NCBI GenBank assembly: GCA_035544215.1
Contig: DATKHY010000007.1
Span: forward strand, 1,364,001 to 1,428,000
DNA from: Candidatus Binatia bacterium
GTDB lineage: Bacteria > Vulcanimicrobiota > Vulcanimicrobiia > Vulcanimicrobiales > Vulcanimicrobiaceae
Direction of reading: 5' to 3'
Length of the DNA: 64,000 bases
Of the stretch, positions 1 through 64,000 are shown piece after piece. Below the pieces are notes generated by a model. That model did not search any database. It was not told the origin of the DNA and worked only from the letters and a program-made list of their open reading frames with translations. The translations under genes and the position numbers were made by a program. Position 1 is the first letter of the stretch. Every line of letters begins with the position of its first letter.

Positions 1-865
1 GCAGGTCGGGCTTGTCGAGGCCGTATCTCGCGATGGCGTCTTGATGCGTCATCCGCACGAACGGGGGTACGTCGATCCCGAGCGCCTCACGCCACACGTA
101 GCGCATGCACGACTCCATCGTTTCCATCACGTCTTCCTCGGTACAGAACGACAACTCGACGTCGAGCTGCGTGAACTCCACGAGGCGATCGGCGCGCTGG
201 TCTTCGTCGCGCATGCAGCGAGCGATCTGCATGTACTTCCCGAACCCGGCAATCATCAAGATCTGCTTGAGCAGCTGCGGCGACTGCGGCAGCGCGTAGA
301 ACGAGCCCGGGTAGAGCCGGCTGGGCACGAGGTAGTCGCGTGCGCCCTCGGGCGTCGACTTGATCATCATCGGCGTCTCTATCTCCAAGAAGTCGCGCGA
401 ATCGAAGAAGTCGCGGATCGCCTTGACGATGCGGTGGCGCACGCGAAGATTGCGCTGCATGCGCGGGCGACGCAGGTCCAGATAGCGATACTCGAGCCGC
501 AGGTTCTCGTCGACCGGCTCGTCGACGTTGATGTGAAACGGCGGCACGAGGGACCGGTTGAGAATTTCGAGCGCCTCGACCGCGATTTCGACGTCGCCCG
601 TGTCGAGCCGCGGGTTCTCCGTACCCGCTGGACGGCGCCGAACCGCGCCGGTAACGCGCAACACGTCTTCGTTGCGCAGGTGCTCGGCCTGGGCGAAGCT
701 CGGATGCTCCGGATCGAAGACCACCTGCGTGATGCCCTCGTGATCCCGCAGGTCGACGAAGATCAGGCCGCCGTGATCCCGGCGGCGGTTCACCCAGCCG
801 TCGAGCGTAACCGTCCGCCCGGCGTCGTCCGCGCGCAATACACCGCAAGACACTCTATCGCTCAT
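1..865 (-). CDS. aspS: Aspartyl-tRNA synthetase, partial (C-terminus beyond window)
   Basis: Charges tRNA-Asp with aspartate in the cytoplasm. Only the first 288 codons are inside the window. From the ATG at 865 the protein has an N-terminal anticodon-binding OB fold (about residues 1-110, with GWVNRRRDHGGLIFVDLRD, typical of bacterial AspRS), then the class II catalytic core with YRYLDLRR near 127 and motif 2 (MRDEDQRADRLVEFTQ) near 218-233. The start overlaps the stop of the upstream glycosyltransferase by 11 bases, so it is the promoter-distal member of the hisS operon. In many bacteria hisS and aspS are adjacent; here ten genes separate them. Identity is certain; discriminating versus non-discriminating specificity cannot be told from this part. 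Confidence 0.97.
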   Translation of the reverse strand, partial: MSDRVSCGVLRADDAGRTVTLDGWVNRRRDHGGLIFVDLRDHEGITQVVFDPEHPSFAQAEHLRNEDVLRVTGAVRRRPAGTENPRLDTGDVEIAVEALEILNRSLVPPFHINVDEPVDENLRLEYRYLDLRRPRMQRNLRVRHRIVKAIRDFFDSRDFLEIETPMMIKSTPEGARDYLVPSRLYPGSFYALPQSPQLLKQILMIAGFGKYMQIARCMRDEDQRADRLVEFTQLDVELSFCTEEDVMETMESCMRYVWREALGIDVPPFVRMTHQDAIARYGLDKPDL

Positions 866-1754
866 CGCTCGCGCGCCCTTCCTTGATCCCGGAGACATAA
901 TGATACTGCAGCAACAGGTCGCGCGCCAGGCGCGAGCGCTCCGCCCGGCGGTCGACGTAGCCGAGCACGTGCGGAAGGCGGGTCAATAGCGAGTGCAGCA
1001 CGAGTGAGAGCGGCGTCATCCCGAGGTTCAACATCACCGCGAAATCCGGATGCTTTCGATAGAAGCGCGCGGTGGATCGTCCCGCGAGGCGCATCTTTTC
1101 CTTCTGATCCTCGTACGGAACCGCTTGGCAATGGTAGCTCACCGCGCCGGGTTCGTAGAGGATCCGGACGCCGTTCTTTTGCAGCCGATAGCCCAGCTCC
1201 AGATCCTCGTGACCGTAGCCCGTAAAGCTCTCGTCGAAGCAGCACGCCGCGACGAGGTCGTCGCGACGAACCGAGGCGTTGCCCGTTAAGAAATAGAGCC
1301 ACGACAGTTTTTTTCGTGAGGGCGGATGGAGATGCCCGCGAGCCGCCGGATGATCGCGCTTGTACCGGTAGTCGTCCATGTCCTTGACCTGAACCTCGAG
1401 CCCAACGATCGCGACGCGGCGCTGCTCGCGGTGATGGCGCAGGTGCGTCGAGAGCAGACTCGGTGAGGCCAGGATGTCGGCATCGTTGAAGAGCACCACG
1501 TCGCCGCGCGCGGCGGCGATGCCGGCGTTGCGCGCGGCCGCGCGGCCGCTGAAGTTCGCGGCGATATGCCGAACGTTGGGATGTTCGGCCCGCACCGCGG
1601 CGAGATAGCGCTCCGTACCATCGTTCGAGTTCGAGTCGCAGACCAGCAGTTCGTATTCCGAGGGCTCGAGGTCTTGCGCGAGCAGCGTGGGAACGACACT
1701 GGCCAGCGTATCGAGCCGATTGTACGTCGGGATAACGACGGAGACCTCAGGCAT
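855..1754 (-). CDS. Family 2 glycosyltransferase
   Basis: Predicted nucleotide-sugar-dependent transferase for cell-surface glycan assembly. A GT-A fold opens with VSVVIPTYNRLDTLASVV, followed by the donor-binding segment (CDSNSNDGTERYL) and the metal-binding DXD-like triad in VVLFNDADILASPS (about residues 85-98). The C-terminal half has the galactosyltransferase-type acidic motif GYGHEDLELGYRLQ, which carries the likely catalytic base. 299 residues and no membrane helices, so cytoplasmic or peripheral. Its start overlaps the stop of the upstream GT9 gene by 8 bases and its stop overlaps aspS. It is one of three GT2 genes here sharing the same C-terminal motif. Donor and acceptor sugars are unknown. 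Confidence 0.85.
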   Translation of the reverse strand: MPEVSVVIPTYNRLDTLASVVPTLLAQDLEPSEYELLVCDSNSNDGTERYLAAVRAEHPNVRHIAANFSGRAAARNAGIAAARGDVVLFNDADILASPSLLSTHLRHHREQRRVAIVGLEVQVKDMDDYRYKRDHPAARGHLHPPSRKKLSWLYFLTGNASVRRDDLVAACCFDESFTGYGHEDLELGYRLQKNGVRILYEPGAVSYHCQAVPYEDQKEKMRLAGRSTARFYRKHPDFAVMLNLGMTPLSLVLHSLLTRLPHVLGYVDRRAERSRLARDLLLQYHYVSGIKEGRASDER

Positions 1755-2736
1755 GGGGCGCCTGGAGCAGTCTGCCCACGCCGCGGGAGATCTCGTCGCG
1801 AAAGCGCACGAGCGAGTCGTCGTCCTCGCGAGCCGGCTTACGCACCAGTACGTGCGGCACGCCGTAAGGCGACCACTCCTGCGAGTTCAGGCGGAAGTAT
1901 TTGTGCTCGAACGCGACGAGCGTCGGCCGCCCGACCGCGCTGGCTACGTGGGTCGCGCCCGTGTCGACGGTCACGACGACCTTGGCGCGCTCGAAGACGG
2001 CCGCCCATTCGTAGAAGGGCAGCGCGCGCAGGACCCCCGCGACGCTCGGCCGTTCTTCGAAGATCGCGGCGTCCGATGCGGTGTCGTAGGCACAGGTGAT
2101 CACGACTGGGGCGAACCGCGCCAGCTCGTCGACGATTGCTAGCGTCCCTTGCAGCGTGCTGCCGTCGGTGAACCAGCGCCGCCCGAGATGAAACACGATG
2201 GGGTCGGCCGGCAGCGTTTGCGCGACGAGGCGGTCTTCCGCGCGGACGTCGAGGCGCAGCCGGTAATCCCGCCGGTGCGCGCCCGCGAGCGCAACCAGAT
2301 CGAGCAGCTGCACGACCTCGTGCCGCACGACGCGCCGCGGTTCCCGATCGCACAGCTCCGGATCCGCCTCGGAAATCATGATGCGGTTCAGGTACAAGTG
2401 GGCCGTTAGCCGGGCTAGCCAGCGCCGTTCGTAAGTGTAGCCGACGCGCAGCGGCGCGCGTGTACCGCCCACCAGCTGGAGGTCTACGGCGCGCGGCGCG
2501 AGCGCGATCGCGACGTCGTATCGCTCTAAGCCCGCGCCGAACTTTCGCGGCGAGGCGTCGCGGGGCAAGACGATGAGCTCGTCGACTGCAGCGTTGCGCT
2601 CCATCACTACGCGATTGTACTCGCTCGTGACGATCGCCAGATGGGCGTCCGGAAACGAGGCTCGAACGGTCGCAATCGCCGGGGTGGACAGGACCAGATC
2701 GCCGATCCGGTCCGTACGCGAGAGCAGGATCCTCAC
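1747..2736 (-). CDS. Family 9 glycosyltransferase (heptosyltransferase-like)
   Basis: Resembles ADP-heptose:LPS heptosyltransferases, which add core sugars to lipid A at the inner face of the inner membrane. The N-terminus ILLSRTDRIGDLVLSTPA is the GT9 signature (RxDxxGDxxxxTP), and the C-terminal donor domain has VVVTVDTGATHVASAVGRPT, matching the family's D-T-G-xxH-xA motif. The GTG at 2736 is chosen because it overlaps the previous gene's TGA (GTGA) and starts right before the signature, giving 329 residues. It lies downstream of gmhA and the two HldE halves, which would supply ADP-heptose. The exact acceptor is not predictable. Confidence 0.85.
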   Translation of the reverse strand: MRILLSRTDRIGDLVLSTPAIATVRASFPDAHLAIVTSEYNRVVMERNAAVDELIVLPRDASPRKFGAGLERYDVAIALAPRAVDLQLVGGTRAPLRVGYTYERRWLARLTAHLYLNRIMISEADPELCDREPRRVVRHEVVQLLDLVALAGAHRRDYRLRLDVRAEDRLVAQTLPADPIVFHLGRRWFTDGSTLQGTLAIVDELARFAPVVITCAYDTASDAAIFEERPSVAGVLRALPFYEWAAVFERAKVVVTVDTGATHVASAVGRPTLVAFEHKYFRLNSQEWSPYGVPHVLVRKPAREDDDSLVRFRDEISRGVGRLLQAPHA

Positions 2737-3638
2737 GCGCCGGGCGATCGCAGCACGCGCTCCAGCTCCTCGAAGTAGGCCTCGTTCGCCAGAGCGCGGG
2801 CGGCCCGCAGCTCGCCGCGTTCCAGCGCACGCGCACCGTCCGGTCGTCCGAGCCTGCCGCGAAAGCGCTCCGCGAAGCGCAGGCGTCGCAGCAGCCGGTG
2901 GAATCCGCGCTGCACCGGATTGATGCCGGTCGCAAGATACGCGCGCCAGCCGGGATGCAGCGCCACGAGCCGCGCCGCGGTGCGTGCCTGCGCCTGCGCT
3001 TGGCACAGCATCTTCTCGACTCCGTCCGCGCGCGGGCGCGGCTTGTAGTGGTAGACGAGCGCCGCTGGATGAAAGACCGCCTTGACGCCGCGCGCGCGCA
3101 GGCGCAATCCGACGTCGATGTCCTCCCAGCCGTACTCGGAAAACGACTCGTCGAATCCGCCGATCGCTCGAATCGTCTGCAGTGGCACCGAAACGTTGGT
3201 GGTCCAGAAGTAGTTGCCGCTGTAGTTCCGCAAGCTCCAGATCGGCGGAGGCAGATCGTCGAGGCTCTGCACTTCGATCGCGCCGCCCCGGACGATGCCG
3301 GCCGGATGACGGGCGGCCGCGCGCACGTGCTCCTCGACGAAGTTCGGGAGCGGAAGGACGTCGTCGTCTATGAAGATGATCCGCTCGCCGTTCGCGCGGG
3401 CGATTCCCGCGTTGCGCGCCTTCGCGAGACCGCCGTTCGCCTGCGTTACGACCGTGAACGGGCAGCGGGCTCGCGTCCGAACGCGCTCGATGACGGATGG
3501 TGTCGAGTCGGCCGATCCGTCGTCCACGAGCACGATCTCGTACTCGCGATCGTCCACCGTCTGCTCCAGGCACGCGTCGAGAACGCGTTCGAGCAGCGCC
3601 GCGCGGTTGTAGGTGCAGAGCTGAATCGTCGCGCGCAT
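2733..3638 (-). CDS. Family 2 glycosyltransferase
   Basis: Predicted surface-glycan glycosyltransferase of 301 residues. The N-terminal GT-A domain begins IQLCTYNRAALLERVLDACL and has the donor/metal motif IIFIDDDVLPLPNF near residues 90-103. The C-terminal acceptor half contains EYGWEDIDVGLRLRARG, the same galactosyltransferase-type motif as in the neighbouring GT2 proteins. The ATG at 3638 shares one base with the preceding stop (TGATG), indicating translational coupling; the stop overlaps the next GT9 start. Two arginine-rich amphipathic stretches at the C-terminus could bind the membrane. Substrates unknown. Confidence 0.85.
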   Translation of the reverse strand: MRATIQLCTYNRAALLERVLDACLEQTVDDREYEIVLVDDGSADSTPSVIERVRTRARCPFTVVTQANGGLAKARNAGIARANGERIIFIDDDVLPLPNFVEEHVRAAARHPAGIVRGGAIEVQSLDDLPPPIWSLRNYSGNYFWTTNVSVPLQTIRAIGGFDESFSEYGWEDIDVGLRLRARGVKAVFHPAALVYHYKPRPRADGVEKMLCQAQAQARTAARLVALHPGWRAYLATGINPVQRGFHRLLRRLRFAERFRGRLGRPDGARALERGELRAARALANEAYFEELERVLRSPGA

Positions 3639-4642
3639 CACGAGATCAACGACTCTGTCGCCGCGAGAATCCGCGGTTGGTCGAGCTGCGCGATGCACGC
3701 ATAATCCCGGCAGTGCTCCTTCGTGTCGCCCCTGTGACACCGAAAGGATGGCCGCACCACGGCGGTCCGCTCTCCGAGCGGCCTCCAGCGGTCCGGAAAG
3801 TCCGATTGGAACGGGAAGATTCCCACGGTGGGGCAGCCGACGGCGGCCGCGACGTGCATCGAACCGGTCGTGATCCCGACGAACGCGGCGGCCCGCTGCG
3901 CGAGCGCTCCGAACCCGCCAACGCTGGTTTTGCCGGCCACCGAGACAACGTCCGGAGCCTGCGCCAGATCTGCGATGGCGTCCGCGAAGCGCGCGTCCGC
4001 CGGCGCTCCGCTCACGAGGACGCGAACACCGAATTGCTCCCGCAGCGCGCGCGCCAGCGACGCCCAGCCCTCGACCGGCCAGATTCCGCGCACCGACGCC
4101 ACTGCGTTGCATGGGTTGAGGATGATGAACCGCCCCGCCGCCGTGTCGAGCTCTGCCGCTTCGCGCTCGTCCCGCGCCGTCGGTACGAAGCGATATCGTC
4201 GATCGTCGGTGTCGCAATCCAGAGCGCGCGCGAAGTCGAGCAGAATCTCGGACCAATGCGAGGTTACGTCGCCGCGTTCGCTGCGAACGACGACGCGTTC
4301 CGTGAATCGAAACGAGTAGAAGCGCCGGGCCTGGCCCACGCGCACTCCAATCGCCGCGAGCTGCGGCACGCGCGCCGTCCTCACCGTCGCCCAAGTGACG
4401 ACGCACGCATCGTAACTGTGAAGCGTCAGGCGGTTGGCCAACGCGCGCTCGTCACCCTCATCGACCAACACGCGATCGACGTCCGGCACGCGTTCCAGCA
4501 ACGCCCGGTGGGCGGTCAGCGTCAGTGCGTCGACCATGGCGAACCTGCGACGCAGCGCCCGAGCGACGAGCGAGGCGACGAGCGAGTCTCCGATACCTCC
4601 TCCCGCGCAATAGAGCAAAGCGCGTTTAGCGTTCTGCTGCAT
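3638..4642 (-). CDS. Family 9 glycosyltransferase (heptosyltransferase-like)
   Basis: Second GT9 protein, 334 residues. The start used is the ATG at 4642 (MQQNAKRALLYCAGGGIGDS); a longer reading frame exists upstream, but it overlaps the previous gene and adds a low-complexity arginine-rich leader. The GxGD motif at the N-terminus (GGGIGDSLVASLVA) and the C-terminal donor site FVGITTGSMHVAAAVGCPT are typical of LPS heptosyltransferases. A cysteine-containing tail (FRCHRGDTKEHCRDYACI) is a common feature of some GT9 proteins. It overlaps the upstream GT2 stop by 17 bases. A paralogue of the GT9 at 1747-2736 but clearly divergent, so probably a different linkage. Confidence 0.83.
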   Translation of the reverse strand: MQQNAKRALLYCAGGGIGDSLVASLVARALRRRFAMVDALTLTAHRALLERVPDVDRVLVDEGDERALANRLTLHSYDACVVTWATVRTARVPQLAAIGVRVGQARRFYSFRFTERVVVRSERGDVTSHWSEILLDFARALDCDTDDRRYRFVPTARDEREAAELDTAAGRFIILNPCNAVASVRGIWPVEGWASLARALREQFGVRVLVSGAPADARFADAIADLAQAPDVVSVAGKTSVGGFGALAQRAAAFVGITTGSMHVAAAVGCPTVGIFPFQSDFPDRWRPLGERTAVVRPSFRCHRGDTKEHCRDYACIAQLDQPRILAATESLIS

Positions 4643-5501
4643 CGATCGTTCGCGCAAGCTCGCGCGTGTAGATGCCGTCGAGAGCCTGCCGGCGCGCAAG
4701 CGCGCTCAGCCAGTCCGGCACCCGTGGGCTCGTCGCAAGCCCCGCATAGAATGCGAGCAGCCAGTCGGGAAGCAGGTATCGTCCTCTCAGCACGTTCGGT
4801 TCGTAGGCGCCCGTCGCGAGTCGCGCGCGCAGCGACGGATGCTTCGCGACGAAGAGCCGCGCCATCCGCGCCTTCTCGACCGCCTTGGCGCTCTCGGCCG
4901 CCAGCGTGTTCTCCTTGGGCAGCTTGACGTGCCAGAGGTACGCATCCCACGCGAACTTCCAGCCCACACCGAGTTCTCGTAGCCGCAGCCCCAGCTCCGT
5001 ATCCTCCCACCCGTAGAGATTGAAGTTTTCGTCGAAGCCGCCGGCGTCGAGGAAAACGCGCTTGGACACCGAGGCATTGCAGCTGCACAGGAACGCGCGC
5101 GAGTAGTTCATGGGCCGGGGAACGGGACGCGCCTCGGGCGAGCCGACGTTGAGGATCGGTCCGTTGACGACGCACTCGCCTCCGCGCTGCGCGGCGGCGT
5201 GCGCCGCGACCCAGCCCACGGGCAGCCGCACGTCATCGTCGCAAAATAAAAGGTAGTCGCCGCGCGCCGCGGCGGCCCCACGGTTGCGCGCCCTCGCGCG
5301 ATTCGGCTGCGACTCGCCGACGTACCACACGGGCGGATCGCCGCCCGCGCGTGACTCGACCAGAGCGCGCGTGCCGTCCTGCGAGCCGTTGTCGACGACG
5401 ATCACCTCGAACTGCGCCGCGCCGGCCTGGGCGTCGAGCGATGCCAGCGTGTCGCGGAGATAGCGCTCGCGATCCTTGCTGGCGATAACGACGGAGATCA
5501 T
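4626..5501 (-). CDS. Family 2 glycosyltransferase
   Basis: Third GT2 protein, 291 residues. N-terminal MISVVIASKDRERYLRDT starts a GT-A domain with the donor-binding VVDNGSQDGT and metal-binding YLLFCDDDVRLPVG (about residues 93-106). The C-terminal half has NLYGWEDTELGLRLRELG, the galactosyltransferase-type motif shared with its two paralogues. The ATG at 5501 overlaps the stop of the LpxB-like gene by four bases (ATGA). Probably adds a sugar to the LPS core or another surface glycan, judging from its neighbours; the specific reaction is unknown. Confidence 0.85.
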   Translation of the reverse strand: MISVVIASKDRERYLRDTLASLDAQAGAAQFEVIVVDNGSQDGTRALVESRAGGDPPVWYVGESQPNRARARNRGAAAARGDYLLFCDDDVRLPVGWVAAHAAAQRGGECVVNGPILNVGSPEARPVPRPMNYSRAFLCSCNASVSKRVFLDAGGFDENFNLYGWEDTELGLRLRELGVGWKFAWDAYLWHVKLPKENTLAAESAKAVEKARMARLFVAKHPSLRARLATGAYEPNVLRGRYLLPDWLLAFYAGLATSPRVPDWLSALARRQALDGIYTRELARTIDAAER

Positions 5502-6712
5502 GCCGCCAAGGCGAGCAGCGAGTCCGCCATCCGGTCCGCGGCGCCGACGTGATCGCGATACAGCCGCGCGAGCCCATCCGCGGCGGACGCGAGCCACGCG
5601 GGATCGTCGTAGCACTCGAGCGCGACGCGCGCGATGCGGCCGGGAGTGACGGTGCCGTGAACCTCGCGAATCAGCGCGGCTCGCGCGTCCATGTTGGGCT
5701 GCGTGTGATATTCGAAGCGCCGCGAGAGCGCGACGGCGGCGGCGCGCTTGAGCGGCACGCCGACCAGCGGGACGCGGTCGAGATAGGTCAGCGGCCCGTT
5801 GATCGTGACGACTTCGGGCGCGTTCAGGGGTGTCATGGCGATCGCCGGCGTGCCGAGCACGGCCAGCTCGATCGTCTTCGTACCGGGAATCGTCACCGCG
5901 AGCCGCGCGTGCCGCGCCGCGGCGAGCGCATTGTAGAGCACGGGGATGCGCGCGCCATCGTCGTCCGACTCCAAAAAATCGCGGCCGCCATCGCTGACGA
6001 GCCGGCCGCGGCGGCCGAACAAGCGCGGGTGGCCTCCGCTCTCTATGGCCTCGCGTACTCGTTCGCGCGTCGTAAACGGCGAGAGCGCAAACGCGATGGG
6101 AATCTCGGGCCGCTCGCGCAAGATGCGCACCGCCATCGCAAAGAAGAACGGCACGAGGTTCTCGATCTCGTACGCGCGCGACCCCGGCATCACGACGATT
6201 CCGTCGACCGGCGTGCCCGGTTCGGGTACCAGGCTCGCCTCGAACAAAGCGCCGTCGATCGCGAGGTTGCCGACCCGCTGTATTCGCTCCGGCGGCGTGC
6301 CCCACTCCGCCAACTGCTCGGCGTTGCTCCGATCGACGGCGAACGCGCGGTCGAACAGACGGCGGTAGGCGCGCCTGGAGAACTTATAGGTCGCGGCGCG
6401 ACCCTTCAGGCGAGCGTGGACTCGCGCGGCGTGCAGTAGATCGCCGCCGATGTATTGCACGAGGTCCACGCCGGCCGGGGCCGCTTCGAGACGCGCGCCC
6501 AGCGCGAACTTGAGATAGCTCTTGGGATCGTAGACGCGCGCGGCAGGAAAGGCCTCGCGCACCATCGCCGCTTCGAATCCCGTCGCGTAATCGTCGGGCA
6601 CGAGGAAGACCAGCGCCTCTAGGTCGGGCGCGCGCGAGTACAGCGAGCGCAGCAACGGTCGTAGCCAGCCGGCGACTTCACCCGGCCCGTTAGCGGTGAA
6701 CGCTATACGCAT
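5498..6712 (-). CDS. Lipid-A-disaccharide synthase-like glycosyltransferase
   Basis: 404 residues resembling LpxB (GT19), which joins UDP-diacylglucosamine to lipid X to make the lipid A disaccharide. Supporting motifs are the N-terminal TANGPGEVAGWLRPLL, an IGGDLLHAARVHARLKGRA segment, the LPGSR-like VVMPGSRAYEIENLVPFF (near residue 190) and the donor-binding VTIPGTKTIELAVLGTP (near 285). It lacks the strongly conserved N-terminal G-E-x-S-G-D of classical LpxB, so it may act on a different glycolipid. It overlaps the adenylyltransferase gene upstream by 23 bases and sits in the heptose/glycosyltransferase operon, which fits a lipid A or related role. Confidence 0.65.
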   Translation of the reverse strand: MRIAFTANGPGEVAGWLRPLLRSLYSRAPDLEALVFLVPDDYATGFEAAMVREAFPAARVYDPKSYLKFALGARLEAAPAGVDLVQYIGGDLLHAARVHARLKGRAATYKFSRRAYRRLFDRAFAVDRSNAEQLAEWGTPPERIQRVGNLAIDGALFEASLVPEPGTPVDGIVVMPGSRAYEIENLVPFFFAMAVRILRERPEIPIAFALSPFTTRERVREAIESGGHPRLFGRRGRLVSDGGRDFLESDDDGARIPVLYNALAAARHARLAVTIPGTKTIELAVLGTPAIAMTPLNAPEVVTINGPLTYLDRVPLVGVPLKRAAAVALSRRFEYHTQPNMDARAALIREVHGTVTPGRIARVALECYDDPAWLASAADGLARLYRDHVGAADRMADSLLALAA

Positions 6713-7193
6713 GAAGGATACGAGCGATCGTGTCCGTCGTGCTCTCCCCCGGGACGTGCGGCGCGAGCGCTATCCGGCCACCGTGGCCGAGCACGACGCT
6801 TCGCTCGGGCAGCTCGTCTTCGCGATATTGATCGCTCTTAACGTGCACGTCGGGTCGAATTCGATCGAGCAACACCTCGGGCGTGCGCTCGCCGAATCCG
6901 ACGACCACGTCCACGCTACGCAACGCGAGCAACACCTTCGCGCGCTGCGCGAACGCGACGATCGGGCGCGACTGCCCTTTGATCCGCCGCACCGAGTCGT
7001 CTTCGTTCAACCCGACGATCAGCGCGTCGCCTTGGCTTCGCGCCCACGCGAGGTACTCGACGTGGCCGGCGTGCAGAACGTCGAAGCAGCCGTTCGTAAA
7101 GACCACCGTCCGATGGTCCGCGCGCAGATCCTCGCGCCACGCTACCGCTTCGTCGACGCCGAGCAGCTGCCCGAAGAGCCGCTGCTCGCTCAT
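6690..7193 (-). CDS. rfaE2: D-glycero-beta-D-manno-heptose 1-phosphate adenylyltransferase (HldE C-terminal type)
   Basis: Cytidylyltransferase-like enzyme that activates heptose 1-phosphate with ATP to ADP-heptose for LPS core. The 167-residue protein carries the nucleotidyltransferase signature TNGCFDVLHAGHVEYLAWAR (HxGH motif) near residue 33 and the second ATP-binding segment RSVVLGHGGRIALAPHVPGES with the C-terminal TTDTIARIL typical of RfaE2. It is encoded separately from the kinase, unlike fused E. coli HldE. Its ATG at 7193 overlaps the kinase stop by four bases. The next pathway enzymes, GmhB and HldD, are not in the window. Confidence 0.93.
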   Translation of the reverse strand: MSEQRLFGQLLGVDEAVAWREDLRADHRTVVFTNGCFDVLHAGHVEYLAWARSQGDALIVGLNEDDSVRRIKGQSRPIVAFAQRAKVLLALRSVDVVVGFGERTPEVLLDRIRPDVHVKSDQYREDELPERSVVLGHGGRIALAPHVPGESTTDTIARILHAYSVHR

Positions 7194-8158
7194 TGCGGCG
7201 CCGGATCGACCAGCGCGAGAATTTCGTCCGGCGATGCCGTCGCCGTGCCGAGCTTCTCCACGACGACGCCGGCAGCGAAGTTAGCCAGCTGCATCGCCTG
7301 CTCGATCGGTGCGCCGGCCGCCAGCGCCAGCCCCAACACGGCCGTGACGGTGTCGCCGGCGCCGCTGACGTCGTAGACCGTGCGCGCCACCGAAGGGATC
7401 TGCAGACGCTCGCCGGCCTTTCCGAACAACGCCATCCCGTGCTCGCCGCGAGTGATCACCGCGTATCGGCAGCCGAGCATCTCGATGAGCCGTACGCCGG
7501 CGCGCTCGAGGTCTGCGGCGTCGCGGATCGCGATGCCGGTCATCGTCGCGGCCTCGGCCGCGTTGGGAGCGACGCATGTGATCCCGTTGTAGAGCGCGAT
7601 GTTCTGTGGCTTCGGATCCGCCAGCACGAGATCGCAGCGCGTCGCCGCCTCGACGATTTCGCGGCAGAGCAGGCCCTTCGCGTAGTCGCTCAAGATCACC
7701 GCGTCGCATTTCGGCGCGCGCTCGCGGACGAACTCCGCCATGCGGTGCCGGTCCGCATCCTCCAGCGTCGAGGTCGACTCCCAGTCGGCTCGCACCACTT
7801 GTTGGCTGTGCGCGACGATGCGCGTCTTACGGGTCGTCGGCCGGTCGAAGATCGTGAAGACCCCGGCATCGTCGACGTCCTCCGCACGCAGCAAGTCGCG
7901 GACCTGTCCGGCAAACGTGTCGTCGCCGACGGCCCCCACGAACGCAACCTGCGCGCGCAGCGCCCGCAGGTTGTTCGCGACGTTGCCCGCGCCGCCCAGC
8001 GTGAACGAGTGGTCGACGACGGCGACGACAGGAACCGGCGCCTCTGGAGAGATGCGCGTGACGGTTCCCCAGATCCATTCGTCGACCATCAGATCGCCGA
8101 CAACCATGATCCGCAGACGGTTCGCGCGCTCAAATAGCGTCCGCGCGTCGGGCGCCAT
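7190..8158 (-). CDS. rfaE1: D-glycero-beta-D-manno-heptose-7-phosphate kinase (HldE N-terminal type)
   Basis: PfkB/ribokinase-family enzyme that phosphorylates heptose 7-phosphate to the 1,7-bisphosphate in ADP-heptose synthesis. From the ATG at 8158 it has 322 residues: LRIMVVGDLMVDEWIWGTV at the N-terminus, the substrate-site LGGAGNVANNLRAL near residue 55, VLADPKPQN and TCVAPNAAEAATMTG in the middle, and the PfkB catalytic signature VYDVSGAGDTVTAVLGLAL (near 262) containing the catalytic Asp. It starts 11 bases after gmhA and overlaps the adenylyltransferase. A longer upstream reading frame is an out-of-frame shadow of gmhA and is rejected as part of the protein. Confidence 0.94.
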   Translation of the reverse strand: MAPDARTLFERANRLRIMVVGDLMVDEWIWGTVTRISPEAPVPVVAVVDHSFTLGGAGNVANNLRALRAQVAFVGAVGDDTFAGQVRDLLRAEDVDDAGVFTIFDRPTTRKTRIVAHSQQVVRADWESTSTLEDADRHRMAEFVRERAPKCDAVILSDYAKGLLCREIVEAATRCDLVLADPKPQNIALYNGITCVAPNAAEAATMTGIAIRDAADLERAGVRLIEMLGCRYAVITRGEHGMALFGKAGERLQIPSVARTVYDVSGAGDTVTAVLGLALAAGAPIEQAMQLANFAAGVVVEKLGTATASPDEILALVDPAPQ

Positions 8159-8169
8159 CAGCGTCGGCG

Positions 8170-8760
8170 TCACGGTATTCCACCCTCGAAGATGAGCCGC
8201 TGCTCGACGAGGTCGCAGACGATGTGCGCCATCACTTGGTGCACTTCTTGAACGATCGCGGCGTAGCCGTTCGGCCCGGTCAGCGCGTAGTCTGCCACCT
8301 CGGCGACTTTGCCGCCGCCGTTCCCCGTAAAGGCAACCGTCACAGCGCCCCGTTTGCGCGCCGCTTCGAGCGCCAAGACGACGTTGCGCGACCCGCCGCT
8401 CGTCGTCATGCCGATCACGACGTCGCCCGGGTGCGCGAAGGCCTCGACCTGGCGCGAGAAGACGTAGTCGTATCCGTAGTCGTTGCCGACGCACGTGAGC
8501 GTGGACGAGTTGACGGACAGGGCCTCGCTGTGCAACCCGGGACGCTCGCGTAGATATCTCCCCGAAAGCTCGGCGGCCATGTGCTGCGCCTCGGCGGCGC
8601 TGCCGCCGTTGCCGCACCACAGAACCTTCTTGCCGTCACGCAGCGCCGTCACGATGACGTCGACGATCGCTTCGACCTGAGCGCGATAGTGCGCGGCATC
8701 GAGCAGCCCGCGGCGGTCGGCGAGCAGCTCCGCGAAGTCGCGGCGTCCGTGATACGTCAT
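8170..8760 (-). CDS. gmhA: Sedoheptulose-7-phosphate isomerase
   Basis: SIS-domain isomerase converting sedoheptulose 7-phosphate to D-glycero-D-manno-heptose 7-phosphate, the first step toward ADP-heptose. Key features are WCGNGGSAAEAQHMAAELSG near residue 50 (phosphate-binding GNGGS and catalytic region), TCVGNDYGYDYVFSRQVEAF, and the SIS sugar-phosphate loop GMTTSGGSRNVVLALEAA. The ATG at 8760 is preferred over an upstream TTG at 8772 because it overlaps the accB stop as ATGA; this gives 196 residues, normal for GmhA. First of three consecutive heptose genes in the operon. Confidence 0.95.
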   Translation of the reverse strand: MTYHGRRDFAELLADRRGLLDAAHYRAQVEAIVDVIVTALRDGKKVLWCGNGGSAAEAQHMAAELSGRYLRERPGLHSEALSVNSSTLTCVGNDYGYDYVFSRQVEAFAHPGDVVIGMTTSGGSRNVVLALEAARKRGAVTVAFTGNGGGKVAEVADYALTGPNGYAAIVQEVHQVMAHIVCDLVEQRLIFEGGIP

Positions 8761-9200
8761 CGTTCGATCCAAAAGAGCTCGTCGCCCTGAGAGACCAGCT
8801 CACCGTTGTCGGGAACGACGCGCAAGACCGTACCGGCATCGTCGCTCTGGATCTCATTGTAGAGCTTCATCGCCTCCAACACGCAAAGCACGTCGCCGGG
8901 TTCGACGCGATCGCCGACCTCGACGTACGGCTCGACGTCGGGCGACGCGGCACGATAGAAGACTCCGGTGACGGGCGCGAGTACCTTCGCGACGTTAGCC
9001 GGTGCGGGGACTCCCGCATCGTAGGCGGCCTGGACCGGCGGCGCGTACTGCGGTACGGCCGGCCGCGAATCCGGGTCGCGACGCGAGAGCTCGTAGACCG
9101 CATCGCCCAGCTTGATCTTGAGCGTTTCCAAATCGTGCTCGTGCATGAGCGCGAGCAGCTCGCGCAAGGTCTGGGTTTCCTCGGCGTACCGGTCTTCCAT
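8757..9200 (-). CDS. accB: Biotin carboxyl carrier protein of acetyl-CoA carboxylase
   Basis: Carries biotin between the biotin carboxylase and carboxyltransferase of acetyl-CoA carboxylase, feeding fatty-acid synthesis. 147 residues: an N-terminal segment with LRELLALMHEHDLETLKI, a proline/alanine linker (about 60-80), and a C-terminal biotinyl domain with the biotinylation motif VLEAMKLYNEI (Lys near residue 115). The ATG at 9200 shares a base with the hisS stop (TGATG). No accC is adjacent: the gene sits alone between hisS and gmhA, which is unusual because accB and accC usually form a pair. Confidence 0.93.
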   Translation of the reverse strand: MEDRYAEETQTLRELLALMHEHDLETLKIKLGDAVYELSRRDPDSRPAVPQYAPPVQAAYDAGVPAPANVAKVLAPVTGVFYRAASPDVEPYVEVGDRVEPGDVLCVLEAMKLYNEIQSDDAGTVLRVVPDNGELVSQGDELFWIER

Positions 9201-10477
9201 CACATCGTCGCTTCTACGAGAAGCTGGACAAGGACTCCGCCGGGTGCTAACGGGAGCCGGCGGTCGCTGCGTTCTTGGAGGTCGCGCAGCACGGCCTCGC
9301 CCGCGGCGAGCTCGTCGCTCCCGACGATCAGCGCGTAGCGAGCCCGATTGCGATCGGCGATCTTGAGGTATGCCAGCAGCTTGCGATCCTGGTAATCCAT
9401 GTAAGTCGGCGCATCGAGTCTGCGGCGAAGCTCGGCGACGATCGGCACCAGGAGCGTGCGAGCCTGCGCGCCGAGAGCGATGGCCGCAATACCGCTGCGC
9501 GGCGGCTCGCCGCCGTCCTCTTGGGCCGCCAAGATCATCAAGAATCGCTCCAGACCGAGGGCGAAGCCGACGGCAGGTACGTCCGGCCCGCCGAGGGAGC
9601 GCACGAGATCGTCGTAGCGTCCGCCGCCGCACACGCTGCTCTGCGCGCCTAGTACTCCCGACGTAATTTCGAAAACCGTTCGCCCGTAATAGTCGAGCCC
9701 GCGGACGATGCGCGGATTGACGACGAACGGGATGCCGCTTAGCTCGAGATATGATTTGACGGCCTCGAAGTGCTCGCGGCACGCCGCGCAAAGGAACGCC
9801 TCGAACACCGGCGCGCTCTCGATGTACGGAATGTCCGCAGGATCCTTGCTGTCGAGCAGCCGAAGCGGATTGCGCTCGACGCGCCGCCGCGCGTCCTCGC
9901 TCATCGCGGATAGGTGCGGCGCGAAATGCTTCAGCAGAGCGTCGCGATAGAGCGGCCGGCACGCGGCGTCCCCGATCGAGTTGACGTGGAGAACCGCGTC
10001 GGCGATCCGGTACTGGGTTACCAACTCCCACGCCATGGAGATGACCTCGAGATCCGCTTCGGGGCCCGAGAAGCCGAAGCACTCGACCCCGAACTGATGG
10101 GACTGGCGATAGCGTCCCTTTTGCGGACGCTCGTAACGGAAGATCGGGCCGATATAGTAGAGCCGCAGCGGCGCAGACGCGAGGAGGCCGTGCTCGAGCG
10201 CGGCCCGCACGACCGGAGCCGTCCACTCGGGGCGCAGCGTGAGGCTGCGGCCGCCGCGATCCACGAACGTGTACATCTCCTTCTCCACGATGTCGCTCTG
10301 CTCGCCGACTCCGCGCACGAAGAGATCGGTGCTCTCGAACATCGGCGTGCGAATCTCGCCGTAGCCGAAGCGAGCCGCCAGCCGATGTATGCGAGCTTCG
10401 AGCTCGCTCCAGCGGCCCGACTGCGGAGGGAAAAAATCCGCGGTGCCGCGCGGCGCGCTGAAGCTTTTTTCCGCCAT
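9200..10477 (-). CDS. hisS: Histidyl-tRNA synthetase
   Basis: Class II synthetase charging tRNA-His. From the ATG at 10477 it has 425 residues, the family norm. Motif 1 and 2 regions read TLRPEWTAPVVRAAL and FRYERPQKGRYRQSHQFGVE; the histidine-specific motifs are RIVRGLDYYGRTVFEI (HisA-type) and the glycine-rich VCGGGRYDDLVRSLGG with motif 3 AVGFALGLERFLMIL. A C-terminal anticodon-binding domain follows (about 330-425). It is the first gene of the long minus-strand operon that ends in aspS. A longer reading frame upstream crosses the divergent gene and is not supported. Confidence 0.97.
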   Translation of the reverse strand: MAEKSFSAPRGTADFFPPQSGRWSELEARIHRLAARFGYGEIRTPMFESTDLFVRGVGEQSDIVEKEMYTFVDRGGRSLTLRPEWTAPVVRAALEHGLLASAPLRLYYIGPIFRYERPQKGRYRQSHQFGVECFGFSGPEADLEVISMAWELVTQYRIADAVLHVNSIGDAACRPLYRDALLKHFAPHLSAMSEDARRRVERNPLRLLDSKDPADIPYIESAPVFEAFLCAACREHFEAVKSYLELSGIPFVVNPRIVRGLDYYGRTVFEITSGVLGAQSSVCGGGRYDDLVRSLGGPDVPAVGFALGLERFLMILAAQEDGGEPPRSGIAAIALGAQARTLLVPIVAELRRRLDAPTYMDYQDRKLLAYLKIADRNRARYALIVGSDELAAGEAVLRDLQERSDRRLPLAPGGVLVQLLVEATM

Positions 10478-10536
10478 CTGGCTGCACTTCGGGTAGCCGC
10501 CGCGCGTTTCCGGCGTGATTGTCGCGCGTGCGCGCG

Positions 10537-11664
10537 ATGCTGTATGGAGGCGCGGCGCTCGCGCTTGCGATCGTGTCGTCGCCGGATGCCGTCCGCACTG
10601 CGCTCGCCACGTCGGCGAGCGCGCTCGTCGAAGCGACGCCGTTTGTCTTCGCCGGCGTCGCGTTGGCATGCGTTCTGCGACGCGGCGGAAGCGTTGTCGC
10701 GCACCTCGGTTGCGGGTGCGGCAGCGGCCCGTCGGCGCGCTCGCTTCTCGCCGCCGCCGCAACTTGGCTAGTCTTCGGGCCGCTCGTCGCGGCGTCTCGC
10801 TACTGCGCCGCGCTGCTGGTCGCGCGCGTACTTCGATCGCGCGGCCGGACCGCACACGACGACGAACGGCCACATCCGCTCGCGGAGCTGAGCGCGGTGT
10901 TTCCCGCCGCGTTGCTGGCGGGCGCCGCGGCGCAGCTCCTTGGCAGCCTCGATGCGGCTCGCGCTCCGCCTCTAGCGGGCGCCGCGATCGGCGCGGCGCT
11001 CGGATTCGGCGCCGCTCCGTGCGGGCTAGGCGCGGTCGCGCTCGCCGGCGCGCTGCGCGTGCACGCGCCCGTGACGGCCGCGGCGTTCCTGTGCGTCGCC
11101 GGCATCGTGGATCTGCGCGCGTTGCGGCCGCGGCCGCACGCTCAAACGGATCACGACGCGCTCGCGTACGCGCTGCTCGCCGCGGCGAGCGCGCTCGTCG
11201 CGTGGCGCCACGGTGACGCGCTCGTGCATCCCGCGCTCGCGCTGCCGCTCTGGGGCTGCGCGGCCGCGGCTTTCGTCTACGCCGCGCGCCATCGCCGGCA
11301 GACGTGCGCGATCGCGCGCATCGCGCCGGGCCTCATGCTCGCCGGCGCGCTGATCGGCGCGCCCGCGCCCGTCTATCACGCCACGGAAACGACGCTGACC
11401 GACCTCTTCCCCGGCGAAAACCTGAGCTTCACCGGCGTGTTGACATGCGAGCGCGGCGCGTGCGCGCTGGTGCGTTACGCGATAACGTGTTGCCGCGCCG
11501 ACGCGGCGCCGGTGGTCGTGCGCTTGAGCGCAGCGCCGCCTTACCCGCCCGGCACGTGGCTGCGTGTAAACGGGCGCATCGACGAGGCCCATGCCGGTCT
11601 CCCCCTCGTCGCGCTACGCGTCGAGCGAATCGCGCCGCCGGCGGACCCGTTTGTTTATCGTTAA
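10537..11664 (+). CDS. Permease-like membrane protein with DUF1980-type C-terminal domain
   Basis: About 375 residues. Residues 1-270 are strongly hydrophobic with roughly eight predicted membrane segments and an N-terminal half containing SALVEATPFVFAGVALACVL and a cysteine-rich HLGCGCGSGPSARSL segment, reminiscent of the UPF0718/ArsP-like permease family. The C-terminal 110 residues (SFTGVLTCERGACALVRY, ITCCRADAAPVVVRL, GTWLRVNGRI) resemble the soluble domain of the permease partner TIGR03943/DUF1980. This looks like the two normally separate partners in one chain. The start is uncertain: TTG 10519, GTG 10528 and ATG 10537 are all in frame and none has a clear ribosome-binding site. Transcribed divergently from hisS. 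Substrate unknown. Confidence 0.6.
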   Translation: MLYGGAALALAIVSSPDAVRTALATSASALVEATPFVFAGVALACVLRRGGSVVAHLGCGCGSGPSARSLLAAAATWLVFGPLVAASRYCAALLVARVLRSRGRTAHDDERPHPLAELSAVFPAALLAGAAAQLLGSLDAARAPPLAGAAIGAALGFGAAPCGLGAVALAGALRVHAPVTAAAFLCVAGIVDLRALRPRPHAQTDHDALAYALLAAASALVAWRHGDALVHPALALPLWGCAAAAFVYAARHRRQTCAIARIAPGLMLAGALIGAPAPVYHATETTLTDLFPGENLSFTGVLTCERGACALVRYAITCCRADAAPVVVRLSAAPPYPPGTWLRVNGRIDEAHAGLPLVALRVERIAPPADPFVYR

Positions 11665-12063
11665 CTAGGAAAGATTGGCGGCCTTACGCGGCTCCAAGAG
11701 TTCGACGGGAATTCCGTTGGGATCCTCGATGAACGCGATCGCGCGCGTACCGCTCGGCGACCTGTAGACGTCTTTGAGCACGCGGACGCCCTTCGATTTC
11801 AGCCCGTCTACGTAGATGCTCAGCTCGCCTTCGACCTCCAGCGCCAGATGCTCGTAGCGATTGCCGATCTCGTACGGCGGGTGCGCCTCCAGGTCGTAGA
11901 CGAGCTCGATGTACGCGTTCCAGTCCTTGCCGACGAAGGCCATGGCGGTGCCGGGATAGTGATGCGGGCCGTCGAGGAGATTCAGGCCGAGTTTCTTCGT
12001 ATAGAAGTCGATCGACTCGTTCATGTCGTTGACGAAGATCGACGTGTGCAAAAATCGCGTCAT
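11665..12063 (-). CDS. VOC-family protein, glyoxalase I-like
   Basis: 132-residue vicinal-oxygen-chelate protein similar to lactoylglutathione lyase. It shows paired beta-alpha-beta-beta-beta modules: FLHTSIFVNDMNESIDFYTK at the N-terminus with His6, YIELVYDLE in the middle, YEHLALEVEGELSIYVD opening the second module, and the C-terminal IAFIEDPNGIPVELLEPR. His6, Glu in YIEL, His in YEHL and Glu in VELLE match the usual four metal ligands, so a metal-dependent enzyme is likely. Its stop abuts the stop of the convergent permease gene. It follows purH by 18 bases in the same direction. Substrate could be the methylglyoxal-glutathione adduct or another thiol adduct. Confidence 0.8.
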   Translation of the reverse strand: MTRFLHTSIFVNDMNESIDFYTKKLGLNLLDGPHHYPGTAMAFVGKDWNAYIELVYDLEAHPPYEIGNRYEHLALEVEGELSIYVDGLKSKGVRVLKDVYRSPSGTRAIAFIEDPNGIPVELLEPRKAANLS

Positions 12064-12081
12064 ATGACCTCGTTCCCTAAC

Positions 12082-13662
12082 TCAATGCAGAAAATACCGG
12101 TACGTCGAGAAGACGAGCGCCACGCCATGCGAGTCCGCGGCCGCGATCACTTCCTCGTCGCGCACGGAGCCGCCGGGTGCGATGATCGCGGCGCAGCCGC
12201 CCTGGACGGCCGCTTCCAGTCCGTCCGCGAACGGAAAGAAGCCGTCGCTCGCACACGCCGAGCCGCGCGCCGCTTCGCCCGCGCGGCTCGCCGCGATCTG
12301 GACCGCGCTGACCCGGTTGGTCTGGCCAGCGCAAATTCCACGCGTGGTCCCGTCCTTCACGATCACGATGCCGTTGCTCTTTACGTGGCGCACGACGTCC
12401 CACGCGAACGCGAGGTCGTGCCACTGTTGTTCGGTCGGACGCTTGCGGCTCACCACGCGCCACTGCTCTCCGGGTGCGGCAGGATCGTCGTCTTCGGCCA
12501 AGACGCCGCCGAGCGCGCTGCGCAAGCGCAGCTCGCGCGCCAGCTCGTCAGGAAGCGAGGGCGCGAACCGCATGATGCGCAGGTTTTTCTTCTTGCGGAG
12601 AATCTCGAGCGCGTCCGCATCGAAGTCCGGAGCGGCGACGATCTCCAAGAAGAACTCGCGCAGCGCCGCAGCGGCTTCGCGATCGATCGGCGCGTCGGCA
12701 GCGACGATTCCCCCGTAGGCCGAAATGGCGTCGGCGTCGAGCGCCTCGCGCACCGCCAGCCCGACGCGCGAGCGCTGCGCGACTCCGCACGGCACTGCGT
12801 GCTTGACGACCGCGGCGCGCACGAAACGGGCGTGCTCGCTGCCGAACTCCGCGCCGAGCGGCGCTCGCGAAAGCAGACGCAGCGTCGCGTCGAGGTCGAG
12901 TAAATTGTTGTACGAGAGCGCCTTGCCACCGAGCTGCTCGGGTAGACGATCGGCGCGGTCGAGATAGAACGCCGCCCGCTCCTGCGGGTTCGTGCCGTAG
13001 CGCAGCCGCTTCGCCAGCGGCAGCGTCAGCGCCAGCGCGCCTGGGAGTTCGGTCGGCAGAACCTCGCCGGCGGTGGCGAGATAGTGCGAGATCGCGACGT
13101 CGTACTCGCCCGTTCGCTCGAAGGCCGCGACCGCAAGCCGGCGGCGCAGCGCAGGCGCCACGTCGTCGGTTTCGATCGCTCTAACGTACTCAGCGTATTG
13201 CGACGGATGCGTCAGCACGGCGACCCGCTCGAAATTCTTCGCGGCGGCGCGCAGCAGCGCCACGCCGCCGATGTCAATCTGTTCGATCGCCTCGGGCAGC
13301 GTGGTCCCCGGACGGGCCACCGTCGCCTCGAACGGATACAGATTGACGGCGACCGTTACGATCTCGGGGATCGCGTACTTCTCGCGCTGCCGATCGTGCT
13401 CGGGATCAGCGCGATCGTAGAGAATTGCGCCGAAAATTTTCGGATGCAGCGTCTTGACCCGGCCGCCGAACAGCGCCGGAAAGCCCGTGACGTCACCGAC
13501 GTCGCGGGCCGGTATTCCGTGCTCTTCCAAGAACGCGCGCGTCCCGCCGGTCGCATAGATCTCCGTACCGCGCTCGTGCAGCACGCGGGCCAGCTCCGCT
13601 GCGCCGGTCTTGTCGTAGAGTGAGAAGAGCGCCGCCCGAGGTGTCGAGGGCGTCTCAGGCAA
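12082..13662 (-). CDS. purH: Bifunctional AICAR formyltransferase/IMP cyclohydrolase
   Basis: Catalyses the last two steps of de novo IMP synthesis. 526 residues, as expected. The N-terminal cyclohydrolase domain has ALFSLYDKTG, IYATGGTRAFLEEHGI, GRVKTLHPKIFGAIL and VAVNLYPFEATVA; the C-terminal transformylase domain has AAVVKHAVPCGVAQ (the usual KHxNPCG motif with Val for Asn), NGIVIVKDGTTRGICAGQTNR and SDGFFPFADGLEAA. The start is TTG at 13662, supported by a GGAGG six bases upstream, inside the 3' end of smc, which it overlaps by eight bases. Confidence 0.96.
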   Translation of the reverse strand: MPETPSTPRAALFSLYDKTGAAELARVLHERGTEIYATGGTRAFLEEHGIPARDVGDVTGFPALFGGRVKTLHPKIFGAILYDRADPEHDRQREKYAIPEIVTVAVNLYPFEATVARPGTTLPEAIEQIDIGGVALLRAAAKNFERVAVLTHPSQYAEYVRAIETDDVAPALRRRLAVAAFERTGEYDVAISHYLATAGEVLPTELPGALALTLPLAKRLRYGTNPQERAAFYLDRADRLPEQLGGKALSYNNLLDLDATLRLLSRAPLGAEFGSEHARFVRAAVVKHAVPCGVAQRSRVGLAVREALDADAISAYGGIVAADAPIDREAAAALREFFLEIVAAPDFDADALEILRKKKNLRIMRFAPSLPDELARELRLRSALGGVLAEDDDPAAPGEQWRVVSRKRPTEQQWHDLAFAWDVVRHVKSNGIVIVKDGTTRGICAGQTNRVSAVQIAASRAGEAARGSACASDGFFPFADGLEAAVQGGCAAIIAPGGSVRDEEVIAAADSHGVALVFSTYRYFLH

Positions 13663-16600
13663 GCAGCGCCTCCGCCTGTTGCGCCAACTCGGCCGATACG
13701 ACCGCGCTGGCGCCGGAGTCGCCCGTCGTCACGCCGTAGATTCGATCCGCGATCTCCATCGTTTTCTTGTTGTGCGTCACGATGAGCATCTGCGATTCCG
13801 TCGCGAACTCTCGCACCATCGCGCAGAATCGGTCGATATTCGCGTCGTCGAGCGCGGCATCGACCTCGTCAAGCAGGTAGAACGGCGCCGGCTTCGTCGC
13901 TATCAGCGCAAAGATCAGCGCCGCGGCGGTCATAGCGCGCTCGCCTCCGGAGAGCGCCGCCAGCGGCATCTCTTTCTTGCCGGGCGGCTGCACCGCGATC
14001 TCGATCCCCGTCTCGGCGAGATTCTCGGGCTGTGTCTGCCACATCTTCGCCTCGCCGCCGGAGAAGAGGCGCGCGTACATCGTCGTAAACGCATCCGAAA
14101 CCTTCGCGAACGTCTCGTTGAACTGCACCTGCGTTTCGTGTTCGATCTCGCGGATCGACTCGAGCAGCGTCTCGCGCGCCGCGCTCAGGTCCTCCAGCTG
14201 CGCCTCGAGAAACCGCTTGCGCTCCGCGAGCTCGTCGCGTTCGGCATCCGCGTTGAGGTTGACGTTGGCCTGCAGGCGCGCGAGCTCGTCGCGCAGGCGC
14301 GGAAGCTCCTCGACGATCGCGTCGGGCTCATTTTCGTAGCGCTGCGTGACGTCCGCGCATTCGTCGTTGGTAGCGGGGTTCTGTGCGAACTGCGAGACGA
14401 GCATCCCGAGCTCGGCCTCGATCTCGGCGAGCCGCGTGCGGTGGCGCTCTCCGCCCGCCGCAGTCTCGCGCTCTTCCTGCTCGGCCATGCGCATGTCCGA
14501 TTCAGCCTGCGTCTGTCGCTGGGCCAGCGTCTCCCGCTGCCGGCGCGCGGAGTCGAGCCGCTCGTCGAGCCCCGTGACTCCGTGCCGCAGCCCTTCCACG
14601 TGGGCGTGGGACGTGCGCGTCTCCCCCATCAGCGACGCGATCTCGGCGAGCATCTCTTCGCGCGCGACGCCCGCGCGCTCGCCGTCCTGATCGAGCATCC
14701 CGAGGCGCCCCTTCGCCGCGTCGCGTTCCGCCGTGAGCGCGGCCGCACGCTCGCGCAGATCCGCGGCGCTAGCGCTCGCCGCGACCTGATCCGCCTCGGC
14801 CCGCGCGATCCGCTCGCGCACGCCGGCGAGTTCGCGCTCGAGCTGCGCGCGATGCTTGTCGCTGCGCTCGGCTGCGGGCTCCACGCGCTCGTACTCGTGC
14901 TCCCGCTCCCACGAGAGCGTGGCAGAGGCGCGCAGCCGCGCTGCCGCCGCGCGGGCCCCTTCGAGCTCCGCGCGCGTGCGCTCCACGTCGCCAACGAGGG
15001 CGCCGAGCTCGGCGCGCACGGCAACGAGCCGCGACTCCGTCTCGGTCTGCTGCTCGCGCGCCGCGTCGCGCTGGTCGATCGCGACTTCGGCGCGCTGATG
15101 CGCCGCGCTCAACCCGCGCTCGGCCTCCTCGAGCCGCGCGTGCATGCCGACGAGTGCTTCGCGCAAGCTCTGCGCCTGAAAGCGCCGGGACAAGATCGAG
15201 CGCTCGCGCGCGAAGCGTCCGCCGGTGATCGCGCCGCCGCCGGTGATCTGCTCTCCACCGAGCGTCACGATCGTATCGCGGAACCCGCGCCCGCGGACGA
15301 GCTCGATTCCGGTTTGTAGCTTGTCGACGATCAAGACGTTGCCGACTAGGAAGCTCACGACGCCCGCGAAGCGCGGCGCGCTGCTGACGAGCGTGTGCGC
15401 GTAGCCCAAGACGCCGGCAACGGCGCCGACCGCCGGATCGAGCTGACGTCCCTTACGGTCCGCCAGCGTGTCGAGCGGCAGGAACGTCGCGCGGCCGGCC
15501 TCTTTGCGGTTCAAAAAGTCCACGCCGCGCTCGGCATCCTCCGACGTCGTCGTCACGACGTTGGAGAGGCGCGCGCCGAATGCGACGTCCATCGCGCGCG
15601 CGTACCGTTCTTCCGTCGTGATGAGGTTCGAGACGATGCCCTCGATGCCGCGCAGCTCGCCGCGCTGCCACGCCTCGATGACCGCGCGCGTGCCTGGCAC
15701 GTGTCCCTCGAGCGAGTTCTCCAGCTCTTCGATCGTGTGCAGCCGCGACTCGGCAGCCTTGACCTCCCCGGACTGCTCGTGCACTGCGGCCAGCGCTCGC
15801 GTTACGTCCTCCTGCGCGAGCGCCGCGTCACGCGCCGCATCCTCGGCGCGCCCGCGCGCGTCAAGCGCCGCCTCTTCGAGTATTTCGAGCTGCCGCCGCC
15901 GCTCGCCGTGTCGGTGCGCAGCGCCGCCGGCAACGATCTCGACCTCTTCCGCACGCTCGCGCGCGGCGCGCGCCTCGCGATCGAGCCGCTCGGCTTCGGC
16001 ACGCAGCGCGTCGGCCTGCGCGCGACGTTCCGCCTTGCGTTCCGCGAGCTGCGTCGCCGCGACTTCGATCTCGCGCAGCCGCGTGAACACCGATTCGAGC
16101 TCCGCGTGCGTCTGCGCGAGCGCCGCCTGCGCCCCCACCTCGCGCTCGCGCGCCGTCTCGATCTCGCGTGCGAGCGGCGCGATCCGTTCCTCGAGGCCGG
16201 CGATCGCCTCGACGAGGGCGCCCCGTTCTTGTCCGGCGCGAGCGGCGTCTTCCGACGTTTGAGTCGATTGCCGCTCCAGCGCCTCGCGGCGCGCGAGCGC
16301 CGCGGCGTACTGGGCCTCGCTCGAGGCGAGCTCGCCGCGCCGGCTCTGCGATTGGGAGCGCAGCTCCTCGAGTTCCAGCTCGCAACGGTAGAGTTCCGTC
16401 CGCAGCGTGGTCAGCGTGGCGCCGGACGAAGCCGACTTGGCGGCGGCGACGCTGCGCTGCTCCTCATTCTTCGCCAACACCTCGCGCAGCGCGGCGGCTT
16501 CCGCGCGGCGCGTCGCGCTCGCGCGCAGGTAGCTCAGGATCTCCAGATCGCGGACGCGCGCGCTGACGCGGCGATAGCGTTTCGCCCGGCGCACCTGCGT

Positions 16601-17218
16601 GTCGAGCTCCGGGATGCGACGATCGTGCTCGGCGATCAGATCACTGATGCGGATTGCGTTCTGCTCGGTACGCTCGAGCCGCCGCAGCGACTCGTGCTTG
16701 CGGGCGAGAAACTTTCCGATGCCGGCGGTCTCCTCGAATAGCGCCCGCCGCTCCGCCGGCTTGCTGGTGAGAATCGCATCGATCTGTCCCTGCGACACGA
16801 TCGCATACGAGCCGGGTCCGAGGCCGGTTCCCATCAACAGCTCGACGATGTCGCGCAACCGCACTTGGGTGCGGTTAATGAAGTACTCGCTCTCGCCCAC
16901 GCGATACGCTCGCCGCGTGAGCTCGACCTCGCGGAAATCGATCGGCATCCGTGCGTCGCTGTTGTCGAAGAGTATTGAGACCTCGGCCAGACCCAGCGGC
17001 TTGCGCAGCTCGTTGCCCGCGAAGATCACGTCCTCGAGCTTGCCGGAGCGAAGGCTCTTGGTCGAGGTCTCGCCCAGTACCCACCGGAACGCATCCACTA
17101 GGTTCGACTTGCCGGATCCGTTCGGGCCCACGATGGCCGTCACGCCGGCGCCAAACTCGAGCTGCGTCGGATCCGCGAACGTCTTGAATCCGAAGGCTCG
17201 AATGTTGCGCAGCTTCAC
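13655..17218 (-). CDS. smc: Chromosome segregation protein SMC
   Basis: ATPase core of the Smc-ScpAB condensin that compacts and segregates origins. 1,187 residues from GTG 17218. Walker A is IVGPNGSGKSNLVDAFRWVL (near residue 30); two long coiled coils (about 170-490 and 670-1000) flank the hinge (about 500-650, with FRDTIVTLGGEQITGGGAI); the C-terminal head has the signature LSGGERAMTAAALIFAL and Walker B FYLLDEVDAALDD. It overlaps rnc by four bases (GTGA). ScpA and ScpB are not in the window; parA and parB, which load SMC at origins in many bacteria, are at 29.9-31.5 kb. Confidence 0.97.
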   Translation of the reverse strand: MKLRNIRAFGFKTFADPTQLEFGAGVTAIVGPNGSGKSNLVDAFRWVLGETSTKSLRSGKLEDVIFAGNELRKPLGLAEVSILFDNSDARMPIDFREVELTRRAYRVGESEYFINRTQVRLRDIVELLMGTGLGPGSYAIVSQGQIDAILTSKPAERRALFEETAGIGKFLARKHESLRRLERTEQNAIRISDLIAEHDRRIPELDTQVRRAKRYRRVSARVRDLEILSYLRASATRRAEAAALREVLAKNEEQRSVAAAKSASSGATLTTLRTELYRCELELEELRSQSQSRRGELASSEAQYAAALARREALERQSTQTSEDAARAGQERGALVEAIAGLEERIAPLAREIETAREREVGAQAALAQTHAELESVFTRLREIEVAATQLAERKAERRAQADALRAEAERLDREARAARERAEEVEIVAGGAAHRHGERRRQLEILEEAALDARGRAEDAARDAALAQEDVTRALAAVHEQSGEVKAAESRLHTIEELENSLEGHVPGTRAVIEAWQRGELRGIEGIVSNLITTEERYARAMDVAFGARLSNVVTTTSEDAERGVDFLNRKEAGRATFLPLDTLADRKGRQLDPAVGAVAGVLGYAHTLVSSAPRFAGVVSFLVGNVLIVDKLQTGIELVRGRGFRDTIVTLGGEQITGGGAITGGRFARERSILSRRFQAQSLREALVGMHARLEEAERGLSAAHQRAEVAIDQRDAAREQQTETESRLVAVRAELGALVGDVERTRAELEGARAAAARLRASATLSWEREHEYERVEPAAERSDKHRAQLERELAGVRERIARAEADQVAASASAADLRERAAALTAERDAAKGRLGMLDQDGERAGVAREEMLAEIASLMGETRTSHAHVEGLRHGVTGLDERLDSARRQRETLAQRQTQAESDMRMAEQEERETAAGGERHRTRLAEIEAELGMLVSQFAQNPATNDECADVTQRYENEPDAIVEELPRLRDELARLQANVNLNADAERDELAERKRFLEAQLEDLSAARETLLESIREIEHETQVQFNETFAKVSDAFTTMYARLFSGGEAKMWQTQPENLAETGIEIAVQPPGKKEMPLAALSGGERAMTAAALIFALIATKPAPFYLLDEVDAALDDANIDRFCAMVREFATESQMLIVTHNKKTMEIADRIYGVTTGDSGASAVVSAELAQQAEALLA

Positions 17219-17913
17219 GGGCGATCCATGATCGAAACGAGTGCCGCCTCGGCTGCCGCCTGCTGCGCCGCCTTTTTCGAAGGCCCGTCGCCGCGGCCCA
17301 AGATCTTGCCCTTGACTATGACGCGCGACTTAAACGCCGGTTGTTGCGGCGTGCCACGACTCGTCTCGCGATAGACCGGCGTCGCGGCGAGATGCTCTTG
17401 TGCGTAATGCTGCAGTCGCGTCTTGGCGTCGAGGAGCGCATCGGTCGAATGATCGAGCTGCTCGACGTGCTGCGTGACGACGAACTGCCGCGCCTTTTCG
17501 AGCCCGAAGCGCAGATATAGTGCACCCACGAAGGCCTCGAACGCATCGGCGAGCACGGAAGTGTTTTCGGCGCCGCCGGCCGCGCGCATGCCGGCGCCGA
17601 GCTGCATCAACTCCGAGATTCCCAGCCGCAGCGCCGTCCGCGCCAGCTGACCGTCGTTGACGATCGCGGCCTTGCGCAGCGTCAGCAGACCCTCCGGCTC
17701 GCCCTCGAAAGCATCGTAGAGCCACGCGGCGGTGACGCAGCCGAGAATCGAGTCGCCGAGGAACTCCATTCGCTCGTTCGAGGCGCCGCCGTGCTCCTTG
17801 GCGTAGCTCTGATGAACGAAGGCAACCTGGAACGCGTTCAGCTGGCCGGGTTTGCGTACGCCCGCAAGACGAAGCAGAGCGCGCAGCCGTCGCCGGTTTG
17901 CCTCACCACTCAC
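17215..17913 (-). CDS. rnc: Ribonuclease III
   Basis: Double-strand-specific endoribonuclease for rRNA and mRNA processing. 232 residues from GTG 17913: an N-terminal catalytic domain with the family signature NERMEFLGDSILG (near residue 45) and the second acidic cluster in SVLADAFEAFVGALYLRFG, then a C-terminal double-stranded RNA-binding domain ending with GRGDGPSKKAAQQAAAEAAL. It lies 15 bases after fabF and overlaps smc, giving the common fabF-rnc-smc order. Confidence 0.96.
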   Translation of the reverse strand: MSGEANRRRLRALLRLAGVRKPGQLNAFQVAFVHQSYAKEHGGASNERMEFLGDSILGCVTAAWLYDAFEGEPEGLLTLRKAAIVNDGQLARTALRLGISELMQLGAGMRAAGGAENTSVLADAFEAFVGALYLRFGLEKARQFVVTQHVEQLDHSTDALLDAKTRLQHYAQEHLAATPVYRETSRGTPQQPAFKSRVIVKGKILGRGDGPSKKAAQQAAAEAALVSIMDRP

Positions 17914-17928
17914 GTCGGAGAGCTCGTC

Positions 17929-19182
17929 CTATTTGACCTTGCTGAAGACGATGACGCTGTTGTGGCCGCCGAAGCCGAACGAGTTCGAGAGGGCGACGCG
18001 AATCGGCGCACTGCGCGCGACGTTGGGCACGTAGTCGAGGCGGCACTCCGGGTCGGGAAACTCGTAGTTCGTCGTCGGCGGCATCACGTCGTGATACACC
18101 GCCAGCGCCGTGGCGACGCCTTCGATGCCGCCGGCCGCGCCCAGCGCGTGGCCGTGCATGGACTTCGTCGAGCTGACCCCAATCGCAAACGCGTGCTCGC
18201 CGAACGTCTTCTCGATCGCCTTCGATTCCGCCGGATCGCCCACTGGCGTCGAAGTGCCGTGGGCGTTGATGTAGTCGACGTCGCCCGGCCCGATCCCGGC
18301 GCTCTCGAAAGCGCGTGCGAAGGCCAAGCGGACGCCGTTGCCGTCCGGGTCGGGCGCGACGAGATCGAATGCGTCCGAGGACTGGCCGTACCCCAGCACC
18401 TCGCAGTAGATCCGCGCGCCGCGCGCCCGCGCGTGTTCGTACTCCTCGAGCACGAGAATCCCGGCCCCCTCCCCCAGGACGAAGCCGTCGCGCTCCTTGT
18501 CGAAGGGCCGGCTTGCGCGCGCCGGGTCGTCGTTGCGCGTTGACATCGCCCGCATCGAAGAGAAGCCCCCGATCGCCAGCGGCGAGACCGTCGCCTCGCT
18601 CCCGCCCGCGATCATCGCGATCGCGTCGCCGTAGACGATAGCGTTGTAGGCGGTGCAGATCGCGTCGTTGGCGCTCGCGCAGGCGCTCGCCGCGGCGAAG
18701 AACGGGCCGCGATACCCGAACGCCATCGAGATGTGGGCCGGGGCCGCGTTGGCCATGAGCATGGGAATGAAGAAGGGCGTCACCTTCGACCACGTCCCGT
18801 TCTCGTTGGCCTTGTCCGAGTTGAGCCAGAACGTGATGATGCCGCCGATTCCGGTACCGATCACGCCGCCGACTCGCTGTTTGAACTCCGCGTCGTCGGG
18901 GAGCTTGGCGTCCTCGATCGCCTCGCGGGCCGCGACGAAGGCAAACTGCGTGAAGCGGTCCATGCGGCGGGCTTCCTTGCGCCCGATCAGCTCCTCCGGC
19001 TTGAAGTCCTTGACCTCCGCGGCGATGCGCGTGATGAAGTCGCTCGCGTCGAAGGCCGCGATCGGGGCGACGCCCGACTCGCCGGCCACGACGCGCCTCC
19101 AGAACTCCTCCCGGGTATTGCCGACCGGGGTGACGGCGCCCAGCCCCGTCACGACGACCCGCCGGCGGGCAGGCGGTTGCAT
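17929..19182 (-). CDS. fabF: Beta-ketoacyl-ACP synthase II
   Basis: Condenses malonyl-ACP with acyl-ACP in fatty-acid elongation. 417 residues from ATG 19182; an in-frame TTG at 19197 would add five residues. The catalytic Cys is in [13 protein letters not shown] (near residue 165), the two histidines in [16 protein letters not shown] (near 305) and [18 protein letters not shown] (near 340), and the glycine-rich tail [14 protein letters not shown] is present. acpP is not next to it in this window. Divergent from rpmH across a 150-base spacer. Confidence 0.96.
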
Positions 19183-19248
19183 AGTGGACTCGATCAAAAC
19201 TTCACCAAGTTACGGCGACCCACGGGTGCTTCCCCGCACGCCCCTGTC

Positions 19249-19277
19249 TTGCGCTCGTCTCCAGGCCTGGATATAAT
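19249..19277 (+). promoter_or_regulatory. Sigma-70-type promoter for rpmH operon
   Basis: A -35 element TTGCGC at 19249-19254 and a perfect -10 TATAAT at 19272-19277 are separated by exactly 17 bases. The predicted transcription start is near 19284, about 50 bases upstream of the rpmH ATG. This is the clearest promoter seen in the window and would drive rpmH-rnpA-yidD-yidC and possibly further genes. Confidence 0.8.
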
Positions 19278-19332
19278 CAGGGGCTGTCTGCCACCAGGGT
19301 ATGGGGCACTACTCTTCGCCACAAGGAACGTT

Positions 19333-19467
19333 ATGAAGCGGACGTATCAGCCGCACAATCGCCGCCGCAAGCGCGTGCACGGATTCCTGGAGCGCATGAG
19401 CACCAAGCAGGGGCGTAAGGTGCTGGCTCGCCGCCGTAAGAAGGGGCGTCATCGTCTCACGGTCTGA
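19333..19467 (+). CDS. rpmH: 50S ribosomal protein L34
   Basis: 44-residue basic protein of the large ribosomal subunit. It opens with the family signature [18 protein letters not shown] and ends KKGRHRLTV, a near-textbook L34. An AAGGAA lies about six bases before the ATG. Its TGA shares a base with the rnpA ATG (TGATG). Usually this gene is adjacent to and divergent from dnaA; here dnaA is 33 kb away and in the same orientation. Confidence 0.97.
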
Positions 19468-19793
19468 TGCGCTGCTTCGCAAGCCTGCGCCGCCAAGCGG
19501 ATTTCGCTCGTCTGCGCCGGCACGGCCGCCGCATTTCTACAAAGAGCCTCGTCATTTATCGTAGCGACTCGCTGCCGGGGGATGGTCGCGCGCTCGTCGG
19601 CATCAGCGTAAGCAAGGCGATCGGCAAGGCCGTGCTTCGAAACAAGCTGCGGCGCCGCATCGCGGCGATCCTCGACGACGCCTTGGCGCAACGCGATGCA
19701 GTGCGGCTGCTCTTCGTCGCGCGCCCGCTTGCCGCGAATGCGTCCTTCGGCGATTTGCGCGCCGAGGTAACCTCGGCTCTCGGGCCGGTGTAG
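19467..19793 (+). CDS. rnpA: Ribonuclease P protein component
   Basis: Protein subunit that helps the RNase P ribozyme remove 5' leaders from pre-tRNA. 108 residues; the conserved RNR motif is in [18 protein letters not shown] (about residues 49-66), preceded by the usual basic N-terminus and VGISV strand. Translationally coupled to rpmH by a one-base overlap and followed eight bases later by yidD, the standard order. Confidence 0.95.
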
Positions 19794-19801
19794 TAGAGCG
19801 C

Positions 19802-20071
19802 ATGCGCCTCTTGCTGGCGGGCCTCATTCGGCTCTACCAACTCGTCGTCTCTCCGCTGCTGCCGAAGGCCTGCCGTTTCTACCCCAGCTGCTCGCAGTAC
19901 GCGCTCGAGGCCGTCACCCGCCACGGCGCGGCCCGCGGCTCCGTCTTGGCGGCCGCGCGCCTCGCGCGCTGCCACCCGTGGAACCCGGGCGGCGTCGACT
20001 TCGTCCCCCTTCGACTCGCTTCGCTCGCTCAGGACAGGCTCGGGCAGCGAGATTTCAAGCGGGGTAGCTAG
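19802..20071 (+). CDS. yidD: Membrane protein insertion efficiency factor
   Basis: Small membrane-associated protein that aids YidC-dependent insertion. 89 residues; the conserved core [35 protein letters not shown] and [15 protein letters not shown] is complete within the first 68 residues. The last 20 or so residues are encoded by a repeat-like sequence (20009-20044) and have no counterpart in the family, so the tail is probably a neutral extension. The stop TAG overlaps the yidC GTG start by one base (TAGTG). Confidence 0.93.
20009..20044. repeat. Intragenic REP-like repeat
   Basis: The stretch contains the quasi-palindromic run GACTCGCTTCGCTCGCTCAG followed by GACAGGCTC. This type of sequence is dispersed in many high-GC genomes, and its reverse strand gives the familiar spurious peptide [13 protein letters not shown], which is exactly what the minus strand reads here. 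It lies inside the last part of yidD and is translated in frame. Confidence 0.6.
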
Positions 20072-20958
20072 TGCATTTGCTGATCGCCGCATCCTGGCTC
20101 GACCCCATAGTCAACGCGCTGTCGTCGGCGGTCATGCTCATCAACAAGCCGATCAACAACCTCGGCTGGAGCCTCGTCATCCTCTCGGCGCTCATTCGCC
20201 TGGTCTTCTGGCCCCTCAACACGGCGCAGTTCAAGGCGTTTTTGGGGATGCAGAAGATCGCTCCGCAGCTCAAGCGCCTTCAGACGAAATATAAAGACGA
20301 CAAGAACCGCCTTCAGCAAGAGACGATGGCGCTCTATAAGGAACACCGCGTCAATCCGTTCGCGGGTTGCTGGCCGATGCTCGTTCAGTATCCCGTGATC
20401 ATCAGCGTCTACTACGTGGTGATGAACCACAAGGCGCTCTTCGCGAACCAGAACTGGCTGTGGATCGGCAGCGCGATTACGCACGCCGCCGCCGCGCCCG
20501 CAATCTTCGGTGCGCCGATATTCGCCGCGAGCCTGGCGCTCCCCGATCTTCTTCTGATCCTGCTCTACGCGCTTTCGATGTATCTGAGCGTCCGGTTCGT
20601 GAGCATGCCGGCCACCGATCCGCAGCAGGCTCAGACCCAGCGCATGATGGCCGTCATCTCGCCGCTGCTGCTGGGCTTCATGGGGTGGAAATATCACTGG
20701 CCATCGGCCATGGTGCTGTACTGGTTCTCCTACAACGCCTTCACGATGGGACAGCAGTTCTACTTGCTTCGCCGCTATCATCAGCCGCTCGCGCTGATCG
20801 ACAGCGAGCACGTCATCACTCAGGAGTCGCAGGATGCCGCCTCGGCGAAAGACGGCACCGCAAAAGCACTGCCCAGCGGCAACGGCGTCGCCAAGGCCGG
20901 GCCTTCGAAAGCCGCCCGCGGGACGCGCTCGAAGCGCAAAAACAAACGAGGAGCATAA
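20071..20958 (+). CDS. yidC: Membrane protein insertase YidC/Oxa1
   Basis: Inserts and folds inner-membrane proteins with or without SecYEG. 295 residues without the large periplasmic domain of proteobacterial YidC1, so the Oxa1/Gram-positive-like short form. The conserved core starts INNLGWSLVILSALIRLVFW with the hydrophilic-groove Arg, followed by the cytoplasmic hairpin (FLGMQKIAPQLKRLQTKY, about 55-95), then VNPFAGCWPMLVQYPVIISV and further helices with SPLLLGFMGWKYHWPSAMVL. A lysine-rich tail (about 255-295) may bind ribosomes. GTG start overlaps the yidD stop. Confidence 0.95.
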   Translation: MHLLIAASWLDPIVNALSSAVMLINKPINNLGWSLVILSALIRLVFWPLNTAQFKAFLGMQKIAPQLKRLQTKYKDDKNRLQQETMALYKEHRVNPFAGCWPMLVQYPVIISVYYVVMNHKALFANQNWLWIGSAITHAAAAPAIFGAPIFAASLALPDLLLILLYALSMYLSVRFVSMPATDPQQAQTQRMMAVISPLLLGFMGWKYHWPSAMVLYWFSYNAFTMGQQFYLLRRYHQPLALIDSEHVITQESQDAASAKDGTAKALPSGNGVAKAGPSKAARGTRSKRKNKRGA

Positions 20959-20967
20959 GCACCAACC

Positions 20968-21573
20968 ATGCTCTACGAAGACGATTTCGAATTCGAGGAA
21001 CAGCCGGCCGACGTGCGCGATCGCGCCATCGGCAAGCCGCGCGGCGGACGGGGCGGAGGTACGCGTCGCGGACCGCAGCCGCGCCGCGAGCCCGCGCGCC
21101 CGCGCTCGCGCCAGGAGATGCCCGAATCCGCGAAGCCGGCGCGCGATCTGCTGAGCGAGATCCTCGCGGGGATGGGCGTCGGTCCCGTTGAGATCGACTA
21201 CATCGAACGCAAAGAGGGCGAGTATCTCGAGATCTCTGGCCCGCATCTCGGAATGCTGATCGGCCGCCACGGCAACACGCTCGAGGCGCTCAACCTGATC
21301 TTCAACAACGCGTTCAATGCCGGCGTTCGCGCGAATCGCCACTATTACACGATCGACGCGGAGGGTTACCGCGCGCACCGCGCGGATCAGCTCAAGAATC
21401 TCGCTCTCGCTACGCTCGAGCGCTGCATGCGCGAGAACACACCGCAAAAGCTCGAACCGATGCTCCCGTCCGAGCGCAAGATCATCCATCTCGTGCTCGC
21501 CGATTCGGAGCACGTGCGCACGGAATCCGAAGGCGAAGAGCCGGAGCGACGCGTCGTAATCCACCCGCGCTGA
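20968..21573 (+). CDS. jag: Jag/KhpB/EloR RNA-binding protein
   Basis: RNA-binding regulator that in Gram-positive bacteria links RNA control to cell elongation. 201 residues: an acidic then Arg/Gly/Pro-rich linker (about 1-50), a KH domain with the RNA-binding loop MLIGRHGNTLEALNLIFNNA (about 95-115) and a C-terminal R3H domain (LEPMLPSERKIIHLVLAD, about 160-178). The classical N-terminal Jag_N domain is not evident; the linker stands in its place. Ten bases after yidC; its stop TGA appears to overlap the mnmE CTG start. Confidence 0.93.
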   Translation: MLYEDDFEFEEQPADVRDRAIGKPRGGRGGGTRRGPQPRREPARPRSRQEMPESAKPARDLLSEILAGMGVGPVEIDYIERKEGEYLEISGPHLGMLIGRHGNTLEALNLIFNNAFNAGVRANRHYYTIDAEGYRAHRADQLKNLALATLERCMRENTPQKLEPMLPSERKIIHLVLADSEHVRTESEGEEPERRVVIHPR

Positions 21574-22925
21574 ATCCGCAACTGACGGAGACGATCGCCG
21601 CGATCGCCACGCCGCCGGGCAAGGGGGCGATCGCGATTGTTCGCGTCAGCGGTCCCGCGGTGCCGGCGTTGCGCGATCGTCTCGTGCGGACGAAATCCGG
21701 TTTAAGACCGCGCGTCGCGACGCGCGTCACTATTGTCGATGAGTGCGGGCGCGCGCTCGATCGGGCGATCGCCGTCGCATTCTCGGCGCCGCACAGCTAC
21801 ACCGGTGAAGACATGCTCGAGCTGCAGCTCCATGGTTCTCCCGTGGTCGCGCGCGAGGTCGTGCGCGCGCTGCTGGCGTGCGGCGCGCGGCTGGCCGCGC
21901 CCGGCGAATTTACGCGCCGGGCGTTCCTCAACGACAAGATGGACCTGCACGCGGCGGCGGCCGTCGCGGACGTCGTCAACGCCGAGACGCGCGCCGCGGC
22001 GCAAGCGGCGCTGGCCAATCTCGGCGGCGGTCTTGCAAACGAGATCCGCTCGCTGCGCGCGTCGCTCGCGCGCGTTCTCGAGGAGCTCGGCGGCGCGATC
22101 GACTTCCCGGATGAGGTCCCCGAGCCCGGCCGGGCCGACGTCGAGCGCCGGCTCGAGCCCATCGCCGCGGCGCTCGAGCGCCTGCGCCACGACGGTGAAC
22201 TGGGCCAACTCGTCCGCGAGGGTATGGGCGTCGCAATCGTCGGGCCGCCCAACGCGGGCAAGTCCTCGCTGCTCAACGCACTGCTCGGCTTCGAGCGCGC
22301 GATCGTGTCCGAGATTCCCGGCACGACCCGCGACGCGATCGAGGAGGCGATCGTCGTCGACGGCGTCCCGGTGCGGCTGATCGACACCGCGGGTATTCGC
22401 TCGCACGCCGACCGCCTTGAGTCCGCCGGCATCGAGCGGACCGAACGCGCGTTGGTCGCGGCCGCCGTCGCACTCGTCGTGATCGACGGCTCGGAGCGGT
22501 TGGGCGCCGACGCGATTGCTCTGCTCGAACGCACTGCCGGGCGCCCGCGAATCCTCTTCTTCAACAAGTCGGATCTCGGCACGCTAGGGACGCGCGAGAC
22601 CGGTGAGCCCCAAGCGATCGTCGGCAGTGTCCGGCATGTCGCCACACTGCAAGAGCTGCGGCAAGCCGTCGCACGGCTCGGCTGGGGCGGGGAACGCATC
22701 GACCTCTCGCGCCCACATCTCGTCGCGCTGCACGAATTCGACGGCGTCAACACGGCACTCGACGGTCTGCACCGGGCGGGGCGAGCGCTCCGAAACGGCG
22801 AGCCGATCGACTTCGCCGCCGCGGAGCTGCACCGCGCATATTCCTCGCTTGGGCATGTAAGCGAGCAGGTTGCCGCCGAAGAGGTCATCGATGGCATCTT
22901 TTCGCGCTTTTGCATCGGAAAATAA
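21570..22925 (+). CDS. mnmE: tRNA modification GTPase MnmE, apparent CTG start
   Basis: With MnmG it installs the 5-carboxymethylaminomethyl group on U34 of certain tRNAs. The conserved N-terminus TETIAAIATPPGKGAIAIVR lies upstream of the first ATG/GTG/TTG in frame (GTG at 21660), so translation must begin earlier. The only plausible codons are CTG at 21570, which overlaps the jag stop as CTGA, or CTG at 21582. From 21570 the protein has 451 residues, the normal size. G-domain motifs are GPPNAGKSSLLNALLG (G1), IDTAGIR (G3) and FNKSD (G4); the C-terminus ends FCIGK with the invariant Cys. Function is certain, the start codon is inference. Confidence 0.93.
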   Translation: MNPQLTETIAAIATPPGKGAIAIVRVSGPAVPALRDRLVRTKSGLRPRVATRVTIVDECGRALDRAIAVAFSAPHSYTGEDMLELQLHGSPVVAREVVRALLACGARLAAPGEFTRRAFLNDKMDLHAAAAVADVVNAETRAAAQAALANLGGGLANEIRSLRASLARVLEELGGAIDFPDEVPEPGRADVERRLEPIAAALERLRHDGELGQLVREGMGVAIVGPPNAGKSSLLNALLGFERAIVSEIPGTTRDAIEEAIVVDGVPVRLIDTAGIRSHADRLESAGIERTERALVAAAVALVVIDGSERLGADAIALLERTAGRPRILFFNKSDLGTLGTRETGEPQAIVGSVRHVATLQELRQAVARLGWGGERIDLSRPHLVALHEFDGVNTALDGLHRAGRALRNGEPIDFAAAELHRAYSSLGHVSEQVAAEEVIDGIFSRFCIGK

Positions 22926-22940
22926 AAGGAGGTTACGGTA

Positions 22941-23309
22941 ATGCGGCGTGCTCTTTTCGCGCTGGTCGCTCTCGCGGTCTTCGCCTTACCCGCGACGACG
23001 CAAGCCAAGATCGTCTCGCGTTTTGGCGTTACGATCATCAGTTGCGTCGTCAATTCCAACGGCAGTAACCTGACCAACGGCATCAACGTGGTTTATTACA
23101 ACACGCATGACTCGCCGGCGACAGAGGTCGACTTTCTCGTCAACTACTTGGGAAAGCGCTTCATCCTGATCGATAAGGGCAGCTTCACGCGCGGGGCCCA
23201 GATCAACCACAACCTGGCCAACGCGCTGACCGGCCAGTCTTGGGACGGTCCCAAGCCCAAGCTATGCCGAGTCGAGCGCGTCTACCTCGCCAACGGACGG
23301 AGCTTCTAA
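22941..23309 (+). CDS. Small exported protein of unknown function
   Basis: 122 residues with a clear signal peptide (MRRALFALVALAVFALPATT, cleavage likely after QA near residue 23). A strong AGGAGG lies seven bases before the ATG. The mature part is about 99 residues with two cysteines (in IISCVVNSNG and KLCRVER) that could form one disulfide, and a beta-rich pattern such as INVVYYNTHDSPATEVDFLV. No family recognised. It sits between mnmE and mnmG together with the HdeD-like gene, an unusual place for accessory genes. Confidence 0.75.
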   Translation: MRRALFALVALAVFALPATTQAKIVSRFGVTIISCVVNSNGSNLTNGINVVYYNTHDSPATEVDFLVNYLGKRFILIDKGSFTRGAQINHNLANALTGQSWDGPKPKLCRVERVYLANGRSF

Positions 23310-23311
23310 AA

Positions 23312-23890
23312 ATGCAGTTAAATCCGTTAGTCAACGTTTTAGCCCGCAACTGGTGGGCGGTGCTCATTCGCGGCATCATCGCCGTGATTTTCGGCATTTT
23401 GGCCTACCTGTGGCCGGGAGCGACGTGGGTCGCCATCGCCATCCTGTTCGGGGCGTACGCGCTCGTCGACGGCATCTTCGCGATCATCGCGACGGTTCGC
23501 GCCGCCGAGACCCAGCAGCGCTGGTGGCCGTTCCTGCTGGAGGGCATCGTCGGCATCCTGATCGCCGCGATCACCTTCTACGATGTCCGCATCACGATAT
23601 TCGCGCTCTACTTCACGATCGCCGCGTGGGCATTTCTCACGGGCATCTTCGAGATCGTCGCAGCGATCGAGCTGCGCAAACACGTCGCGAACGAGTTCTG
23701 GCTGATCCTCGGCGGTATCGCATCGATCGCCTTCGCTGTGCTCATGATCTGGTTTCCGCTCGCGGGATTTCTCGCGATCACGTGGCTGATCGCAGCGTAC
23801 GCGATCGTGTTCGGCATCATGCTGATCGCGCTGGCGTTCCGGCTGCGCTCGCACTTGCCCGCGGCTCCCACCCCGAAGACCGCCACGTAA
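23312..23890 (+). CDS. HdeD/DUF308-family membrane protein
   Basis: 192 residues from ATG 23312, directly after the previous stop. Six predicted membrane helices arranged as three similar helix pairs, with the DUF308 pattern RGIIAVIFGILAYLWPGATW in the first, FLLEGIVGILIAAITFYDVR in the second, and ILGGIASIAFAVLMIWFPLA in the third. HdeD in E. coli is linked to acid resistance at high cell density; the role here is unknown. A longer frame starting at 23240 overlaps the preceding gene and is not preferred. Confidence 0.82.
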   Translation: MQLNPLVNVLARNWWAVLIRGIIAVIFGILAYLWPGATWVAIAILFGAYALVDGIFAIIATVRAAETQQRWWPFLLEGIVGILIAAITFYDVRITIFALYFTIAAWAFLTGIFEIVAAIELRKHVANEFWLILGGIASIAFAVLMIWFPLAGFLAITWLIAAYAIVFGIMLIALAFRLRSHLPAAPTPKTAT

Positions 23891-23896
23891 AAGGCG

Positions 23897-25777
23897 ATGC
23901 TCGGCGACGCCGGCACTATCGTGGTCGGCGGCGGCCACGCCGGCGTTGAAGCCGCGCTCGCGTCGGCGCGGTCGGGAGCACCGACGCTGCTGGTCACGGG
24001 CGACCCGGAGAAGATCTGCACGCTCCCGTGCAACCCGTCGATCGGCGGGAGCGCGAAGGGCCAGCTTGTGCGCGAGATCGACGCGCTCGGCGGCGCCATG
24101 GGGCTGATCGCGGATCGGTGCAGCCTGCACGCCCGCTTCCTCAACGAGAGCAAGGGCCCGGCGGTGCGAGCGTTGCGCCAGCAGATGGACAAGCCCGCCT
24201 ACGCGCGTGCCGCCATCGAGCTGCTCCGCACGGAGCCCAACCTCGCGATCGTGCCCGGCCTGGTCGAGGACCTCGAGGTCGAGGCCGGCGCGGTTCGCGG
24301 CGTGCGCTGCAGCGACGGCTCGCGCCACCTCGCGAAATCGGTCGTGCTGGCGACGGGAACGTTTCTGGGAGGGAAGTCCTTCCGCGGCGACCTCGTCCTC
24401 GCCGAGGGGCGTTTCGGCGAGGCTCCCGCGATCGGCTTGGCGGCGGCGCTGCGCCGCCTCGGCTTTCCCACGATGCGGCTCAAGACCGGAACGCCCCCGC
24501 GCATCGACAAGCGCAGCGTCGACGTCGCCGCGATGTTGATGCAGCCGCCCAGCCCGCGCCCGCTGCTGTTTTCGTACCGCAGCGAACGGCGCTTCGGCGG
24601 CCCGCAGCTTCCGTGTTACGTCACGCAAACCAACGCGCTCACTCACGCACTCGTGCGCGACAATCTCCATCGCTCGCCGCTCTACGGGCTCGATCTCATT
24701 CGCGGAATCGGGCCGCGCTATTGTCCGTCGATCGAAGACAAAGTCGTCAAATTCGCCCATAATCCGTCGCATCAGATCTTCATCGAGCCGGAGGGCTGGG
24801 ACGAGCCGACGCTCTATGTCGGCGGCTTCTCGACGTCGCTTCCGGCCGAGGTTCAGTTAGCGATGCTGCGCACGCTGCCGGGCTTGGAGAACTGCAACAT
24901 GCTGCGGGCCGGCTACGCGGTCGAGTACGACATGGTTCCGCCGACCGAGCTGAGCGAGACGCTCGAGACGCGGCGGATTGCCGGGCTGTTCCACTGCGGC
25001 CAGCTCAACGGAACGTCGGGCTACGAGGAGGCGGCCGCACAGGGCCTGATTGCGGGGCTCAATGCGGCGCGCGCGGTTCGCGGTGACGAGCCGATTCGAC
25101 TCGGGCGCAGCCAGGCGTACATCGGCGTGCTGATCGACGACCTCGTGACCAAGGGCGTCGACGAGCCCTATCGGATGCTCTCCTCACGCGCGGAGCATCG
25201 CATCCTGTTGCGGCACGACAACGCGGATCTTCGGCTGACACCCGTCGGGCGCGCGGCGGGTCTAGTCGGCGACGCGGCTTGGGAGGCGTTCGAGCGGCGC
25301 CGGACGGCGCTGGGCCGGGCGCGCGACCGCTCCCAGACGACGCGCCTGACCACCGAAGAGCTCGGCGGCGAGCGGTTCGAGCGCGGCAGCACGCTCGCCG
25401 ACGCGCTGCGGCGTCCGCGGCTCGACTTCGCCGACGTCGCCGCACACTTCGACCCGCCGCTTGAGGCCGAGATCGGCGAGCGGCTGGCCATCGAGCTCAA
25501 ATGCGAAGGGTACGCTCGGCGCGAGGAGCTCGCGATCGAGAAGTCGCGCAAGACGGAAGACGCGCGAATCCCTGAAGATTTCGACTATCTCGCGATCGCG
25601 GCGCTCTCGCGCGAGGCGCGCGAGAAGTTCGTTCGCCGGCGTCCCCGCACGTTGGGAATGGCCGGCCGCATCCCCGGCATCACGCCCTCGGACGTCGCGA
25701 TCGTCGCGCTCTTCCTGCACCGGCGCGAGCGACACGATGTCGGCACTCGCGCCGGTCAAACGTCTATCGTGTCGTAA
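23897..25777 (+). CDS. mnmG: tRNA uridine 5-carboxymethylaminomethyl modification enzyme MnmG
   Basis: FAD-dependent partner of MnmE in U34 tRNA modification. 626 residues: the FAD-binding Rossmann motif [20 protein letters not shown] at the N-terminus, the conserved [35 protein letters not shown] (signature 1), [20 protein letters not shown], and [20 protein letters not shown] (signature 2), with a C-terminal helical MnmE-binding domain ending [20 protein letters not shown]. It begins seven bases after the HdeD-like stop. Confidence 0.96.
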
Positions 25778-25789
25778 GGAGGACCCAAA

Positions 25790-26125
25790 ATGAGTGAATA
25801 TTTGTTCCTGTACCGGGGCGGCAGCCGCCCCGAGTCGCCGGCCGAGGGCGAGAAGGTCATGCAGAAATGGATCAGCTGGATGCAGGACCTCGAAACCAAA
25901 GGCCACCTCAAGGACCGCGGGCAGCCGCTCGAGGGCGAGGGGAGGGTCGTGAGGGGGAGGCAGCGTTCCATCAGCGATGGCCCTTACGCCGAATCGAAGG
26001 ACATCATCGGCGGCTACACGTTGATCGAGGCCAAGGATCTGGCACAGGCGGCCGAGCTGGCCGGTGGATGTCCGATCTTCGACCGTGACGGCCTGGTCGA
26101 AGTGCGCCCCGTCATGAAGATGTAA
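25790..26125 (+). CDS. YCII-related (DGPF) protein paired with ECF42 sigma factor
   Basis: 111-residue ferredoxin-like-fold protein of the YCII/DGPF family. The motif ISDGPYAESKDIIGGYTLIE (about residues 62-81) is the DGPF signature (DGPY here). AAGGAGG lies seven bases before the ATG. Proteins of this family are regularly encoded next to ECF42-group sigma factors, and the downstream gene is such a factor nine bases away. The family's biochemical role is not established; it may bind a small metabolite. Confidence 0.85.
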   Translation: MSEYLFLYRGGSRPESPAEGEKVMQKWISWMQDLETKGHLKDRGQPLEGEGRVVRGRQRSISDGPYAESKDIIGGYTLIEAKDLAQAAELAGGCPIFDRDGLVEVRPVMKM

Positions 26126-26133
26126 CGACATCA

Positions 26134-27393
26134 ATGGAGCCCGCCGAGCACCTGTTCCGGCAAGAGTCGGGACGCATGGTCACCGCGCTGTCTCGCATCT
26201 TCGGGCTCGACAACATCGCGTTGGCAGAGGACGTCATGCAAGACGTCTTCTGCCGCGCGCTCGAGGTGTGGAAACTGCGCGGAGTGCCGCATAATCCCTC
26301 GGCGTGGCTGATGAAAGCCGCGCGCAATCGCGCGATCGACGTTCTGCGCCGCGAGCGGACCGCGCGCAATCTCGTGCCCGAGCTCGGACGCCTTCTGAAC
26401 AGCGAATGGACGATGGTCGCGACGGTGAACGAATTTTTCGGGTCCGAGACGATCAAAGACGATCAGCTGCGGATGATGTTTTCGTGCTGCGATCCACGAC
26501 TCTCAGAAGACGCGCAAGTCGCGCTGACGCTGCGACTGCAGTGCGGCTTTACGACGGCCGAGATCGCGGGCGCGTTCCTTAGCAAGAACGCCGCCATCGA
26601 GAAACGCATCGAGCGCGGCAAGAAAGTCTTGGCAAGTTCGAAAGGATTGTTCGACTTTGCCGAAGCGGAGCTGCCCGCGCGTTTATCCGCGGTGCACCGC
26701 ACGCTTTACCTAATGTTCAACGAAGGTTATCACGGAGCGTCACGCAAAATGCCGGTGCGCGCCGAGCTCTGCAACGAGGCGATGCGGCTCGCCGCGCTGC
26801 TGCTCGAGAACGTGCGCGTCGCGACGCCCGCGTCGCACGCACTCTGCGCGCTGATGTATCTGCACGCGGCGCGTCTGCCCGCGCGCGTCGACGCGCGCGG
26901 CGACCTAGTGTCACTCGCGCGACAGAACCGCGCGCTGTGGAATCGAACGCTGATCGCGCGCGGAACCGAGCTGCTCGATCGGTCGGCCACCGGACCCGAA
27001 CTCAGCGAATACCACGTCGAAGCCGCAATTGCGTCGTTGCATTCGGGTGCCGCCACAGACAACGACACCAACTGGGATCGGCTCCTGTGGCTGTACGACA
27101 TCCTGATGCGCATCCGTCCGTCGCCGGTGATCGCGCTCAACCGCGCCATCGCCGTCGCGCAACGCGAGGGTCCCGAATCGGGAATTGCGGCGATTCGCGC
27201 CATCCCGGCCAGCGAGCAGCTTGCTTCATATCCGTTTCTTCCAGCGGCGCTCGGCGAACTGGAGCTGCGCGCCGGACGCGTCGAGCGCGCGCGCAGCCAC
27301 TTCGAGGCCGCCGCCGCGCTCGCGCGCAACCCGATGGAACGCCGCTTTCTCGAACTGCGCGTCGAAGCCGCGAGGAGTGAGCCGCACCGCTGA
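26134..27393 (+). CDS. ECF42-type RNA polymerase sigma factor with C-terminal TPR-like extension
   Basis: Alternative sigma factor of 419 residues. Sigma region 2 is near 25-85 (ALAEDVMQDVFCRALEVWKL, then NPSAWLMKAARNRAIDVLRR); region 4 near 120-180 has LRLQCGFTTAEIAGAFL and AIEKRIERGKKVL, a helix-turn-helix for -35 recognition. A long helical C-terminal extension (about 185-419; YLMFNEGYHGAS and RIRPSPVIALNRAIAVA are hallmarks) replaces an anti-sigma partner in this group. The upstream DGPF gene is the usual companion. The pair sits between mnmG and rsmG, which are normally adjacent. The 3' end overlaps rsmG by 17 bases. Confidence 0.9.
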   Translation: MEPAEHLFRQESGRMVTALSRIFGLDNIALAEDVMQDVFCRALEVWKLRGVPHNPSAWLMKAARNRAIDVLRRERTARNLVPELGRLLNSEWTMVATVNEFFGSETIKDDQLRMMFSCCDPRLSEDAQVALTLRLQCGFTTAEIAGAFLSKNAAIEKRIERGKKVLASSKGLFDFAEAELPARLSAVHRTLYLMFNEGYHGASRKMPVRAELCNEAMRLAALLLENVRVATPASHALCALMYLHAARLPARVDARGDLVSLARQNRALWNRTLIARGTELLDRSATGPELSEYHVEAAIASLHSGAATDNDTNWDRLLWLYDILMRIRPSPVIALNRAIAVAQREGPESGIAAIRAIPASEQLASYPFLPAALGELELRAGRVERARSHFEAAAALARNPMERRFLELRVEAARSEPHR

Positions 27394-28063
27394 AGACGAG
27401 CTTTTCGCTCTCCTAGAAGGCGCCGGCGTTGGGCCGGCCATACGCGCGCAGCTGAGCCGCTTCGCAGCTCTTGCGCTCGAGGCCAACCGGCGCGTGAACC
27501 TGACCGGGGCAAAATCGCCCGCGGCGCTCACGCAGCATGTGCTCGACAGCTTGACCGTAGTGCCCCACGTCCGCGAACCGTACGTCGACGTCGGCTCAGG
27601 AGCCGGACTGCCGGGAATCCCCGTCGCGATCGCCGCCGGCATCCCGGTCACGCTAATCGAGGCCACGGCCAAGAAGGCCGCCTTCCTCGCCAAGACTCTC
27701 GAGGAGTTGGAGGTCGAGGGGCGCGTCATCCAGCGGCGCGCCGAGGACGTCGGCCAGGACGACGCCTTTCGCGAGCGGTTTGCGAGCGGCACGGCGCGCG
27801 CACTTTCGGGCGTCACGACCGTCGCCGAGCTGCTGCTGCCGCTGATCGCGCCGGGCGGCGTCGCCGTGTTGCAGCGCGGACGCTTTGACGAGCGCGAACG
27901 GCGTAGCTTGGAAGACGCGAGTCTGATGCTCGGCGGCCGGATAGAATCCGAACTGGCGCTCGAGGGAGAGCGGCGCATCCTGCTCCTGCGCAAGGAGCGC
28001 CCGACTCCGCTGCGCTTTCCGCGGCGACCCGGAATCCCCGAGAAGCGCCCGCTCTGCACGTAG
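27377..28063 (+). CDS. rsmG: 16S rRNA (guanine-527-N7)-methyltransferase
   Basis: SAM-dependent methyltransferase modifying G527 of 16S rRNA. From GTG 27377 it has 228 residues. Conserved elements are RRVNLTGAKSPAALTQHVLD (near 37-56), the SAM-binding VDVGSGAGLPGIPVAIA (near 70), VTLIEATAKKAAFLAKTLEE, and the GTARALSGVTTVAELLLPLI region. The GTG is inside the ECF42 3' end; a longer frame to 27185 is an overlap artefact. A GAGGA lies close to the start, shorter than ideal spacing, so the precise start is moderately certain. Confidence 0.93.
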   Translation: MSRTAEDELFALLEGAGVGPAIRAQLSRFAALALEANRRVNLTGAKSPAALTQHVLDSLTVVPHVREPYVDVGSGAGLPGIPVAIAAGIPVTLIEATAKKAAFLAKTLEELEVEGRVIQRRAEDVGQDDAFRERFASGTARALSGVTTVAELLLPLIAPGGVAVLQRGRFDERERRSLEDASLMLGGRIESELALEGERRILLLRKERPTPLRFPRRPGIPEKRPLCT

Positions 28064-28080
28064 TTCCGAGGCGCTGGGGC

Positions 28081-28107
28081 GTTTCACGGCGAACATCGGC
28101 GTGAAAC
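28081..28107. repeat. Inverted repeat IR1 upstream of LAGLIDADG-type gene
   Basis: Perfect 8-base arms GTTTCACG (28081-28088) and CGTGAAAC (28100-28107) separated by 11 bases. An element with identical arms and identical 11-base spacing lies at 28473-28499, at the other end of the same gene. The arms contain the two halves of the ParB-binding site parS (GTTTCAC and GTGAAAC). It sits just upstream of the gene's likely ribosome-binding site (28111-28119), a position suited to repression. Confidence 0.75.
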
Positions 28108-28121
28108 AAAGAGGAGGGGTA

Positions 28122-28496
28122 GTGGAAGGCGGATTCGAGGGCTTGTCGGAGTTCGAGAAGGGCCTAATTCTTGGGATTCTGATCGGAGAAGGGCACTTTG
28201 GCGGGGACGGCAAGCAGCCCCAAATCACCCTGAAGATGAACGTCCGCCACGAACAGCTGCTACGCTGGCTGAACGACCGGGTGCGCTGGTCCCGTCTCTA
28301 CGGACCCTACCATCACGACAACCGGCACTATCTCCAGCTGATGATCCGCGGCCCGGCGCTGCGCCAGGAGCTGGCGCCGATGCTCAACGCCCTGCCGTGG
28401 GCCGAGATCGACGACCATTCGTATGCTCGCTTCATCGAGATGCTTAAACGGTACGGGCTGCTCGAGGAGATTGTTTCACGGAGTGGTTCGACGTGA
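28122..28496 (+). CDS. Single-motif LAGLIDADG-type DNA-binding or nuclease-like protein
   Basis: 124 residues from GTG 28122, which follows a GAGGAGGGG at 28111-28119; an in-frame GTG at 28101 would lie inside IR1 and add seven residues. The segment FEKGLILGILIGEGHFGGDG (about 12-31) matches a LAGLIDADG helix followed by the usual acidic residue (Glu-Gly for Asp-Gly) and a beta-strand QITLKMNV. The rest (WLNDRVRWSRLYGPY, YLQLMIRGPALRQELAPMLN) fits the alpha-beta-beta-alpha fold. One motif implies a homodimer that would bind a palindrome, and two matching inverted repeats bracket the gene. Could be a free-standing homing endonuclease, a domesticated transcription factor, or both. Confidence 0.65.
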   Translation: MEGGFEGLSEFEKGLILGILIGEGHFGGDGKQPQITLKMNVRHEQLLRWLNDRVRWSRLYGPYHHDNRHYLQLMIRGPALRQELAPMLNALPWAEIDDHSYARFIEMLKRYGLLEEIVSRSGST

Positions 28497-28499
28497 AAC
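28473..28499. repeat. Inverted repeat IR2 over the LAGLIDADG gene stop and cca start
   Basis: Arms GTTTCACG (28473-28480) and CGTGAAAC (28492-28499) with an 11-base spacer, the same architecture as IR1 at 28081-28107 although the spacer sequences differ. The right arm contains the cca GTG start codon at 28493, and the repeat also spans the TGA of the upstream gene (28494-28496). Protein bound here could block cca expression. Confidence 0.75.
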
Positions 28500-29857
28500 T
28501 CGCCGAACTCGACCGGCGGCTTGCCGGAGCCCTACCGGCAGGCAGCCTCTTCGCCGTTGGCGGGCGCGTGCGCGACGAGCTGCGCCGCCCGATCGAAGGT
28601 TCGGCCGCCCCCGCCGACTCGGACTACGTCGTCGTCGGTCTGCCCCAGGAAGACCTGGTCCTACGGCTGCGCGGTCTAGGCCACGTGGACCTCGTCGGCG
28701 CCTCGTTCGCGGTGCTGAAGGTGACGATCGAGGGTCACACGGTCGACGTGGCCCTTCCCCGCCGGGAGTGGTCCGTGGGAATCGGCCATCGCGACTTCGC
28801 AGTCGAGAGCGGCGATGGAGTCCGACTCGAGGATGACCTCGCGCGGCGCGACTTCCGCATGAACATGATCGCGCGCTCGATTCCTTCGGGCGAGCTCGTC
28901 GACCCGTACGGCGGCGAGGCCGACATTCGCGCTCGACGCATCGACATCTTGACGGCGCAGACTTTCGCGGAGGACCCCCTGCGGATGCTGCGGGCCGCAC
29001 AGTTTGCGGCCCGATTCGAATACGGGGTGACGCCAGCGCTGCGCGCGGGCATGACGGAAGCGGCGACGACGGTGACGACGGTTTCGGCGGAGCGGATCCA
29101 TGACGAAATCGGAAAGCTCTTCCGCGCACGCAAGCCGTCGATTGGGCTCGAGCTCTTGCGCGAGACCGGCGTCCTCGCTCGGCTCTGGCCCGAGCTGCTC
29201 GAGGGCGTCGGCGTCGAGCAAAATCAATGGCACGCCTACGACGTGTACCGCCATAGCCTCGCCACGCTCGACGCCTCGCCGCGGGGCGACCTGGTGCTGC
29301 GGCTGGCGGCCCTGCTGCACGACGTGGGCAAACCCCGCACCAAAGACGGGCCGCATTTTTACCGTCATGAGATCGAGGGGGCGGAGATGACGCGGGCCAT
29401 GCTGGAGCGCTTCCGCTTCTCGAACGACGTCGTCAAAGCCACCGAGCACCTGGTCAGGCAACACATGTATTCGGCCGATCCCGAGCTGAGCGACGCCGCT
29501 TTGCGCCGCTTCATCCGCCGGATCGAGCCAACCAATATCGAACGTTTGTTCGCATTGCGGCAGGCGGACATCGCGGGCAGCGGCCTGCCTCCGCGCGACG
29601 GCGGCAATCGTGCGTTCGAGGCCCGCGTACACGCAGAACTGGCGCGTAAACCCGCGTTTTCGATTCGCGAGCTGGCGATCGACGGTGACGACGTGATCGC
29701 CGAGCTCGTCCGCCGCGGCGACGTGCCGCCCGGTTTTCATGGCGACGAGCGTGTAGGAGCGGCGTTGCGCTGGCTCTTCGAGCAGGTCACCGATGAACCC
29801 GAACGTAACGAGCGCACCTTGCTGCTGCAACTGCTCGAGCAGTATCTCGCAGCGTGA
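28493..29857 (+). CDS. cca: CCA tRNA nucleotidyltransferase with HD domain
   Basis: Adds or repairs the 3' CCA of tRNAs. 454 residues from GTG 28493. The N-terminal class II nucleotidyltransferase head has LFAVGGRVRDELRRP and DSDYVVVG with the metal-binding DxD-type pair (here D-S-D), then LARRDFRMNMIARSI and the nucleotide-selecting FAEDPLRMLRAAQFAARF. A C-terminal HD domain (LAALLHDVGKPRTKDG with YRHEIEGAEM) suggests phosphohydrolase activity as in some bacterial Cca proteins. It overlaps the LAGLIDADG-type gene by four bases and parA by one. Confidence 0.93.
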   Translation: MKLAELDRRLAGALPAGSLFAVGGRVRDELRRPIEGSAAPADSDYVVVGLPQEDLVLRLRGLGHVDLVGASFAVLKVTIEGHTVDVALPRREWSVGIGHRDFAVESGDGVRLEDDLARRDFRMNMIARSIPSGELVDPYGGEADIRARRIDILTAQTFAEDPLRMLRAAQFAARFEYGVTPALRAGMTEAATTVTTVSAERIHDEIGKLFRARKPSIGLELLRETGVLARLWPELLEGVGVEQNQWHAYDVYRHSLATLDASPRGDLVLRLAALLHDVGKPRTKDGPHFYRHEIEGAEMTRAMLERFRFSNDVVKATEHLVRQHMYSADPELSDAALRRFIRRIEPTNIERLFALRQADIAGSGLPPRDGGNRAFEARVHAELARKPAFSIRELAIDGDDVIAELVRRGDVPPGFHGDERVGAALRWLFEQVTDEPERNERTLLLQLLEQYLAA

Positions 29858-30630
29858 TGGCTCGCATCATTGCGCTCGTCAATCAAAAGGGCGGCGTCGG
29901 CAAGAGTACGACCGCCGTGAATCTCGGCGCCGGGCTCGCGATGCTCGGCCGGCGCGTGCTCGTCGTCGACACCGATCCGCAAGGCAACACCACGACGGGG
30001 CTCGGCGTTGAAAAATCCTCGCTGACGCACGACATCTATCACGCACTGATGCAAGAGGTTCCGCTCGATCGCGTTATCGTCAACACTGAGCTCCCTAACC
30101 TGTGGCTCGCTCCGGCGACGATCAATCTCGCGGGCGCCGACGTCGAGCTCGTCGCGGCGCTCTCGCGCGAGACGCGGTTGCGCCAGGCGTTGTCGCCGGT
30201 CGCGTCGCGCTACGAGTTCGTGCTGATCGATTCGCCCCCGTCACTCGGGCTGCTGACGATCAACGCGCTGACCGCCGCTGACGACTGCATCATTCCTGTG
30301 CAGGCGGAGTTCTACGCGCTCGAGGGGCTCGCGCAGCTCACGAGCGTCATATGGCGCGTACGCGACGCGCTCAATCCGACTCTGCACGTCAGCGGCGTGC
30401 TCGTGACGATGTTCGACGGCCGCACGCGGCTGTCGTTGGAAGTCATTCGCGAGCTCCATAAATACTTTCCGGAGCAGGTCTTCAAGACGCAGATTCCGCG
30501 CAACGTACGTCTCTCGGAAGCGCCGTCGTACGGCAAGCCGGCGATCCTCTTCGATCTCAAGAGCCGCGGCGCGCAGGCGTACCTCGCCGTCGCGCGCGAG
30601 ATGCTCGAACCGGCGCGGGCGCGCGCATGA
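29857..30630 (+). CDS. parA: Chromosome partitioning ATPase ParA/Soj
   Basis: Deviant Walker ATPase that with ParB segregates replication origins. 257 residues from ATG 29857 (TGATG overlap with cca); a GTG three bases earlier is also possible. Motifs: ARIIALVNQKGGVGKSTTAV (deviant Walker A, KGGVGKST), VLVVDTDPQGNTTTGLG, FVLIDSPPSLGLLTINAL (Walker B) and the C-terminal RNVRLSEAPSYGKPAILFD characteristic of chromosomal Soj. Overlaps parB as ATGA. Confidence 0.97.
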   Translation: MARIIALVNQKGGVGKSTTAVNLGAGLAMLGRRVLVVDTDPQGNTTTGLGVEKSSLTHDIYHALMQEVPLDRVIVNTELPNLWLAPATINLAGADVELVAALSRETRLRQALSPVASRYEFVLIDSPPSLGLLTINALTAADDCIIPVQAEFYALEGLAQLTSVIWRVRDALNPTLHVSGVLVTMFDGRTRLSLEVIRELHKYFPEQVFKTQIPRNVRLSEAPSYGKPAILFDLKSRGAQAYLAVAREMLEPARARA

Positions 30631-31487
30631 GCGCGCCGAAGCGCGGGCTCGGACGCGGGCTCGCCGCACTTCTCGGCGACGCCGCGGTCCCGGTCGCGAG
30701 CTCCAGCGAGGTCGTGCGCGAGATTTCCGTCGGCGAGATTCGTCCGAATCCGTTTCAGCCGCGCAAGCGATTTGCCGCCGAGGCGTTGGACGAGCTGAAG
30801 GCGTCGATCGCGGAGTACGGCGTGCTCGTGCCGGTCATCGTGCGGCGGCGCGAGCAGGGATATGAGCTGATCGCCGGAGAGCGGCGTTGGCGCGCCTGCG
30901 CCGAACTGCAGCGCCCGACGATTCCGGCGCTCATCCGGACGAGCGACGATCGCCAGACGCTCGAGTTCGCGATCGTCGAAAACCTGCAGCGGGAGAACCT
31001 CAACCCACTCGAGGAAGCCGCGGGCTTCGCGTATCTGATCGACGAGCACGGCCTGACGCAAGAAGAGGTCGCGCGGCGTCTCGGCAAGAGCCGGCCCGCA
31101 GTGGCGAACACGCTACGGCTGCTCGGCCTATCCGACCCAATCAAGGCGATGCTGCTCGACGGCCGGCTCTCGGCGGGGCATGCGCGCGCTCTCCTGGCCG
31201 CGCCCGAGCGCGAGCGCGAAGCGCTGGCCGGTCGGGCCGTAAGCGAGGGGGTGACGGTACGCGGCCTGGAGCGGATCGTCTCCAGCCTGGCGGCGCCGCT
31301 GCAGCGGTCGCCGCTCCTTCGACCGCTCTCGCCGGAAGAGCGCGATTTCGAAGCGCGATTGCGCGAGAAGTTCGGAACGCACGTCGCCGTCGTACGTTAC
31401 GGCCGCGGCGGACGGATCGAGCTGCGTTTCAGCGACGAACCCGAGCTGGTGCGAATCGGCGACCTGTTGTTGGGCGAACACACGTAG
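30627..31487 (+). CDS. parB: Chromosome partitioning protein ParB/Spo0J
   Basis: CTP-dependent DNA clamp that loads at parS and spreads. 286 residues: N-terminal RGLGRGLAALLG, the CTPase/ParB box IRPNPFQPRKRF and LIAGERRWRAC (GERRxRA), ENLQRENLNPLEEAAGFAYL, a helix-turn-helix with LTQEEVARRLGKSRPAVANT that reads parS, and a C-terminal dimerisation segment with REKFGTHVAVVRYGRGGRIE. No intact parS is seen, but split half-sites occur at 28081-28107 and 28473-28499, 1.4-1.8 kb upstream of parA. Confidence 0.97.
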   Translation: MSAPKRGLGRGLAALLGDAAVPVASSSEVVREISVGEIRPNPFQPRKRFAAEALDELKASIAEYGVLVPVIVRRREQGYELIAGERRWRACAELQRPTIPALIRTSDDRQTLEFAIVENLQRENLNPLEEAAGFAYLIDEHGLTQEEVARRLGKSRPAVANTLRLLGLSDPIKAMLLDGRLSAGHARALLAAPEREREALAGRAVSEGVTVRGLERIVSSLAAPLQRSPLLRPLSPEERDFEARLREKFGTHVAVVRYGRGGRIELRFSDEPELVRIGDLLLGEHT

Positions 31488-31499
31488 GAGCCGAGCCGC

Positions 31500-31682
31500 G
31501 TGTTCTTTCCGATTTCGCGCATCATCGCGCTATTGATGGCCGCCGTACTGTGCTTCGCGGTGCTGGTTCCGCTCGCGCTGGCGCGACACAACACCGCGCT
31601 GGCTATTTTCGTCGGGATCGTCTTTGCCGCGTATCTGTTTGGAAACATCGTCATATGGCAACGCATGCGCCGGCGCGGCTAG
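31500..31682 (+). CDS. Small two-helix membrane protein
   Basis: 60 residues from GTG 31500, with TAGGAG nine bases upstream (31485-31490), inside the parB stop region. Two predicted membrane helices: SRIIALLMAAVLCFAVLVPL and TALAIFVGIVFAAYLFGNIV, with a short RH turn and an Arg-rich end (QRMRRRG) that should be cytoplasmic. It overlaps thiE by 28 bases. No family recognised. Confidence 0.6.
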   Translation: MFFPISRIIALLMAAVLCFAVLVPLALARHNTALAIFVGIVFAAYLFGNIVIWQRMRRRG

Positions 31683-32302
31683 AACGCGCCGCAGGGCTTC
31701 ACGGAATCTACGCGATTCTCGGCGAGGAGCCGCGCGTTTTGGAGCAGACGCGCGCGATCTTAGGCGGCGGCGTCCGCATCGTCCAATACCGGGCCAAGAG
31801 TGGAATCGTCGCGGAAACGCTGCGGCAGCTGCGCGAAATCACCCGCGAGCACGGCGCGTTGCTGATCGTCAACGACGACTGGCGCGCGGCGCGGGACTTC
31901 GATTGCGACGGGGCGCACCTCGGACCCGGAGACGACGGCTTTGCCGACGTCGCGCGCGTGCGCGCGGCTATGCCGGAGCGGCTCATCGGCCTCTCGTGCG
32001 GCACGCTCGCGGAGGTGCAGCGGGCGAACGCCGGTGACGTGGATTACATCGGCGCCGGGTGCGTGTTTGCGACGCGGTCGAAGGGCGACGCAGGGGCGCC
32101 GATCGGCATCGACGGCCTGCGCCGGCTCGCGCGTGCCGCCACGCCACCGGTCGCCGCGATCGGCGGCATCGATCTCGCACGTCTCGCGGAGGTACGCGCG
32201 ACGGGCGTCGCGATGGCCGCGCTCATCTCCGCGCTGGCGAACGCCGATGAGCCGGGGCGCTCCGCACGCGAGCTCGTCGTATGCTGGGACGGCGGCGCGT
32301 GA
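31655..32302 (+). CDS. thiE: Thiamine-phosphate synthase
   Basis: Joins HMP pyrophosphate and thiazole phosphate to make thiamine phosphate. 215 residues from ATG 31655. TIM-barrel motifs match the family: VRIVQYRAKSGIVAETLRQL, LLIVNDDWRAARDFDCDGAHLG (pyrophosphate and Mg site; quoted as LLIVNDDWRAARDF and GAHLGPGDDG), YIGAGCVFATRSKGDAGAPI and VAAIGGID. Overlaps the small membrane protein upstream and thiD (GTGA) downstream. Partner thiazole-synthesis genes are not in the window. Confidence 0.9.
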   Translation: MATHAPARLERAAGLHGIYAILGEEPRVLEQTRAILGGGVRIVQYRAKSGIVAETLRQLREITREHGALLIVNDDWRAARDFDCDGAHLGPGDDGFADVARVRAAMPERLIGLSCGTLAEVQRANAGDVDYIGAGCVFATRSKGDAGAPIGIDGLRRLARAATPPVAAIGGIDLARLAEVRATGVAMAALISALANADEPGRSARELVVCWDGGA

Positions 32303-33027
32303 CGATCGTTCTCTCGATCGGGACGAGCCATCCGTGGAACGTCGCCGGAGTCGGACGCGACGTGATCGTCGGAGAGCGGCTCGATTCGCGCGTGTTCACG
32401 GCGATTGCCGGCGTGAGCGCTCAGGACGGCCGCGGCGCGGTCGTCGTGCAACCGGTTTCGCGCGACGTCCTCGCGGCGCAGCTGGCGGCGCTACCGTGGG
32501 ACGCCGCCGGCGCGGTCCGCATCGGCGCACTGCCCACGCGCGACGCGGTGGAAGCCGTTGTCGCATCGTTGCGCGCGCACCCGTGGCTGCCGGCCGTCGT
32601 GGACCCCGTGTTCGCGGCGAGCGGGGGCGGAGAACTCGGTGACGCCGCAGCGCGCGGCGCGATTCGCGACGATCTCGCGCGTTTAGGCAACGTCGTCCTC
32701 ACGCCGAACCTCGCGGAGGCGGCGACGTTGCTCGGAATCGGCTCAATCGACCGCGACGCCGTCGGCGACGCGGCCGCGCAGTTGCGGGATCGGGGCGCCC
32801 TGGCGGTGCTGCTCAAGGGCGGCCACCTCGACGGCGATCCGGTCGACGCTCTCGCGACGTCGGGCGGCGTCGAACTCCTCACGGAGCCGCGGATCGCGGG
32901 ACGCATGCACGGCACCGGCTGCACGCTCGCGATGGCGCTCGCATGCGAGCTCGCGCGCGGCGCGACGCTGCGCGACGCCGTCCGCGCGGCTCGCGCCTAC
33001 GTGCGCGACCAAATCGCACGACATTGA
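32299..33027 (+). CDS. thiD: Hydroxymethylpyrimidine/phosphomethylpyrimidine kinase-like
   Basis: Predicted to phosphorylate HMP and HMP-P for thiamine synthesis. 242 residues from GTG 32299. The C-terminal ribokinase-fold parts are canonical: VVLTPNLAEAATLLGIGSID, AVLLKGGHLDGDPVDALATS and the anion hole GRMHGTGCTLAMALACELAR. The N-terminal HMP-binding loop, normally T-I-A-G-x-D-x-S-G-G-A-G-I-Q-A-D, reads LSIGTSHPWNVAGVGRDVIV, so substrate contacts are altered. Adjacent to thiE, which supports a thiamine role, but a different pyrimidine substrate is possible. Confidence 0.8.
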   Translation: MTIVLSIGTSHPWNVAGVGRDVIVGERLDSRVFTAIAGVSAQDGRGAVVVQPVSRDVLAAQLAALPWDAAGAVRIGALPTRDAVEAVVASLRAHPWLPAVVDPVFAASGGGELGDAAARGAIRDDLARLGNVVLTPNLAEAATLLGIGSIDRDAVGDAAAQLRDRGALAVLLKGGHLDGDPVDALATSGGVELLTEPRIAGRMHGTGCTLAMALACELARGATLRDAVRAARAYVRDQIARH

Positions 33028-33064
33028 AGGCGTCGCGCGCTTACGCGTCGAGCATTCCGAGCTA

Positions 33065-34063
33065 ATGCAACTGATTCATAAGCCGCGCGTCATGTCGGGC
33101 ATGCGCCCGACCGGGCCGCTGCATCTCGGACATCTGGTTGGCGTGCTGACGCAGTGGGCCAACTACAGCGATACCGCCGACGCGTTCTTTGAGATCGCCG
33201 ATCTCCACGCATACACCACGGAGTTCGACGACACGGCGACGATTCGCGGCGCGCGCGAGGCGATGGTCGCGGTCTGGCTCGCCGCCGGCGTGGATCCGCA
33301 GCGCTCCACGATCTTCCTGCAGTCGGCCGTGCCCGAGATCTCCGAGCTGCAGGTGCTGCTCTCGATGATCACGCCGGTCTCGTGGCTCGAACGCGTTCCA
33401 ACATACAAGGGCCAGATCGACGCGCTCGGCCAGAAGGTGGCGACGTACGGGCTTCTGGGCTATCCGCTGCTGCAGCTGAGCGACATCACGGCCTTCCGCG
33501 GCGAGTACGTGCCGGTCGGACGCGACCAGGTCGCGCACCTGGAGCTCGGGCGCGAGATCGTTCGCCGCTTTAACTACCTGTACGGCGCCGGCAAAGAGAT
33601 CTTGGTCGAGCCGCAGGCGACGCTGTCGGAGTTTCCCGAAGTGCCTGGCATCGACGGGCGCAAGATGAGCAAGTCGTACGACAACGCGATCCTGATCGCG
33701 GACGACGAGGAGACGACGACGCGCAAGGTTCGTTCGATGATCACGGACCCGCTGAAAATACGGCGCGGCGATCCCGGACGGCCCGAGATCTGCCCGGTCT
33801 TCGCGCTGTGGCGCTTTGTCAATCCGCTGCGCCTCGACGGCATCGCGGCCGAGTGCCGGTCTGGCGCGCTCGGCTGCGTGCAAGACAAGAGCGAGTTCGC
33901 CGAGCAGCTCAACGAATTTCTGCGCCCGGTGCGCGAACGCTACGCCGCATACATGGCGGATCGACCCGCGCTGGAACGCATCATCGCCGACGGAACGGCG
34001 CGTGCACGCGAGATCGCGGCCGGCGTACTACACGACGTCAAACATGCAATGCGACTAACCTAG
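33065..34063 (+). CDS. trpS: Tryptophanyl-tRNA synthetase
   Basis: Class I synthetase charging tRNA-Trp. 332 residues with the HIGH-like MRPTGPLHLGHLVGVL near residue 13 and the KMSKS loop GIDGRKMSKSYDNAILI near residue 195. Other conserved parts include LYGAGKEILVEPQ and VGRDQVAHLELGREI. Standard bacterial TrpRS length. The last 17 bases of coding sequence before the final codons (34035-34051) recur exactly at 34581-34597. Confidence 0.96.
   Translation: MQLIHKPRVMSGMRPTGPLHLGHLVGVLTQWANYSDTADAFFEIADLHAYTTEFDDTATIRGAREAMVAVWLAAGVDPQRSTIFLQSAVPEISELQVLLSMITPVSWLERVPTYKGQIDALGQKVATYGLLGYPLLQLSDITAFRGEYVPVGRDQVAHLELGREIVRRFNYLYGAGKEILVEPQATLSEFPEVPGIDGRKMSKSYDNAILIADDEETTTRKVRSMITDPLKIRRGDPGRPEICPVFALWRFVNPLRLDGIAAECRSGALGCVQDKSEFAEQLNEFLRPVRERYAAYMADRPALERIIADGTARAREIAAGVLHDVKHAMRLT
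34035..34051. repeat. 17-base direct repeat, copy 1 (trpS 3' end)
   Basis: Sequence ACGTCAAACATGCAATG inside the last codons of trpS. An exact second copy lies at 34581-34597, 546 bases downstream, next to the left boundary of the low-GC island. Confidence 0.75.
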
Positions 34064-34077
34064 GCTTGACTTTCGGC

Positions 34078-34239
34078 TCAAGGACAGTCCCGTTCTCAAG
34101 CGGAACCGCTCGTCGTCGCACATCGTGTGCTCCTCCTGCTGTGGCGCTCGCGCGGGCGAGCAAGCTCGGAACGAAGTGCGCATCCTGGGCTGGCCCGCGC
34201 TCGTTGCAAGCTTCCGCTTGAGAACGGGACTGTCCTTGA
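34078..34239. repeat. Small element with 28-base perfect terminal inverted repeats
   Basis: The left arm 34078-34105 and right arm 34212-34239 are exact reverse complements over 28 bases; the arms contain GGACAGTCCCGTTCTCAAGC and its complement. Partial complementarity (TTTCG/CGAAA) continues outward. The 106-base interior has no plausible gene; it has a small hairpin GCTCGC..GCGAGC near 34149-34164. The structure is like a non-autonomous element or REP-type bimer associated with IS200/RAYT-like transposases; it might also terminate trpS transcription. No target-site duplication was recognised. Confidence 0.65.
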
Positions 34240-34273
34240 TCGAAAATCGACGCGTGGATCCCTCCGCGCGGTA

Positions 34274-34455
34274 TCAGTTAACCGACGGCGGCCCCGAAGG
34301 CGGCTTGCGCATTAGCGCGGCCAGCGGCGCGCCGAGAATGAGCAAGAACGGAAAAAGAGAATGTGACCGCGCGAGAGCGCGTAGACGATCGCAGCGGCGC
34401 CCAGCATGGTCGCCGCCGCGACGATGATACGAAGCGCGACGCCCGCCGCGGTTAC
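34274..34455 (-). pseudogene. Frameshifted small membrane-protein gene
   Basis: Reading the minus strand from just after the aminotransferase remnant gives a hydrophobic stretch (VALRIIVAAATMLGAAAIVY, then ALSRGHILF) that continues in another frame as PFLLILGAPLAALMRKPPSG before a TGA at 34274-34276. The frames join at a run of five T's on the minus strand (around 34348), consistent with a one-base indel. It could be a decayed gene or a sequencing error. An ATG is at 34407. No family recognised. Confidence 0.35.
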
Positions 34456-34542
34456 CCCTTGAACTTGGGCAGCGTTTTCGCGATCGAATCGAGGGCCCAG
34501 TCGATGTCCTCGCGCGACGCCGCATACGAGAAGGCGCTGATC
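34452..34542 (-). pseudogene. Remnant of aminotransferase 3' end (left island junction)
   Basis: The minus strand encodes FSYAASREDIDWALDSIAKT then LPKFKG and a TAA at 34452-34454, almost identical to the C-terminus of the intact aminotransferase at 39665-40861 (FSYAASLEDIDWALDSIAKT, LPKFKR). At nucleotide level about 95 bases (34448-34542) align without gaps to 39661-39755 with roughly a dozen mismatches. Upstream of 34543 similarity stops. This fits a displaced gene tail left after insertion at the gene's 3' end. Confidence 0.75.
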
Positions 34543-34580
34543 GGCATACGTCCCACCAGGTCGCCGGCCCGCTCTCCGCT

Positions 34581-34597
34581 ACGTCAAACATGCAATG
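34581..34597. repeat. 17-base direct repeat, copy 2
   Basis: Exact copy of the trpS 3'-end sequence at 34035-34051, here outside any gene, 37 bases before the stop of the deaminase-fold gene. It lies just beyond the aminotransferase remnant and may mark a second recombination junction. Confidence 0.75.
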
Positions 34598-34633
34598 AAA
34601 TCCAGCTGCTTGAGCTCAAGAAGACGCGATTCG

Positions 34634-35749
34634 CTAGGGTCGCCCCCGCCCATGCGATCGTTTTACCTCGTCGCGAAGCGCACTTATATCCGCCGCTTCC
34701 TTTTGCTGAAGAATTTTAATTTCTTGCGCCCATGCCGGCGGCGCGTAGATTTTATCGAAAGCAAAATAGAGCGAAAGTGCGGCAATTGCGATGGGTACAA
34801 AAAGCGAAACGATATACCAAAGGCGAGTCTGCTTTAAACCCAACTGACGAACCTGAAGGCGTGTCTGCACTAAATAAAGCCAGAACAGTTGAAACCAGAT
34901 CGCGAGTGCCGCCAGCGCAAACGTAAAGTCCCAGACGTTAAATCTCGTGTCCTTTCCGGCGACTGCTGTAAGCGCTGTTACCAGAATGGCTAAGGCCGCG
35001 AAGGTGATAACCGAGTACTGCGTAAACTGGATTTGCAGGCTTCTAAGCGACACTTCGAACTGCCCGACCTTTTCTTTAACCAGCGTCGCTAAGCCACTCT
35101 GTAATCGCGGGTAATCGTCAAATATTATGCGCTTACGCTGGCGTGGTGCGTCATACGGCCGCGACGAGTTCTCATGGAATTCGGTTGTTGGCACAAAGTC
35201 TATAGACGCTATGGCTTCGCGATATCGTAGCGTAACCGGCTTGTTTGAAAGGTTGTAGATTGGACAAAAGAGATGACCCCGATAACCTGGATCGACCTGC
35301 GGCCCGCCTACCCACAACAAGCCTTCGTACGCCCAGCGGACTCTCACGTTCCATCTAGCGATCAGGTACCGTGGCATGTTAAGCCGCTCAAGCGTTTCTA
35401 TTACGGCCACCTCGAATGGGTCGATCGTAAACTCAGCCTCCTCGCTTTCATCGTCGGAGAGGACTCTTTTTTGTCCGCCTATGGAGCAGAGCCGACCAAT
35501 ACGAAGCTCATATGCAGCCGGCTTTAACTGAGCTTCATCGAGTGGGTCAATAAGGCCATACAGTTTACAGTGCAACTTGATCTGATCGCTCAAGAGAACG
35601 CCCCAGAGGTTTGCCCGCAATTCATCGTAATAGGGCTGGGGATCTCTCATTCTTTCGAGGATGCGTAACTCTTGCTCGCGCAAGCTTGGCCCGAAAAACT
35701 CCTCGGGAGCGCTCCTGAGTTTTTGAGTCGCCTGCTTCAACCATCTCAT
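34634..35749 (-). CDS. dCTP deaminase/dUTPase-fold protein fused to three membrane helices
   Basis: 371 residues from ATG 35749, which has a GGGGAG eight bases upstream; a longer frame to 35803 overlaps the previous gene. Residues about 50-187 follow the trimeric dCTP deaminase/dUTPase pattern: WGVLLSDQIKLH, LKPAAYELRIG, FTIDPFEVAVIETLERLNMP, and QVDPGYRGHLFCPIYNLSNK (151-170). The catalytic Glu of dCTP deaminase (in the G-x-I-x-L-E motif) is Pro163 here, so deamination is unlikely, while the Asp of VDPG is kept. Three membrane segments follow (about 244-264, 273-294, 311-331) and a charged cytoplasmic tail. Probably a membrane-anchored nucleotide-binding protein: sensor, effector or phosphatase. 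Last gene of the island operon. Confidence 0.7.
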   Translation of the reverse strand: MRWLKQATQKLRSAPEEFFGPSLREQELRILERMRDPQPYYDELRANLWGVLLSDQIKLHCKLYGLIDPLDEAQLKPAAYELRIGRLCSIGGQKRVLSDDESEEAEFTIDPFEVAVIETLERLNMPRYLIARWNVRVRWAYEGLLWVGGPQVDPGYRGHLFCPIYNLSNKPVTLRYREAIASIDFVPTTEFHENSSRPYDAPRQRKRIIFDDYPRLQSGLATLVKEKVGQFEVSLRSLQIQFTQYSVITFAALAILVTALTAVAGKDTRFNVWDFTFALAALAIWFQLFWLYLVQTRLQVRQLGLKQTRLWYIVSLFVPIAIAALSLYFAFDKIYAPPAWAQEIKILQQKEAADISALRDEVKRSHGRGRP

Positions 35750-35777
35750 ACGTTTCGCTCCCCTGGTAGAGTCACCG

Positions 35778-36860
35778 TTACGATGCAACTTTCTTGGCAG
35801 CAAGACCTGGATCGCTTATTCTTTCGAACGTATCAGCCAGCGAGGGGCCAGTTCCGATCAACCTTACTGGAACACGAAGTCGACGCTCAAGCTCGGAGAC
35901 AAAGTCACGCGATTTTTGGGACAGACGATTAAACGTTTTGACGCCGTGGTCAGCAAACGTGAGATGGTCGATGCAGTTTATTGCAATACTCGTTGGGCGA
36001 TTGACCCTGACGGCGCGGCAGGCTAGGTTCCAATCGAACCGTCCAAGGCGCCGAACTTTCTTTGTGACCGACGTGTACTCCAAGATTGAAGTCGGGCTTT
36101 GGCACTCCGCCTGTAGTTGGTCCCAGGTGATTTCGTCATTCAGCGGCCCCGCCTGCGCGCCGGCGACTCTGATGGGAAATGTGCGCATAACGAGCACGAT
36201 CTCGGACGCAAACCGCGGACTGACGCCGACCTCGCTTAAAAAGGCTGAGGCAGATGTATCCTTCGACGTTGTCTTAGGATAGTGGCCGGAGTGAAATAGA
36301 GACAGACCGAACCCCTGCGTCCCCTCCACTAGAACTCGCTTGCCGCGATCGAGCGCTTCATTAACTTCCTCCGAAACGCTTGCAAGTACGTTCGCAAGCC
36401 AAGGATTCGATGCTGCGGCATCCTTTGCGAGAGTGACATCTGCTCCCCTTAACACTCGGCGGGCAATAGCTGAGCCAACACCGCACAGTGTCGAGCTTAT
36501 CCGATCACCTAGCCTAAGTATACGTTCAGTATTTTTGTCGCACTCATCGATGATCATCGCCTCGACGTCGACTCCCAGCCTCTCGGGTGCTATCCCGAGG
36601 AGTTCGGTCTCTCTTCGCAACACATCGAGGTCGACGGTAGCCCCCGCCGGAATCAACAGACGCGTACGTCTATTAATAAACGCAGTCGGCACCTGCCGCA
36701 CAAGATACTCAGCGCCGTTTTCCGTGACAAAGGAATGCCCCGAGTTGGGGCCTCCACAGCGAACCGCGATATCAACGTCCTGACGCGTCGCAATGATGGC
36801 CGCGACCTTACCCTTGCCTTCGGATCCATATTGGCCACCAACCACAATACTGAGACTCAT
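35778..36860 (-). CDS. Adenylosuccinate synthetase homologue of PurZ type
   Basis: 360 residues, shorter than cellular PurA (about 430). The fold is clear: IVVGGQYGSEGKGKVAAIIA at the N-terminus, CGGPNSGHSFV with conserved His42, VLVEGTQGFGLSLFHSGHYP, KTTSKDTSASAFLSEVGVSP, and the substrate loop ILEYTSVTKKVRRLGRFDW near residue 260. PurA's catalytic Asp13 (QWGDEGKGK) is Ser13 here (QYGSEGKGK). That replacement is, as I recall, the hallmark of phage PurZ, which converts dGMP plus aspartate to the precursor of 2-aminoadenine. The normal PurA of the host is not in the window. The start overlaps the kinase stop as ATGA. Substrate (dGMP, GMP or another) is inference. Confidence 0.75.
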   Translation of the reverse strand: MSLSIVVGGQYGSEGKGKVAAIIATRQDVDIAVRCGGPNSGHSFVTENGAEYLVRQVPTAFINRRTRLLIPAGATVDLDVLRRETELLGIAPERLGVDVEAMIIDECDKNTERILRLGDRISSTLCGVGSAIARRVLRGADVTLAKDAAASNPWLANVLASVSEEVNEALDRGKRVLVEGTQGFGLSLFHSGHYPKTTSKDTSASAFLSEVGVSPRFASEIVLVMRTFPIRVAGAQAGPLNDEITWDQLQAECQSPTSILEYTSVTKKVRRLGRFDWNLACRAVRVNRPTSIAINCIDHLTFADHGVKTFNRLSQKSRDFVSELERRLRVPVRLIGTGPSLADTFERISDPGLAAKKVAS

Positions 36861-37417
36861 GTGTCCTCGTTCTTTCGCAGTCGTTCGAGCAGTGTTGCTA
36901 GTTCTTTCTGATAATCATCGCGGGTGCGGTCATTAGTTACAACCGCCGACGCTTCTGAAACAAGCGCGAGTCCAGGCCTTTCGACTGGATGGTCATCCGC
37001 ACGCCTAAATGCGTCCGGGCTTTGGAATCGGCCCCCGAGCTGTTTACGCTCCCACCGAAGATGCGATGGCGCATCGATATAGAGAAGGTGGAATGCGCCC
37101 GGAAACGCATCGCGCAACATAGCGGCGTCAATCGGGTGTCGCAGCCCATCAATAGCTACATCACGCTTAGGAAGCACTTTGGCAAGTAGTCGTCTATTCA
37201 ATTCAGCTTGACGCTGCTGCATAACGTCCCATCCGACCCCTTGCAATCCTCCGTTTCGATCGCGTTCATTCGGAAGCCATTCCGCTAGTACTGCGCTGTA
37301 GCGCAGATATTGGAAGCTAAATCTCGCTTCTAGGAATCTTGCTCCAGTAGTCTTACCCGCTCCGATTGGACCGGCGAATCCAACGGCTATTGGAGTTTCC
37401 GCCTTTAGACCCGACAC
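36857..37417 (-). CDS. P-loop nucleoside-monophosphate-kinase-like protein
   Basis: 186 residues from GTG 37417, directly abutting the upstream stop (TAGGTG). The Walker A loop is VGFAGPIGAGKTTGARFLEA (near residue 12-31), followed by a substrate-binding segment FQYLRYSAVLAEWL, a Walker-B-like VAIDGLRHPIDAAML and a lid-like RWERKQLGGRFQSPDAFR. The topology resembles dephospho-CoA kinase and phage dNMP kinases. Next to a PurZ-like synthase, a role in phosphorylating an unusual deoxynucleotide is attractive but unproven. Confidence 0.65.
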   Translation of the reverse strand: MSGLKAETPIAVGFAGPIGAGKTTGARFLEARFSFQYLRYSAVLAEWLPNERDRNGGLQGVGWDVMQQRQAELNRRLLAKVLPKRDVAIDGLRHPIDAAMLRDAFPGAFHLLYIDAPSHLRWERKQLGGRFQSPDAFRRADDHPVERPGLALVSEASAVVTNDRTRDDYQKELATLLERLRKNEDT

Positions 37418-38983
37418 CTATACGACTGCCAAATGCGTATCGGCAGGGACCGAGTCTAATCCAGTTTGTCCCAGAATCCACGAAAGCGCTCTATAATTAA
37501 TCTGCGGCGTTTTTGGAACTACGAGATAGCCTTCACGATGGTTTCCCAGCTGGATGAACTCGCCAGCGGAAAAGAAAAGCCCAACAAGGGCAGATGTAAT
37601 CGCATCAACCTCATCGTGCGATGTCTTATCGCCCAAGAAATCTCCGGTTACCCCAACCGCGCGCATTCCCCACCGGAGCTCTTCAAGACTGGTGCCCTTG
37701 CGAGGTATCCGCAGAAGGTCTTGCGCAGCACCCGGATAGCTCTCAATGACCGGAATGCCTGCGCGGCGGAAAACTTCTGCAAGCTTTATCCCGCGGAGCG
37801 TTAGTGTCCGCATGCTTGGAAGCAGACACCAAAAGACCGAAATTCCCATACGCTTTAGCGCGAGCTCGCAGCCGCGATAAATCGGCAGTTTAGCCCGCTT
37901 CCATTGCCTAAGATTCGCCTTTCCGCCAGGAAGCGACAGGGGCGAATCAATTGAAACAAGGTCAGGTTCAGACGCGATTGTCCGTTCGACCAATTCTTTG
38001 TCGGTTTTGATTCGCTGAGTGGTCGCCATGTCGTGGTCCAGCAGCGCCCATCCGCTAGCTCGCTTCTCGCTGCCTGAAAGATCAATTCCAACGACTCTGA
38101 GCGAGGCGCCGCGGCCCTTAGCCTTCTTCAAAAGCGTTCTTACAAGGCTAGGTCGCCCTCGATCGGCGATAACGCTATGGTTCGCAGAGACCTGAACCTT
38201 CACAACGGGATCGTCGTTTTTACGAACCATCAAGGATGGCGCGTTACCGACCCGCTGGGCCATCATGCGGTAGGAGCACTCCATAATCACTTTTAGATTG
38301 ACGACATCCTGCACATTGTACTCAATCAAATCATTGAGCGCCTTGTCGTCGCCGCGCAAATACCTTGACCAAAGCACTGTGGCGCCGAAACCGTCGATAC
38401 ACCTAAGAGGTTCCGGCCTTTCCAGACCAAAGGCCGCTTCGATTGCCTTGAGGCTGCCGCGGTAGCCTAGTCGACGCGTCAGCCAGCGTAGGTCGATATG
38501 AACAGGAGGCAGTTTTAGCTTCGGGAATGCCGCTTCCAGAAACCTAAGGTCGAACTGCGCTCCATTGAACGTTACAACGGCGGCGTACCGCTCTAGTTCA
38601 CGTGGAACCTCGTGCAGATTATGGCCGTCGATAAAAGGGCGGTACAGCCGACCGTCATAAAGGCCAACCATCGTTATAGTGTTAAAGATGGGCGAGAGTC
38701 CAGTGGTCTCAATATCTAGGTAAACGCAAGCGTCCGCAAACGCGTCGAAAAGTCGCCAAGACTCTCCGGCTGAAGCTAAGTTTGCAAAGAAAGCAGCATC
38801 GCGTTCCTTTAAGGCGCGTTGCGATCGAGGCACATACTCCGCAAGTTTTCTAGCTAGCGCGCCGCGTACTGGTACCGACGGCAGCCTTTCTACGTCGGCC
38901 CACGTGCGGATTCCAACTTCCCAAAGTTTTCTTTCGGTCGCCGGCCCCACCCCTGGTATGTGAACAAATGTTCGGTCCAACAT
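37418..38983 (-). CDS. HhH + DEDD exonuclease (RNase H-like) + DUF429 fusion protein
   Basis: 521 residues. A helix-hairpin-helix at 7-33 (VHIPGVGPATERKLWEVGIR) suggests DNA binding. Residues about 85-245 form a YprB-like DEDD exonuclease with DIETTGLSP (Asp90, Glu92), VTFNGAQFDLRFLEA (Asp145) and LIEYNVQDVVNLKVIM (Asp226). Residues about 296-480 match DUF429, a predicted RNase H-fold nuclease: LRVVGIDLSGSEKRASGWAL (Asp301), LVSIDSPLSLPGG (Asp346) and DKTSHDEVDAITSALVGLFF (Asp457, Asp460). Both acidic sets look complete, so two nuclease activities are possible in one chain. First gene of the island operon, divergent from the integrase fragment. Confidence 0.8.
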   Translation of the reverse strand: MLDRTFVHIPGVGPATERKLWEVGIRTWADVERLPSVPVRGALARKLAEYVPRSQRALKERDAAFFANLASAGESWRLFDAFADACVYLDIETTGLSPIFNTITMVGLYDGRLYRPFIDGHNLHEVPRELERYAAVVTFNGAQFDLRFLEAAFPKLKLPPVHIDLRWLTRRLGYRGSLKAIEAAFGLERPEPLRCIDGFGATVLWSRYLRGDDKALNDLIEYNVQDVVNLKVIMECSYRMMAQRVGNAPSLMVRKNDDPVVKVQVSANHSVIADRGRPSLVRTLLKKAKGRGASLRVVGIDLSGSEKRASGWALLDHDMATTQRIKTDKELVERTIASEPDLVSIDSPLSLPGGKANLRQWKRAKLPIYRGCELALKRMGISVFWCLLPSMRTLTLRGIKLAEVFRRAGIPVIESYPGAAQDLLRIPRKGTSLEELRWGMRAVGVTGDFLGDKTSHDEVDAITSALVGLFFSAGEFIQLGNHREGYLVVPKTPQINYRALSWILGQTGLDSVPADTHLAVV

Positions 38984-39043
38984 AAGGTTACCTACAACTA
39001 TATCAAATTATCTATTTTTTGTGTATAAAATTTATCATTCCTG
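38984..39043. promoter_or_regulatory. AT-rich divergent promoter region of the island
   Basis: This 60-base spacer is very AT-rich (for example TATCTATTTTTTGTGTATAA). On the plus strand TATCAA and TATAAA are 17 bases apart; on the minus strand TACACA and TATAGT are 17 bases apart. Either pair could serve as weak -35/-10 elements for the integrase fragment and the four-gene operon, respectively. Confidence 0.5.
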
Positions 39044-39607
39044 ATGAGCCGGAAAAAGGCATTGGTAGACCATCCGCAAGCCAGCACACTGGAGCAGTGG
39101 CGGGCACTGGCGCTGCGCCGCAGCTCCCTGGCGGGTTCGACGGTGAGAGTCTATTCGAGCGACATAAGCCGCTTCCTGAACAGCCTAAGCGGGAGCCCTC
39201 TAGATAAGGTCACGACCAACACAATGGCGGCCTTCCTTGCTAAGTTGGACCGCCGTAGCCGCAGCCGGATGTTGTCAGCCCTTAGCGAGTTTTTCGCATT
39301 CGCTTTCGAAAAAGGCCTGATGGAGAACGATCCGCTCCGCAGCCTAAAGTACCGGAGAAGCCGCGCTGCGGCTGTCGCTCAACTGGACTTCCTTCCGCTT
39401 CTTTCCAAGGCAGGAATTGCTTCACCCGAGCAGCTGACTTGGGAAGATTTTGTTAGACCCATGGTGGACCGTGAAGAAAGCAAGGTGCAAGTCAACGGAA
39501 GGCTCGTCACCCTAACGCCATACGTCTGGAATCGGCTCGAAGTACGCTTCCGAAACTTGGCGAGCCGCCATACCCTGAGGCAGCTCCTCAGAAGGCGCAT
39601 TGCCTAA
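39044..39607 (+). CDS. Tyrosine recombinase N-terminal (SAM-like) domain, catalytic domain absent
   Basis: 187 residues. The first 115 residues match the core-binding SAM-like domain of phage integrases (LEQWRALALRRSSLAGSTVR, VYSSDISRFLNSLSG, SALSEFFAFAFEKGLMENDP, LRSLKYRR). The expected catalytic domain with R-H-R-Y does not follow; instead about 70 residues with KVQVNGRLVTLTPYVWNRLE end in an Arg-rich tail. A 7-base inverted repeat CCAAGCA/TGCTTGG (39624-39647) lies after the stop. Either a truncated integrase or a recombination-directionality accessory protein. Its place beside the right junction supports an integrase origin. Confidence 0.6.
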   Translation: MSRKKALVDHPQASTLEQWRALALRRSSLAGSTVRVYSSDISRFLNSLSGSPLDKVTTNTMAAFLAKLDRRSRSRMLSALSEFFAFAFEKGLMENDPLRSLKYRRSRAAAVAQLDFLPLLSKAGIASPEQLTWEDFVRPMVDREESKVQVNGRLVTLTPYVWNRLEVRFRNLASRHTLRQLLRRRIA

Positions 39608-39664
39608 GAGACCGCACTGGCAACCAAGCACAAGTATGTATGCTTGGGCGTCGTACAGCGGCGG

Positions 39665-40861
39665 TTACCTCTTGAACTTCGGCAGCGTTTTCGCGATCGA
39701 GTCGAGCGCCCAATCGATATCTTCCAACGACGCCGCATAGGAGAAGCGCAGATAGCCCTTGCCGGCGGCGCCGAACGATGAGCCGCCACCGCAGGCCACG
39801 CCGCCCTCCTCGAGGAGGAACTTCGCCAGCGCGCGATCGTCATGCGTGATCGCGCCGACGTTAGGGAAGGCGTAAAAGGCGCCCTCCGGGAGCAAGCACG
39901 ACATGCCCTGGATCGAGTTGAGGCCGCCGACCAGGCGGTCGCGGCGAGCGCGGAAGATTTCGTTCATGCGCTGCACGGGCTCGTCCGGTGCTGTGAGGGC
40001 CGCGATGCCGGCCATCTGAACGAAGGTCGCGACGCAGCTGAACGTGTTGTTGTTGAACAGCGTCACGGCGCGCGCGAGGTCCTCGGGCATGAGCGCGTAG
40101 CCGAGGCGCCAGCCGGTCATCGCGTACGCCTTCGAGAAGCCATCGACGACGATCGTGCGCTCGCGCATGCCCGGGAGCGACGCAATCGACAGATACTCCT
40201 GATCGAGATAGAAGTTGCGGCTGTAGATCTCGTCGGCCAGCACGAGGAAGTCGTAGCGCAGCGCAAGCTCGGCGATGAACTCGAGGTCGCTCCGCGTGAG
40301 AACGCCGCCGGTCGGATTGTGCGGCGAGTTGATCACGACGACTTTGGTCTTCTTGGACACACGGCGCGCGAGCTCGTCGAGATCCATGCGCCAGTTGCGC
40401 GACTCGAGCAGCGGGATCGCGTGCACGGTCGCCTGGAGGTAGCCAGCGCAGGAGGCGTACGCCGGATAGGCGGGATCGAAGTAGACGAACTCATCGCCCG
40501 GGCCGAGCAGCGCGCTCAGCGTGTTCCATATGACCGGCTTGGCGCCGGGCGAGACGACGACGTTCTCGGGACGCCATTCGGGGGAGACGTGCCGGAAGCG
40601 GCTGGCGTAGCTCGCGATGGTCGCGCGCAGCGACGGCAGCCCACTCGACGGCGTATAGTGCGTATGGTTGTCGTAGAGCGCATCGACCGCGGCCTTTTTG
40701 ATCCCGTCGGGGGTGTCGAAATCGGGCTCGCCGATCTCCATGTGGACGACCCTGCGGCCTTGCGCTTCGAGCTCTCGGGCGCGCGCCAAAATCTCGAACG
40801 CGTTCTCGGATCCCAACCGCGCCACGGCCTCGGCCAAACGATCTTCGTGCACTGCGAGCAT
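39665..40861 (-). CDS. Class I/II PLP-dependent aminotransferase (aspartate aminotransferase-like)
   Basis: 398 residues. Conserved elements are HMEIGEPDFDTPDGIKKAAV, HYTPSSGLPSLRATIASYAS, VVVINSPHNPTGGVLTR (Asn contacting PLP), ADEIYSR (Asp and Tyr of the cofactor site), VVDGFSKAYAMTGWRLGY with the Schiff-base Lys, and KGYLRFSYAAS with the substrate-carboxylate Arg. It probably transaminates aspartate or a related amino acid. Its last 90 bases are duplicated at 34452-34542 on the other side of the island, so the present 3' end may be the one brought in by the element. Divergent from the large repeat protein. Confidence 0.9.
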   Translation of the reverse strand: MLAVHEDRLAEAVARLGSENAFEILARARELEAQGRRVVHMEIGEPDFDTPDGIKKAAVDALYDNHTHYTPSSGLPSLRATIASYASRFRHVSPEWRPENVVVSPGAKPVIWNTLSALLGPGDEFVYFDPAYPAYASCAGYLQATVHAIPLLESRNWRMDLDELARRVSKKTKVVVINSPHNPTGGVLTRSDLEFIAELALRYDFLVLADEIYSRNFYLDQEYLSIASLPGMRERTIVVDGFSKAYAMTGWRLGYALMPEDLARAVTLFNNNTFSCVATFVQMAGIAALTAPDEPVQRMNEIFRARRDRLVGGLNSIQGMSCLLPEGAFYAFPNVGAITHDDRALAKFLLEEGGVACGGGSSFGAAGKGYLRFSYAASLEDIDWALDSIAKTLPKFKR

Positions 40862-40916
40862 CTAGGTCCACCTCTCTAAAAGAGTCTCGAAACCGTGGGC
40901 GAAACGTCCTCGCGTC

Positions 40917-43900
40917 ATGCGCCCGTTGTCGGAAGTCTTCGCGCCCGGAGCACCGACGCTGCCCGAGCGGCTCAGGACGCTCGTCGTTTCGCCCGAACGC
41001 GAGTTGGAACCTGGAATAACGGTGCGAGCGACGTTTACGTTTCGCAACCAGGGCGGCGCTCCGGCTACGGGCGTTCGGCTCCGCTTCAACGCTCCCGACG
41101 GCCTGATCTATCTCGTCGGAAGCGGGCGCCTCGACGGCAATCCGCTCGACGACGAGCTCGGCAATTCGCCGCTGCTCTCGCGCGCCGGCGCGGACATCGG
41201 CGACGTCGCGCCGGATGAAGAACGGCGCATCGACGTCGCGTATAGCGTGGCCGGCGCCATCGAAAACGGCACGACCGTCGAGCTGCAGGCGGCGCTGGCC
41301 TCCTTCGAGCTGCCCCCGATCGGTTCCAACGTCGTGCGTCTGGTCGCGCGCAGCAAGCCGCAGCTGCGCAACGCGCTGACCCGCGCGGCGCTCGAGACCG
41401 CGCAGCATCCGGTGCCCGGTTCCGAGGCTGCGCTGACGATCTACATTCACAACGCCGGCGAGTCGAGCGCGCGCGACGTCGTCGTCGTCGCGCCGATTCC
41501 GGAGCACACGACCTACGTCGCCGGCTCCGCGCGCGTCAACGGACGCGACGTCGAACGCGAGCTGGGCTCGTCGTTCGACAAGGCCTACGCGCCGATCGTC
41601 GTGCGTTCGCTTCCGGCCAGCGCGTCGGCGACGGTCTCGTACCGCATACGAATCGACTCGCCGCTGTGCGACGGCACGAACATCGTCGCGGAGGCGCAGG
41701 TGGCGTCACAGGAGACGGCCGCGTTCGCGCTCGACCCGGCCTCGCTGACGGTGTCCGCGGTTCCCGACTTTAGCGACGAGCGCACGAGCCTGACGGCGGA
41801 GCCGGCGACCGACGTGCGGCCGGGCGGGCGCGTGCGCCTCACGCTCACGGCGCACAACGCCGGCACCGCGGCCGCCGCGCGAGTCACCGCGAACTTTGAG
41901 CTCGGCGAGAACCTCATCCCGGTGCGCGGCGCCTCAACGATCGACGGAAGCCCGGCGCGCGACCGGCGCAAGGAGCCGCTGCGCTTCGCGCTCGGGCCGA
42001 TCGACGCGGGCGAGGCCGTCACGCTATGCGCCGACGCCGTGCTCGCCTCGCCGCTCGAGGACGACACGGTCCTGACCGCGGCGGCGACGCTCGACTGGGA
42101 ACCGGCGCGCGACGCCACCGGGCGACGGCTCCACTGCGACATCGCGGCGCGTTCCGAACCGGCGTTCTCGGCACGCCGGAATTTCGTCGAGCGCAAGGGC
42201 AGCGCGATCGTACGGCCGGGAGCTCAAATCGAGGCGGCGATCGAGTTGACGAACGACGGCAGCGCGGCCGCGCACGACGCCGTGCTCCATCTGCGTCTCG
42301 CTCCGGAGCTCCAGGAGGTTGCCGCGTTCGAAAACAGCGCGCGCCTTAGCCTCGACGCCGGCGCCGCGGGACTTCCTCACGCGGATACGATCGATCTCGG
42401 CGGCATCGCCGCGCAGGAGACGCGCCGAGTCTCGATACGCGCGCGCGTCCCGTCACCGTGTCCCGACCGGCGCGAGCTCTTGGTAGGCGCGAGCCTGCAC
42501 ACGCGCGAGCTCGGCGAGACGCCGCTGCGGGAAGCGTTTTGGCGCGTGGACTCGCATCCGGCCTTCGCGCCACAATCTTCCAAGATGGAGTTGGCAGACG
42601 ACTCCGCGCTGCGGCCGAATCAGCTCGCGCAAGTCGACGTGCTGGTCACCAACACGGGAACGGACGTCGCCCACAACGCTCGTTTGCGGCTGTACGTCTC
42701 CGCCGAGGCGCGCCTCGAGACCGTCGAGGGCGCTACGCGCGACAAGTCGTCGCTCTCGTTCGGCGACATCGCGCCCGGCGGCAGCGGTCGGGCGCGTCTG
42801 GGCCTTCGTCTGCTGCGCAGCCTGGCGAAAGAGTATCCCGTTACGATCGACGGGGTGCTGACCGCCGACGCGATGCTGCCGGTCCCGCTCGCGCGACTGA
42901 CGATCGCGACGGCCGCCGAGGCCGACTTTTCGATCGGCAGCCTGCGCAGCGATCCGGCGGACGCCGTCGACGTCGGCGACCCAGTCGAATGGGTGCTCCA
43001 CGTTCGCAATGGCGGCGACGGCGTGGCGCATCAAGTCGCGATTTTCGTCGACGCGCCCGAGTCGCTCATCTACGTGCCGAACTCGACGACCGTCAACGAC
43101 GTCGCGATACGCGACGCCGGCAGCTCGGCGCCGTTCGCGGCGCCGAAGGGTATCGTCCTCAACGAAGTCGATCCGGGCGTCGAGGCCGCGATCCGGTGGC
43201 GGACCGTCGTGCACAACGGATTGCCCGCAGGCACGACGATCGCTCAGATCGCGCGGGTGCGCTACGACGGCGAGCGCGAGGACCAGTTCGTCTCGCCGGA
43301 TTTGAAGGTTCGCTCGGGGCCGGTCTTCGCCAACGCGATCGCCGGGCTGCCTTTCGGTCTCGACGGGGTGCTCGGGCCCGCTCTCGGCGCGCAGCGCGCC
43401 CTGACCGAGGAACGCTTCATGGAGCTGCCGCCCGCGACGCCCGTGGGGGAAGGCAATGGGGCATACGCGCTGGCGCGCCTGACTTCCGTCCCGGCGAACG
43501 GCGACGAAGCACCCGCGCACGCAACGGGAACGCTCGCGACGTTTACTTCGGCGCGACTGGAGCGCGCGCTGCGCTTCCTGCGCGAGGCGCGCTTCGGAGG
43601 GCTGGTCACGCACCTCTTCGTCGTGCGCGCGTTTTTGCCCGAGGCAATCGGCGACACGCACTGCGGCGCGCTCGCGCCGCTGCGCGACCTGCTGCGGGAA
43701 GAGCTCGACCGGCTCTTCATCAAGCTGCGGCTACCGCGCTACGCGATCGCGCCGCGTGACGTCGAGACGCCGTCGCTGCGCTCGACGATCGAGCGCGTTC
43801 TGCATGAAGCCGCGTTGGCGCGCGGCGTTCCCGCGGATCCGCCGACCGAATCGATCGCGCTGCGCGGCAGCTTCGACTCCACGCCGCTGCACGAGCTCGC

Positions 43901-44135
43901 GGAGCGCCTCGGATCGGCCGAGCTCGCCACGGCTGCGCCGTGGGCGGGACTCGCGCGGCTCTTACCCAACGAGACGAGCGCGTTTGCGCGCTATCGAAGC
44001 GGTTTGGTGGACGTAGTTGATCGGCTCGCCGACGCCGACTCAAGTGATTTCATCGAAGAGCTCCAACAGCGCGACGTTGCCGCGCTGGATGCGGAGCTGG
44101 ACGCGATGCTCTCCGCGCTGCACGAGACTGCGTAG
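40917..44135 (+). CDS. Large DUF11-like repeat protein without signal peptide
   Basis: 1,072 residues. About six beta-sandwich repeats of 100-130 residues, each with the DUF11 pattern of a polar strand then N-x-G and A-x-x-V: examples FTFRNQGGAPATGVRLRFNA, LTIYIHNAGESSARDVVVVA, LTLTAHNAGTAAAARVTANF, IELTNDGSAAAHDAVLHLRL, VLVTNTGTDVAHNARLRLYV and VLHVRNGGDGVAHQVAIFVD. From about residue 830 the protein becomes helical (ERALRFLREARFGGLVTHLF, DVVDRLADADSSDFIEELQQ). No signal peptide, membrane helix or sorting signal is visible, although DUF11 proteins are normally extracellular. Followed two bases later by a small membrane-anchored protein. Function unknown; the start lacks a clear ribosome-binding site. 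Confidence 0.7.
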   Translation: MRPLSEVFAPGAPTLPERLRTLVVSPERELEPGITVRATFTFRNQGGAPATGVRLRFNAPDGLIYLVGSGRLDGNPLDDELGNSPLLSRAGADIGDVAPDEERRIDVAYSVAGAIENGTTVELQAALASFELPPIGSNVVRLVARSKPQLRNALTRAALETAQHPVPGSEAALTIYIHNAGESSARDVVVVAPIPEHTTYVAGSARVNGRDVERELGSSFDKAYAPIVVRSLPASASATVSYRIRIDSPLCDGTNIVAEAQVASQETAAFALDPASLTVSAVPDFSDERTSLTAEPATDVRPGGRVRLTLTAHNAGTAAAARVTANFELGENLIPVRGASTIDGSPARDRRKEPLRFALGPIDAGEAVTLCADAVLASPLEDDTVLTAAATLDWEPARDATGRRLHCDIAARSEPAFSARRNFVERKGSAIVRPGAQIEAAIELTNDGSAAAHDAVLHLRLAPELQEVAAFENSARLSLDAGAAGLPHADTIDLGGIAAQETRRVSIRARVPSPCPDRRELLVGASLHTRELGETPLREAFWRVDSHPAFAPQSSKMELADDSALRPNQLAQVDVLVTNTGTDVAHNARLRLYVSAEARLETVEGATRDKSSLSFGDIAPGGSGRARLGLRLLRSLAKEYPVTIDGVLTADAMLPVPLARLTIATAAEADFSIGSLRSDPADAVDVGDPVEWVLHVRNGGDGVAHQVAIFVDAPESLIYVPNSTTVNDVAIRDAGSSAPFAAPKGIVLNEVDPGVEAAIRWRTVVHNGLPAGTTIAQIARVRYDGEREDQFVSPDLKVRSGPVFANAIAGLPFGLDGVLGPALGAQRALTEERFMELPPATPVGEGNGAYALARLTSVPANGDEAPAHATGTLATFTSARLERALRFLREARFGGLVTHLFVVRAFLPEAIGDTHCGALAPLRDLLREELDRLFIKLRLPRYAIAPRDVETPSLRSTIERVLHEAALARGVPADPPTESIALRGSFDSTPLHELAERLGSAELATAAPWAGLARLLPNETSAFARYRSGLVDVVDRLADADSSDFIEELQQRDVAALDAELDAMLSALHETA

Positions 44136-44137
44136 AG

Positions 44138-44524
44138 ATGGCGACCGCAGCGACAGCGTTGGTCGTGCTCGTCGCGGCCGCGCTCGTCGCCGCGGCGATA
44201 CTGCTTCTGCGCTGGCGCCCCCCGCGGGTCGAGCCAATCGAAACGACGAGCGACGCCCGCGATTGGGCCGCGGCCGCAGGCGCCGAGTTCGCGCATCTTT
44301 CCGACGCGGATCGCTGCGACTTGGCGTTTGCGGTCGCGGCGCTGGACGACGCGCGCTCGCAGCGCCTGCTCGCAGAGGCTCTCGACGATCCGTCCGAAAC
44401 CGTGGCGCTCGCCGCCGCTCGCGCGATGACGAACCGCGGACGCAGCTCGGAGTTGGAGCGCTACCTCGCGCGGCCCGGCGAGCGCAGCCGTCGGATCGCG
44501 GCGGCGCTCAGCCTTTTTTGTTAA
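44138..44524 (+). CDS. Membrane-anchored HEAT-repeat-like small protein
   Basis: 128 residues. An N-terminal membrane helix (TALVVLVAAALVAAAILLLR) is followed by an acidic region and two HEAT-like helical pairs (DLAFAVAALDDARSQRLLAE, ETVALAAARAMTNRGRSSEL). Probably a cytosolic protein-interaction module on the inner membrane, perhaps acting with the large repeat protein two bases upstream. Its 3' end overlaps the convergent mrdA by 17 bases. No family assignment. Confidence 0.65.
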   Translation: MATAATALVVLVAAALVAAAILLLRWRPPRVEPIETTSDARDWAAAAGAEFAHLSDADRCDLAFAVAALDDARSQRLLAEALDDPSETVALAAARAMTNRGRSSELERYLARPGERSRRIAAALSLFC

Positions 44525-46361
44525 AGTACTTGACCAGAATCTGGCGCGCGATCGGCGCGGCGACCGTCGCGCCGTAGCCGCCGCTGCGATCGACGAAGAC
44601 GGCGATCGCGAGCCGCGGATGCGCGGTCGGCGCCCACGCGATGAACCACGTCGTGTTTGGACCGTTGCCGCCCTGTGTCTCGGCGGTGCCGGTCTTTCCG
44701 GAGAAGGGCAAACCGTCGATCGCCAAGCCGTACGCCGTTCCGCCGGGATCGGTGACGCGCGCCATCCCCGCGCGCACCGCGGCGAGCGCCTCCGGCGTCA
44801 CCGGGACATGGCGAATCACCAGCGGTGAAGAGCGCTTGACGGTTCCGCCCATAGGCCGGCGTATCTCGCGGACGATCTGCGGCTCGTACAGTGTGCCGCC
44901 GTTGATCACGGCCGACGCAACGTTGACCATTTGAAGGGGCGTAGCTTGCATCGCGCCCTGTCCGATACCCAAAAAACACGCCTCGCTCGGCTCCATCGGC
45001 ACGCCGAACGCACGCATCTCCCACGCGTTGGTCGGCCAGTTCCCCTCGTTCTCGCCGGGCAGGTCGATGCCGGTCTTCGCGTCGAGCCCGAAGGCGAGCG
45101 CGTATTTACGCAGACGCGCGTTGCCGAGCCACCACGAGAGCCGGAAGAAGTAGCCGTCACTCGACGCCGCGAGCGCCGGTACGAACGTCGTGTCGCCGAG
45201 CCCGCCGGCCGCGATGTCGCGCGCGTAGTATCCGCCGCAATCCCAGCCGCCCGTGTCGTCGATGACCTGATCGACCTTTACGACGCCCTCGGTCAGCGCC
45301 GCGGAACCGGTGACCATCTTGAACGTCGAGCCCGTCGGCGTGGCAGCGGCGATGGCGCGGTTGAAGAGCGGCTGCGTGGAGTCCGCGAGATCGTAAGCGA
45401 TGCGCTTCCAGCGATCCGCGGCGAAATCGTTGGGGTCGTAGTTGGGATAACTCGCGAGCGCCAGGATTTCGCCCGTCCAGGGATCCTCCGCTACGACGGC
45501 GCCGGAGAGCGAGCGCCGCCCGAGCCCCCGAATCTCTTGCGCGAGCGCGCCCTCCGCGATCTGCTGCAGCCTCCAATCTATGCTCGTCACCAGCGTGTCG
45601 CCCGGCACGGGAGGCTTCGACGGCAGCTTGGCGCCGGACACGACCGCGCCGGTCGCATCGACGACGACCCGCTCGCCGCCCGGCAATCCGCGTAAATACG
45701 AGTCGTACGTGAACTCCAGGCCGTCCTTGCCGATGACATCGTTCGGCGAGTAGCCCGCGTTCTTGAGACGCTCGTACTCGTCTTGCGTGATCGCGCCGAC
45801 GTAGCCGACGAGATGCGACGCGAGTTTACCGCGCGGATAGTCGCGCATCGGCTGCACCTCGAGATCCACGCCCGCAAGATTCGAAAGCACCTCGGAGAGT
45901 CGCGCGACTACCGCGACCGGCAGATCCGTCGCGAGGATGACCGGCCCGTACGGCTCGTTTTGCGCCACCGCTTGGAAGTCCGCGTACGTGATGCCGCGAT
46001 GGTGCAGCAGCCGGTACCACAGCGCGCGTTCATCGATGCCGAGAATTTGCGCGAGGCTCGCGAGCTCGCCGTACGGATTCGTCACCTGCGAGGGGATGAG
46101 ACCAACGACGAACGACGGACGGCTTCGCGCGATGACCGCTCCGTGCCGGTCGTAAATCACGCCGCGCGGCGCGGCCACCGGAATCAGCCGAATCTGGTTT
46201 GCCTGTGCCGCCGCGCGATAGCGCTGTCCGTCGACGAGCTGCACGACGATCAGCCGCGCGATCAACGCCGACAGCGCGACGACGATCAGCGCGGCGAACG
46301 CCACGAGCCGCCAAGCGGGGAGCCGCCACGGTTCGCGGCGCGGCGGATTGATCGGCCGCAT
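44508..46361 (-). CDS. mrdA: Penicillin-binding protein 2 (elongasome transpeptidase)
   Basis: Class B PBP cross-linking peptidoglycan during cell elongation. 617 residues with one N-terminal membrane anchor (about 18-40), a dimerisation domain starting PRGVIYDRHGAVIARSRPSF (67-86), and a transpeptidase domain with the active-site STFK (Ser345), SSD at 400-402 in place of SxN, and KTGTAE at 556-561. Last gene of the mreC-mreD-mrdA group; its ATG shares a base with the mreD stop (TGATG). The usual partner rodA is not in the window. Confidence 0.95.
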   Translation of the reverse strand: MRPINPPRREPWRLPAWRLVAFAALIVVALSALIARLIVVQLVDGQRYRAAAQANQIRLIPVAAPRGVIYDRHGAVIARSRPSFVVGLIPSQVTNPYGELASLAQILGIDERALWYRLLHHRGITYADFQAVAQNEPYGPVILATDLPVAVVARLSEVLSNLAGVDLEVQPMRDYPRGKLASHLVGYVGAITQDEYERLKNAGYSPNDVIGKDGLEFTYDSYLRGLPGGERVVVDATGAVVSGAKLPSKPPVPGDTLVTSIDWRLQQIAEGALAQEIRGLGRRSLSGAVVAEDPWTGEILALASYPNYDPNDFAADRWKRIAYDLADSTQPLFNRAIAAATPTGSTFKMVTGSAALTEGVVKVDQVIDDTGGWDCGGYYARDIAAGGLGDTTFVPALAASSDGYFFRLSWWLGNARLRKYALAFGLDAKTGIDLPGENEGNWPTNAWEMRAFGVPMEPSEACFLGIGQGAMQATPLQMVNVASAVINGGTLYEPQIVREIRRPMGGTVKRSSPLVIRHVPVTPEALAAVRAGMARVTDPGGTAYGLAIDGLPFSGKTGTAETQGGNGPNTTWFIAWAPTAHPRLAIAVFVDRSGGYGATVAAPIARQILVKYFNKKG

Positions 46362-46891
46362 CAGCGCGCGCGATCGAAGCGGCGGCCGAGCAACATCACG
46401 ACGACGATGACGATCGCGTTGAGCGCGCTAGCGAGGACCGCTTCGTGCAAGTGCATGAGGCCGAGCCCGGACGGATAGCCGCCGAGGGCGGCTACGACCC
46501 AGTACAGCAGCGCGCGCACGAGCGTCGCCACGACCGTAATGACGATGACAAGCGGAATCGAGTCCGCGAAAAACCCGCGCGAAAGCGCACTGGCCAGGAG
46601 GGCGCTGAGGCTCGTCGCGATCGTCCAGGCCGCGCCCGACTGCGCTGACAACGCGTCCTCGCAGAGTCCCGCCGCGAGGCCGTAGAGCACGGCGCGACGC
46701 GCATCCACGCGAATCGCGTACCAGACCACGGCGACCAGCACCAGGCTCGGAACGACGCTACGAATCGCGACGTAATGCACGACCGTCGACTGCGCGAGGA
46801 GCGCAGCCGCCAGCCACGCGGCCGCGACGTACCAGGCCGGGCCGACGAAGGGTGCGACGTGCGGCTTAGGAGTCTTTCGCGTTATGCTCAT
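46361..46891 (-). CDS. mreD: Rod shape-determining protein MreD
   Basis: Integral membrane component of the elongasome. 176 residues with five to six hydrophobic segments, including FVGPAWYVAAAWLAAALLAQ, SLVLVAVVWYAIRVDARRAV, LYGLAAGLCEDALSAQSGAA (the conserved G-x-x-x-D region) and AVLASALNAIVIVVVMLLGR. The N-terminal coding bases are part of a long inverted repeat with the end of mreC (46867-47043). Unlike most operons, 149 bases separate it from mreC. Confidence 0.85.
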   Translation of the reverse strand: MSITRKTPKPHVAPFVGPAWYVAAAWLAAALLAQSTVVHYVAIRSVVPSLVLVAVVWYAIRVDARRAVLYGLAAGLCEDALSAQSGAAWTIATSLSALLASALSRGFFADSIPLVIVITVVATLVRALLYWVVAALGGYPSGLGLMHLHEAVLASALNAIVIVVVMLLGRRFDRAR

Positions 46892-47043
46892 GTGCGATGC
46901 TGAGGCTCGATTTCAGGCGAGTTCTAGGAGCGACGGAGGAAGCATAGTTGTGCTCTGTGACCGACCGAGCGACAACGAAATCGCCGAAATCGACCTCAGC
47001 CCTGCGGGTTGGGCGGCCATGACCATAGCGCGAAAGACTCCTA
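46867..47043. repeat. Long imperfect palindrome between mreC and mreD
   Basis: A 26-base arm at 46867-46892 (covering the mreD start) matches the reverse complement of 47018-47043 (touching the mreC stop) at 24 of 26 positions. Inner segments also pair: the run around 46900-46920 (GCTGAGGCTCGATTTCAGGC) matches the complement of 46985-47005 with single-base gaps. The unpaired centre is about 50 bases. The second copy even reads MTIARKTP on the plus strand, mirroring MreD's MSITRKTP. It could be a MITE-like insertion or a regulatory RNA hairpin. Confidence 0.7.
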
Positions 47044-47907
47044 CTGCGAGACGACGACAACGCGATCGAGAGCGCCGAGATCGACCGACGTCTTGAGCAC
47101 CGCGGTCTGATAGAGCGTGGCGTCGCCGCGTTCGATCGCGGTCACAGTTCCAATCGGAACGCCGGAGCGGAACGAGCGTCCCTCACCGGTCACGACGACG
47201 TCGCCGACGTGCAGCGGCGCGTCCTGCGGAATGTATTCGACGATGACGCTGCCAAGATTTCCGCGCGCGATGCCCCACCAACGTCCGCGCTGCACGACCG
47301 CCGGAATGCGGCTCGTGTAATCGCTGGCGAGGAGCACGGTGCTCGAGAAGGGTGTGACGGCGACAACGCGGCCGACGACCCCATCGGCGGCGACGACGCC
47401 GTCATCGCGCCGCACTCCGGAGCGCGTGCCCGTGTCGATCGTCACGGCGCGGGATTCGTTCTCCGGCGGGAATCCGATTACGCGCGCCTCGACGCCGTGG
47501 TAGAGGTTGACGACCGGCCGCACGTCGGTCTCGGCGGCGTACGCTGCCGCAAGCTCGTGGAGGCGCGCGTTCTCCTCGATCAGCCGACGATTGCGCGTGC
47601 GAAGGCTTCCGTTCTCGCTCTCGAGACGCGGCAGCGAGACGACGTTGGTGGCCAGCGCGCGCGCGCCGCCGATCGTCGCCGACACGGCGGTCTGCGCGAA
47701 TCCGAAGACCGAGCTCGTCACGGTCGCAATAGGACTCACCGATCCGGTGCGCTGCGCGTTGATCTGCAGCAGCGCGAGCGCCGCCGCCACGATGATAATG
47801 CTGATTAGCGCAAAGAGTCTGCGCTCGTCTCGATAGGTAAAGATATCGACCCCCAGGTGGCGCTCAGTTCGTGTCCGGCAGCGCAAATCCCAACCGCCGG
47901 AGCGCAC
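47041..47907 (-). CDS. mreC: Rod shape-determining protein MreC
   Basis: Periplasmic scaffold of the elongasome. A membrane anchor (LFALISIIIVAAALALLQIN) is followed by a coiled coil (LESENGSLRTRNRRLIEENA) and the paired beta-domains (NESRAVTIDTGTRSGVRRDD, VVAADGVVGRVVAVTPFSST, HVGDVVVTGEGRSFRSGVPI). The GTG at 47907 is the only canonical start and overlaps maf by 44 bases with an atypical Arg-rich leader. CTG at 47856, seven bases after the maf stop, would give a more typical N-terminus (GVDIFTYRDERRLF). The start is therefore uncertain, the identity is not. Confidence 0.9.
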   Translation of the reverse strand: MRSGGWDLRCRTRTERHLGVDIFTYRDERRLFALISIIIVAAALALLQINAQRTGSVSPIATVTSSVFGFAQTAVSATIGGARALATNVVSLPRLESENGSLRTRNRRLIEENARLHELAAAYAAETDVRPVVNLYHGVEARVIGFPPENESRAVTIDTGTRSGVRRDDGVVAADGVVGRVVAVTPFSSTVLLASDYTSRIPAVVQRGRWWGIARGNLGSVIVEYIPQDAPLHVGDVVVTGEGRSFRSGVPIGTVTAIERGDATLYQTAVLKTSVDLGALDRVVVVSQ

Positions 47908-48451
47908 GAACGAAGCGGGCCAGCGGCAAGCCCATTACCGTGTAGAAGTCGCCGTCGATGGCCTCCACCAGCGCCGCGGCTCGGCCTTGGATTCCGTAGG
48001 CGCCGGCCTTGTCGAGCGGCTCGCCGGTCGCGACGTACTCCGCGACCTCGGCGGGCTCGAGGCAGTAAAAACGCACGCGGGTCGTCGCCTGCTCCTCGAT
48101 CCAGTCGGGCACGCCGGGCACGGCGAGCGCAAACGCCGTGTGTACGAGGTGCTCCCTGCCCGATAGGCGCCAAAGCATGGCCGTCGCCTCGCCGGCGTCG
48201 CGCGGCTTGCCGAGCGCGTTTCCGTCGAGGTCGACGACGGTGTCGGCGGTTAGCACCGGAGCTTCGTTATCGCCCCTTTGGAAAAGGGCCATCACGCCGG
48301 TGAGCTTCTGGTGCGCGTGATGGCTAGCCAGTTGCGCCGGGCTCATGCCGTGCGCGAGCGGCTCGTCGTAGCCGCTCGGCACGACCTCGACGTCGAGGCC
48401 CAGCGCGCGGAGCAGCTCGAGCCGCCGCGGCGACGAGCTTCCGAGGAGGAT
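47864..48451 (-). CDS. maf: Maf-family nucleotide pyrophosphatase, start codon unclear
   Basis: House-cleaning nucleotide pyrophosphatase that hydrolyses non-canonical NTPs such as dTTP/UTP analogues. The required N-terminal motif ILLGSSSPRRLELLRALGLD lies upstream of the first canonical in-frame start (GTG 48382), and no ATG, GTG or TTG precedes it before a stop. The coordinate given uses the ATC at 48451, 13 bases after the upstream stop, giving about 195 residues, the usual size. Other signatures are VLTADTVVDLDGNALGKPRD, GEPLDKAGAYGIQGRAAALV and DGDFYTVMGLPL. A substitution or sequencing error at the start codon is the alternative. Confidence 0.88.
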   Translation of the reverse strand: MLLGSSSPRRLELLRALGLDVEVVPSGYDEPLAHGMSPAQLASHHAHQKLTGVMALFQRGDNEAPVLTADTVVDLDGNALGKPRDAGEATAMLWRLSGREHLVHTAFALAVPGVPDWIEEQATTRVRFYCLEPAEVAEYVATGEPLDKAGAYGIQGRAAALVEAIDGDFYTVMGLPLARFVRALRRLGFALPDTN

Positions 48452-48464
48452 GCGCGAGAGACGC

Positions 48465-48893
48465 TTATTCGTAGAGCTGGCCGCCGGCCTCGATGTAGCC
48501 GCCTTCGTGCCGGCCGCGCGGGTCGCGATGCGTCCAGTGCACGACGCCGCCGCGCGGGTAGAACTCGTACTCGCCCTTCACCGAGACGCGTTGGCCTTGT
48601 GCAATCGGAATCGTGCCGGTGAAGTCGGTGTTGACCTCGACGCGAACGACGAGGCTGCAGCCCGATGCGAGCCGCAGAAGAAAACCCTCGTGCGGACTCA
48701 CGCGGCCCGGCGCCACACCGAGCATGCGTGTCACCGTTCCATCGGCGACCACCTCGACGTGCGAACGCTGCGCGGAGTATGCGTCGCAGACCGCCCGATC
48801 GTTCGGCGGCTGCGTCGTCGAGCAGCTGGCCGCAGCGACGCCGATCAGCAACCGCAGGACGACGCTAGCGGTTCGCCGCGGTCGAGTATCCAT
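48465..48893 (-). CDS. DUF3465-domain lipoprotein
   Basis: 142 residues with a lipoprotein signal: positive N-terminus, hydrophobic core VVLRLLIGVAAASCS, lipidated Cys near residue 24. The mature part has the DUF3465 pattern: VSPHEGFLLRLASGCSLVVR, VSVKGEYEFYPRGGVVHWTH and HRDPRGRHEGGYIEAGGQLY. Likely an OB-like beta protein in the periplasm, of unknown role. It overlaps the nadD stop by 29 bases and lies just upstream of maf. Confidence 0.8.
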   Translation of the reverse strand: MDTRPRRTASVVLRLLIGVAAASCSTTQPPNDRAVCDAYSAQRSHVEVVADGTVTRMLGVAPGRVSPHEGFLLRLASGCSLVVRVEVNTDFTGTIPIAQGQRVSVKGEYEFYPRGGVVHWTHRDPRGRHEGGYIEAGGQLYE

Positions 48894-49482
48894 ACAGCCG
48901 ATGCGCGACGATGTACTTCCAGACCGGCTCGGGCACGAGATAGCGAATGCTGCGCTGCTGCGCGATCAGGCTGCGCACGAGGGTCGCCGATTCGGGGATC
49001 TCGGGCAGATTCAGCGTCGTGACGCGCTCGCGCAAACCCGGCGGTACCGCGGCGATCACGCGCGCCAGCGCGTCGCCGCCCACGCCCGGCCGCGGCGCGA
49101 TGGCGAACCGCTCCAGCGCCCCGAGCACCTCGTCGAAGCGCACCCAATTCGTGTTGACGAGCGAGTCGGCGCCGATGATGAACGTCAGCCGCGCCGACGG
49201 ATATTTGCGGCGCAGCCGCGGCAGCAGATCGGCGGTGTAGCCGCTCCCGTTCTCGCGCAGATCCGTATCGTCGAGCTCGAACGCCGCGTTGCTCTCGATC
49301 CCGCCCAAGATCATCGCGCAGCGATGCGCGGCGTCGGCCTGTGGCTTTTCGCGATAGTGCTGGTTGTTCGTCGGCACGAACAGCACGCGATCGAGCCGCT
49401 CCATGATGCGGGCCGATTCCGCAACGAACAAATGCGCGTTGTGAACGGGGTCGAAAGTGCCCCCGAAGACGCCGACTTTCAT
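48865..49482 (-). CDS. nadD: Nicotinate-mononucleotide adenylyltransferase
   Basis: Makes deamido-NAD from nicotinate mononucleotide and ATP. 205 residues with the HxGH-type signature VGVFGGTFDPVHNAHLFVAE at the N-terminus, LFVPTNNQHYREKPQADAAH (substrate loop), FIIGADSLVNTNWVRFDEVL (GxDxL motif) and SATLVRSLIAQQRSIRYLVP containing an ISSTxxR-like motif (ATLVR). Four-base overlap with obgE, the common obgE-nadD arrangement. Confidence 0.94.
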   Translation of the reverse strand: MKVGVFGGTFDPVHNAHLFVAESARIMERLDRVLFVPTNNQHYREKPQADAAHRCAMILGGIESNAAFELDDTDLRENGSGYTADLLPRLRRKYPSARLTFIIGADSLVNTNWVRFDEVLGALERFAIAPRPGVGGDALARVIAAVPPGLRERVTTLNLPEIPESATLVRSLIAQQRSIRYLVPEPVWKYIVAHRLYGYSTAANR

Positions 49483-50744
49483 GAGTAGGTGAACTCGTAC
49501 GGCCCGATGCGGACGGTATCCCCTTCCCGCGCGCCGAGCTCGCGGAGCTTTTTCTCGACGCCGATCTTGCCCAAGGCGTATTCGAAGCGCGCCAGCGCCT
49601 CGTCCGAGTCGAAGTTGGTCATGGCCGCAAGGCGCTCGATGCGTTCGCCCGAGACGACGAATGCCCCGTCGCTGTGGCGCTCGATTGAAAACGCATCCGC
49701 GGCCGCGAGCTCGATGTGCGCCTCCGGCGGCTCCACGATTCGGGGCATCGGCGCCGAATCGATCGCGCGCGACACCGCCAGGACGACGTCGCGCACGCCC
49801 TCGTGCGTCGCGGCGCTGATGCCGTAGACTCCGGGAAAGCGTTCGCGCAGCTGCGTCAACGACTCACGCGCGTTCGGAAGATCGAGTTTGTTGACCACGA
49901 GCAGCGTCGGCTTTGAAATCAGCGCGGGATTCCACGCCGCGAGCTCCGCCTCGATCATCGCTTTGTCGGCAACGATTTCTTCCAGCGGCTTCGCACCGTC
50001 GAGGAGATGCAGCAGGACGCGCGTGCGTTCGACGTGGCGCAGAAATTGGTCGCCGAGTCCGGCCCCTTCGTGCGCGCCCGCGATGAGCCCGGGAACGTCG
50101 ACCATCGCGAACGATTCGTCGTCGCCCGTACGGACGACGCCAAGCTGCGGCTCGAGAGTCGTGAAGGGATAGTCGGCAATCTTGGGCCGCGCGGCCGAAA
50201 CGACCGAGAGCAACGTGGACTTTCCCGCATTGGGAACGCCGACGATTCCGCAGTCGGCCAGCAGACGAAGCTCCAACCGCAGCGCGCCGCGTTCGCCCGG
50301 CTCGCCATGCTCCGCGAAACGCGGCGCCTGACGCGCGCTCGTGGCGAAGTGCTGGTTGCCGAGCCCGCCGCGGCCGCCTTTCGCGGCGAGGACGCGCGCG
50401 CCGGGCGCGTTCAGATCGGCGAGCAGCGTTTCCGGCCGGTCGTCGCGCACGCGAAAGACGAGCGTGCCGACGGGCACGGAGATGGTCAGATCGTCGCCGC
50501 TGCGTCCGGATTTTTTCGACGTGCCGCCGGCCTTGCCGGATTCGGCCGAAAAGCTTCGCCTGAAGCGAAACTCTACGAGCGTAGAAAGCTCGCTCGTCGC
50601 TTCCAGGTAGACGCTGCCGCCGTGGCCGCCGTCACCGCCGGCCGGACCGCCCTTCGGAACGTACTTTTCACGGCGCCACGCCACGATGCCGTCGCCGCCG
50701 TCACCGCCCACGACCGTGATTTCGGCCTCATCGATGAACTGCAC
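49479..50744 (-). CDS. obgE: GTPase ObgE/CgtA
   Basis: Ribosome-associated GTPase involved in 50S assembly and stress signalling. 421 residues from GTG 50744: glycine-rich OBG fold (GGDGGDGIVAWRREKYVPKG), G domain with IVGVPNAGKSTLLSVVSAAR (G1), DVPGLIAGAHEGAGLGDQFL (G3) and VVNKLDLPNARE (G4), and a C-terminal OCT-type domain (RFEYALGKIGVEKKLRELGA, GDTVRIGPYEF). It follows rpmA after a 66-base gap that contains a hairpin terminator. Confidence 0.96.
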   Translation of the reverse strand: MQFIDEAEITVVGGDGGDGIVAWRREKYVPKGGPAGGDGGHGGSVYLEATSELSTLVEFRFRRSFSAESGKAGGTSKKSGRSGDDLTISVPVGTLVFRVRDDRPETLLADLNAPGARVLAAKGGRGGLGNQHFATSARQAPRFAEHGEPGERGALRLELRLLADCGIVGVPNAGKSTLLSVVSAARPKIADYPFTTLEPQLGVVRTGDDESFAMVDVPGLIAGAHEGAGLGDQFLRHVERTRVLLHLLDGAKPLEEIVADKAMIEAELAAWNPALISKPTLLVVNKLDLPNARESLTQLRERFPGVYGISAATHEGVRDVVLAVSRAIDSAPMPRIVEPPEAHIELAAADAFSIERHSDGAFVVSGERIERLAAMTNFDSDEALARFEYALGKIGVEKKLRELGAREGDTVRIGPYEFTYS

Positions 50745-50760
50745 GAGCTAACCGCGCCGC

Positions 50761-50786
50761 AAAAGGAAAAGGGGCCCATCGGCCCC
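50761..50786 (-). terminator. Intrinsic terminator or attenuator after rpmA
   Basis: On the minus strand GGGGCC (50786-50781), a four-base loop and GGCCCC (50776-50771) form a GC-rich stem followed by TTTTCCTTTT. The T-run is interrupted, so partial read-through into obgE is likely, allowing higher rpmA expression than obgE. Confidence 0.6.
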
Positions 50787-50810
50787 GTGCTCCCGCTTCG
50801 TCTTCGAGCC

Positions 50811-51089
50811 TTAGGCCGCGGGCACGACCGAGACCCGCTTGCGATCGGTGCTGGCGCTAAACTCGACGGTTCCGTCGATCAGAGCGAAGAGCGTATGGTC
50901 GCGTCCGATGCCGACGTTCACGCCGGGATAGATGCGTGTGCCGCGCTGGCGAACCAGGATGTTCCCGGCAATCACGCGTTCGCCGCCGAAGCGCTTCACG
51001 CCGAGGCGCTGGGCGTTCGAATCGCGGCCGTTACGCGTCGATCCGGCGCCCTTTTTAGACGCAAAGAGCTGGAGGTCGAAGTCAAACAT
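50811..51089 (-). CDS. rpmA: 50S ribosomal protein L27 with cleavable-type N-terminal extension
   Basis: 92-residue ribosomal protein. From ATG 51089 the start is [20 protein letters not shown], followed by [20 protein letters not shown] and [16 protein letters not shown], a normal L27 body. The extra residues before ASKKG, with an LQLFA motif, match the N-terminal extension removed by the Prp protease in Firmicutes and relatives. The gene usually follows rplU and prp, neither of which is seen immediately upstream. A longer frame to 51152 adds a hydrophobic stretch not typical of L27. Confidence 0.95.
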
Positions 51090-51164
51090 AACCGCGTTAT
51101 TGTAGCAGAGCCCGGCCAAAAAGCAACGGAAGCCGAGCAACCAGGCGGCCAAGCTCGCTGGCTG

Positions 51165-51350
51165 TTAGATTTTCTTGCGCTTCCGCCTGCGCGTGGCGGT
51201 CTTTTTCGCGTCCACGGGGCGCGGCGCGGCTGTGTCCGACGCATCGATGTCGCGCAGGATCTCAGCCTCATCGGCCGTCTCTTGCTCGACGGCCTCGAGG
51301 CCCGCGAGCCGGGGGTCTGTCAGGGGAGCCTCGCGCCGGCGTCTCGCCAC
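51165..51350 (-). CDS. Possible small charged protein upstream of rpmA
   Basis: A 61-residue frame from GTG 51350 with an AAGGA two bases before it. The sequence has an acidic middle (GLEAVEQETADEAEILRDID) and a very basic end (TATRRRKRKKI). It occupies the place where rplU and prp would be expected but resembles neither. It may be a real small protein or a chance frame. Confidence 0.3.
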   Translation of the reverse strand: MARRRREAPLTDPRLAGLEAVEQETADEAEILRDIDASDTAAPRPVDAKKTATRRRKRKKI

Positions 51351-51426
51351 GTCCTTAGCCTACCGGTATCCCGCACCCAAGCCAAGGGCGACCCTCGCAG
51401 ACCAACGCCCATGGTACGATATCCGC

Positions 51427-51525
51427 GTGATCACGGGTCTGGTCGAACATCCTCTTGCGCTTTGGGCAGTCCTGATCGTGCTAACGATTGGTCTCGGCGG
51501 GTGGGCTGTAGCCCGTCGCATTTAG
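51427..51525 (+). CDS. Possible 32-residue single-helix membrane protein
   Basis: GTG 51427 to TAG 51525 encodes one convincing membrane helix (HPLALWAVLIVLTIGLGGWA) followed by VARRI, as in many small membrane proteins. No clear ribosome-binding site; it may be a chance frame in the dnaA-side intergenic region. Confidence 0.3.
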   Translation: MITGLVEHPLALWAVLIVLTIGLGGWAVARRI

Positions 51526-51681
51526 TCGCCCCGGGCTCCAACTGAGTCGCTGCCGCCCCTATTGAAAGGGACCACTACCTAGGCCCTTGACGCGCTAGGG
51601 TGTATGATGATCTTCTCCGGCGAGTAGCTCTTTTTTGGTGCACTCCATTTGCGGGCTACTTACCGAAGGGGAATTTACAGG

Positions 51682-51706
51682 GTCCGGCTACTGGCCGGAC
51701 TTTTTT
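51682..51706 (+). terminator. Strong intrinsic terminator
   Basis: GTCCGGC (51682-51688), a five-base loop and GCCGGAC (51694-51700) followed directly by TTTTTT. No recognisable gene ends just upstream, so it may terminate an unannotated small RNA or a short leader transcript from the 51530-51680 region. I could not recognise a known RNA family in that stretch. Confidence 0.8.
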
Positions 51707-51735
51707 CCAAAGGGACCACTACCCGGCGCTAGAGC

Positions 51736-51840
51736 CTACTGACGATGGGTCGCCATCCAGAGCATAGAGACGATAACTAGCAAAAGAACGGTTCCGCAGA
51801 TCATTCCGGTTGCGACGACTATCGCGGTCGGCAAGGTCAT
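51736..51840 (-). CDS. Tiny single-helix membrane protein
   Basis: 34 residues from ATG 51840 to a TAG at 51738-51736. An excellent AAGGAGG lies seven bases upstream of the ATG. The protein is almost entirely one membrane helix (PTAIVVATGMICGTVLLLVI) followed by SMLWMATHRQ. The strength of the ribosome-binding site argues that it is translated. It lies in the spacer before dnaA, facing away from it. No family recognised; function unknown. Confidence 0.55.
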   Translation of the reverse strand: MTLPTAIVVATGMICGTVLLLVIVSMLWMATHRQ

Positions 51841-51935
51841 TAAGGACCCTCCTTTCAGCCTACCCTCCCTACGAATCATGGGCTTTTCAGGTTTCGGTCA
51901 CCCGCCGTTGTATTTTACCAAGCACCCCCAACCGC

Positions 51936-52199
51936 TGACTCAAACTGAGTCACTACCCCCTATTCACACCTGTGGACAAGCTTGTGGAGAAGGTGCCCTC
52001 ACTTGGCTAGATCGGCCCCTAGGAAGCCTTATCCCGTCGAGCAATTCGGTCTGGCTAGTGCCCGCGCCGGGCACCGTTCATAAATCGGAAAAAGCCCCGA
52101 AATAGCGTGCTGCCCCGCCTGTGGATAAGTGTATAAAGTCGTGCATAGATTCCGCAGGAGCAAGGCTTCATTAAGCCAAGTGGTTGCGCCCTCACGGGG
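51936..52199. other. oriC: Candidate replication origin region upstream of dnaA
   Basis: Non-coding stretch before dnaA. DnaA-box-like 9-mers: a perfect TGTGGATAA at 52120-52128, TGTGGACAA at 51971-51979 and TGTGGAGAA at 51983-51991, all in the same orientation. A 7-base inverted repeat TGACTCA/TGAGTCA sits at 51936-51952, and AT-rich patches lie around 52078-52105. Location next to dnaA-dnaN-recF-gyrB and near parAB supports an origin here. GC-skew was not computed. Confidence 0.55.
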
Positions 52200-52265
52200 G
52201 TGGCACAGCCAGGTTGCTACATACGAACGGCTGCGCAGTTGCTTTGTAGAGACGTCGCAACGAGG

Positions 52266-53621
52266 ATGCAGAGGATGGCGCTAGCGATCAATTCGGACAT
52301 TTCCAATGAGCTCTGGCAGTCCGCACTCGACACTCTGGAGCACACCTTCTCCAAACCCGTCTTCGAGATGTGGATCAAACCGATCCGCTTCATCTCACTT
52401 CACGGCAACGAGCTCCATCTCGCCGTGCACAGCAAGTTTGCACAAGACTGGGTAGGAAGCAAGCTCCGGGCGCAGATGATCGGCGTCTTAAGCGAGCTCT
52501 TTGGAACCAGCATCGAGCTCCGGCTGTCGGTCGCCGAGCCCGGGGAAGGCAACCGCGCCGCGTATATTCCCACGCGCCCGCTCGAAGAGTTCCGTACCGC
52601 AAACCTTAATGTTCGTTATACTTTCGAAGAGTTTGTCGTCGGCAATTCGAATCGGTTTGCGCATGCGGCGGCGCAGGCCGTCGCCGGTGCGCCTGCCCAC
52701 GCGTACAACCCGCTCTTCCTATATGGCGGCGTCGGTCTCGGAAAGACACACTTGATGCACGCCATCGGCCACCGCGTCATCCAAGACAACCTGGCCTCCA
52801 ACGTCGTGTACGTGACCTGCGAGAAGTTCACGAACGAGTTCATCATTGCGTTGCAGAACAACCGCACACCGGAGTTTCGCAACCGGTATCGTCAGGTCGA
52901 CGTGCTGCTGATCGACGACATCCAGTTTCTCGCCGGCAAGGAGACTACGCAAGAAGAGTTCTTCCACACTTTCAACGCGCTCCACGAATCCGGCCGGCAG
53001 CTGATCATCTCGTCGGACCGCCCGCCGAAAGAGATCCAGACGCTCGAGGCGCGGCTGCGCTCCCGATTCGAATGGGGCCTGCTCACCGACATCCAGGCGC
53101 CCGATCTGGAAACACGCGAAGCGATCCTGCGCAAGAAGGCCGCCAGCGAGAACATCCCCGTCCCGGACGAGGTAACGTCGTTCATCGCCAAGGTGATCCC
53201 GTCGAACATCCGCGAGCTCGAGGGCGCCCTCATCCGAGTCATCGCGTACGCCTCGCTCACGAAGGCTCCCATCACCACCGACCTCGCGGCCGACGTCCTC
53301 AAAAGCGCCGTGGCGCAGGCCCCGCTGCATCGCATCACGATCGGGAAGATCAAGGAGACGGTCTCGAGCGCGCACGGCCTGACGGTCAAGGAGATGGACA
53401 ACGGGCGACGAGATCAGCGCCTAGCCGCGCCACGCCAGATCGCGATGTACATCGCCACCGAGCTCACCAACTATTCCCTGCCGCAGATCGCGCGCGAGTT
53501 CGGCAAGAAGGATCACACGACGGTCATGTACGCTCGCGACAAGATCAAGGACCAGATGCAGCGCGACGAGGCGTACCGGAACAAGATCCGTCAGCTCATC
53601 GCGATGTGCCAGACCCCCTGA
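52266..53621 (+). CDS. dnaA: Chromosomal replication initiator DnaA
   Basis: Binds DnaA boxes and melts the origin. From ATG 52266, 451 residues; ATG 52275 and a much longer GTG at 52200 are alternatives, but the extra residues of the latter are not DnaA-like. Domain I has LWQSALDTLEHTFSKPVFEM; domain III has YGGVGLGKTHLMHAIGHRVI (Walker A), VDVLLIDDIQFLAGKE (Walker B) and SSDRPPKEI; domain IV has the DNA-binding signature FGKKDHTTVMYARDKIKDQM near the C-terminus. No strong ribosome-binding site was seen before either ATG. Confidence 0.97.
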   Translation: MQRMALAINSDISNELWQSALDTLEHTFSKPVFEMWIKPIRFISLHGNELHLAVHSKFAQDWVGSKLRAQMIGVLSELFGTSIELRLSVAEPGEGNRAAYIPTRPLEEFRTANLNVRYTFEEFVVGNSNRFAHAAAQAVAGAPAHAYNPLFLYGGVGLGKTHLMHAIGHRVIQDNLASNVVYVTCEKFTNEFIIALQNNRTPEFRNRYRQVDVLLIDDIQFLAGKETTQEEFFHTFNALHESGRQLIISSDRPPKEIQTLEARLRSRFEWGLLTDIQAPDLETREAILRKKAASENIPVPDEVTSFIAKVIPSNIRELEGALIRVIAYASLTKAPITTDLAADVLKSAVAQAPLHRITIGKIKETVSSAHGLTVKEMDNGRRDQRLAAPRQIAMYIATELTNYSLPQIAREFGKKDHTTVMYARDKIKDQMQRDEAYRNKIRQLIAMCQTP

Positions 53622-53894
53622 CCGTCGGCGGCGCATCACCGGCCACTGCTCTCCACACTCTCGACAGCCTTGCACACCGGCGCGGCGTGCTCCGACGCAT
53701 AACTCGGCCGCGGCCCGGCCGGCGTGGAGAAGTGGATGGTCAACTCCCGGCCATACACACGGTTATCCCTAGCCGAAATGCAAACCAGCACAAGCAAATT
53801 CCGAGTTGTCCTCAGAATACACCGCCCTACTACTGCTACGGCTCTATTGTTATTTTCCTAGGAAAACGGCGGCTCACGCCCAACGGTGAAAACG
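53622..53894. other. dnaA-dnaN intergenic region
   Basis: 273 bases without a gene. One DnaA-box-like sequence on the opposite strand, TTATCCCTA at 53763-53771, one mismatch-tolerant GTGGAGAAG at 53724-53732, and an AT-rich end (GTTATTTTCCTAGGAAAACG near 53849) that contains the short palindrome TTTTCCTAGGAAAA. It may carry secondary origin elements or the dnaN promoter. Confidence 0.5.
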
Positions 53895-55010
53895 ATGAAA
53901 TTTAGTTGCACGACGAAAGACATCGCGGCGGCCGTCGGAGCGGCCAGCAAAGTGGTGAACGCTCATACCACCGTGCCGATCCTCTCCAACGTGCTGCTGC
54001 AAGGCGAGGGCGGAAAGATCGCGGTGCGCGCGACCGATCTCGAGCTGACGCTCGAGCACGCCTTCCCTGCGCAGGTGACCGAGGGCGGCTCGGTCACGGT
54101 ACCGGCGAAGCTCTTTGCAAGTTATCTCGGCAACCTCGCCCCGGGGACGCTCGAGCTCACCGGCACGCCCACGCGCGCGAGCGTCAAGTACGAGCGCAGC
54201 AACTACGACTTCCACGCCCTGCCGGCCGAGGAGTATCCTCCGCTGCCGGCCGCTTCGCGCGGGTCCCAGTTCGGCATCGCGGCAAAGCGCTTCCGCGACG
54301 GCATCGAGGCGACGATCTTCGCGGCCTCCAGCGAGGAGGCTCGGGGCGCCGTGCTGATGGGCACTCTGTTGGAGGTGGAGGGCAAGTCGCTGACGATGGT
54401 CGCGACCGACGGCTATCGCCTGGCCAAGTTCGCGACGACGATCGACGACGAGGTTTCGGCGAACGAGAAGTTCATCGTGCCCTCCCGGGCGCTGGCTGAA
54501 GTCGCCCGCAATCTCGGGGGCGGCGAAAGCATCGAGGTCAGCGCGCTCGGCGCGCAGAGCAACCAGCTTCGCATGACCGGCGGCGACGTCTCGATCACGG
54601 TCCGTCTCGTCGACGGGCAGTATCCCAACTATCAGCAGGTCATCCCGGCGAAGTTCGATCGCACGATCACCGTGAGCACCCCGGCCCTGATCGGCAGCCT
54701 GCGGCGGGCCGAGCTCGTCGCGGGTGACCGCGCCAGCATGGTCAAGCTCGCGATCGCCAATCAAACGTTAATCGTAACGGCCAGCTCCGACATCTCGGGC
54801 AACGCGTACGAGGAGCTGGAGGTCGAGCAGACCGGCGAGGATCTAACGATCGCGTTCAACGCGCGCTACCTGGTCGAGATCCTGAATCACATCAAGGGCG
54901 ACAAGGCCGTCATCGAGTTCCTCGGCCCGCTCTCGCCGGCGGCGATCCGCCCGTTGGAACCGCTCGAGACCGGCCAGCAACTGTACGTGCTCATGCCGCT
55001 TCGGCAATGA
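53895..55010 (+). CDS. dnaN: DNA polymerase III beta sliding clamp
   Basis: Ring-shaped processivity clamp. 371 residues from ATG 53895 (a GTG nine bases earlier is in frame). Three repeats of the clamp fold; typical parts are VVNAHTTVPILSNVLLQGEG, DGIEATIFAASSEEARGAVL, LMGTLLEVEGKSLTMVATDG and the C-terminal AIRPLEPLETGQQLYVLMPL with the conserved P-M-R-like end (PLRQ here). Immediately followed by recF. Confidence 0.97.
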   Translation: MKFSCTTKDIAAAVGAASKVVNAHTTVPILSNVLLQGEGGKIAVRATDLELTLEHAFPAQVTEGGSVTVPAKLFASYLGNLAPGTLELTGTPTRASVKYERSNYDFHALPAEEYPPLPAASRGSQFGIAAKRFRDGIEATIFAASSEEARGAVLMGTLLEVEGKSLTMVATDGYRLAKFATTIDDEVSANEKFIVPSRALAEVARNLGGGESIEVSALGAQSNQLRMTGGDVSITVRLVDGQYPNYQQVIPAKFDRTITVSTPALIGSLRRAELVAGDRASMVKLAIANQTLIVTASSDISGNAYEELEVEQTGEDLTIAFNARYLVEILNHIKGDKAVIEFLGPLSPAAIRPLEPLETGQQLYVLMPLRQ

Positions 55011-55011
55011 T

Positions 55012-56121
55012 GTGTTCCTTCGCCGCATAGGCTTTTCGAATTTTCGCAACTATTTCGAACTGGATCTCGAGCCCGCGACGGGCCTGAACGTGTTCGTCGG
55101 CGCCAACGCGCAGGGCAAGAGTAATTTGCTCGAGGGAATCGCGATGCTCGGCACCGGAAAGTCGTTTCGCACCGCGCGCGACGCCGATGCCGTGCGGGCC
55201 GGATGCGATCGCGCGGAGTTGTCCGGCGAGGCGGCCGCGCGCTCGGGCAACGTGAACCTGGCGTGCACGATCGAGCGCGGAGCGCGCGGGACTCGCAAGA
55301 GCTACACGGTCAACGCGAGCCCCGTGCGCTATGCGAGCTACCTCGGAAGAATTCGCGTCGTAACGTTCGTCCCGGCGGATCTCAAACTGGCCGCTGGAAC
55401 GCCGAGCGCGCGGCGCGCGTTTCTGAACATCGCCTTGGCGCAAACGGAGCCGCGCTACTACTACGAGCTGGCGCGCTACCGCAAGGCGCTGCAGCAAAAG
55501 AACGCCGTGCTGCGCGGCACAGTCGAATCGGACGCGGAGCTACTCGACGTCTACGAACGGACGCTGCTCGCGGCCGGCACGGAGATCATGCTCGCGCGCG
55601 CGCGGCTCATCGACGAGCTCGCGCGAGGCGCCGCCGCCGCGCACGCGCGCTTCGCGCCTGACGAGAAGCTCGAGGTTCGCTACGATCCCAACGTCGCGTT
55701 CGATGCAGCAACTACGGAGGCCATCGCGGCGGCGTTCGAGGCGCGCGTGCAACACGCCGCGGACGCAGAACGCGCGCGCAAGACCGCTCTCGTCGGGCCG
55801 CATCGCGATGACGTCAGCCTCTCGCTCGACGGCGCGTCGCTGGCGGCGTACGGATCGCAGGGACAGCAGCGCACGGCGGTACTCGCGCTGAAGGTCGCCG
55901 AATATGCCGTCATGCGGGAACGCTCGAGCGAGGCTCCGTTGCTGTTGCTCGACGACGTGCTGTCGGAGCTCGACGAGACGCGCGCGAGCGCGTTTCTCGG
56001 TGAGATCGGCGAGTACGAGCAAGCCTTTGTCACGGCCACGCACCTGCCGGCGGGGTTGTTGGGCGCCGCCTGCGTTGCGCGCGTCGACGACGCGCGCGTG
56101 CTGGAGTGGGTCGCGTGCTGA
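55012..56121 (+). CDS. recF: DNA replication and repair protein RecF
   Basis: SMC-like ATPase that helps load RecA at gaps. 369 residues from GTG 55012. Walker A VFVGANAQGKSNLLEGIAML near residue 27, the RecF-type FLNIALAQTEPRYYYELARY, signature YGSQGQQRTAVLALKVAE and Walker B LLLLDDVLSELDETR. Starts one base after the dnaN stop and overlaps the dciA gene. Confidence 0.96.
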   Translation: MFLRRIGFSNFRNYFELDLEPATGLNVFVGANAQGKSNLLEGIAMLGTGKSFRTARDADAVRAGCDRAELSGEAAARSGNVNLACTIERGARGTRKSYTVNASPVRYASYLGRIRVVTFVPADLKLAAGTPSARRAFLNIALAQTEPRYYYELARYRKALQQKNAVLRGTVESDAELLDVYERTLLAAGTEIMLARARLIDELARGAAAAHARFAPDEKLEVRYDPNVAFDAATTEAIAAAFEARVQHAADAERARKTALVGPHRDDVSLSLDGASLAAYGSQGQQRTAVLALKVAEYAVMRERSSEAPLLLLDDVLSELDETRASAFLGEIGEYEQAFVTATHLPAGLLGAACVARVDDARVLEWVAC

Positions 56122-56953
56122 AGCTCTCAAAGGCGCTGTCGGGCTGGGAGCCGGCCGCCGGCGCGGCCGAGCGCGAACCGCTGACTCTGCTGGAGGCCGG
56201 CTGGCCGGACATCGTCGGCGAGCAGGTCGCGCGCAACTCGCACCCGTCGCGAATAGCGAGCGGAACGCTCGTGGTCACGACTCGCTCGAACGCGTGGAGC
56301 CACCAGCTCAGCCTCTTGAGCGAGCACGTGTTGCGCGCGATCGCGGCGCGGGTGCCGAAAGCCGGTGTCGAGCGGCTGCGCTTTCGCGTGGGAAGGCTGC
56401 CGCAAGCCGATGCTCGGCCTTTGGCGCGCACGCGCCACGTTCGCTCAGGCGCCCGCGCCGCGCGTCCGGAGGCAGCGTCGCCGGCTGAGGCGCTCGCGCG
56501 GTTCCGGCGAGAGGTCGAGGAAACGGGCCTCGCCAAGCGCTCGGAGGGCTGGTCGGCCTGCGCCGGCTGCGGCGCCCTCGTTCCTCCCGACGGCGGCCGC
56601 GTCTGCGCGGCCTGCGGCAACCAAATGCGGCGCCGGCGGGCGGAGGCGACGGCGCGGCTGCTGTTCGAGGCGCCTTGGCTTGGTTACAGCGGAACGGCAG
56701 CGCTCGTTGAAGGGTTAAGAAGAGAGGAGTACGAGGGGATTCGCACCCAGCTGCTTACGCGCTGGTGGAGCCTGCTCGTGCAAGCGCGGGTCGCGAAGCG
56801 GCTGTCGCGCAGCGGACGCGAGCGGCTCGTCGCGAGCTCGTACGTTTTATTGCGGAGTAACGTGCCGCCGGAAGAGATCATGCCGGCAACGGTACGCAAC
56901 GTCTTGGGGGACGAGCTCCACGACTTGATCTACGCGGAACAACGAAACACATA

Positions 56954-56954
<1 letters not shown>
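56115..56954 (+). CDS. dciA: DciA/DUF721-type helicase loader with zinc-ribbon and C-terminal extension
   Basis: DciA loads the replicative helicase in bacteria lacking DnaC or DnaI. From GTG 56115 the protein has 279 residues. The DUF721 domain occupies about 1-95 (LEAGWPDIVGEQVARNSHPS, GTLVVTTRSNAWSHQLSLLS). After a basic linker a CxxC..CxxC ribbon appears (WSACAGCGALVPPDGGRVCA, then ACGNQ, about 153-177), followed by about 100 helical residues (YEGIRTQLLTRWWSLLVQAR). The ribbon and tail are extra relative to simple DciA. The recF-dciA-gyrB order is typical; the gyrB ATG overlaps its TAA. Confidence 0.85.
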
Positions 56955-58867
<1,913 letters not shown>

Positions 58868-58882
58868 GTAAGGGGTCAGGCA

Positions 58883-60466
58883 GTGCCGACGATCGCGCGA
58901 TGGCTGCCCCTCGTGCTCGTTCTGCTGCTCGCGGCCAGCCTTCGCCTGTACGACATTTCCGGCGTTCCCACCGAGCTCAGCGCCGACGAGCTGGAGTTCT
59001 ACAATTCGGCGGCGAGTTTTGCAACAACGGGCCATGACGTCGACGGACAGCGCCACCTGTTCTTCTTCAGCGCGAACCCGGGCCGCAATCCCCCGATCTA
59101 TTCGATCTCGGAGTACCCCTTCGCCGTCCTCTTGGGGCCGAGCCCGTTCTCGCTGCGGCTCGCGGCCGTCATCTACGGGCTGCTCACGGTCGGGCTGCTC
59201 TTTCTCCTCGTGCGCCAAATGACGCAGCGCGACGACGTTGCCGTGCTCGCCGCACTATTTGCCGCGGTCGCGCCGATCTTTGTGCATTTTTCACGGATCG
59301 CGTGGCAACCGGCGTGCGAGCTGCCCTTTCTGCTCGGCGGTCTCTACGGGCTGTCGCGTGGGCTGGCGATTGGCGAATCGGGCCCGGTCCCCGCTCCGTT
59401 GCGCGTACGCTGGCTGATCGCCGGCGCGATCGTTCTCGGGTTGACGGCGTACACGTACATGGCGTCGTGGTTCTACGCGCTGTTGCTTGGCGGCGCGCTG
59501 ACCGGATTCTCCGCGATCTTCGCCCCGTCGCCGCGCCATCGCCGGGCGGCTGTGCTCGCGTACGCGCTTGCGCTCATCGTCGCCGCCCCAGCGCTCTACG
59601 AAATCTTCATCGATCCGGAGACCGCTGACCGGACGTCACGCATCGCGACGTTTCGTTTCGGCGTGACGCTTCCCGCGTTGCGAACGTTCGCAGCGAACTA
59701 CGTCGCGCACTTCGGGTGGTCGTATCTTGCGGTCGACGGCGATCCGATTCCGGGGACGACCTGGCGCTATCTCAACGGAATGGGCGCCTTTTATTGGTGG
59801 ATCGTGCCGCTAGCGGTCGTTGGCGTGGTGGGGTCGTTCACGAAGATTCGCTCGATCGTCTGGCGCAGCTGGCTCTGGTTCTGGCTCCTCGCCTATCCAC
59901 TTGGCGGTGCGTTGACCGACGAGGGAGCACCCAACGCGCCCCGCACGCTCGCCGGCGCGCCGGTGTTTTGCGTTTTTGCGGCAATCGGCGCGGTCGTACT
60001 CCTGGACTGGGCGCGCGGCCGGCGCCCTAGGTGGGCGCGCGTTACTGCGACGGGGGCGATTGCGATCGCGCTGGCAGCCTTCGTCGGCGCCTCGACGTTG
60101 CAATTTGCGGCCTTTTACTTTACGCAATACGTCCACCGAGCGTCGAACGCGTGGGATTCGGGAACTGCCGCGACCTTCGCGATCATTCGCGCGCATCTCG
60201 CCGGCCGCCAGACGGTCTGTTTTTCGATTCGTCCCGCGTGGTACGCACTGAGCGTCTACACCCGCTACTACCTGCGCGGCGAGCACGTCGTCGTCGTGCC
60301 AAGCATCGACCGGAAGGTCTGCAAGCGATCCGGCGCGATGGTCGTGACCGATACGGACGATCCCCCGCGCGATCCGCGCGTTCACCGCATTGCAACGATC
60401 CTCGACGTCGACGGCAACGGTTTTGCCTATGTCGGTGTCGTGAGGGCCGGTTTAGAACATCCTTAG
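58883..60466 (+). CDS. GT39/PMT-type membrane glycosyltransferase
   Basis: 527 residues from GTG 58883, with AGGGG about eight bases upstream. About eleven predicted membrane helices. The first periplasmic loop carries PTELSADELEFYNSAASF, the acidic Asp-Glu pair typical of lipid-linked-sugar transferases of the PMT/ArnT/GT39 group. A C-terminal soluble domain of about 100 residues follows the last helix (QTVCFSIRPAWYALSVYTRY). Probably transfers a sugar from a polyprenyl-phosphate donor to a surface glycan or protein; acceptor unknown. It lies between gyrB and the TamB-like gene. Confidence 0.75.
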   Translation: MPTIARWLPLVLVLLLAASLRLYDISGVPTELSADELEFYNSAASFATTGHDVDGQRHLFFFSANPGRNPPIYSISEYPFAVLLGPSPFSLRLAAVIYGLLTVGLLFLLVRQMTQRDDVAVLAALFAAVAPIFVHFSRIAWQPACELPFLLGGLYGLSRGLAIGESGPVPAPLRVRWLIAGAIVLGLTAYTYMASWFYALLLGGALTGFSAIFAPSPRHRRAAVLAYALALIVAAPALYEIFIDPETADRTSRIATFRFGVTLPALRTFAANYVAHFGWSYLAVDGDPIPGTTWRYLNGMGAFYWWIVPLAVVGVVGSFTKIRSIVWRSWLWFWLLAYPLGGALTDEGAPNAPRTLAGAPVFCVFAAIGAVVLLDWARGRRPRWARVTATGAIAIALAAFVGASTLQFAAFYFTQYVHRASNAWDSGTAATFAIIRAHLAGRQTVCFSIRPAWYALSVYTRYYLRGEHVVVVPSIDRKVCKRSGAMVVTDTDDPPRDPRVHRIATILDVDGNGFAYVGVVRAGLEHP

Positions 60467-60506
60467 CTTGGCGGGGCGCGCCGTGGGCTAGGAGGTATAG
60501 AGCTAC

Positions 60507-63500
60507 GTGCGCACTCGCCTCGCGATCGGCTTCCTGGCCGTGGCGATCGTTCTGGGGTTCGCGGCGGCGAACCGCCATGAGTTGTTGCGCGCTTCGATCC
60601 AAGAAGGCGCCAGGTTAGCGACCGGCTATGCCGTGCAGATCGGCGACCTGCGCGTCGCGCGCGATGGCGCGATGCTCTCCGGCGTGCGCGTGAGCCGCGG
60701 CGCGCAGCCGATTCTTAGCGCCGAGCGCGTGACGATCCGCTACTCGCTGCGCGATCTGCTGCCCGGCAGCGCGCACCGTTTTGGAGTCACGAGCGTCGAC
60801 GTCGCCGGCGCGAGAGTGACGCTCACGCGGTTTCGCGACGGCAGCTTCGACATCGGCCTCCCGCGGAGCGGCCCCGCCGTTCCGGGACCGCAGCGCGTCA
60901 ACCCGGTTCCGTTACGCCTGCACGCAAAGCTGCGCGACACGCAGATCGAGCTGCTGGAGCCCACCGCGTACGATCCGAGCGCCAAGGTCATTTCAATCGA
61001 AGGCATCGACGCGGACGCCGACGTCAACACCGCGGCCGTGACGCGCTATAGGGTCAACGGGGCGTTCGAGCTCGCTACGCGCGAGCCGTTCACGATCGTG
61101 GGGACGGTCGACGCGCTGCGCGGCTACGCGATCCATCACGCGCACGCGGCGCGCTTCCCACTGCGTGGCCTGGCGAACTACTTCGCCGACACGCCGCAGG
61201 TGCGCATCCAGCAGGCGACGGCGCAGAACTTCGACGCCCGGCTCTACGCGCTCGGCGTCGCGCCGAACGCATCTCCGTCCTACCACGTCAGCCTTAGCAT
61301 GGACGTGCGCGACGGGCGCCTCGCGCTGGCGGCGCTGTCCGCGCCGATCGAGCAATTTCGCGCGCACGTGGAGCTTGTCGACAACGCCTTCTACGTGGAT
61401 CGCGCGGACGCGATGCTGGCCGGGATCCCGCTGCGCATCGTCGGCGGCGCCTACGACTTTACGGGCGCGCTGACCGGTGGCGCGCAGCTGCGCCTGGGCG
61501 TCGACGGAACCGGCAATCTCTCGGGGCTGCGCCGCGCGTTCGCGTTCGCCCGCGATCAAGCGATCTCGGGGAACGCCCATTTCGGTGTGCTCGTACACGG
61601 CCGGATCGACGATCCGGTGATCGTGGCGCGCGTGACCGCCCCGCACGCATCCTACCGCGCGATGCCGTTCGATGCGCTCGACGCGGGCGTCGTGTACCAC
61701 TCGAACGCCATCGCGCTCGCGCCGCTGCGCGCGGTCTACGGCGGCATCGCGCTCGGCGTTCGCGGTACGATGCAGCTCGGCGATCACGTGCTGTCGCGGT
61801 TCACCGTCCACGTCGCCGGCTCGGCCAGCCGCCTGCCGTATCTCGACGAGATGCTCGGCGACGAGCCGATCGCGATTGACGCTTCGGCGGTCGGGCGCGA
61901 CTTGCTCTTTCACGTCGTGGGAAGCGCAGCTTCCGAGCGGGGCGTGCAGCGCGTCGGCGCGCTGTTCGCGATGAACCCCAACGGCACCGCGACGGTGCAG
62001 CCGTTCTGGCTGCATACGGAACGCGGCGATTTCGACGGCGCGTACGCGCTCGATCGCCCGCACGACACCAGCGCCTTCTGGCTGGTGGCGCGCGGCTTGC
62101 GCATGCGCGCGCCGCGCTATGTCGCGTTCCCCGGTCTGTCGCTGCCCGTCATGCCGCCGATCGACGGGCGTTCCGTCGCGATGACCCTCGCGGGCGGCGG
62201 CTCCGGAAACAAGATCGTGATGGCCGGCCGGGTCGCCGGGAGCGACACGACGATCTCGGGCGTTCGCTTCGATCGCCTGGCCGCCGCATTCGGCGGCACG
62301 ATGGCAAGCGCGGCGATCAACTCGCTGAGCGCGTCGGGCCCCTGGGGCGACTTCTCCGGCGACGGCCTGTTCTCGCCGCAGCGCTTCGTCGCATACGGCG
62401 CGTATCGCGGCACGTTCGAAGGGCTGCAACCGTTCCTGGGTAGCGCGATGCCGGCGCACGGCCGGCTTCACGGCACGGTCGCGGTCGCGATCGAGCCGCA
62501 GCGCATCGTGGTGCAGGGCACGAATTTGTCGATGCAGCACGCGACGTTGCGCGGCGTCCCGATCTCGCACGCGAACCTCACGCTCGCGGTCGAGGGAAAT
62601 CGTCTGCGGATCTTTTCGGCCGATGCCGGGGCCGCCGGCGGCGACGTCGTCGCGGCCGGTGAGTTCTCGCTCGCGGCGCAGCCAAAGGGCGGCGCGCTCG
62701 CGCTCGTCGCGAACCGCCTGAGCGCGGCGCAGCTGCACGGGATCGGATTGCCGCTCGGCGCGGGAACGCTCTCGGCGGCCGGCAACCTCGCGGCCGGCGC
62801 GTCGCTGCCGCGATTCGACGGCGGCGTGACGATCAGCGGTGGACGCGTGGCGAATTTCTCGATCGCAGGGAACGGCAGCGTGCACCTAGCGGGCGACGCG
62901 GTGTCCTTGCGGCACGTCGTCGGCGCGTTCGGCGGATCGAGCGCACGAGTCGACGGGAGCATCGGATCACTGACGTCGGGCGTGCCCACCTACGATCTCG
63001 ATGCAAACGTACCCGCGGCGCGCGTGGCGCCGGCGCTGCACGACTTCGGCATCCCGAACTACATGACCGACGGCACGTTCAACGCGCAGCTCCACATCGC
63101 CGGCGGGAGCTTGCGGCCGCATATCACCGGTCATGTCGGCGTGCCGGCCGGGGAGATCAACGGCCTGCCGTTCGTCGACGGCAGCGTTCGCCTCGCGGCC
63201 GACCCCAGCGGCGTGAGCGTGCGCAGCGGCTCCGTCCTCGTCGGCACGACCGCAGCCGGTTTCGCCGCGGTGGCGCGTCCGGACGAAAGCGCGATCGATC
63301 TGCGCGCACCGCGCGCGACGCTCTCCGACTTCAACAATTTCTTCGACACCGGCGACACGCTGGCGGGGCGCGGAAGCGTGGAGTTGGCGGCGGCCTCGCG
63401 CGGCGGCCGCATCACGTCGAGCGGCAACCTCGACGTGCGCGGCTTTCGTTACCGCAATTTGCCCATCGGCGACACGAAAGCCGTCTGGTCGAGCGCGCGC

Positions 63501-64000
63501 AACACCGTCACCGGCGCGCTGGCGGTCGGCGGTCGCGAGGGCATGCTGCGCGCGCGCGGCTCGATCGGGCTGAGTCCGCAGGCGGATTGGCAAACGACGC
63601 TGCTGCGCTCGCGCTTCGACGTGCGCGGCGACATCCGCAATCTCGACCTGGCGCTCTGGATTCCGGCGCTCGGGATGCAGAGCGTTCCGCTCACCGGGCG
63701 CGCCTCCGGCGACGCGACCATCCGCGGACTCTTTCCGTTGCTCGACGTCCGCGCGAACGCGCAGATTCAGAACGGGACGCTCGGACCACTCACGCTCGAC
63801 AGCGCGAACGTCGCGCTGCACGCCGCGGGGCGACGCATCGTCGTCGATAGCGCGCAGCTGGCGACGCCCGAGATCACGGCCTCCGCCGCCGGCAGCTTCG
63901 GCCTGGGCCGGAACGATCCACTCGACCTCCGCGTGCATGCGGCAACGGATGACTTTGCCAAGCTCGTGTACGACGTCTCGCGCGTTCGCCTCCCGATCAG
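60507..64000 (+). CDS. TamB/AsmA-type large envelope protein, partial (3' end beyond window)
   Basis: From GTG 60507, with AGGAGG at 60490-60495, an open frame of more than 1,160 codons reaches the right edge. An N-terminal membrane anchor (LAIGFLAVAIVLGFAAANRH) is followed by long beta-rich repeats alternating hydrophobic strands with glycine turns (GVRVSRGAQPILSAERVTIR, DIRNLDLALWIPALGMQSVP, NDPLDLRVHAATDDFAKLVY), the pattern of AsmA/TamB-family proteins that form a hydrophobic groove carrying lipids to the outer membrane. An outer-membrane partner is not visible. The long frame on the opposite strand is its shadow. Confidence 0.75.
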   Translation, partial: MRTRLAIGFLAVAIVLGFAAANRHELLRASIQEGARLATGYAVQIGDLRVARDGAMLSGVRVSRGAQPILSAERVTIRYSLRDLLPGSAHRFGVTSVDVAGARVTLTRFRDGSFDIGLPRSGPAVPGPQRVNPVPLRLHAKLRDTQIELLEPTAYDPSAKVISIEGIDADADVNTAAVTRYRVNGAFELATREPFTIVGTVDALRGYAIHHAHAARFPLRGLANYFADTPQVRIQQATAQNFDARLYALGVAPNASPSYHVSLSMDVRDGRLALAALSAPIEQFRAHVELVDNAFYVDRADAMLAGIPLRIVGGAYDFTGALTGGAQLRLGVDGTGNLSGLRRAFAFARDQAISGNAHFGVLVHGRIDDPVIVARVTAPHASYRAMPFDALDAGVVYHSNAIALAPLRAVYGGIALGVRGTMQLGDHVLSRFTVHVAGSASRLPYLDEMLGDEPIAIDASAVGRDLLFHVVGSAASERGVQRVGALFAMNPNGTATVQPFWLHTERGDFDGAYALDRPHDTSAFWLVARGLRMRAPRYVAFPGLSLPVMPPIDGRSVAMTLAGGGSGNKIVMAGRVAGSDTTISGVRFDRLAAAFGGTMASAAINSLSASGPWGDFSGDGLFSPQRFVAYGAYRGTFEGLQPFLGSAMPAHGRLHGTVAVAIEPQRIVVQGTNLSMQHATLRGVPISHANLTLAVEGNRLRIFSADAGAAGGDVVAAGEFSLAAQPKGGALALVANRLSAAQLHGIGLPLGAGTLSAAGNLAAGASLPRFDGGVTISGGRVANFSIAGNGSVHLAGDAVSLRHVVGAFGGSSARVDGSIGSLTSGVPTYDLDANVPAARVAPALHDFGIPNYMTDGTFNAQLHIAGGSLRPHITGHVGVPAGEINGLPFVDGSVRLAADPSGVSVRSGSVLVGTTAAGFAAVARPDESAIDLRAPRATLSDFNNFFDTGDTLAGRGSVELAAASRGGRITSSGNLDVRGFRYRNLPIGDTKAVWSSARNTVTGALAVGGREGMLRARGSIGLSPQADWQTTLLRSRFDVRGDIRNLDLALWIPALGMQSVPLTGRASGDATIRGLFPLLDVRANAQIQNGTLGPLTLDSANVALHAAGRRIVVDSAQLATPEITASAAGSFGLGRNDPLDLRVHAATDDFAKLVYDVSRVRLPI

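What the first reader, a model, noticed from the sequence alone, without database searches (positions are those of the whole stretch)
35778..36860. PurA homologue with catalytic Asp replaced by Ser, outside a phage genome
Seen: QYGSEGKGK in place of QWGDEGKGK, 360 residues, and a changed substrate loop (TSVTKKVRRLGRFD instead of the TTGRxRRxGW type). Known: Asp13 is the general base in PurA; the Ser variant is, to my recollection, diagnostic for PurZ acting on dGMP. Inference: it uses a 2-amino purine substrate.
Basis: partly seen in the sequence, partly recalled or inferred. Interest (0 to 1): 0.85.

Follow-up and report, generated by a model that had tools for sequence, protein, structure and literature searches.

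The report
Cellular PurZ-like enzyme in mobile cassette
A bacterial chromosome carries a small inserted islet whose enzyme belongs with the phage enzymes that make the rare DNA building block 2-aminoadenine; the same set of genes (nuclease, nucleotide kinase, this enzyme, and a membrane-anchored nucleotide-binding protein) turns up scattered across many bacteria and archaea, which suggests an undescribed nucleotide-based system, possibly antiviral.

Summary
Window 35778-36860 (minus strand) encodes a 360-aa adenylosuccinate synthetase homologue with Ser13 in place of Asp13, beside the genome's own normal PurA. A tree puts it outside PurA and with phage PurZ/PurZ0 (split support 100), inside a large cellular clade. 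It shares PurZ sequence marks: PIRV plus a loop insertion plus ExxW, and Ser or Gly at position 13. So a 2-aminopurine deoxynucleotide substrate is likely, though untested.

The larger finding is the cassette. In the same order, HhH-RNase_H_2-DUF429 nuclease, dNMP kinase, PurZ-like enzyme and DCD-fold membrane protein recur across many bacterial and archaeal phyla: 47 of 68 loci with room have all parts. The DCD protein has lost the deaminase Glu and the triphosphate-binding RSS motif, and carries a transmembrane-type helix. In the window the cassette sits on a 5.1-kb, 54% GC islet (rest 67%) between 89-bp repeats of an aminotransferase 3' end, beside a partial integrase; genus-mates have the empty site. 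Carriage is patchy (1-7%).

My best reading: a mobile nucleotide-signalling or nucleotide-pool defence system. The enzymology is well supported; the defence role is inferred.

The parts
34445..34533 (.). Distal 89-bp direct repeat (copy of the 3' end of the aminotransferase gene): left end of the inserted islet
   Evidence: the repeat finder D1, 87% identical to 39658-39746; blastn 97 bp at 85.6%, E=4e-28; translates to the aminotransferase C-terminus
34634..35749 (-). DCD-fold (dCTP deaminase/dUTPase superfamily) protein with helical, predicted transmembrane C-terminal part, 371 aa (alternative TTG start at 35803); proposed nucleotide-binding membrane effector
   Evidence: Pfam DCD E=4e-14; AF2 + Foldseek best hits T. 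pacificus dUTPase 8y1w, E=7e-14, TMt 0.84; three hydrophobic segments; Glu to Pro and RSS lost across the family
35778..36860 (-). PurZ-like (Ser-type) adenylosuccinate synthetase homologue, 360 aa; predicted 2-aminopurine (d)NMP + Asp ligase
36857..37417 (-). P-loop dNMP-kinase-like protein, 186 aa (GTG start; overlaps PurZ-like gene by 4 bp)
   Evidence: PHROG 139 dNMP kinase E=2e-6, Pfam AAA_18 weak; same family is fused to the nuclease in most relatives
37418..38983 (-). HhH + RNase_H_2 (DEDD exonuclease-like) + DUF429-like (RNase H-fold) protein, 521 aa
   Evidence: Pfam RNase_H_2 E=2e-30, DUF429 E=3e-4; catalytic-type acidic residues conserved in 61 relatives
39044..39607 (+). Partial tyrosine recombinase (N-terminal SAM-like domain only), 187 aa, islet remnant of an integrase
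   Evidence: Pfam Phage_int_SAM_1 E=5e-10; no catalytic domain
39658..39746 (.). Proximal copy of the 89-bp repeat = genuine 3' end of the aminotransferase gene (39665-40861, minus): right end of the islet
   Evidence: genus-mates have TrpRS and aminotransferase adjacent without the islet

Best explanation
The protein is a cellular PurZ-like synthetase. It most likely condenses aspartate with a 2-amino-6-oxopurine deoxynucleotide (dGMP) to give N6-succino-2-amino-dAMP (dSMP), which the host's or the cassette's PurB can turn into 2-amino-dAMP (dZMP), and the cassette's dNMP kinase then phosphorylates it. It works inside a horizontally moved cassette. The HhH-RNase_H_2-DUF429 protein is a nuclease that could sense or degrade invading DNA and supply dNMPs. 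The DCD-fold membrane protein has lost the deaminase and triphosphate-hydrolase signature residues, so I propose it binds the unusual nucleotide and acts as a membrane effector. The whole is most likely an antiviral system using a non-canonical deoxynucleotide, in the manner of Kongming (dITP) or CBASS membrane effectors. SHOWN: sequence, clade, cassette conservation, loss of DCD catalytic motifs, hydrophobic membrane-type segments, mobile islet, patchy carriage. INFERRED: dGMP as substrate (about 0.75), product phosphorylated by the kinase (about 0.6), DCD protein as ligand-gated effector (about 0.45), antiviral role (about 0.5).
For: Ser/Gly13 with all other catalytic residues kept; PurA vs PurZ-side split at 100; PIRV + loop insertion + ExxW shared with phage PurZ/PurZ0, absent from PurA sequences scored; 21 of 23 tested hosts keep a canonical PurA as well. 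Cassette: 56 of 80 loci have the nuclease just upstream and 55 the DCD protein immediately downstream on the same strand; 47 of 68 loci with room have nuclease, DCD and kinase; nuclease and kinase are one fused polypeptide in most relatives; Lokiarchaeota and Methanophagales loci add PurB and dNK, a haloarchaeal locus adds adenylate kinase. DCD protein: catalytic Glu replaced by Pro in 97%, RSS motif absent, 64 of 70 with at least one hydrophobic TM-type segment. The gene next to the synthetase varies (DCD-TM, AAA+ ATPase, DUF7002) as in signal/effector systems. Islet with repeats, partial integrase, low GC, empty sites. Patchy: 1 cassette plus 1 variant in 149 genomes of the phylum, 7/200 in the Granulicella locus's family, 13/199 in the Bradyrhizobium genus.
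Against: No enzyme assay. NCBIfam PurZ (225 bits, cut-off 300) and archaeal PurA (323, cut-off 368) are both below cut-off, and the closest solved fold is archaeal PurA rather than PurZ. PADLOC knows neither the PurZ-like nor the DCD protein. Enrichment of defence genes around the cassettes is only suggestive (71 vs 15 PADLOC models matched in 125 proteins each; many models fall on the same protein). Several cassettes sit next to replication or partition genes, which could point to a housekeeping role.
Confidence: 0.45

Rival explanations
1. The cassette makes dZTP for DNA: cells (or their mobile elements) insert 2-aminoadenine into DNA as a self mark, and the nuclease attacks unmarked DNA (a modification-restriction logic).
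For: PurZ-like synthetase, dNMP kinase, PurB or adenylate kinase in some archaeal cassettes; nuclease domains in the same operon; in PurZ phages the same enzymes serve Z-DNA (PMC12884076, PMC8342488).
Against: No Z-selective polymerase (DpoZ) and no DatZ/MazZ partner among the conserved cassette genes; hosts keep PurA and so dATP; the DCD protein lacks DutZ's GRSS and C-terminal Gly-rich motifs; a membrane anchor is unexplained.
Confidence: 0.2
2. Nucleotide-pool depletion defence: the synthetase, nuclease and DCD protein consume dGMP/dNTPs on infection, like dGTPase and dCTP deaminase defence, with no signal molecule.
For: All parts act on DNA or deoxynucleotides; islet and patchy spread.
Against: PurZ-type chemistry is costly and slow as a depletion device; the DCD domain seems catalytically altered; a kinase has no obvious place.
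Confidence: 0.15
3. Nucleotide salvage or house-cleaning operon: recycles DNA breakdown products or sanitises damaged dNMPs; not defence.
For: Exonuclease, dN(M)P kinase, dUTPase-fold protein; some copies lie next to parAB, gyrB, dnaN or dnaA.
Against: Very patchy within a genus or family, recombinase-bounded islet and plasmid copies, membrane helix on the DCD protein, exchange of the DCD partner for AAA+ or DUF7002.
Confidence: 0.15
4. Ordinary PurA paralogue that still makes adenylosuccinate from IMP.
For: Fold closest to P. horikoshii PurA; Asp of the NKxD-like GTP motif retained (D298).
Against: General-base Asp gone throughout the clade; separate clade at 100; PurZ loop marks; canonical PurA also present.
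Confidence: 0.05

Closest known systems
Phage PurZ / PurZ0 (2-amino-adenylosuccinate synthetase, PDB 6fko/6fm1, 7odx, 7vf6)
   Same: Fold, Ser for Asp13, PIRV + loop insertion + ExxW, same side of the tree
   Different: 27-38% identity; separate, mostly cellular clade; no Z-polymerase or DatZ context; accompanied by nuclease, kinase and membrane DCD protein
Archaeal PurA (P. horikoshii 2d7u/5k7x)
   Same: Closest single sequence and fold (39% id, TMq 0.87); short form without the bacterial PurA inserts
   Different: Has Asp at 13, PTRVGAGP loop, no ExxW; lies in the PurA clade
DCD/dUTPase superfamily, including phage DutZ
   Same: Domain fold, best match T. pacificus and P45 dUTPases
   Different: RSS motif and catalytic Glu lost, no C-terminal Gly-rich motif, coiled coil and TM helix added
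Kongming (dITP second messenger; described in PMC12948488) and Clover (PMC12265719)
   Same: Non-canonical or regulatory deoxynucleotides as immune cue; in Kongming also a dNMP kinase step
   Different: Different enzymes; here synthetase and kinase are both host-encoded and the proposed effector is a membrane DCD protein; immune role untested
Toyocamycin-type 7-deazapurine cluster on R. leguminosarum plasmids (L006)
   Same: PurA-like gene on a mobile replicon, 36-37% identical to the window protein
   Different: Asp at position 13; PurA clade; with folE, queC/D/E, nitrile hydratase

Membership tests
PurA (IMP adenylosuccinate synthetase) | Catalytic Asp13 | tested here: not met
   Ser13; clade Ser/Gly
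PurA (IMP adenylosuccinate synthetase) | Placement within the PurA clade | tested here: not met
   PurA rows form one side of a branch with support 100, window on the other
PurA (IMP adenylosuccinate synthetase) | PurA fold and remaining active-site residues | tested here: met
   pLDDT 93, 5k7x TMq 0.87; K16, H42, Q182, R270/271 invariant
PurZ / PurZ0 | Ser in place of Asp13 | tested here: met
   the 147 phage PurZ-group sequences of PMC12884076 all have Ser
PurZ / PurZ0 | Same side of the tree as phage PurZ | tested here: met
   115-row Ser-side group, support 100; tree not outgroup-rooted
PurZ / PurZ0 | NCBIfam NF038379 curated score | tested here: not met
   225 bits against cut-off 300; PHROG 1211 E=4e-66
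PurZ / PurZ0 | PIRV, insertion after the conserved Val, ExxW (loop near C2' in PMC8342488) | tested here: met
   FPIRVAGAQAGPLNDEITW; also in PurZ0 phages; absent from PurA sequences scored
PurZ / PurZ0 | dGMP + Asp ligase activity | not testable with these tools
   needs enzyme assay
PurZ / PurZ0 | Z-genome context (DpoZ, DatZ/MazZ or DutZ) | tested here: not met
   none among conserved neighbours; DCD protein lacks DutZ motifs
dCTP deaminase (for the partner gene) | Catalytic Glu and RSS motif | tested here: not met
   P in 97% at the Glu column; RSS absent
dCTP deaminase (for the partner gene) | DCD/dUTPase fold | tested here: met
   Foldseek E=7e-14 to 8y1w
Anti-phage defence system | Mobile, patchy, horizontally acquired | tested here: met
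   islet with repeats and empty sites; patchy carriage
Anti-phage defence system | Located among defence genes | tested here: inconclusive
   more PADLOC matches than around canonical PurA, small sample; clear in Rhizobium plasmid relatives
Anti-phage defence system | Protects cells from phage | not testable with these tools
   needs phage challenge

The most novel reading that the evidence does not exclude
Cellular life (bacteria and archaea) widely carries a mobile immune system that makes a 2-aminoadenine-type deoxynucleotide as an alarm signal, sensed by a catalytically altered DCD-fold membrane effector; phage PurZ, the basis of Z-DNA genomes, would then be a relative or descendant of immune enzymes.
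Probability: 0.3. Interest if true: 0.92.

Novelty: new variant of a known kind. Interest (0 to 1): 0.78.

Why it matters
2-aminoadenine nucleotide synthesis is known only from phages with Z-DNA. A broad cellular clade of PurZ-like enzymes in a fixed gene cassette shows that the chemistry is probably not phage-private, gives a possible reservoir or origin for phage PurZ, and points to an undescribed deoxynucleotide-based system whose other parts (HhH-RNase_H_2-DUF429-kinase fusion, membrane DCD protein) have no assigned function. It is directly testable by assay, LC-MS and phage challenge, and culturable hosts exist (Bradyrhizobium, Nostoc, Mesorhizobium, Agrobacterium, Sphingomonas).

Tried and rejected
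A single-protein scan of genome contigs found nothing; the alignment scan found 394 relatives. DutZ-like hydrolase for the DCD protein: rejected on motif grounds by comparison with Ghobes gp55. Secondary-metabolite use (toyocamycin-like): rejected, that homologue is Asp-type and in the PurA clade. Prophage or phage origin of the islet: no phage genes, only a partial integrase. A TnpB/CAST link among neighbours was not pursued, as it is probably from unrelated elements. HMM hits to PurB in viral contigs come from an iterated profile and were used only where Pfam confirmed PurB (L044). No paper in the library describes the cassette.

Full report
OBSERVATION. The ORF at 35778-36860 lies on the minus strand and encodes 360 aa with GGQYGSEGKGK and TSVTKKVRRLGRFD, as reported. 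Family searches give Pfam Adenylsucc_synt (2e-44) and PHROG 1211, the phage PurZ family (4e-66), but it falls below both the NCBIfam PurZ and archaeal PurA cut-offs. The same genome carries a canonical Asp-type PurA on another contig. A dedicated search of the phylum (149 genomes) found one other non-canonical relative, a kinase-PurZ fusion with a TAG stop and a DUF7002 gene in G107.

FAMILY PLACEMENT. An alignment-based scan of 85k genomes found 394 relatives. In a 128-row maximum-likelihood tree all PurA sequences (bacterial, archaeal and the toyocamycin-like BGC copy) fall on one side of a branch with support 100, and all Ser/Gly-type sequences on the other. The window protein groups with Acidobacteriota cassette proteins and one protein from an IMG/VR contig (L117) at 99; phage PurZ and PurZ0 are separate clades on the same side. 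The tree is midpoint-rooted and the search was the 'quick' one, so I claim the split, not a rooted ancestry. In 77 cellular sequences position 13 is Ser (72) or Gly (5) while the rest of the active site is invariant. The loop after the conserved Val near the ribose C2', described as deformed by an insertion in PurZ (PMC8342488), reads PIRV[AG]GNSGPLxxExxW in most cellular and PurZ0 sequences, and PTRVGAGPFPTE in the short-form PurAs scored (the simple motif missed many bacterial PurAs). A published tree (PMC12884076) already noted four archaeal Ser/Gly sequences basal to phage PurZ. That PurA's Arg303 contacts the IMP ribose is from PMC8342488; here the aligned residue is Lys268, and the column is mixed Arg/Lys in the clade, so I do not call it diagnostic. 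The AF2 model (pLDDT 93) matches archaeal PurA best, then PurZ0 and phiVC8 PurZ.

HOSTS KEEP PurA. In 21 of 23 genomes with the Ser-type gene a strong canonical or archaeal PurA is present too; the two exceptions are MAGs. The enzyme is therefore an additional paralogue, not the purine housekeeping enzyme.

CASSETTE. Neighbour clustering showed the same genes around the synthetase almost everywhere. Order: HhH + RNase_H_2 + DUF429-like protein, dNMP kinase (fused to the nuclease in about 690-aa forms; separate in the window and its Acidobacteriota kin), PurZ-like enzyme, DCD-fold protein, then often a dNK (28 loci) or a 250-aa 'YxGDxxDFxKYxLLR' family without Pfam match (21 loci). Of 68 loci with room on both sides, 53 have the nuclease, 58 the DCD protein, 52 a kinase and 47 all three. 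The scan patterns contained only PurZ residues, so neighbours were not selected for. Variants replace the DCD gene by an AAA+ ATPase in planctomycete, verrucomicrobial, omnitrophote and acidobacterial loci, or by DUF7002 with a kinase-PurZ fusion and an HD-type dNMP phosphatase on Rhizobium, Agrobacterium and Methylobacterium plasmids. Lokiarchaeota and Methanophagales loci add PurB, a haloarchaeal locus adds adenylate kinase: just the steps expected after a dSMP-forming enzyme.

THE DCD PROTEIN. Its domain folds like DCD-type dUTPases, but the deaminase Glu is Pro in 97% of 70 relatives and the RSS phosphate-binding motif is gone, replaced by an RFNL/RWN-type sequence. The phage DutZ of Ghobes keeps GRSS and the C-terminal Gly-rich motif. 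64 of 70 have at least one hydrophobic TM-length segment, flanked by coiled-coil-like helices. I infer a nucleotide-binding membrane effector; loss of motifs is shown, sensing is not.

MOBILITY. The cassette region has 54% GC against 67% for the rest of the window. It is bounded by 89-bp direct repeats (34445-34533 and 39658-39746, 87%), the second being the real 3' end of an aminotransferase gene, and contains a partial tyrosine recombinase (39044-39607). In genus-mates TrpRS and the aminotransferase are adjacent with no islet. This is the footprint of site-specific integration at a gene's 3' end. Carriage elsewhere is patchy: 7 of 200 genomes in one acidobacterial family and 13 of 199 in the Bradyrhizobium genus. 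PADLOC matches among cassette neighbours were more numerous than around canonical PurA of the same genomes, with a CBASS-type effector, HORMA, PglX and DrmC models among them, but the sample is small and one protein can match many models.

MECHANISM. Most likely: the synthetase makes dSMP from dGMP, PurB and the cassette kinase give 2-amino-dA nucleotides, and the DCD-membrane protein responds to them, with the nuclease supplying dNMPs or marking infection. Kongming, which uses phage-derived dAMP, a phage dNMP kinase and dITP (PMC12948488), and Clover (PMC12265719) show that such logic exists. Everything after 'PurZ-like enzyme in a conserved mobile cassette' is inference. Rivals, their tests and probabilities are listed in their own sections.

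NOVELTY. I found no description of the cassette in the paper library (most subscription papers are missing from that library). PurZ itself is known; cellular, cassette-borne PurZ-like enzymes with a membrane DCD partner appear to be a new variant, possibly a new system.

Noticed in passing
L033 6043-6687, L034 5959-6693, L035 5167-5862, L036 5983-6801: Another DCD-like gene sits in Rhizobiales plasmid cassettes with some of: uracil-DNA glycosylase, HTH, ImmA/IrrE peptidase, C1 peptidase, MazG or a 'DNA base hypermodification' protein; resembles a predicted defence system in PMC13092281.
   Followed up: no
L006 7375-15722: Rhizobium leguminosarum plasmid cluster with folE, queC/D/E, IMPDH, purA-like, purB, nitrile hydratase, PRTase, HAD: a toyocamycin/sangivamycin-like 7-deazapurine cluster in rhizobia.
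   Followed up: partly
window 29854-31487 and 52200-58000; L037, L040, L055, L076: Several cassettes lie close to parAB, dnaA, dnaN or gyrB, more often than I would expect by chance; could be an insertion preference near the replication origin.
   Followed up: partly
L064, L066, L068, L069, L077, L107: In planctomycete, verrucomicrobial, omnitrophote and one acidobacterial locus a ~730-aa protein with AAA+ ATPase domain takes the place of the DCD-membrane protein after the PurZ-like gene.
   Followed up: partly
L056 8617-9390, L086 10146-10916 and 19 other loci: A ~250-aa family (YxGDxxDFxKYxLLR ... FLDPDNG ... YHH) with no Pfam match accompanies the PurZ-like gene in 21 loci; function unknown.
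   Followed up: no
L013 892-2547: Genome G107 of the same family carries a kinase-PurZ fusion interrupted by a TAG codon, followed by DUF7002: probably a decayed copy of the other cassette type.
   Followed up: partly
L117 7944-9032: An IMG/VR contig of 81 kb with phage-type nucleotide genes (dCMP deaminase-like, QueE-like) encodes a PurZ 50% identical to the window protein and nested among the cassette proteins: exchange between phages and cellular cassettes.
   Followed up: partly
L133, L145 and other viral contigs: Viral contigs with PurZ followed by a ~365-aa PurB-like lyase and a dUTPase-fold gene: possible phages with their own adenylosuccinate lyase for Z synthesis.
   Followed up: no
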